IMG/VR virus record: IMGVR_UViG_3300032607_001214
Location: 1 to 23,776 of that record
DNA: 23,776 nucleotides
Direction: 5' to 3' (one strand)
Origin: a virus
Under the pieces are notes generated by a model. The model was not told the DNA's origin. It saw only the letters and a list, made by a program, of their open reading frames with translations, and ran no database searches. The number at the start of each line of letters is the position of its first letter. The stretch's first letter is position 1. Of the stretch, positions 1 to 23,776 are shown in pieces. The translations under genes were made by a program, and so were the position numbers.

Positions 1-98
1 GTTTTGTATTGAATTTCTTTATATCGTCTAATTTAGTTTTACCAAGTAGTCCAGATAATGGTTTTGTATTGAATTTTTTTATATCATCCAATTTAGTT
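1..98. repeat. Two copies of a 60-base-period direct repeat
   Basis: Bases 1-38 and 61-98 match at 35 of 38 positions. The period is a multiple of three and lies in frame in the partial gene, giving a repeated peptide containing TKLDDIKKFNTK. The array may extend beyond the left edge. Confidence 0.85.
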
Positions 99-298
99 GA
101 ACTCATCATTCCTTCTAAATTACTTTGTTCGAGTGGATTTATATTAGGAGACATGGATTCCATTTTATCAGAAACAGGAGTTACATTGGCAAAATTCTTA
201 CCATCCTTAGCTTTTGAAGAAGCAGATGTAGTTTTTGCTTGCTTTACAGAGGTTGATCTAAATTTTGATAAGTCTGATTGTAAATCTATTAATGACAT
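1..298 (-). CDS. Unknown virion/tail protein with 20-residue repeats, N-terminal part only
   Basis: The gene runs off the left edge, so only the first ~99 residues are seen. It starts MSLIDLQSDLSKF. Two in-frame ATGs are adjacent (301 and 298); the second sits about 7 bases after an AGGA ribosome site and is preferred. The visible part is polar, rich in Ser, Lys and Asn, with no membrane segment. Near the edge a segment TKLDDIKKFNTK occurs twice with a 20-residue period, matched by a 60-base DNA repeat, so a longer repeat array may continue outside the window. It follows the tape measure gene, where T4-like phages keep tail tube-baseplate genes, so a tail or baseplate role is a positional inference. 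I do not recognise the family. Confidence 0.75.
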   Translation of the reverse strand, partial: MSLIDLQSDLSKFRSTSVKQAKTTSASSKAKDGKNFANVTPVSDKMESMSPNINPLEQSNLEGMMSSTKLDDIKKFNTKPLSGLLGKTKLDDIKKFNTK

Positions 299-318
299 CA
301 TGCATCCTAATTATTTCA

Positions 319-327
319 TATAAATAT
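319..327 (-). promoter_or_regulatory. Candidate late promoter motif ATATTTATA
   Basis: Coding-strand ATATTTATA, 20 bases upstream of the start at 298, in the gap after the tape measure gene. It is one of a family of near-identical motifs before transcription-unit starts in this window. AT-rich background makes any single copy weak evidence. Confidence 0.4.
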
Positions 328-343
328 AACTCTAAGTATATTA

Positions 344-3300
344 TTAAATTCTACGGCCGTATGTATTATCTATCGCTATATTATACGCTTTTTTGAAATC
401 AATTTTACTTTGTATCTCTTCAACTGTTTTTTCACCAAACTTTATTATAGTTGGCTGACTAGCCATACTTTCTATGATAGAAATTAATCTATCTAATTTA
501 GAACCCAACGCATCTCCAACATCACCCTTCGCTTTACCAGGTGCTTCACCAGGAGGTACACCTGTAACTGTTGGTGGTGCTGCTGTTGTAGATGGTGTAG
601 TAGTTTGTGGAATACTTGTTATTGCTGCTGTTGTAGCTGGTGTAGTAGTTTGTGGAATACTTGTTATTGTTGATTTTGCTGTATATTCATTTGCTTTATT
701 TGCTGCGGATGCCGGTTTACTTTCTTCAGTACCACCACCACCAAATAATGAAGTTATCCCACCCATAATAGAACCAACTACATTAGCAACACCCCCACCA
801 CCGCCAACTTTATCCATAACTGTAGATAATTTATCAACATCAAGTGTTGAAATAGTATCGGAAAGTTTTTTTAGTGAATCTGATATTTGACTAAATGCTT
901 TTGCTGCACCAGATATTTTTTCTGGATTTAACTTAGTAACAAGTTCACTCATTTGCTCTAATGGACTTTTACCTCCAGCCAAACTACTAAGTCCTTCCAT
1001 AAGTCCACCACTCATGTTTTTCATCAATCCACTTAAAGCGTCACCAAATTCTTCTAATTTACTAGCATCGATATTACCCAAATGCTCTGCCATGACTTTC
1101 ATAGCAACACCAATACCTGCAATACCGGCAACAACAGCACCAATTGTTTTTGGGTCAACCTTATCTAAGATTGTTATTAATTGGTCTATTGGACTGTCAC
1201 CACCGACTAAACTACCGAGACCCTCCATAAGTGCACCTGCACCAGCACCTGCACCAAATCCGGCAAGAGCACCACCTAATATAACTATACCCGCTGCAAT
1301 TGCCATTAATGTTAATGGATTGATACCAGTTATAGCCATAAGTTTATCGACTATTTTTACTATATTATCACCAATCGTATTTATTATGTTAACTATCTGT
1401 GTGCCTATTGTACTCATTACGCTTGCAATACCTTCAAACACAGTTTTTACAATTGGACCAATTTCTTTTATTGCCGCAATAAATACTGTACCAAGAACTT
1501 CAGCAACTCTAATCAATACTGGCATAAAAGCGGTTAGAACTATACCAACAGTTTCTATTACTTTTTGTATTATGGGTCCTGCAACTTCTAACGCCTTAAC
1601 CAATGCTACACCTATAATTTCTACAAACTTCATTAATACGGGAGCAATTGCTTTTATTGCAGGTGCTGCCATAAGTAGTGAAGCACCCAACGCTAAGAAA
1701 AATAAACCAACTGCAACCCCAACTGGACCAATAGGAGTCATTGTTGCTAATGATTGTCCAAGCGCTTCTATTCCTTTTCCTATTCCTGTTAAAATTCCTT
1801 GAAATGCACCACCAATACCTGTACCAATTGATTGTATAGCAGAACCCAATCCTTTACCGAAATCAGCAATTTTATCACCCATAGATTTAGCACCATCTGC
1901 TAGTTTAGATGTTTTATCAAGATTTGCTGTTTGTGTATCTAACATTTTACTTGTGGCATCTCCACCACCTGCATCACCACCTGCCCCTGTGAGTTTACCC
2001 AATGCCTTTTGTGCAAATCCGCCCATTTTTCCAGGTAATTTTCCTGCTACCTTACTTGCCAATCCACCCATCTTTCCAGTTAATTTTCCTGTCACTTTAC
2101 TTGCAGCACCACCAACTTTACTCATCAATGTTGTACCCAAATCCATAGCTTTATCTTTAAGCATCCCTAAACCCTTTCCAATCAAAGCCTTACCTGCAAA
2201 AGCTGCACCTATTAATCCAACTAACTTTAGAACACCACCAAATCCTGATTCTACTTCTTTAACTGGTTTGGTTATTTTATTTACACCGTCAGATACACCC
2301 TTCACAGTTTTTCCAACTTGTTCTGTTTTTTCTTCTACACTACCAAATAATGAAGCAACCCATGAAAGTGGTTTAACTAACATAGATATAATACTGAATG
2401 TGAATTTGAATGCAGGAATCATACCAGCTAAAATAATTTTAATTATAACACCAAGTATAGATAAAATTGGTTTTATAGAATTAACAACATCATCAAATAC
2501 TGCCATAATACCGCCACCTGCGTCTTTTGCGTCAAATAATCCATGAACCATTTCAACAATAGGAAACATAAGTGATTCAAATTTTTCTTTCACTTTTGTC
2601 ATTATGTCACCGAGTTTTTCTGCCATTGTGGCGGAATCTTTTTCTGCAGCCATACTTGTTAACTTAGCGGCCAAATCACCTTTTCCTGCTTGACGAGCTT
2701 TTTCTGCTTCTTCTCTTAAACCAACGGCATTTTGATATTGTTTTTCTTCTAATTTTGCAGCACTCAAACCAACATTTTTTAGTTCTTCACCCTTGGCTAA
2801 CATAGTAGTCATTTCTTCAACAGACATACCAAACGCTTTTGCCATAGATTCTTGTTGAAGTACATTCATTTTTTTGAAATCTTCCATAGAACCCATTTGA
2901 GTTAATATCTCATCTTGTAATTTAGCAGTTAAACCGTTCAATGCGTAACCCCTTGCAGCATCAAAGTTTATATTTTTACCAGTTAACACCCTAGCTTCCA
3001 TTTCTGCTGATAATGAGGATTCAATATCTAACATTCCTCTACCTACTTTTTGAATTGATTCCAAGGTAGTTCCGTACAATTTTGCTTTTTGAGCAGCTTT
3101 AATAAGTTCTTGTGTTGTACCCTTAAATGCAACGGTAACTTGCTTTGGTATTTCAGCTAAAGTTTTCATTGCTGCTTTATCTGTTAGTAAACCTTTACCC
3201 AATTTTGTTGTTTGGTTTACTAAACTACCAACACTTGTACCAGTTAAAGTTGCCAATGTTTGTATATTTCCAATCTCATCTGCACTCAAACCAAACTTCT

Positions 3301-4750
3301 CAGAAAGTACAGCACTATCAGAAACCATCTGAGCCATTGCTTTATTACCACCTTGCATTATGGCAGAAACATCAAGTCCACCCATTCTTTCACTAACATC
3401 TTCCATTGCTTTTAATGTTTGCTCTGAATTAATGCCTGCTACTTTCATGTTTTCTGCTAATTTATGTGCAGCATGATGTGTTTTTTCAGCTTCTGCTTTT
3501 GTTCCACCGAAAGTTTTTTGTATCTTTGAAGTTTTTCCATCTAATGAAACAAACAATGCAACCAACGCTCCTACTGCTGCAATTATTCCAAATATTACGG
3601 CTTGTGGTCCCATCAACAATGTTTTACCAAATCCCATTACTGCTTGTCCAGATGCTTTCATACCAGAAACCATTCCTCCTTGGAAGCCAGTTGCTATGCC
3701 TGTTAATGACTTACCAACATTTTCTTGCATGTTTTTCTTAAATGTATCAAATCCAAGAACTTTTGTAAGTGCTGTACCACCTGGTATTTTCTTTATACCA
3801 CTTTCTAAACCATCGAAAACCGCCCCAAATTTTGTTTCACCAATTGCACTCTGTAATTCTTCTGTTTTTTGTATAATTTTTGCTTGCGTACTAGCATCTT
3901 GTTTATTTTCTTCATTGGATTTTTGTTTAAGAGAAATAATACTATTCAAACTCTTTTCTTGTATTGTATAGATTCCCATTTGTTTCTGAATAAAATCCAA
4001 ATCTTGTTGAGAATACTTTGTCTTACCCGCAGCGTCTTTTACTGAACCACGGTTAAAATCTTCTTTGAGTGCGTCAAGCATTCTACCTGTTTTCTTTAAA
4101 GATAATTCTTCACGAACTGAACTTAATTCAATAAATTTACCCTCACGAACCGCTTTTGCTGAAACATCCATATCTTGTAATGTATCAACCAAATCAATAT
4201 TAGTGTAAAGATTTTTACGCGTTGCATCACCCAAGGCAATCATTTCTTTACTTGTACCCTCTACTCGCTCTTGAACTGCTGCAGTTGTTTGGGAAATCAT
4301 ATCGGTTACAAAATTATACTCATGCGAACTTTTTATAGTTTCAGAAAGACCTTTTTGAATATCATCATATTTTGTTTTTAATTCATCTTCAAGATCAAGC
4401 AATTCCATTTTAACAGCACGAGCCTTTTTATACTCCTCATTTGTTTCTTCTGTTAATTCTAGTAAGTCTTCTTGTGTTTCTACTATTTTCTGAATACTAT
4501 CTAAATGAGTTTGTTCACTTTTAAGTATTTCACCGTATTGGTTGTATATTTGCCCCTGAACTCCCTGCTTCTGTTTTTCTAAACCTAATAGACTTTCCTG
4601 AACTTTCTGAACTTCTCGTAAATTTGCACCATCAGATTTGGATAGTGCAACGAGTTTTTCACGAAGATCTATGATTTCACGTGTGATTTCTGCTTCTTGT
4701 CTGCGGAGGTCACGTAACTCTTCTGATTCTTTCTTGTCTTCTTTAGCCAT
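344..4750 (-). CDS. Tail tape measure protein
   Basis: At 1468 residues this is the largest gene in the window. It should fill the tail tube lumen, set tail length and help DNA exit. The first ~330 residues are a charged coiled coil rich in Glu, Lys and Leu. Long hydrophobic stretches follow at about 378-400, 763-793, 1000-1050 and 1147-1173, typical of tape measures. Gly/Lys-rich repeats (GKMGG, ASKV) lie near 860-900, and a Thr/Pro/Ala linker near 1360-1390 contains a duplicated 15-residue unit. The C-terminal tail is compact and charged, ending TYGRRI. It follows the gp26-like pair directly, the usual tail-assembly-chaperone then tape-measure order. The ribosome site before ATG 4750 is weak. 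It is far longer than T4 gp29 (590 residues). Identification rests on size, composition and position. Confidence 0.93.
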   Translation of the reverse strand: MAKEDKKESEELRDLRRQEAEITREIIDLREKLVALSKSDGANLREVQKVQESLLGLEKQKQGVQGQIYNQYGEILKSEQTHLDSIQKIVETQEDLLELTEETNEEYKKARAVKMELLDLEDELKTKYDDIQKGLSETIKSSHEYNFVTDMISQTTAAVQERVEGTSKEMIALGDATRKNLYTNIDLVDTLQDMDVSAKAVREGKFIELSSVREELSLKKTGRMLDALKEDFNRGSVKDAAGKTKYSQQDLDFIQKQMGIYTIQEKSLNSIISLKQKSNEENKQDASTQAKIIQKTEELQSAIGETKFGAVFDGLESGIKKIPGGTALTKVLGFDTFKKNMQENVGKSLTGIATGFQGGMVSGMKASGQAVMGFGKTLLMGPQAVIFGIIAAVGALVALFVSLDGKTSKIQKTFGGTKAEAEKTHHAAHKLAENMKVAGINSEQTLKAMEDVSERMGGLDVSAIMQGGNKAMAQMVSDSAVLSEKFGLSADEIGNIQTLATLTGTSVGSLVNQTTKLGKGLLTDKAAMKTLAEIPKQVTVAFKGTTQELIKAAQKAKLYGTTLESIQKVGRGMLDIESSLSAEMEARVLTGKNINFDAARGYALNGLTAKLQDEILTQMGSMEDFKKMNVLQQESMAKAFGMSVEEMTTMLAKGEELKNVGLSAAKLEEKQYQNAVGLREEAEKARQAGKGDLAAKLTSMAAEKDSATMAEKLGDIMTKVKEKFESLMFPIVEMVHGLFDAKDAGGGIMAVFDDVVNSIKPILSILGVIIKIILAGMIPAFKFTFSIISMLVKPLSWVASLFGSVEEKTEQVGKTVKGVSDGVNKITKPVKEVESGFGGVLKLVGLIGAAFAGKALIGKGLGMLKDKAMDLGTTLMSKVGGAASKVTGKLTGKMGGLASKVAGKLPGKMGGFAQKALGKLTGAGGDAGGGDATSKMLDTQTANLDKTSKLADGAKSMGDKIADFGKGLGSAIQSIGTGIGGAFQGILTGIGKGIEALGQSLATMTPIGPVGVAVGLFFLALGASLLMAAPAIKAIAPVLMKFVEIIGVALVKALEVAGPIIQKVIETVGIVLTAFMPVLIRVAEVLGTVFIAAIKEIGPIVKTVFEGIASVMSTIGTQIVNIINTIGDNIVKIVDKLMAITGINPLTLMAIAAGIVILGGALAGFGAGAGAGALMEGLGSLVGGDSPIDQLITILDKVDPKTIGAVVAGIAGIGVAMKVMAEHLGNIDASKLEEFGDALSGLMKNMSGGLMEGLSSLAGGKSPLEQMSELVTKLNPEKISGAAKAFSQISDSLKKLSDTISTLDVDKLSTVMDKVGGGGGVANVVGSIMGGITSLFGGGGTEESKPASAANKANEYTAKSTITSIPQTTTPATTAAITSIPQTTTPSTTAAPPTVTGVPPGEAPGKAKGDVGDALGSKLDRLISIIESMASQPTIIKFGEKTVEEIQSKIDFKKAYNIAIDNTYGRRI
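579..668 (-). repeat. 45-base tandem duplication inside the tape measure gene
   Basis: Bases 579-623 and 624-668 are adjacent 45-base units differing at one position. They encode two copies of a Thr/Pro/Ala unit containing SIPQTTTP, about residues 1361-1391, in a flexible linker before the C-terminal domain. The near identity suggests a recent duplication. Confidence 0.92.
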
Positions 4751-4771
4751 TATACCACATTATAATTAAAC

Positions 4772-4803
4772 AAAAAGTCCGTATAAATAAATATACGGAC
4801 TTT
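4772..4803 (-). terminator. Intrinsic terminator after the gp26-like pair
   Basis: An 11-bp perfect stem (4774-4784 with 4793-4803, loop of 8) is followed on the minus strand by five T. It begins just after the stop of the 78-residue frame and before the tape measure start. Its loop contains a copy of the candidate promoter motif, so it may separate two transcription units. Confidence 0.85.
4786..4794 (-). promoter_or_regulatory. Candidate late promoter motif ATATTTATT
   Basis: Coding-strand ATATTTATT, 35 bases upstream of the tape measure start and inside the loop and arm of the preceding terminator hairpin. Same motif family as the other candidate promoters here. Confidence 0.35.
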
Positions 4804-4805
4804 GA

Positions 4806-5042
4806 TTATTTTGGTCTAAATGTAGGCATTGCTGGAGATTTAGATTTGCCTGACTCTTCATATTGTTTATTGTGTTCTTCAACTGCTTTAGAAACTTGCT
4901 TTATATAGAATCGTCTAAGGTGTATTGGTAAATTATAAACGTCATTCCACGTCCACCCGCCTTGTCCTCTATAACATAACACAAATAACTCTTCGTGCAA
5001 ACCTAATTTATAATCAGTTCCCAGGCCAAAAAAATGAAACAC
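4806..5042 (-). CDS. Small tail-assembly/baseplate protein overlapping the gp26-like gene; possible frameshift extension
   Basis: This 78-codon frame begins with GTG at 5042, 29 bases inside the end of the gp26-like gene and in the +1 frame relative to it. No good ribosome site sits at normal distance from the GTG, so it is made either by translational coupling or by a +1/-2 ribosomal shift on the T7 run at 5028-5034. A shift there would give a 357-residue fusion. The protein is soluble, with an aromatic segment GGWTWNDVYNLPIHLRRFYI followed by a charged helix. The order (longer gene, overlapping short frame, tape measure) matches the tail assembly chaperone layout of many tailed phages. The frame is well supported; the expression mode and function are inferred. 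Confidence 0.7.
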   Translation of the reverse strand: MFHFFGLGTDYKLGLHEELFVLCYRGQGGWTWNDVYNLPIHLRRFYIKQVSKAVEEHNKQYEESGKSKSPAMPTFRPK

Positions 5043-5880
5043 CCATAGGTATTTCCAACTCCTTCACCTCGCCAGTTGTATCTGAATTAAAAGTGTACGT
5101 TAAATCAAGGTCAGGTGATATTGATTTAATATATTGTCTTAAAGCACGTGAATCTGCTGCAAATAGTTCATTATCTACAAAATGATTTACCGCTGCTCTA
5201 CCACTTTCAGCGTCTACGGAAGTAATAATATGTTTGAGTCTTGTTGTAAGTTCCCTGTCAATTCCGGTTCTTACTAATGTCTTATTCATTGTTTTTAATT
5301 CTGCTTGGATGTCTTTTTCCAAAGCATGAGTCATTAAACGAAATGTTACTACTCTTTTTGAATTAGGTAGTTCGTAATCAAATTCGTTTACTCTCCTCTC
5401 AAATAAGCTGTAATCAACCTCCTTGTGCTCAATTTGAGTTAAATCTATTGTTACTTTTTGTTTTGTTCCAGGAGAGAATGGATCATCAACTTCGACTTGA
5501 TAATCTTTACCGTAACCCAATATTCTCGCTGCAACCATAATTGCGTTCTTGTCACCCATATATAAATCATTATAATTAACAGGAGTAACAATCAAAGACT
5601 CAAACAATTTGTCTAACACAACACCTTGTTTAATAAGGTTTTGTGATGTTAAAATATCTTCTTCCCTTGCAGTCATATACTTCATTTCAATCACGCCACT
5701 TTCAAGTGGATGACCTAATGGATATATAAGACCTTTTGAAGGTAAGGGGATAATTTCAGTTGGAAAGTTTGTACGTTTAACATCTGAAACTTTATGCTCA
5801 GATAGTAAGTGGGCTTTAATGTCAGCGTCAGAAGTAATTTCTCGTTGACCAACATCGTAGCCGGTTGGAATTTTAGTCAT
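5014..5880 (-). CDS. gp26-like baseplate / tail assembly protein
   Basis: The 288-residue protein contains LPSKGLIYPLGHPLESG and MKYMTAREEDILTSQN in its first third. These are hallmarks of the T4-type baseplate protein family usually annotated gp26, which acts in baseplate hub or tail assembly. The rest is mixed alpha/beta and soluble, without membrane segments. ATG 5880 has a TAGGAT ribosome site upstream. The last codons run over a T7 tract (SFFWPGN then stop), where the next short frame overlaps in +1. A candidate promoter motif lies 44 bases upstream and the FeoA-like frame ends in the same gap. It could be the shorter member of a chaperone pair. The family call is from memory of conserved motifs. 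Confidence 0.75.
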   Translation of the reverse strand: MTKIPTGYDVGQREITSDADIKAHLLSEHKVSDVKRTNFPTEIIPLPSKGLIYPLGHPLESGVIEMKYMTAREEDILTSQNLIKQGVVLDKLFESLIVTPVNYNDLYMGDKNAIMVAARILGYGKDYQVEVDDPFSPGTKQKVTIDLTQIEHKEVDYSLFERRVNEFDYELPNSKRVVTFRLMTHALEKDIQAELKTMNKTLVRTGIDRELTTRLKHIITSVDAESGRAAVNHFVDNELFAADSRALRQYIKSISPDLDLTYTFNSDTTGEVKELEIPMGVSFFWPGN

Positions 5881-5924
5881 AACTAATCCTATAACAATTC
5901 ATAATAAAACAATTTTTATACACT

Positions 5925-5933
5925 TATAAATAT
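5925..5933 (-). promoter_or_regulatory. Candidate late promoter motif ATATTTATA
   Basis: Coding-strand ATATTTATA in the gap between the FeoA-like frame and the gp26-like gene, 44 bases upstream of the start at 5880. One of five exact copies upstream of genes in this window. Confidence 0.45.
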
Positions 5934-5949
5934 GATTAACTTAGAAAAA

Positions 5950-6183
5950 CTACCATTCTTCGTCAACCATAATAATATCTACTTTTGGGTCTGGCCTAAT
6001 TGCCAATCTCGTATAACCGTAATGAATCTCAGTTGGTCCACCAAACGGTGCTTTTCTAATAACAGTAAAGGTTGTACCAACAATTAATCCGAGTTCTTGT
6101 AAACGTCGGATGAATGGTGTATTGCTTCCATAATATACAATGGTTGCAATGGAGTCTTTATGTAAACTACAAAAGTGTTTGAT
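5950..6183 (-). CDS. feoA: FeoA-like small SH3-type protein, no canonical start codon
   Basis: The gap between gp19 and the gp26-like gene holds an open frame ending at TAG 5950-5952. It translates to a FeoA-like domain: RRLQELGLIVGTTFTV, then RKAPFGGPTEI and a closing strand IIMVDEEW, matching the FeoA pattern LxELGLxxG...xxAPxGxP. FeoA is a ~75-residue cytosolic partner of the FeoB ferrous iron transporter. The frame is full length (77 codons from 6183), and homology-like sequence reaches back to about LHKDS. No in-frame ATG, GTG or TTG exists before an upstream TAA, so the listed 5' end (ATC) is arbitrary. The frame begins exactly where the U-tract of the gp19 terminator ends. An ATG at 6225, inside that hairpin, would join the frame if the T6 run had one T fewer. 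It may use a rare start, contain a base error, or be decayed. Confidence 0.72.
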   Translation of the reverse strand: MKHFCSLHKDSIATIVYYGSNTPFIRRLQELGLIVGTTFTVIRKAPFGGPTEIHYGYTRLAIRPDPKVDIIMVDEEW

Positions 6184-6228
6184 AAAAAATCCCCATACTT
6201 ACTAATATTTCTATTAATAAGTATGGGG
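6184..6228 (-). terminator. Intrinsic terminator after the tail tube gene
   Basis: An 11-bp stem (6191-6201 with 6218-6228, four G-C pairs at the base) is followed on the minus strand by A then six T. It lies 27 bases after the tube gene stop, so it should end the abundant sheath/tube transcript. The FeoA-like frame starts immediately after the T run. Confidence 0.88.
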
Positions 6229-6254
6229 TAATTTCTTTTAGTTCTAATATTAAA

Positions 6255-6743
6255 TTAGTATTGAAGGATAGCGTAATCGTATGCTAATGTGAGTCCAATC
6301 TCAACAAATGCGTCGTTTGCCCAATCCATATCACCAAATGTAGTAGCGGTGATAAATGCACCTTTAATAGTCCATTCTTCAATCTTATCACCAACTGGAC
6401 CAAGTACATGAAGTGTTAAATCTTTCTTGTAGAAGTCAGAATAACCATCACGACCAGTTACAGATTCATGTGATAAACGAACCCATTCCATTACCGCTTG
6501 TGCAGCAGAAGGAACGATTGGATCGTATAATTTAATAGAAATATCTTGCCATTCGCCCTTACCTTTTACTTTACGTTTAATATTAATGTGATCGAGCGTG
6601 ATAGGGTTAAAGCTAATGTTAGGTCTACCAGCACCTTTCACTAAATAAGCAGGAACACCCTCGATGTACAAAATAAATCTATTTTGTAACTTCGGCTCAA
6701 ACGGGGTAAAAAATATTTCCGTGGGGTCAAGTAATTCAGCCAT
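6255..6743 (-). CDS. gp19: Tail tube protein (gp19-like)
   Basis: This 162-residue protein, the same size as T4 gp19 (163), should form the hexameric rings of the inner tail tube. It begins MAELLDPTEIFFTPFEPKLQ and contains the family segments LQNRFILYIEGVPAYLVK and WTIKGAFITATTFGDMDW, with a final beta-strand region. There is no membrane segment. ATG 6743 follows a GGAGATATAA ribosome site. It sits directly downstream of the sheath gene, as in T4, but a terminator separates the two and a candidate promoter motif lies 31 bases upstream, so it can probably be transcribed separately. A second terminator follows. Identification is strong from sequence pattern, size and neighbour. Confidence 0.93.
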   Translation of the reverse strand: MAELLDPTEIFFTPFEPKLQNRFILYIEGVPAYLVKGAGRPNISFNPITLDHINIKRKVKGKGEWQDISIKLYDPIVPSAAQAVMEWVRLSHESVTGRDGYSDFYKKDLTLHVLGPVGDKIEEWTIKGAFITATTFGDMDWANDAFVEIGLTLAYDYAILQY

Positions 6744-6774
6744 TTATATCTCCAATTTTAAAATATCCTTTAAG

Positions 6775-6783
6775 TATAAATAT
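6775..6783 (-). promoter_or_regulatory. Candidate late promoter motif ATATTTATA for the tube gene
   Basis: Coding-strand ATATTTATA just after the sheath terminator and 31 bases upstream of the tube ATG. A terminator, motif, ribosome site and ATG in this order make it one of the better-supported copies. Confidence 0.5.
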
Positions 6784-6792
6784 ATCAATTTC

Positions 6793-6829
6793 AAAAAAGT
6801 GGGAAGAGTATTTCATCTTCCCATTTTTA
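6793..6829 (-). terminator. Intrinsic terminator after the tail sheath gene
   Basis: The core stem TGGGAAGA/TCTTCCCA (6800-6807 with 6816-6823, loop of 8) is extended by A-T pairs and followed on the minus strand by six T. It lies just after the sheath stop codon at 6836. Confidence 0.88.
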
Positions 6830-6835
6830 ATTTAA

Positions 6836-9277
6836 TTACGCACCTGGAAACGCAGCACCTGTTGATTGAATGTTGAAATCAAGAATAATGAATTCAGCAG
6901 TTTTTGCAGGTTGTAAGAACAATTGTCCGTACAATATGTTGCGATCTATAATGTCTGGCGTATTGTTACTCTCATCCATGATAACACGGAATGCGTATAA
7001 ACCTTGACGTTGTTGTATTGACTCAAGATATGGGTTCACGATGTTCAAGAAGCGAGTTCTTGTTTGTGAAGTGTTTTGTTCAAACACTAAGTATCTTGTA
7101 GAAGAAGCGATAAACTTCTTAGTTGCAATTAACAAACGACGAACATTAATACGGTCAAGAGCAGATGGACGACCTTGAAGTGTCTTTTGTCCCCATACAC
7201 ATACACCAGTTGATGGAAATACTGCGATAGGATTAATACGACCTTCATATAATGAATCACGTTCTGCGTGTGTTAATCTTGTTTTAACTTCAACAACTTC
7301 TGTTAAGCCACCACGATTTAAGCCAGCAGGAGCAAACCATTCAGCAGACACACGGTCATTGAATGCTATTACACCAGGAAGAACTACTGAAGGTGGAACC
7401 CAGATTGGTTTGTTTCTATCGAAATCAAGAATTTTAACCCAAGGATAATATGTTGCTGCATAGTTTGTATCTAAACCTTCAAGTGAAGATACCGCTGTTG
7501 CAATATTATCGGAAATTTGTGAGTTATCCATTACAAAGAAACAATCACCACGGTCTTCACAAACATCAATTACGTGTGTTGTAATTGCTGAGTGTATTGA
7601 ATGAAGAACACCTGGTGTTACAACTAAGTTAATATCAAATTCATCTGCGTTTGAAATAGCATCGACTGCTTTTTTATAAGATGTATAACCAGCTGAAGAG
7701 TTTGATGAAATATCAAAGCCTTGTGTGTTACCTGCTAATATATAAGTACCTATCTTTTTTTGTAAGTTTGGTTTGTGACCATCAAATCCACCTTGAAACG
7801 GTAACATAAATTTACGTGAATCAAGAGAAGTATTTGTACTTAAATCAATAGATGCAGTATATGATGTTGCAGATGATGGGAAATTAGCTGCAGCATTTTG
7901 AGAAAAGTTACCTAAGTAGAAATCTATATTAGAGCCAGTTGACTGATTTGCTGCAATTGGTAATGAACGTAAGTAATTAAAGTTATCTGTGTTAGCGAAA
8001 TCATAATTGAATCCCCAGAACACTCTTCTGTTATATGAACCACCAGAAAGTTGGTCAGATACATAAGAACAAGCAGGGGGTTGAGTGAATGCACTTGGAA
8101 TTGGAGTAGCAAGAGCACGGAAACCGAATGGCACTAAGTTTGGAGAAACTGCACCGTTTGCTACTGCTTCTGTTGTTTCTACACGAATATATTTTGATTT
8201 ATTAGAATAATCACCGTTTACAATAACTTTACCGTCATCATCAACTGTAATGTATCTATCACCAACAACTCTTGCAATATATTTAGGAGAATTTGGATCG
8301 AGATTACACTTGAATTGTTCAACTATTGTTGGGCGAATATCTTCGTCTTGTGAATTGAATGGTGTCTGTGGTAATTTGGATTGATCAACGAATCTAACGA
8401 TAACATCGAAATCACCATATTCAGAACCTGCAATTGTACCAGCAGGACGAATGTTTGAAATACCAACTTTGGTTTCATAGTTAGAATGAATACCATGGGA
8501 TAAAGTATGAAACTTAAATAAATCAGATTTTATATTACCGATTAATTGAGAATTAACCCAAGGAGTTGCTGCTTCAAGATAATCGTCTGTAAAGTCCCAT
8601 GGAGAACCAGCAGAACCAGTTTCAATAGAAATAACAACGGAAGCGTCTGCTGCTAAAGAAGCGGATGCTTGTTTTTTAAAGTTTACGTAGTTATAAACTG
8701 CGTGTGTACCGTAAGGATTATATCCATATAAATCACCGATATATGAATTATTTTCTGGATTAATAGAAGAACTAAATGCTGTTCCATTTTCATTTGTTGC
8801 ATTTGTAAATGTTGATGTGTCTGTTGTAAATGCACCAGAAACAGTCAATACAAAAGAACCTGTTCCACCTGAAGTAAGAATAGAATTTGCAAACAATGAA
8901 GTAGAATCGCCACTTGTTACAACAAATGTTGGATGTAAAAAGGATATTAATTTCCTACCTTGTCCAGAACCACTTGCTACAATAGCAATTGGGTGTTTTA
9001 ATGAGTATCCACCTGAACCAAGTACACGAACTATTGTTGCACTACCTGCATTATTTAGATAGTTTTTAGCTGTGTATGGTAAATATGATTGTTCGTAAGT
9101 ACCGCCAAATTTTGTAACAAAATCGCTGTATCCCTGAACAAGTGTTGGGACGAAAGCCGGTCCCTTCATAGTTGGTCCAATAAGTGCAGCACCAATTTGT
9201 CCTATCCCTTGTTGAAGGAAAGATAGATCGTTTTCGTTGGTAAAAACACCAGGACTTACAATTCTTTCTGTAGCCAC
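6836..9277 (-). CDS. gp18: Tail sheath protein (gp18-like)
   Basis: The contractile sheath subunit, 813 residues from GTG 9277. That start is chosen because GGAG lies at normal distance before it; a TTG at 9289 would overlap the ribosome site. The N-terminus (MATERIVSPGVFTNENDLSF, then IGAALIGPTMKGP) is the typical sheath opening. The C-terminal domain shows VCVWGQKTLQGRPSALDRIN, VRRLLIATKKFI and IIDRNILYGQLFLQPAKTAE, the conserved core that packs around the tube. It is longer than T4 gp18 (659); the extra length lies in the middle, in Ser/Thr/Asn-rich surface domains at roughly residues 100-480. It is followed by its own terminator and then the tube gene. Very secure. Confidence 0.97.
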   Translation of the reverse strand: MATERIVSPGVFTNENDLSFLQQGIGQIGAALIGPTMKGPAFVPTLVQGYSDFVTKFGGTYEQSYLPYTAKNYLNNAGSATIVRVLGSGGYSLKHPIAIVASGSGQGRKLISFLHPTFVVTSGDSTSLFANSILTSGGTGSFVLTVSGAFTTDTSTFTNATNENGTAFSSSINPENNSYIGDLYGYNPYGTHAVYNYVNFKKQASASLAADASVVISIETGSAGSPWDFTDDYLEAATPWVNSQLIGNIKSDLFKFHTLSHGIHSNYETKVGISNIRPAGTIAGSEYGDFDVIVRFVDQSKLPQTPFNSQDEDIRPTIVEQFKCNLDPNSPKYIARVVGDRYITVDDDGKVIVNGDYSNKSKYIRVETTEAVANGAVSPNLVPFGFRALATPIPSAFTQPPACSYVSDQLSGGSYNRRVFWGFNYDFANTDNFNYLRSLPIAANQSTGSNIDFYLGNFSQNAAANFPSSATSYTASIDLSTNTSLDSRKFMLPFQGGFDGHKPNLQKKIGTYILAGNTQGFDISSNSSAGYTSYKKAVDAISNADEFDINLVVTPGVLHSIHSAITTHVIDVCEDRGDCFFVMDNSQISDNIATAVSSLEGLDTNYAATYYPWVKILDFDRNKPIWVPPSVVLPGVIAFNDRVSAEWFAPAGLNRGGLTEVVEVKTRLTHAERDSLYEGRINPIAVFPSTGVCVWGQKTLQGRPSALDRINVRRLLIATKKFIASSTRYLVFEQNTSQTRTRFLNIVNPYLESIQQRQGLYAFRVIMDESNNTPDIIDRNILYGQLFLQPAKTAEFIILDFNIQSTGAAFPGA

Positions 9278-9312
9278 TATTATCTCCAAAAAATTATAGA
9301 ATTAAGTCTTCA

Positions 9313-9321
9313 TATAAATAT
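9313..9321 (-). promoter_or_regulatory. Candidate late promoter motif ATATTTATA for the sheath gene
   Basis: Coding-strand ATATTTATA lies 35 bases upstream of the sheath GTG and within a short inverted repeat, TTCATA...TATGAA. No terminator is visible between it and the preceding small gene. Confidence 0.45.
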
Positions 9322-9338
9322 GAAACAAAAAAATCAAA

Positions 9339-9626
9339 TTAAGATTTAGCCGGAATAAATTTACCAGAGTCTAAATCTAAAACACCATCTCCATATTTTT
9401 CATTTAGTGAATCTATGAGTTCTTTTTCTTGAATTTGTAACTTAGCGTATTCTTCAAATAAAGTATCTCGTAATTCATGCATACCCTTCAATCGCTTTTG
9501 TAGTAAATGTAACTCAATTTCGACTTGTCCAATCTGTGCAGTAGTTCTTGCATAACCCGATTGTAACCCTTTTACCGTAGCAATATCTTCTTGCGTAAAA
9601 TCTTTGCTTTCAACTTGCTCTGACAT
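9339..9626 (-). CDS. Small coiled-coil protein of unknown function
   Basis: A 95-residue, highly helical, charged protein starting MSEQVESKDFTQEDI. The ATG at 9626 is chosen because GAGG lies about 7 bases upstream; a TTG at 9638 would put the ribosome site inside the gene. Heptad-like leucines and charged residues from about 25 to 80 (including QIGQVEIELHLLQKRLKG) indicate a coiled coil, and it ends with a short polar tail, LDLDSGKFIPAKS. No membrane segment or catalytic motif is visible. It lies between the sheath-stabiliser-like gene and the sheath gene, so a tail assembly or scaffolding role is plausible by position only. It resembles small conserved proteins that I recall from other marine T4-like phages, without a known function. 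Confidence 0.85.
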   Translation of the reverse strand: MSEQVESKDFTQEDIATVKGLQSGYARTTAQIGQVEIELHLLQKRLKGMHELRDTLFEEYAKLQIQEKELIDSLNEKYGDGVLDLDSGKFIPAKS

Positions 9627-9662
9627 ATAAAACCTCAATTAAAAAATTAAAAATATAACATA

Positions 9663-9671
9663 TATAAATAT
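9663..9671 (-). promoter_or_regulatory. Candidate late promoter motif ATATTTATA
   Basis: Coding-strand ATATTTATA, 36 bases upstream of the small coiled-coil gene start at 9626. Same sequence and nearly the same spacing as before the sheath and tube genes. Confidence 0.45.
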
Positions 9672-9674
9672 CAA

Positions 9675-10760
9675 TTATTTATCTGTAAAATCATTTTCTT
9701 TTGGATATATTCCAGGTGCATTATTTTCAGATACATCAATAAACTCTTGCGCTTTTCTTCTATAATAAGCGAGATTTGCTTCATCGCCTTTCTGATTTAA
9801 CTTTCTAAAATTAGACTTACTGTCTCTAATTCCAATATCTCTACCACCTGGTCCACCTACCGCACCACCAATTCTACCTTCATCCGTTAATCTATCTATG
9901 GAACTGTTATTATATAAATCAGAAAGTGAACTAATTGTTTCAAACCCAAAAGATAATTTATTTGCAGTAACAGTTCGTTGCATCGATGCTTGATTTGCTA
10001 TTTCTTTTGGTATTAAATAAGCATGTGCTGTAATTGAAAATGAAGCTCTCACTACACGATCTTGCCCTGTTGTATTACTGTCTTCAATACTAACACTATC
10101 CATATTTGTAGAAAATTTGAAGAAATTTTTATCACCAAATGTTTGTCCAGAAAAGTAAATAAAGTTTTCTATCAAAAAATTCAATTGATTTTGGTATTCA
10201 CACCATACTATAAAATCATAACTTATATCTACATAATCTGGAATTGGAGTTAAGAAGTATTCACTTGGTCTTTTTTTCTCATACATTGCAGAAAACTTAT
10301 CATATGGTGTGGATGTATTATATTTTTGACGTGTAATATAAGCCATACCTTGATTTATAGAAGCAACTTTATTACGCTTCAGTTCATTTTTTATTGTAAC
10401 ATTTGAACGTCTAAACGTTATTAGCGGAACTAATGTTTTTCCTTTTTTATCTTTTAGAAATCCATCTTTTTGAATTGAAGCCCATTTTTCTGAATTAGCA
10501 TATATCGTTGGAACTTGTATAAGTTCACCATTGTCTTCAACTTTCAATTTCATACTTTGGTCTATGAATGATTTTATTGCAAAATCTACATCATATAATG
10601 TAACACCAAGATTTCTTACTTTATCCTTATCTCTACGTATTTGTGTACTACGAGCCTGTCCAAAATCTATCCTTGGATTTTCCACCGAATTTTTGTCATC
10701 TATGAAACTATCACGAGTTCGTTTTAATGGTGGTTTTCTATATTTGGAAGAATTTTGCAT
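9675..10760 (-). CDS. Tail completion / sheath stabiliser-like protein (gp15-like)
   Basis: A 361-residue soluble protein. Its central part (about 175-260) contains PIPDYVDISYDFIVWCEYQN followed by a helix and beta strands ending SFSITAHAYLIP. This pattern is seen in T4 gp15/gp3-type tail terminator proteins that cap the tube and sheath. The N-terminal ~50 residues are basic and the last ~90 are Gly/Ser-rich and probably flexible. Its ATG overlaps the stop of the preceding neck gene by one base (TAATG) without a strong ribosome site, so translation is probably coupled. Position between the neck genes and the sheath gene agrees with T4 order 13-14-15-18. It is longer than T4 gp15 (272). The family assignment is moderate. 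Confidence 0.7.
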   Translation of the reverse strand: MQNSSKYRKPPLKRTRDSFIDDKNSVENPRIDFGQARSTQIRRDKDKVRNLGVTLYDVDFAIKSFIDQSMKLKVEDNGELIQVPTIYANSEKWASIQKDGFLKDKKGKTLVPLITFRRSNVTIKNELKRNKVASINQGMAYITRQKYNTSTPYDKFSAMYEKKRPSEYFLTPIPDYVDISYDFIVWCEYQNQLNFLIENFIYFSGQTFGDKNFFKFSTNMDSVSIEDSNTTGQDRVVRASFSITAHAYLIPKEIANQASMQRTVTANKLSFGFETISSLSDLYNNSSIDRLTDEGRIGGAVGGPGGRDIGIRDSKSNFRKLNQKGDEANLAYYRRKAQEFIDVSENNAPGIYPKENDFTDK

Positions 10761-11284
10761 TATATGTTGCTCGGTAAATCATTCAAATTATTTTCTATAC
10801 TTGGTCTGAATTCTTCTATGTGAATTCTTGAACGTCTTGTTAAGTGGGTTGTAGCAATAATGGAAACATTATGTCCCCACTTATCGCCAGAGAAAGCATA
10901 ATCGGGATTCTTACCACCAAAATACTGATTCTCTTGTACAGAGTCAACCTCCCACCATTCACCGTTATATTCAATAACATCACCGACTTCAACAAATATT
11001 TCAACGTCTTTTAATAACTCACGAATAAAACCAAAATCACATGCTTGATTATAATCTTGTCCAAACTCAGTTCCTTCATATGCTTGAGGTTGACGATTTA
11101 TTAAAGCAGAAACTTTTACAGGACTAAAGTAAACCTTCTTATCAGATTCATTGTACATATTTGTCTTTGTATCTTCTAATGAAAGTTTATAAACAGCAAC
11201 CTCAGTATCTATAATATCTGCAATTAATTCCATATTGAATTTATGTACAAGACCAGCATCTCGTGTTCCGTGAAATAATGGCAT
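10760..11284 (-). CDS. Neck / head-tail connector protein (gp14-like)
   Basis: This 174-residue protein starts MPLFHGTRDAGLVHKFNMEL after a TAGGAT ribosome site. It contains a beta-rich segment VGDVIEYNGEWWEVDSV, a pattern common in head-closure/connector folds, and a nearby KVSALINRQPQAYE. No membrane segment. In T4, gp13 and gp14 form the neck that seals the filled head and receives the tail. This gene sits 4 bases after the gp13-like gene and overlaps the gp15-like gene, so the three form a neck operon. It is shorter than T4 gp14 (256), which lowers the name confidence, but a connector role is well supported by context. Confidence 0.72.
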   Translation of the reverse strand: MPLFHGTRDAGLVHKFNMELIADIIDTEVAVYKLSLEDTKTNMYNESDKKVYFSPVKVSALINRQPQAYEGTEFGQDYNQACDFGFIRELLKDVEIFVEVGDVIEYNGEWWEVDSVQENQYFGGKNPDYAFSGDKWGHNVSIIATTHLTRRSRIHIEEFRPSIENNLNDLPSNI

Positions 11285-11288
11285 TTAT

Positions 11289-12419
11289 TTATCCTATATA
11301 AATTGAAAGTGGAGTACCATTCAAACTAACATTCAAGTGTTCTGTTTCTGCTCTTTTAGCCTCTAATAGTTTTGCGCGTGTCATGTTTTCTAACATAGTG
11401 CGAAGTTCCGTTACAAGTGCTTGTTTTTCAGATGTTGCAGCAGATAGTAAATCTGCAGCATTTAATGTTGTTTCACCGTTTGGTATTGGTATATTTCCAT
11501 ACTTACCACGAACATAACCCAACATTTCTTTTACCAATGCAAGTGTAAAGTTAAATATCCACCGTGTTCCAGGCGAATTTATATAAGAATACTTCATTAA
11601 ACTATATGGAGCGTTTGAAATATCAGAAACAGTTCCATTTGGATATTTTAATGGATTTGAACGCTCTTCTTTTATAATATATTCAATCCAAAGTTTAAAG
11701 TCTCTTACTGGTAACGGAAATACCTTTAGCTCATTATTTATCAATTCAAATGTAAATGCAGATTTTCGCATCATATCGTTAAACTCAATTGCTTGAACAC
11801 GCAATAAATCAGCATACATAGGCATCAACGTAAAAGAAACACCAGTTGAATAAGCACCAAATCCGAATGTATCTAACATCGCTTGATTACCTAAATAAGG
11901 GTCATAGAAACGCATGGAAGCGGGTGGTGCATAGTGATGAACTCTTTTTATTTCTATATTTTGTGTTGGTGCTTTTATATCACGAATAAGTGTGTCTAAA
12001 TTATATCGTTGTACACCTGTCACACAATCAATAGAAGCGGAATAAAACTTCACATTACCATTGGTAAATGTTTCACTTCCATACTCAGTTCCTAACTGTA
12101 TAAGGCCACCCATATTTGCTGAAATGTTTCTATGAGTTAAATTAGATGCAGTAGGTGAACCCATGATACTTAATAAATTCTGCTGAATGTTATACTGATT
12201 AACATGGTTTGAATATTCAGCTACTGCTTCTTCAAAACAAGCATAAAAGTTTACTCGTTGTAATTCCACATCAACCAATGGATAACCGAGTCTTTTAGCA
12301 CACCAATTCGCTACTTTATCTGCATCTACTTGAAAAGATGCCTCAGAATCAAAATACCCAAATGGTGTACTACCAGTTGTGAACGATGAACTACCTGGCC
12401 AAATTGGAATGTCTGTCAT
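11289..12419 (-). CDS. Neck protein (gp13-like)
   Basis: A 376-residue soluble protein beginning MTDIPIWPGSSSFTTGSTPF. It contains VANWCAKRLGYPLVDVELQ and CFEEAVAEYSNHVNQYNI in the first 90 residues, resembling the N-terminal helical head-completion region of gp13-like neck proteins. A mixed core follows (FELINNELKVFPLP), then a helical C-terminus. T4 gp13 (309 residues) joins the portal and gp14 at the neck. Its ATG directly follows the PhoH stop codon (TAA then ATG) with a GAGAAG ribosome site in the PhoH end, so the two are co-transcribed. The nearest alternative is an unclassified baseplate or connector protein, but gene order favours the neck. Confidence 0.73.
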   Translation of the reverse strand: MTDIPIWPGSSSFTTGSTPFGYFDSEASFQVDADKVANWCAKRLGYPLVDVELQRVNFYACFEEAVAEYSNHVNQYNIQQNLLSIMGSPTASNLTHRNISANMGGLIQLGTEYGSETFTNGNVKFYSASIDCVTGVQRYNLDTLIRDIKAPTQNIEIKRVHHYAPPASMRFYDPYLGNQAMLDTFGFGAYSTGVSFTLMPMYADLLRVQAIEFNDMMRKSAFTFELINNELKVFPLPVRDFKLWIEYIIKEERSNPLKYPNGTVSDISNAPYSLMKYSYINSPGTRWIFNFTLALVKEMLGYVRGKYGNIPIPNGETTLNAADLLSAATSEKQALVTELRTMLENMTRAKLLEAKRAETEHLNVSLNGTPLSIYIG

Positions 12420-13148
12420 TTACTTCTCAGTTTTTGTTTCATCAAAATATTGTAATATACTATCAACAATTGGATGGCGGTGGTTAGTTAACAATTCATA
12501 AACCCCTAATCCTTTAATTTTGTCTTTCATATTATATAAATATGGTAATCCAGAATCTTTCTTATTTTTAAGGTCAATTTGTGCAGAATCACCTGTTAGG
12601 ATCATTTTTGAATTAACCCCAAGTCTTGAAAGAATCATCTCTAATTGTACTTTAGTTACATTCTGGCATTCATCTACAATTACACAAGACTTAACAAATG
12701 TTCTACCACGTAGAAAACTTATAGGTGCGATTTCAATTTTATCTTCTTGTATTAATTTGTCAACTTTTTCTTTACCGGATAACATTGCCATGTTTGCATG
12801 AATAGGAGATAACCATGGATCCATTTTTTCTTTTATATTTCCAGGTAAAAACCCAAGATCTTCATTTGATACGGTTGGTCTTGTAATTATAATTTTATCA
12901 ACTTCTTTATAATAAAGACATTCCAGTGCAATTTGAGTTGCTAATAAGGTTTTACCAGATCCTGCTTTTCCTAAAAAAACAGAAACGGTATCTAGCAATG
13001 CTTCTGATTTAATATTTTTTTGTTCTTCGTTTAATGATAAGTGAAACCCTATTTTATTTTTTATCGTTTTTCTTCCTTTCTTTATATCAGGACCATTTAA
13101 TCCAACAACATTTTTATTTTCATTCATTTCGTTATGGGTTAAATCCAT
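12420..13148 (-). CDS. phoH: PhoH-like P-loop ATPase
   Basis: A 242-residue PhoH family protein. Walker A is GKAGSGKT at residues 60-67 and Walker B is VIVDE at 156-160, followed by CQN. Other family marks are IIITRPTV (86-93), LGFLPGNIKEKMDPW (98-112) and LTGDSAQID (184-192). PhoH proteins are cytosolic ATPases related to the helicase-like PhoH2 core; the role of phage copies is unresolved, though they are common in marine phages and have been linked to phosphate stress. Only the ATPase domain is present, with a ~50-residue lead; no PIN or KH domain is visible. ATG 13148 follows AGGAG. It lies inside the head-neck cluster, between a membrane GAF-like protein and gp13, so it is probably expressed late. 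Confidence 0.97.
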   Translation of the reverse strand: MDLTHNEMNENKNVVGLNGPDIKKGRKTIKNKIGFHLSLNEEQKNIKSEALLDTVSVFLGKAGSGKTLLATQIALECLYYKEVDKIIITRPTVSNEDLGFLPGNIKEKMDPWLSPIHANMAMLSGKEKVDKLIQEDKIEIAPISFLRGRTFVKSCVIVDECQNVTKVQLEMILSRLGVNSKMILTGDSAQIDLKNKKDSGLPYLYNMKDKIKGLGVYELLTNHRHPIVDSILQYFDETKTEK

Positions 13149-13156
13149 GTCAACTC

Positions 13157-13756
13157 CTATAATAATTTGGAGAGAGTTTCGCTAGTTGTATTTAAGTCTT
13201 CTTCTATTTTCAATAAAAGGTTATCTATTTTCTCTGACTTATGTGTCCATTCAAATCCAACTAAAGCAATAAGTTCATTATTTTTTCTGATTGGATATAC
13301 AACTGCGGATTTTGAACCTCTCTGTGTAAAAAAGGCCTTTGTTATTAAATCTGAAATATCTTCTACGGATGCATAAACAGCTTTATGTCCAAGTACGTCC
13401 TCCACAAAATTTGTATATAATGATATTGGTAAGTTTTGGTATCTACTAACTTCAGTACTAACACCTTCTTCCAACGCTTCAAACGATGTAGATAATTTAG
13501 TCATAGATTTACCAGTTTGATAGCGTCCACCGTTGTGCCGTTGAAATATAAATGCCCGTTGACATTTATACTCAACCAATAACTGGTCTAATATTGTTTG
13601 AATTAATTTGGAATGTGAGAGTTCGCGGTCAATTTTCTTTTGTTTATATTCACCGTATTTGTATTTTAAGTACCAAGACAGTACTACACCAAGGAGAGTT
13701 GCTGCACTTGGAAGTATAAGTTTTAAAATATCTATATATTGAGTGTTAGTTTCCAT
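13157..13756 (-). CDS. Membrane-anchored GAF-like protein
   Basis: A 199-residue protein with one N-terminal membrane helix (about residues 10-28, ILPSAATLLGVVLSWYL), a basic stretch KYKYGEYKQKK, then a soluble domain of ~150 residues. The domain has RAFIFQRHNGGRYQTGKSM and later SAVVYPIRKNNELIALVGFE, a pattern of GAF-like sensory domains (strand, loop, strand and final beta hairpin). It probably lies in the inner membrane with the GAF part in the cytoplasm. There is no visible enzyme domain. No clear ribosome site precedes ATG 13756. A terminator lies just upstream, so it begins a transcription unit with PhoH 8 bases after it. The function is unknown; a holin-like or signalling role is possible. 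The GAF call is from fold-like pattern only. Confidence 0.75.
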   Translation of the reverse strand: METNTQYIDILKLILPSAATLLGVVLSWYLKYKYGEYKQKKIDRELSHSKLIQTILDQLLVEYKCQRAFIFQRHNGGRYQTGKSMTKLSTSFEALEEGVSTEVSRYQNLPISLYTNFVEDVLGHKAVYASVEDISDLITKAFFTQRGSKSAVVYPIRKNNELIALVGFEWTHKSEKIDNLLLKIEEDLNTTSETLSKLL

Positions 13757-13779
13757 TTGTAATAAATAGAATTAAGCAT

Positions 13780-13807
13780 AAAAAAAGGTAACGAATTAGT
13801 TACCTTT
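13780..13807 (-). terminator. Intrinsic terminator after the internal-protein genes
   Basis: A perfect 9-bp stem AAAGGTAAC/GTTACCTTT (13784-13792 with 13799-13807, loop of 6) is followed on the minus strand by seven T. It lies 20 bases after the stop of the gene ending at 13828 and ends the unit that begins at the ParB-like or 430-residue gene. Confidence 0.9.
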
Positions 13808-13827
13808 GTAAAATTTAATTTTATTAA

Positions 13828-14364
13828 TTACTCGTTTGCAAGTATGGTGTCAAGTTCTTTTTTAAAGAAAGCACCGAGGTTTCCAAACTTAATAGAATAT
13901 AAAATATTTTTTATTTTTTCTCGAATATCACTATACCACCAAATATGCTTTAATCGCATGAATGCAGCAAATAAACCTGGAGCATCCATTGCTATATGAA
14001 ATCCAATTGAAGTTATAATAACGGCAAATACGGAATTAGCTATTTTTTGTTTTTTATCCATCGGAATTTTATCAAAGCCAGGTACACCGACGTTCAACAT
14101 TTTCATAATATCATTTATATAAAATTGATGCAATTTATCTGCACCAGTCCTCAGTAATTCTGCTGCTTTAGTTTTATCACCCATACCAATTTCTTTTGAA
14201 ATAAAATCTATACCGTCAGCAGTAACTCTAGCAACATCAGGAGCAGAAAGTGCAACTGCGGTAACTGTTAATGGGTCAAACGAAAATTCCTTAACTAAAT
14301 TAGAAGACTCCTCGACTTTTATTTCATCGAGGAGTTTCTTTAATTTTATGGTATTTTTATTCAT
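13828..14364 (-). CDS. Unknown hydrophobic-segment protein, possible internal virion protein
   Basis: A 178-residue protein from ATG 14364 (a TTG at 14376 directly after the previous stop is the alternative; neither has a strong ribosome site). The N-terminus is basic (MNKNTIKLKKLLDE) and contains LDE, a possible gp21-type cleavage site, followed by an acidic stretch. A hydrophobic region at about 105-135 (IANSVFAVIITSIGFHIAMD, then LFAAFMRL) could span or insert in a membrane. Other hydrophobic parts, such as FDPLTVTAVALSAPDVA, are amphipathic. It directly follows the 430-residue gene with the same general character and shares its terminator, so the two probably act together. I do not recognise a family. 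Packaging into the head and a role at DNA entry are speculation. Confidence 0.8.
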   Translation of the reverse strand: MNKNTIKLKKLLDEIKVEESSNLVKEFSFDPLTVTAVALSAPDVARVTADGIDFISKEIGMGDKTKAAELLRTGADKLHQFYINDIMKMLNVGVPGFDKIPMDKKQKIANSVFAVIITSIGFHIAMDAPGLFAAFMRLKHIWWYSDIREKIKNILYSIKFGNLGAFFKKELDTILANE

Positions 14365-14376
14365 TTTTGATTGCAA

Positions 14377-15669
14377 TTATTCTGTAATAAATAATAAATT
14401 ACCGTTCTGCATTTTAAATTCACCCTTTGGTGTATATGACTCTGCCTTTTGTTTATCAGCAACATCAACCAAGTTTATCAATATATTCGCAATAGTCCAG
14501 CAAAGGAGAGCAGTGTGTACTACTTTAACAACATCAACTGCAAGCCCAACGCCTGGAAACAATGTTTTTGCAACAAATTCAACTGTCATGTTACCGGTAA
14601 ATTTCTTTACAATAACTTCAAGAATTTCACCAAAAAGTGTACCGAGTAATTCAAATCCATAAGTTCCTGGACCACCTAATGCTTTAGTAGCACCTGAGAA
14701 CGCTGCGAGTGCCTTTGGACCTGCCCATTTAGCAACAACTTGTCCTAATTTAGCAAACGGAATAAATACCCATTGTATCAACTCTATTGCATAATGTATA
14801 ACTTTTTTCAATGCAGGATTTTTTATTGCATCCTCAAGATGTTCTACTGCATGACCTTCTGATATATTATTTTTTCTACGATTTCTTTTTAATAATTCAG
14901 ATAAAACGTGATAGTCCGATAACAATGAATTTCTTTTGTTTATAAAACTTTCTAATTGAGGTATTGCCTGTAATCCTTGTTCTGCTGCTTTAGGGTCAAC
15001 TTTAGGTTCTTGATCAACAGTACCATTTCCAGCCAATACATCTTTTTCCCAAGTTGGATTTACTATCCATTTCTGAAACCATGATGATTTCCACCATCCA
15101 CCAGTTTCCTTTAATTGTTTAATCTCTTTAATAAAGTCTGGATCAGCAATAATTTTTTTATTTTTCATCCCATCAACCATTTCTTGACCAGCATTTCCAA
15201 CATTAGCACCAATGTTACACAATTTCAATAATCCATTTTTTGCAGAATTAATAACTTCTTGAACTAATTCTTTGAATTCACTCCAAATTGCTTTCATTTT
15301 ACTCCAACCACCTACAACTGCTTCTTTAGCTTTATCTCCAAGACTTTTCAAGCCATCCCACATATCACCGAAAAATCCCTCGGATAATTTAATATGTCCA
15401 TCTCTTAATTCGGATATAATTTTTACTTGTTTATCCAATCTTTTAATGGTTACTTCACTCAATGACTTTGTTCTTGTTTTACGAAATAACATTTTTAATG
15501 CTTTGGATTCTCTAACAGAAAAAACATCTGAGTTCAATATTGAGCCAATTGTAGTCTCATCTAAAGAAATAGCTTTTTTTGTAGTTTTATTTAATGTACG
15601 AACCATCTTTTTTTCAGATAAAAGTCCATTCACTATTGATTTCAATGAAGTTTGATTTTTGTTAGTCAT
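14377..15669 (-). CDS. Unknown protein with C-terminal hydrophobic segments and multiple LxE sites
   Basis: A 430-residue protein from ATG 15669 with an AGGAAC ribosome site. The N-terminal ~95 residues are basic and helical and contain LSE at 17-19, LDE at 36-38, LSE at 70-72, ISE at 85-87 and LSE|G at 95-98, all of the (L/I)xE form used by T4-type prohead proteases. A further ISE|G is at 269-272. Residues 96-160 are amphipathic and Trp-rich (FFGDMWDGLKSLGDKAKEAV). Hydrophobic stretches at about 288-306 and 374-402 could insert in membranes. A basic propeptide, protease sites and membrane-active regions fit a packaged protein ejected with DNA, but this is inference. It forms a pair with the next gene. 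No family recognised. Confidence 0.85.
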   Translation of the reverse strand: MTNKNQTSLKSIVNGLLSEKKMVRTLNKTTKKAISLDETTIGSILNSDVFSVRESKALKMLFRKTRTKSLSEVTIKRLDKQVKIISELRDGHIKLSEGFFGDMWDGLKSLGDKAKEAVVGGWSKMKAIWSEFKELVQEVINSAKNGLLKLCNIGANVGNAGQEMVDGMKNKKIIADPDFIKEIKQLKETGGWWKSSWFQKWIVNPTWEKDVLAGNGTVDQEPKVDPKAAEQGLQAIPQLESFINKRNSLLSDYHVLSELLKRNRRKNNISEGHAVEHLEDAIKNPALKKVIHYAIELIQWVFIPFAKLGQVVAKWAGPKALAAFSGATKALGGPGTYGFELLGTLFGEILEVIVKKFTGNMTVEFVAKTLFPGVGLAVDVVKVVHTALLCWTIANILINLVDVADKQKAESYTPKGEFKMQNGNLLFITE

Positions 15670-15699
15670 ATTTGTTCCTGTATGTATACATCATTTTTA

Positions 15700-15708
15700 A
15701 ATAAATAT
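15700..15708 (-). promoter_or_regulatory. Candidate late promoter motif ATATTTATT
   Basis: Coding-strand ATATTTATT between the terminator after the ParB-like gene and the 430-residue gene, 30 bases upstream of ATG 15669. The terminator-motif-gene order supports a promoter. Confidence 0.45.
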
Positions 15709-15718
15709 ATAATAAAAA

Positions 15719-15746
15719 TAAAAACCCAATATTATCATACTGGGTT
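15719..15746 (-). terminator. Intrinsic terminator after the ParB-like gene
   Basis: A stem AACCCAGTAT/ATATTGGGTT (minus strand, one G-U pair; 15723-15732 with 15737-15746, loop of 4) is followed by a T-rich tract. It is 24 bases downstream of the ParB-like stop codon. Confidence 0.8.
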
Positions 15747-15770
15747 ATATCGTCTATTATTATTTTTAAC

Positions 15771-16763
15771 TTATTTATTTATCATTGTTCTAATTGCTTC
15801 TTTAACCAATGGGCGCAATGCACTAATAAGTTTTTCTTGTAATTTTTGTTTTCTAACTTTTTTCAAATATGATTCTTGAAGTCTCTTTTGATTTACCGTA
15901 TTATATTGGCGGAGTTTTTTCATTATGTTTTCTGATAATGGTTTTTGTCCTCTTCTCATTTTATAATAAGATTCCATCTTTGATTTAACGTCATCACCAT
16001 AAGGAGTTTTGAGATCAATAACACCTGCTGCGATAGCTGTTGCAATCTTACCAACTTCGGGTGCATTGATAACTGGCATATCAACACGATTTGGAGCCCA
16101 ACCAGGAATTGCTTTTGGCATTTTAGCTGCATTAGCAACCATTTTTTTCTTTCCTTCTTCCACAGAACCACCACCCCATTCTTCAAACGCTGCTTTACAT
16201 TTTTCTGGATCTTTCTCTGCCCAATATCCATTAGCTAAAACTGCATCAATAGCGTCTTCGATTGGTTTACCACCAAATTTAGATATATCACCTTTACCTG
16301 TATTTCCCCCTCTACCCAATCCCTTAGTTACAACATTCAATGCTGTAACCAGCGCTCCACCTGGAAGGTCAATCTGTGTTGCATCAAGAGTAGCAGATGG
16401 ATCAACTAAGAAAGTTGCAGCCCAACGGTGGTGTCCATCCATGATATAATTATCATTTGAAATAATTGCTTGTAAATCTCCACCTGGACCACTTGGCATA
16501 GGATTAATTTTCATGATTGCAGAAAATGCAAATTCAACTGCTTTCTGTGGAACTACTTCTTTTTGAGATGGTTTTAATTTTCCAGCAGCAACGGAAACTT
16601 TCTTCGATGGTATCTTATCATCTTCCATATCACCATCATTTTTTCCACCTTTATAAGCCGCTTTAGCTGCATCTACTGGTACTTTACTTAAACCGAGTGT
16701 GTCTGTTGTACCAAAAATTTCATCATCTTCAAACAGTTTTTTTCTCCCATTAATCGTTTTCAT
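15771..16763 (-). CDS. ParB/sulfiredoxin-fold protein in the head cluster
   Basis: A 330-residue protein. ATG 16763 is preferred because GGGAA sits just before it; an upstream ATG at 16775 lacks a ribosome site. A ParB/Srx-like domain spans about residues 60-170: KLKPSQKEVVPQKAVEFA, then IMDGHHRWAA (about 108-116), the phosphate/nucleotide-binding loop of this fold. The fold serves ParB CTPases, sulfiredoxin and small-molecule kinases, so the reaction cannot be told. The N-terminus MKTINGRKKLFEDDE has an LFE site suitable for gp21 cleavage. The C-terminal ~70 residues are a basic helix (LRQYNTVNQKRLQESYLKKV) that could bind DNA or the capsid interior. It lies between the capsid gene terminators and a promoter-like motif, apart from any partition gene, so plasmid-like partition is unlikely. 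Confidence 0.82.
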   Translation of the reverse strand: MKTINGRKKLFEDDEIFGTTDTLGLSKVPVDAAKAAYKGGKNDGDMEDDKIPSKKVSVAAGKLKPSQKEVVPQKAVEFAFSAIMKINPMPSGPGGDLQAIISNDNYIMDGHHRWAATFLVDPSATLDATQIDLPGGALVTALNVVTKGLGRGGNTGKGDISKFGGKPIEDAIDAVLANGYWAEKDPEKCKAAFEEWGGGSVEEGKKKMVANAAKMPKAIPGWAPNRVDMPVINAPEVGKIATAIAAGVIDLKTPYGDDVKSKMESYYKMRRGQKPLSENIMKKLRQYNTVNQKRLQESYLKKVRKQKLQEKLISALRPLVKEAIRTMINK

Positions 16764-16788
16764 ACTATTTCCCATTATTTTTAAAAAT

Positions 16789-16797
16789 ACTAAATAT
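16789..16797 (-). promoter_or_regulatory. Candidate promoter motif ATATTTAGT before the ParB-like gene
   Basis: Coding-strand ATATTTAGT, 25 bases upstream of ATG 16763 and just after the second capsid terminator. One base departs from the window's ATATTTAT(A/T) motif. A closer match (16830-16838) lies between the two terminators. Confidence 0.3.
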
Positions 16798-16826
16798 AAA
16801 AAAGAGTGTAATCTGTTTGAACACTC
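16798..16826 (-). terminator. Second of two tandem terminators after the capsid gene
   Basis: A 6-bp stem GAGTGT/ACACTC (16804-16809 with 16821-16826, loop of 11) is followed on the minus strand by six T. It is weaker than the first hairpin 23 bases before it and could act as a backup. Confidence 0.65.
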
Positions 16827-16829
16827 GTA

Positions 16830-16838
16830 AATAAATAT
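16830..16838 (-). promoter_or_regulatory. Candidate late promoter motif ATATTTATT between tandem terminators
   Basis: Coding-strand ATATTTATT between the two hairpins downstream of the capsid gene, 66 bases from ATG 16763. If active, its transcript would begin near the second hairpin, which would then lie at the 5' end of the message. Confidence 0.35.
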
Positions 16839-16848
16839 AACATAAAAT

Positions 16849-16875
16849 AAAAAAGGAGTGATTTCTCACTCCTTT
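16849..16875 (-). terminator. Strong intrinsic terminator after the major capsid gene
   Basis: A perfect 10-bp stem AAAGGAGTGA/TCACTCCTTT (16852-16861 with 16866-16875, loop of 4) is followed on the minus strand by a run of T. It starts 24 bases after the capsid stop. Confidence 0.92.
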
Positions 16876-16899
16876 AATTTTTCAACTAACTATCTAATA

Positions 16900-18537
16900 C
16901 TAGATGTCACCTAAAGACTCGATTTGAATCAAACCGTAGAATTCAGGACGAACAATTTTCTTCGCATAGCGTGTCAACACACCTTTTCTTGGTGTGAAGT
17001 TAGTTGGATCGTAAACCAATGGTGTCATTACAAGTGGAATATATGGTGCATAAACCGCGCCAGTTTCGAGGAATTGTGTTCCACGGAAACCAACTAACAT
17101 TTGGTTTTCTAACATATATGGGTTCTTGTAAACTGTGATACGGCCATTTAATTGACCAACTTTTTGAACACCCATTGCGAATTTCATACCTTCGCCATCA
17201 ACTGCATAGCCAGGCATAGATTCAAGAATTGTAGCAACTTGTGGAGAACATACTAAGAAGTTTGCACCACCACGTAATGTTTTCTGATGAATGATGTTGG
17301 ATACTTTTTGAATCTTTGTACCTAATGTTTGGAACCAAGTTTGTTGGTTATATGCAGATGCTGCACCTTGTGCTGTTGAATAATCTGCAAATGCACTTGT
17401 AGCAGAGTTATAAGCCCGACCGATACGTGCTGACCATCTTTCTGTTGTTTGTGCATTCTTAATCAACATATCAAGAATTTCTAAGTCAATTTCTTGAGAG
17501 ATATACTCAGACAACATAGAAGTTAATTCAGCTTCTGCATCGATTGAGTGATATGCATTCAAATCTTGTGCGAATTCAGGTGTCCATACTGCTTTCAACT
17601 TACGTGTTTTAGCAACAATGGATTCTGAACGTAATTCTAAGTTGATTTCTGGAATATCAAGACTTGAACCTGCTAAACCATCTTCAAAGTCACCACGAGT
17701 TGTTGCTGTAGGTTGCTTTTCGTATGCAATACCGATTGTTGCAGGAGCTGCTGATGCAGAAACAACGAATGTAATTGTTGAATTATTGTTTGATGTGAAT
17801 GTGTATTGTGGAAAATAGCTGAAGATAGTTGAACCACTAATTTTGAAAGCACGAACTGCGTCAAAATCTTCATTTACAAGAGAACTTGAATTAATTGTAA
17901 TTGTCATAATACCGCCAGCTACAAGAGATCCAGAGTAAGCGTCTTTGAATTCTGTATCGTGTTGGAATAATGATGGTGTTGCGTGTGTTACAGAACCAGT
18001 TACGAATTCTGTTGCAGATAATGTAGCTGCTTTTGCTAAACTGATATTTGCTTCATTGATTGAATAACCAAAACGACCTGCACCATAAAGACCACCTGAA
18101 GCATCAGCGTCTTTTGCTTCTGCACCTGTTACACCAAATACAGAGTCAGTCTGTGTATCTTTACCTTGAGCGGCTGTGAATCCAGGTTGTGCTGTACCAT
18201 ATTTGAAATCTAAGAAGAATACAAGACCAGAAGGTAAGTTCATTGGTTGAACAGACACAAAATCTTTCGCAGCAATTTCAGAGAAAATTCTGCGAACCAA
18301 TGGAAGTGCAACACCTGCCCATTCTTCTGAGCCAGCTGCTGTACCTGTACGGTTTGATTCATCTATAAGTTGTTTTGCTTGGTTTTCTAAAAGAACTGCA
18401 ATAGAGTTCTTTTCATAGTCGTTGTTTAAGTTATCAAGTAAACCTGTCTTTGACCATTTGTTAACTATTTGACGGTTTTCTTTGATAAGTTGCTTGTGGG
18501 GACTTCCAGAAGCATTTAATAAAGATTGTACATTCAT
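16900..18537 (-). CDS. gp23: Major capsid protein (gp23-like)
   Basis: The 545-residue capsid precursor; T4 gp23 is 521. After an N-terminal helical propeptide, LLENQAKQLIDE (49-60) ends in IDE followed by SNRTG, a good gp21 cleavage site near the T4 site at residue 65. The mature HK97-fold protein then begins. DFVSVQPMNLPSG (92-104) matches the T4-type GVQPM region, and the C-terminal half has LVCSPQVATILESMPGY and TPLVYDPTNFTPRKGVLTRY, family core segments. A region near 150-280 rich in Ser/Thr probably forms an inserted surface domain. ATG 18537 follows GGAAGA. The gene is 21 bases downstream of the scaffold gene with no terminator between them, and is followed by two terminators. Very secure. 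Confidence 0.97.
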   Translation of the reverse strand: MNVQSLLNASGSPHKQLIKENRQIVNKWSKTGLLDNLNNDYEKNSIAVLLENQAKQLIDESNRTGTAAGSEEWAGVALPLVRRIFSEIAAKDFVSVQPMNLPSGLVFFLDFKYGTAQPGFTAAQGKDTQTDSVFGVTGAEAKDADASGGLYGAGRFGYSINEANISLAKAATLSATEFVTGSVTHATPSLFQHDTEFKDAYSGSLVAGGIMTITINSSSLVNEDFDAVRAFKISGSTIFSYFPQYTFTSNNNSTITFVVSASAAPATIGIAYEKQPTATTRGDFEDGLAGSSLDIPEINLELRSESIVAKTRKLKAVWTPEFAQDLNAYHSIDAEAELTSMLSEYISQEIDLEILDMLIKNAQTTERWSARIGRAYNSATSAFADYSTAQGAASAYNQQTWFQTLGTKIQKVSNIIHQKTLRGGANFLVCSPQVATILESMPGYAVDGEGMKFAMGVQKVGQLNGRITVYKNPYMLENQMLVGFRGTQFLETGAVYAPYIPLVMTPLVYDPTNFTPRKGVLTRYAKKIVRPEFYGLIQIESLGDI

Positions 18538-18558
18538 TTTTTTCTTCCTATAATAAAA

Positions 18559-19590
18559 TTATTTTAAACCTGCTAATTTGCGTAAACGGCTTGCCATAAC
18601 ATCGCCTTCATTCAAAATATTACTTGAAGGACGTGTGCTTGCAGTTGGTTTAGATGCAAACGATTCTTTAATTCGACGAGTTTTAGTTGCACCTTTCAAT
18701 GCTTCACCCAAAGTTGTATACACAAGTTTGACTTCACGGAGAGTTGTTGCACGATCAAAGTTTTCAATAACAGTCATTTTTTGAGCTTCGGTTAAAGAGT
18801 TACTTCTAAACAATTTGTTAGAGAACAATAACTTTGAATTCAAAAGATTAACTTCGTTGATTTTTGAACGTAAGAACTTAATAACAGCATATGCTTCACG
18901 AAGTCTTGATTCTGCAACTGGTTCTTCTTCTGATTCTTCTTCGCCTTCCTCAACAGGAGCTTCTTCTTCATCTTCTTCACGAAGAGCACGTAAAACTTCT
19001 TTGATGTCAACTTCTTCTTCTTCTGCTTCTTCCATTGGTTCTTCTGTTTCTTCTTCTTCACGAAGAGCACGTAAAATCTCTTGGATTTCTGCTACTTCTT
19101 CGTCATCTTCTTCACCTTCTTCTTCAACTAATTGAACCAATTTTTCTCCTTTCATTTGAGTAGATGTAGATGATGCTTTTGGAGCTGGTTTTTTATTGTC
19201 ACCACCACCAATGTCAGACGATACTAAATCTTCTTCAAGTTGACGGATTATTTCCATCAAATCTTCGTCCATTGGTTCTTCTTCATCTTCACCTTCTTCC
19301 ATTGCTGGTTCTTCTTCATCTTCTGCTTCTTCCATTGCTGGTTCTTCAGTTTCTTCATCGCCCTCTTCCATTGCTGGTTCTTTCTCTTCTTCTTCTGCTT
19401 CATTGTAGAAACCGTATTCTTCAACAGGTTCTTCTGTTTCTTCGGCTTCTGCTTCTTCAGAAAGTTTCTTAGAAAGCATAGACTGTAAACGAGGTGTGAA
19501 CGCTTCTTCCAAAGCGAGTTTTGCGTTTGCGAGTGCTACTTCTTTAACTGCTTTAGCATCTGCAATTGCTTCTTTCAGTAAATCATTCAT
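18559..19590 (-). CDS. gp22: Prohead scaffold protein (gp22-like)
   Basis: A 343-residue, extremely acidic scaffold. The start is ATG 19590, with GGAG in front; the TTG at 19602 overlaps that ribosome site. The N-terminus (MNDLLKEAIADAKAVKEVAL) and C-terminal third are helical. The middle (about 45-225) is long Glu-rich low-complexity sequence with repeated EEPAMEE and ILRALREE units. LxE sites in good context occur at LRE|A (about 230), LTE|A (about 267) and LNE|G (about 327), as expected for a core protein that gp21 degrades to small peptides so DNA can enter. T4 gp22 is 269 residues. It lies immediately before the capsid gene, as in T4. Composition prevents a family call by pattern alone; position and cleavage sites carry it. 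Confidence 0.85.
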   Translation of the reverse strand: MNDLLKEAIADAKAVKEVALANAKLALEEAFTPRLQSMLSKKLSEEAEAEETEEPVEEYGFYNEAEEEEKEPAMEEGDEETEEPAMEEAEDEEEPAMEEGEDEEEPMDEDLMEIIRQLEEDLVSSDIGGGDNKKPAPKASSTSTQMKGEKLVQLVEEEGEEDDEEVAEIQEILRALREEEETEEPMEEAEEEEVDIKEVLRALREEDEEEAPVEEGEEESEEEPVAESRLREAYAVIKFLRSKINEVNLLNSKLLFSNKLFRSNSLTEAQKMTVIENFDRATTLREVKLVYTTLGEALKGATKTRRIKESFASKPTASTRPSSNILNEGDVMASRLRKLAGLK

Positions 19591-19611
19591 TATAATCTCC
19601 AACTATTCTAG

Positions 19612-19689
19612 CGTTATTGTTAACGTCTAATTAATATAAAAATAGTATATGCCCCTATAAGTTGAAGATAATATTGGTTCTTCATAGGG
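19612..19689 (-). promoter_or_regulatory. Structured leader upstream of the scaffold gene
   Basis: The 137-base gap between the 42-residue gene and the scaffold start holds two hairpins. The larger pairs CCCTAT (19653-19658) with ATAGGG (19684-19689) and GAAGA (19664-19668) with TCTTC (19679-19683), with a 5-base bulge. The smaller pairs CGTTA with TAACG (19612-19625, 4-base loop). Neither is followed by a T run, so they are not terminators. They may shape the 5' end of the scaffold-capsid message or be a processing site. Confidence 0.4.
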
Positions 19690-19727
19690 TATTATGTCAT
19701 AAATAAGTATGGTGTATTGTTAATTTT

Positions 19728-19856
19728 TTATTGTTTTTGTGATTTTTTTTCTTCGGCAGGAATACCAAAAATAGAACTTAAATCGATTTCAGTATAAAGA
19801 AATCTCCTATCTCTATCTTTTGTATCAATTTTCTTTTCTTTTTTATCATCAGGCAT
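19728..19856 (-). CDS. Small 42-residue protein of unknown function
   Basis: A short gene between the ADP-ribosyltransferase and scaffold genes. Its ATG overlaps the preceding stop region by 8 bases and GGAG lies 7 bases upstream, at ideal distance. The protein starts MPDDKKEKKIDTKDRDRRFL and continues YTEIDLSSIFGIPAEEKK, a highly charged N-terminus with a short hydrophobic centre, ending in a Lys/Gln tail. No membrane segment. T4 has small core proteins (gp67, gp68) in the analogous cluster, so a prohead core or scaffold-helper role is possible by position. The tight overlap and strong ribosome site make a real gene likely despite its size. No family recognised. Confidence 0.7.
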   Translation of the reverse strand: MPDDKKEKKIDTKDRDRRFLYTEIDLSSIFGIPAEEKKSQKQ

Positions 19857-20910
19857 TGTTTTGCTCCACTAATACTTTGTATATGTTTCGTGTTTCATTA
19901 TATCCGTGGATTGTAAATTTACAATTTCTCGGTAAGGTTACTTCTGTTTCATGGCAGTAATCATTTACTTTACATGGTAATGTGAGTACCGATGAACCTG
20001 CTGGAATTAACATTTCAAAAAGTGGTAATCGTTTCTTATTCAAACTTTCAACTATAAGTGGATTTAGGGAAGTAGTTACATAGCCCTTATCAATCCATGT
20101 ACCCGCATCCAAAAAATGCTGTAAAACATTTGGTGTTTCTATTGAACGATATACAACTAAATTAAAATCTAAACGTTGCATTTCTTCTCTGAATGCAAAG
20201 TCTAAACTGCTAACGGTGAACGTTTGTATGGCATCAGTAAATACTGGAGTTCTTTTACTTTCTTTTTCTTTTGGTTTGCCAAGTCTTAATTGCTTTTCAA
20301 TTTGCTTTTTAGTTGCTAATTGAATATCAGAGCGAACTAATTCATTTATATCAGAAGTGTGTTTGTAGTAATAATCTAAAGCCATTGTTGTTTCCCTGTC
20401 CAATGGTTTTTTACTAATTATACTATGTTTTAGAATTGAAATGTTTTGGATTTTTTTAGTTATTAAACCAATTTTCTTTTTTGAGTCTTCATCTTCTGCT
20501 TTTTGAACAGCCTGATCGTAAACATCTAAAATTTCTTCGTACTCAAATGATAGAAGTTTACCTTGAGTTTCTGGACCAATACTCGTTGATTTCTTTTTTA
20601 AGTTTTGAACTTCAACTGGATTTGTCAATTCAACTGATTTTAAACCTGTTGGTGATTCTTCTTCTGCTGGTGGTTCTTCTTCTTTTTTTTCATCACCACC
20701 TTCTTCACTCGAAGCAGTATCATCCGCTGATTTTTTCTCTTCCTCTTTTGGTTCTTCCTTTGGAGTTTCCTCTTTTGGTTCTTCCTTTGGAGTTTCCTCT
20801 GCTGCGGGCGCTTCCTCGTCTTCCTCGGATAAAAAAGAATTTCTTTCCATATCTTCAATGATTTTCCGTATTTCTTCACGAATAATTTCTTCGATATAAT
20901 GCGAGGTCAT
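19849..20910 (-). CDS. ADP-ribosyltransferase with acidic linker, possible packaged effector
   Basis: A 353-residue protein. Residues 120-353 form an ADP-ribosyltransferase exotoxin-like domain: ALDYYYKHTSDINELVR (177-193) matches the conserved helical part, VVYRS has the NAD-binding Arg255, YVTTS (277-281) is the STS-type strand, and ETEVTLPR (321-328) carries the E-x-E pair Glu321/Glu323. This is the R-S-E class, usually arginine-specific, like T4 Alt, ModA and ModB. The N-terminus is a short amphipathic helix ending near FLSE (26-29), a possible gp21 site, then ~60 residues of Glu/Lys/Pro repeats. ATG 20910 follows AGGAGT. It lies inside the prohead cluster, as expected if packaged like Alt. 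The target is unknown. The fold is well supported; packaging is inferred. Confidence 0.88.
   Translation of the reverse strand: MTSHYIEEIIREEIRKIIEDMERNSFLSEEDEEAPAAEETPKEEPKEETPKEEPKEEEKKSADDTASSEEGGDEKKEEEPPAEEESPTGLKSVELTNPVEVQNLKKKSTSIGPETQGKLLSFEYEEILDVYDQAVQKAEDEDSKKKIGLITKKIQNISILKHSIISKKPLDRETTMALDYYYKHTSDINELVRSDIQLATKKQIEKQLRLGKPKEKESKRTPVFTDAIQTFTVSSLDFAFREEMQRLDFNLVVYRSIETPNVLQHFLDAGTWIDKGYVTTSLNPLIVESLNKKRLPLFEMLIPAGSSVLTLPCKVNDYCHETEVTLPRNCKFTIHGYNETRNIYKVLVEQNNA
20741..20794 (-). repeat. Perfect 27-base tandem duplication in the ADP-ribosyltransferase linker
   Basis: Bases 20741-20767 and 20768-20794 are identical. They encode two copies of a nine-residue Glu/Lys/Pro/Thr unit (containing PKEEPKEE) in the acidic linker. 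Exact identity suggests recent slippage, so the linker length probably varies among relatives. Confidence 0.92.
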
Positions 20911-20929
20911 TAAAAATACTCCTGCTATG

Positions 20930-21157
20930 TTAGATATTTTCTACGTCTAATTTTCGCTGTCTTCTAATAGCAGCGTTTCTTTTTTCAGCTTTTTTCTTTG
21001 ATGGTTTAATATATTCCATACGATTTTTATATTCTTCAAGAATACCTGCTTCTTTTACTTTACGTTTGAATATTTTAATCATAACATCAACCGGCATACC
21101 TGTATTTTTTACTTTTACATGAGCCGAATTAGAGTTTGTATATACTCTATCATTCAT
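20930..21157 (-). CDS. rpsU: Ribosomal protein bS21
   Basis: A 75-residue basic protein matching bacterial small-subunit protein S21. VKVKNTGMPVDVMIKIFKRK (14-33) aligns with the bS21 core (start strand, then the DxxIxxFKR helix); VKEAGILEEYKNRMEYIKPS (34-53) matches KAGxLxExRRREYYEKPS; and the C-terminus KKKAEKRNAAIRRQRKL is the usual basic tail that contacts rRNA near the 3' end of 16S. Length (about 70) is normal. ATG 21157 follows AAGGAAAG. It sits between the DUF3008-like gene and the ADP-ribosyltransferase gene in the late head operon. Phage bS21 homologues are known from aquatic phages and are thought to enter host ribosomes and bias initiation. The target and effect here are inferred. 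Confidence 0.94.
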   Translation of the reverse strand: MNDRVYTNSNSAHVKVKNTGMPVDVMIKIFKRKVKEAGILEEYKNRMEYIKPSKKKAEKRNAAIRRQRKLDVENI

Positions 21158-21175
21158 AACTTTCTTTCCTTATTG

Positions 21176-21781
21176 TTAATTAATCTCTTTTATCTCATAG
21201 AATTTACTGAGATTTTTACCTATATTCTCGTAAATTGATTCCAAAGTTCTTTGTAGTTTTACAATCTTTTGTGTTGTTTGTTCAAAAACTTTCACAGATT
21301 CTTTTAACTGCTTTGAACTTCTTCTATGAGAAACACCTTCAAACCAATCACCAGATTCTTCAACCATGTTTTTACTTGCAAACTCAACCATTCTTTTAAT
21401 TTCAGATACAACTGCGGGTAGTTGTTTTGAACGATGAACTACTGCACGATATTCATTGTATCTACCGATTGATTCTATATACATTCTTTTTTGTTCTGAT
21501 GTAAGAACTTTTGTACTAAATCTCTCTTTCATTACTTCTTGAACAGCATCGGCAACTAATTGATTTAATTCTTCTTTTGTTAATGTTGTTTTACTTTCAC
21601 CAACTTTTTTTGGAAGTCCTTTGTGTTTTGTTGCTGCAAACTTTTCAATATCTTTCTCAGTCATTGATTTTGCAAGTTGTTCAATAGATTTATTAACTTT
21701 TGAAGCAGGAATTTGACCACGTTTAACTGCTAAAGCAAGTCCCATTAATTTTTGTTGTTTTTGTGAAAGTGCAGGCATCAT
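21176..21781 (-). CDS. DUF3008-like protein with helical C-terminus
   Basis: A 201-residue protein. The first ~58 residues (PALSQKQQKLMGLALAVKRG, then FAATKHKGLPKKV) match the small DUF3008-type domain whose signature ends in KHKGLP; its function is unknown. The C-terminal ~140 residues are helical and charged (LTKEELNQLVADAVQEVMKE, later EQTTQKIVKLQRTL), probably a coiled coil. The start ATG 21781 overlaps the gp21 stop (ATGA) with GGAGAT upstream; ATG 21778 is equally possible. Position directly after the protease and before bS21 suggests a prohead core or assembly factor. It has few (L/I)xE sites in good context, so cleavage is uncertain. The domain call is from memory of a short motif. 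Confidence 0.78.
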   Translation of the reverse strand: MMPALSQKQQKLMGLALAVKRGQIPASKVNKSIEQLAKSMTEKDIEKFAATKHKGLPKKVGESKTTLTKEELNQLVADAVQEVMKERFSTKVLTSEQKRMYIESIGRYNEYRAVVHRSKQLPAVVSEIKRMVEFASKNMVEESGDWFEGVSHRRSSKQLKESVKVFEQTTQKIVKLQRTLESIYENIGKNLSKFYEIKEIN

Positions 21782-22440
21782 TTATCTCCAAATATACATT
21801 CACAAATATTTCCAATTTCACAAATAATATTTGTAATGTTATTATGAATACGTTGAATTTTAGGATCAATCTTAGAAATAGTTTCTAAACTAACACCCTC
21901 TCTAATTAAACCTTCATTCTGATGACCATCGTCATACATGAATGCACCTTGTGTGGATGGATTCGATACAAAGTCCCAACCTATTAATTCAAAGTCCTCT
22001 TGTACTTCAACTGTATTTTCACTTATTTCTTCAACCGAACCTAAACCACGAGAAGAAATACCAAGGCGAATTCCTGCACCAAGCAGTTGTTTTAGAATAT
22101 TGCCAGATGGGGTTGGAAGTATCTCTACTGTACCAATTACATCATTGCCTTTCCAATCTACACTCAATACATTATGAGAAACATTTCTTAAATTAATAAC
22201 AGAAGAATCTGGATGATCCAACTCACCCAACGCTCTATTTTCTTTAATATTTGTTTCAGCATATTTTTTCACTTCACGCATTAAAATCTTTTTTGGGTAA
22301 ACTCTACCATTTTGATTTTTTACTTCTGCTCTTTGTAAAACACCCGAAACTATAACTTTACCATCGTTTTTCTTTTCAGATTCTGCAATCATTCTTGGAC
22401 TTGCACTAAATAGTATAGTATCTACGAGTAATTGTTTCAT
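21778..22440 (-). CDS. gp21: Prohead core protease (gp21-like)
   Basis: A 220-residue prohead protease of the T4 gp21 family (length 212 in T4). ATG 22440 is preferred over GTG 22449 because AGGTG sits 6 bases before it. Catalytic motifs are GELDHPDSS with His76 and GISSRGLGS with Ser129/130, the herpesvirus-like serine protease arrangement. Other family parts are NGRVYPKKIL (44-53) and IGWDFVSNPSTQGA (153-166). IRE|G near residue 181 may be an autocleavage site that trims the C-terminus. The enzyme acts inside the prohead, cutting scaffold, capsid and internal proteins after (L/I)xE. It lies between a core-like protein and a DUF3008-like protein, with overlaps showing translational coupling. 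Confidence 0.95.
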   Translation of the reverse strand: MKQLLVDTILFSASPRMIAESEKKNDGKVIVSGVLQRAEVKNQNGRVYPKKILMREVKKYAETNIKENRALGELDHPDSSVINLRNVSHNVLSVDWKGNDVIGTVEILPTPSGNILKQLLGAGIRLGISSRGLGSVEEISENTVEVQEDFELIGWDFVSNPSTQGAFMYDDGHQNEGLIREGVSLETISKIDPKIQRIHNNITNIICEIGNICECIFGDK

Positions 22441-22441
22441 T

Positions 22442-23125
22442 TTAAGCACCTAATTCGTGTATTTTTTTACTAATTCTATTAATTCGTTCTGATATTTTTA
22501 CAAGACGATTACGTGATTCCCCCCAAAGTGTTCTTTGATCAACTGCCATTTCAGTCTTTAATCGTGAAGCATGTTCTACTACTTTCTCAACTTCATACAT
22601 AATTCTATTTATGCGTTTAATAGAATCATTTATTTTTCTATTTGTAGTTCTTGTTTCATCTTTACGGAATTCTTTATATGATGCTTCACTTAAATATTCT
22701 TTTACAGATTTTAATTTTTCTGGAGTTTTACCAAAAACATTCTTTTCATTAACTATTTTATATCCAGAAGCTTCTGCTTTTGTTGATACGTATTTTCTCC
22801 AAGTGTCTTCATCTTTTACAAATCCATCTTTGAATTCATCACCATCGGATGCAAATACCGAAACAGATGCTTCATTTAATAAACGCATAGTTTGTTTATA
22901 TACAGATTCATAATTTCTTTTTTTAGTCTTTGGAACAAGTTTATATCCGTAAACTTCCGCAGTTTCTTTATTATGTTCTTCAAAATCATCTTCATTAGCA
23001 GCAAATGCCTTTGGAGTTTCATATCCAGCGACCATACTAGTTACACTCATTTCATCAAGTTCTTCTTGAAACTGTTTGAATTCTTCGGATTCTTTTATTT
23101 TATGTATGAAAGCGTTTACATCCAT
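22442..23125 (-). CDS. Prohead core-like protein with internal duplication
   Basis: A 227-residue, charged, mostly helical protein. It contains VTSMVAGYETPKAF (28-41), a segment I recall from virion proteins of T4-like marine phages. Two related modules follow: FAANEDDF...GYKLV...LLNEAS (41-87) and FASDGDEF...GYKIV...YLSEAS (91-149). Each ends in an LxE|AS sequence (LNE|A at 85/86, LSE|A at 147/148), ideal gp21 cleavage sites. The C-terminal ~75 residues are a basic coiled coil (IKRINRIMYEVEKVVEHASR). ATG 23125 follows AGGT. It directly precedes the protease gene, the position of the T4 core genes 67 and 68, so a prohead core role is likely. Homology to either is not shown. Confidence 0.82.
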   Translation of the reverse strand: MDVNAFIHKIKESEEFKQFQEELDEMSVTSMVAGYETPKAFAANEDDFEEHNKETAEVYGYKLVPKTKKRNYESVYKQTMRLLNEASVSVFASDGDEFKDGFVKDEDTWRKYVSTKAEASGYKIVNEKNVFGKTPEKLKSVKEYLSEASYKEFRKDETRTTNRKINDSIKRINRIMYEVEKVVEHASRLKTEMAVDQRTLWGESRNRLVKISERINRISKKIHELGA

Positions 23126-23129
23126 ACTG

Positions 23130-23450
23130 TTACCTAATCACTTGATTACGAACTAATGCGTATACAGTACCACTATCTACCTTAACACTACTCAATGATA
23201 GTTCATGAACAGTTTGTGTTGTTGCTAGTGTAGCAAGTGCGACCGTTCCACCACCAGATAACGATGCAGTTCCCGTAGAACTCGCTGCTACAATAACCCC
23301 ACCAACACCAAAATTAGAGCTAGTAAATGCAGTTATACCAGTTGTACAAGTAATTGATTTAAACCATTTTCCTGGATTACCAAATCTTTCAAAATCAGAC
23401 GCTTGTGAAACAGGAAAATTGTAAGGATGTATTTCGTTTATGCCTGGCAT
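23130..23450 (-). CDS. Small Ser/Thr/Gly-rich beta protein, possible virion protein
   Basis: A 106-residue protein starting MPGINEIHPYNFPVSQASDF with GGAG at ideal distance before the ATG. Apart from the first ~30 residues it is rich in Ser, Thr, Gly, Ala and Val (for example VGGVIVAASSTGTASLSGGG), suggesting a small beta-sandwich or trimer-type fold such as a head decoration or fibre-related protein. No signal peptide or catalytic motif. Its start overlaps the stop of the partial upstream gene (TAATG) and it is 4 bases before the core-like gene, so it belongs to the head operon. No family recognised; the decoration idea is composition and position only. Confidence 0.78.
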   Translation of the reverse strand: MPGINEIHPYNFPVSQASDFERFGNPGKWFKSITCTTGITAFTSSNFGVGGVIVAASSTGTASLSGGGTVALATLATTQTVHELSLSSVKVDSGTVYALVRNQVIR

Positions 23451-23776
23451 TATTTACTCCATGATAAATCGTCTATTAAACTGTAATAACGAAGAAGTGC
23501 AGATATATGGTTTTCTTCTACTTTCTTAATTGTTGAATAATCATCTAAAAGATTAATGACTTCTATTAATTTTATTTTTAAAGATTTATCACTAACTCTA
23601 TGTATATTTTTCTTAAAAGTATTTTTTACACTTACCGCTTCTGATTGTATAAGAGATTTTAAATTGTTAGTGTTACTAATATTTCCAATGTATTCTCTTA
23701 AAAGAGTTTTTTGTGATTCACTTAAATCACCGTATTTTCTATTAAACTTCTCAACTAAATATGCATACGCTAATAA
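23450..23776 (-). CDS. Unknown helical protein, C-terminal part only
   Basis: The last ~108 residues of a gene entering from the right edge. The frame is open from the edge to TAA at 23450-23452. The segment is helical and charged: LVEKFNRKYGDLSESQKTLL, later IKLIEVINLLDDYSTIKKV, ending DDLSWSK. No membrane segment or catalytic motif is visible. It sits upstream of the head cluster where portal and core genes usually lie, but it does not look like a portal C-terminus I can recognise. The frame is supported by continuous coding-like sequence and by the TAATG junction with the next gene. Confidence 0.75.
   Translation of the reverse strand, partial: LLAYAYLVEKFNRKYGDLSESQKTLLREYIGNISNTNNLKSLIQSEAVSVKNTFKKNIHRVSDKSLKIKLIEVINLLDDYSTIKKVEENHISALLRYYSLIDDLSWSK

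Follow-up and report, generated by a model that had tools for sequence, protein, structure and literature searches.

The locus described here raises the question of whether a gene lacking all usual start codons, lodged between two tail genes of a phage, is a working gene, and from which codon it would be translated. The window, meaning the whole analysed stretch of 23,776 bases from a single virus record, carries T4-like genes, including those for the capsid protein Gp23 and the prohead protease, the sheath, the tube, a gp26-like protein and the tape measure. A PhoH-like gene (12420-13148, minus strand) is also seen among the head and tail genes. The upstream neighbour of the locus is the tail tube gene (6255..6743, minus strand), identified through phrog_4542 (92.1 bits); its score against Pfam gp19, 26 bits, is under the cut-off of 28.2. 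The downstream neighbour is the gp26-like baseplate gene (5014..5880, minus strand), identified through Pfam T4_baseplate (32.3 bits) and phrog_150 (baseplate hub). With the tube stop at 6255 and the gp26-like start at 5880, the gap amounts to 374 bases, exactly as originally predicted. It contains a stop-to-stop open frame of 82 codons plus TAG (5950-6198, minus strand) with no ATG, GTG or TTG ahead of a FeoA-like domain; two later in-frame codons of this kind, TTG (codon 65) and ATG (codon 77), both fall within that domain, and so does an extra TTG at codon 33 in two other contigs (L008 and L009). The proposed feoA coding sequence (5950..6183, minus strand) has an AUC start, 77 codons for amino acids and a TAG stop. 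Start-codon rules miss this frame because its start appears to be AUC, which is very rare, and not AUG.

The identity of the predicted protein is well defined. The frame matched the Pfam family PF04023 (FeoA) with 50.6 bits (E 2.1e-13, cut-off 23), residues 12-69 lying on profile positions 6-64 of 74, and its best solved relative by sequence is the FeoA of S. maltophilia (3mhx, E 1.3e-5). A structural model calculated from the AUC codon onward with eight aligned rows reached a pLDDT of 83.3 (83 over the first ten residues) and adopts the SH3-like fold of FeoA throughout its length, the solved FeoA chains scoring Z 7.0-12.1 against it. The FeoA of C. thermocellum (2k5l, Z 12.1) aligns with its residues 1-77 on model residues 1-77, that of B. 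fragilis (7r7b, Z 11.5) with 1-74 on 2-75, and chain 2k5f with 1-76 on 2-77, while the Klebsiella, E. coli and Pseudomonas structures align from residue 5, 6 or 9. DtxR/IdeR-type C-terminal domains are nearly equal in Z (4o6j, Z 11.8), as expected for a shared fold, and the fold alone therefore cannot single out FeoA. The length of 77 residues fits the usual 75-85 or so of free-standing FeoA, with which most of the FeoA chains compared agree. It is near certain that the frame belongs to the FeoA family, and the domain assignment of the original prediction is thus upheld by profile and predicted fold. Other searches gave no match in PHROGs, 25.8 bits for NCBIfam PRK09555 (under its cut-off of 102), nothing at E ≤ 0.001 in the BFVD fold search, and five matches to RNA families, none at its gathering score.

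Eight further IMG/VR contigs encode the frame at 90-100% identity, which together with the window makes nine contigs and six distinct sequences. The same eight contigs were recovered by an alignment scan, a core scan and one wide scan, and a wider pattern scan returned 11, the eight plus L115, L116 and L122. In L116 the FeoA match adjoins what looks by eye like a serine-acetyltransferase-like gene. A genome scan with exact-peptide patterns of the frame, a pattern type that limits its reach, returned 60 stretches and confirmed no relative. Among 20 phage records searched, a FeoA match was found only in the eight already known; a search of phage records gave one weak match (MT836361, 39%, with an ATG in its frame), and plasmid records 15 weak matches, the best at 45%. 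In all nine contigs the frame is open and uninterrupted by stops, ATG, GTG and TTG are missing ahead of the domain, and the run of six T (T6) is unchanged, which confirms the predicted gene without a normal start; a related phage with an intact usual start was not present among the nine. Since T6 and the ATC that follows it recur identically in nine contigs, the suggested base error is rejected.

The leader of the frame is compact. Behind the tube gene stands a 17-pair hairpin (6191..6228, minus strand; -24.6 kcal/mol, z -6.8), terminator-like for the tube transcript, with one C-A mismatch in the stem in three of the nine contigs. Its 5' arm contains a late-promoter-like motif (6217..6224, minus strand), which reads ATACTTAT, one base off, in six contigs including the window, and ATATTTAT in three. 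The 3' arm holds an ATG (6194..6196, minus strand), kept in all nine contigs, that opens a frame of nine codons ending in TAG, and it is overlapped by the Shine-Dalgarno-like sequence TGGGGA (6190..6195, minus strand). T6 itself (6184..6189, minus strand), correctly located in the original prediction, may act as a terminator-like U-tract, as a leader spacer and possibly as a slippage site, and is directly followed by the ATC (6181..6183, minus strand), invariant in 9/9 contigs. The view that the frame begins at the U-tract accordingly holds for this likely start and fails for the open frame as such, which extends into the hairpin arm.

A role of the motif in transcription is suggested by its distribution. 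ATATTTAT also lies upstream of the gp26-like gene (5926..5933, minus strand; motif scan), and in the 110-kb sister contig G002 the coding strand has 29 copies of it and the other strand six. A start codon follows 30-55 bases downstream of 16 of the 29 coding-strand copies, compared with 2.9% of all positions, and in 13 of 21 intergenic cases the next start is found at 37-45 bases. The sequence probably represents a late promoter; of the six sites of the ATACTTAT variant in G002, only one is followed by a start in range. At two motif copies of G002 (L107-L112; contig positions 8839 and 106654) an ATG follows after just 12 bases; provided that the motif is a promoter, messages from there would be leaderless. 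Of the 80 loci L018-L097, 20 contain hairpins whose 5' half includes TATTTAT and which are followed by a T-run, 25 in total; a few of these hairpins are weak and AT-rich. One such hairpin in the window (4774-4803, minus strand) precedes the tape-measure gene. These hairpins are possibly a combined terminator/promoter element.

The start codon can be placed by several features of the sequence. The ATC sits 6 nt after TGGGGA and 41 nt after the promoter-like motif, a distance within the range common in this phage. In the duplex model the energy is -5.5 kcal/mol for ATC at spacing 6, against -1.0 for the ATT at codon 17 and +0.1 for the ATG at 6196; the value at ATC is better than that of 69% of 125 predicted genes (mechanical ORF calls) and is reached at 13% of random positions. 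Four inserts found at the same site in related phages (L031, L033, L049, L054) show a hairpin, a purine run, a T-run and then an ATG at the matching place, although the purine run of L033, 12 bases from its ATG, is looser than in L031 and L049; this layout, applied to the FeoA insert, puts the start at ATC 6183-6181. Several solved FeoA chains, aligned from the first or second residue of the model, and cellular relatives give a similar position. Of 20 cellular FeoA loci, 14 passed tblastn at E 1e-3 and were aligned, and as L208 and L216 are the same place, 13 are distinct. The start chosen for each, i.e. the first in-frame ATG or else the first GTG or TTG, lies at most three residues from the AUC residue in 11/13 and coincides with it in L220 and L222, those of L210 and L207 being 8 and 10 residues earlier. 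The rare start named among the options of the original prediction is hence the best supported one, and AUC at 6183-6181 is, on balance, the codon at which translation would begin.

Two other candidates fare worse. Initiation at the ATT of codon 17 (6150-6148) is less likely, for its Shine-Dalgarno is weak, part of the N-terminal fold and an invariant Leu would be lost, and in each of the 13 distinct cellular FeoA the start chosen is upstream of it. Readthrough of the tube stop with a -1 shift at T TTT TTA, a site recognized by eye, would require two recoding events.

As a start codon, AUC is very weak. Its introduction at the start of a B. subtilis reporter led to far lower expression, according to a passage of PMC10303841, and an excerpt of PMC5622118 reports, for 61,358 ancestral AUG starts, one switch to AUU and lists none to AUC. 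IF3 and codon-anticodon strength are treated in part of PMC10158994. Within the phage group itself, 260 distinct motif contexts comprised 204 with usual starts (189 ATG, 10 GTG, 5 TTG), 54 in which no candidate was seen, and two with odd starts (ATA and ATT), which look like chance occurrences inside genes. No second ATC start was present among these 260 contexts, and the FeoA start is therefore exceptional even in its own phage group; the scan for odd starts covered the plus strand of L018-L097, L107-L113 and L125, applied only where a usual start was out of range, and can miss some. A tentative explanation is that selection has kept the AUC, so that a host-derived FeoA is produced late at a low or IF3-controlled level and tunes the Fe(II) transporter of the host.

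An unlikely, though the most serious, alternative to the AUC start is that translation starts at the ATG 6196-6194 and enters the FeoA frame through a +1 slippage of the ribosome or RNA polymerase on T6, giving MGIF and then IKHFC. The original prediction had pointed to an ATG at 6225 that would join the frame if the run had one T fewer. That ATG belongs to the plus strand, the minus strand reading CAT at 6225-6223, and the loss of one T would instead connect the hairpin-arm ATG with the frame. Slippage at T6 thus keeps a small probability: the ATG, T6 and the TAG closing the unshifted nine-codon frame are identical in 9/9 contigs. Nevertheless, the ATG has no Shine-Dalgarno and lies 28 nt from the motif, whereas in the 21 intergenic cases of G002 the next start is never found at 28 and only twice at 26-27. 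It is also complementary to the CCCCAT of the 5' arm and may consequently be a by-product of the stem, and the 3' arms of L031, L049 and L054 are devoid of ATG, that of L033 having one elsewhere in the arm. Six T make a short run for RNA polymerase slippage.

The AUC start also has to be weighed against a newly inactivated feoA, whose frame would so far not have decayed after a recent loss of the start codon. The AUC would indeed yield very little product, and one loss could be common to all nine related contigs; because of this close relationship, the conservation of three bases is in itself weak evidence. When as many substitutions as observed are placed at random, 45% of draws stay free of stops, and a passage of PMC10210955 records a switch from ATG to ATC in a Neisseria gene copy that is disrupted and of doubtful function. 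Against such a loss stands the pattern of change among the contigs, every one of which has AUC. The 24 changes in codons 6-80 include 13 synonymous ones, compared with 6.5 expected under random change that keeps the observed numbers of transitions and transversions (P 0.0026), and pN/pS is 0.06-0.37 in the ten pairs computed. Furthermore, the 32 columns around the T-run and the first codons show no variation, and residues common to other FeoA are retained. Purifying selection on the frame is evident from these data, the decaying gene of the original prediction is disfavoured by the synonymous excess, and base error and advanced decay are excluded; a very recent loss of the start is improbable.

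The setting of feoA can be described from relatives of the phage. Tube-gene relatives were represented by the best 80 of at least 599, none of which gave a FeoA match (0/80); 62 of them reach the gp26-like gene, so that only those test the whole site, and in eight the sequence continues for less than 380 bases beyond the tube gene. Among the 15 relatives with a tube 88-94% identical, 12 have gaps of 104-131 bases and L031 one of 1,050, with no confident measurement for L025 and L032. Microcystis phage Mel-JY01, an annotated relative with a tube 86% identical, has a gap of 137 bases and no FeoA match. A gap above 300 bases occurs in 12 of the 62 measurable loci, some of which form near-identical pairs. 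The site between the tube and gp26-like genes is a hot spot for unrelated inserts. By eye, the larger gaps carry, for example, zinc-finger/nuclease-like and NAD-epimerase-like genes, and in L031, L048, L049, L054 and L055 look-alike nuclease-like genes of 269-296 aa with a zinc-finger start follow the tube gene; the latter, judged by eye, are possibly free-standing homing endonucleases.

Single-gene inserts of this kind are known as phage morons. Judged from its own promoter-like and terminator-like elements and its missing match in 80/80 relatives, feoA would be a moron-like insert: like morons, it is a single gene with its own promoter-like motif and terminator-like hairpin that was not found in close relatives. 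It differs from them in that one hairpin joins terminator-, promoter- and ribosome-site-like elements within about 45 bases, and in its non-AUG start.

Regarding the host, the GroEL encoded by G002 has its best match, at 80% identity, in Ignavibacteria bacterium UBA961, judged from the top 80 of at least 592 places. The phage GroEL gene, which matches Cpn60, lies together with a GroES-like gene (by eye) at L112:4668-6608. FeoA was sought in 294 genomes of the class and 395 sampled from the phylum around UBA961, a centring that favours this genome, and the best match (L216) was in the UBA961 genome itself, with 51% identity over 57 residues (E 7.7e-17), practically equalled by three other matches. 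The host suggested by the GroEL and FeoA matches is Ignavibacteria-like. In 8/8 genomes with the top GroEL matches, by title Ignavibacteria, Kapaibacterium, Chloroherpetonaceae and Bacteroidetes, the best FeoB match adjoins a FeoA match, whereas FeoB_N was found in 0/9 phage records, several of which are fragments. The role in iron import proposed in the original prediction is plausible in the light of the host-lineage gene order. The simplest reading is that a host-derived FeoA acts on host FeoB late in infection; it may stimulate or block uptake, and the sequence cannot tell which. The role of FeoA itself in the Feo system is debated. It is very improbable that the phage FeoA is instead a structural or assembly part of the tail and not an iron uptake protein, for although its place among tail genes behind a late-promoter-like motif and its generic SH3-like barrel would suit such a part, the FeoA match is missing from the 80 tube relatives, including the 62 that span the site, and from all but the known eight of the 20 phage records, the site accepts unrelated inserts, and the close sequences are cellular FeoA, a gene encoded beside feoB in the eight genomes checked.

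Taken together, the following course of events is proposed. A free-standing feoA, whose source was probably an Ignavibacteria-like host, would have entered a T4-like phage lineage as a single-gene insert between the tube and gp26-like genes. The hairpin would terminate tube transcription, while the promoter-like motif in its 5' arm would start a short new mRNA in or near the loop. Such an mRNA would keep the 3' arm only and lose the hairpin, by which TGGGGA would become exposed as a ribosome-binding site. Ribosomes would then start inefficiently at AUC 6183-6181 and produce a 77-residue FeoA at a low level late in infection, which presumably works on host FeoB. As a whole, from the host-derived insert and the hairpin-arm promoter to the inefficient AUC start and the action on FeoB, this model is held to be rather probable, its steps being deduced from the features described above.

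If AUC is the start, feoA would be a natural example of AUC initiation, conserved in nine phage contigs, and would show that start-codon rules can hide real phage genes. The case further suggests FeoA as a means by which a phage may influence ferrous-iron import in bacteria, and the hairpin, possibly combining terminator, promoter and ribosome site, would represent a compact cassette design. The protein family is already known; it is the phage setting that is unusual, the start codon that is exceptional, and the AUC that is conserved. For the fields of translation start and of host-derived phage genes the case appears surprising, although it is based on nine close relatives. No report of a phage-encoded FeoA was present among the matches listed from the open-access literature, in which feoA appears in a table of host genes in part of PMC10013915.

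Several known systems resemble this gene in part. The rare-start gene infC begins with AUU. Genes of the infC type share with feoA a weak near-cognate start combined with a Shine-Dalgarno; they differ in the codon, AUU versus AUC, and in autoregulation, none being known for feoA. An archaeal ATC start has been assigned by alignment to L12ae of Staphylothermus marinus, as stated in a passage of PMC2678158. Like the phage feoA, that gene lacks a usual start and its ATC was set by alignment with relatives, but it is a likely essential archaeal gene of one genome, whereas feoA is a phage insert found in nine contigs with a fitting leader. The Ignavibacteria-like cellular FeoA (e.g. L216) is close to the phage copy in identity (51%), length, core residues and start position (at most one residue off). 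In contrast to the phage copy, which stands alone with an AUC and a phage leader, the cellular gene begins with a normal start codon and immediately precedes feoB. A free-standing FeoA in a viral contig is also encoded by L122 (IMGVR_UViG_3300035698_027542; 735-959, minus strand), yet it is diverged (26% identical), starts with a normal ATG and has another gene neighbourhood.
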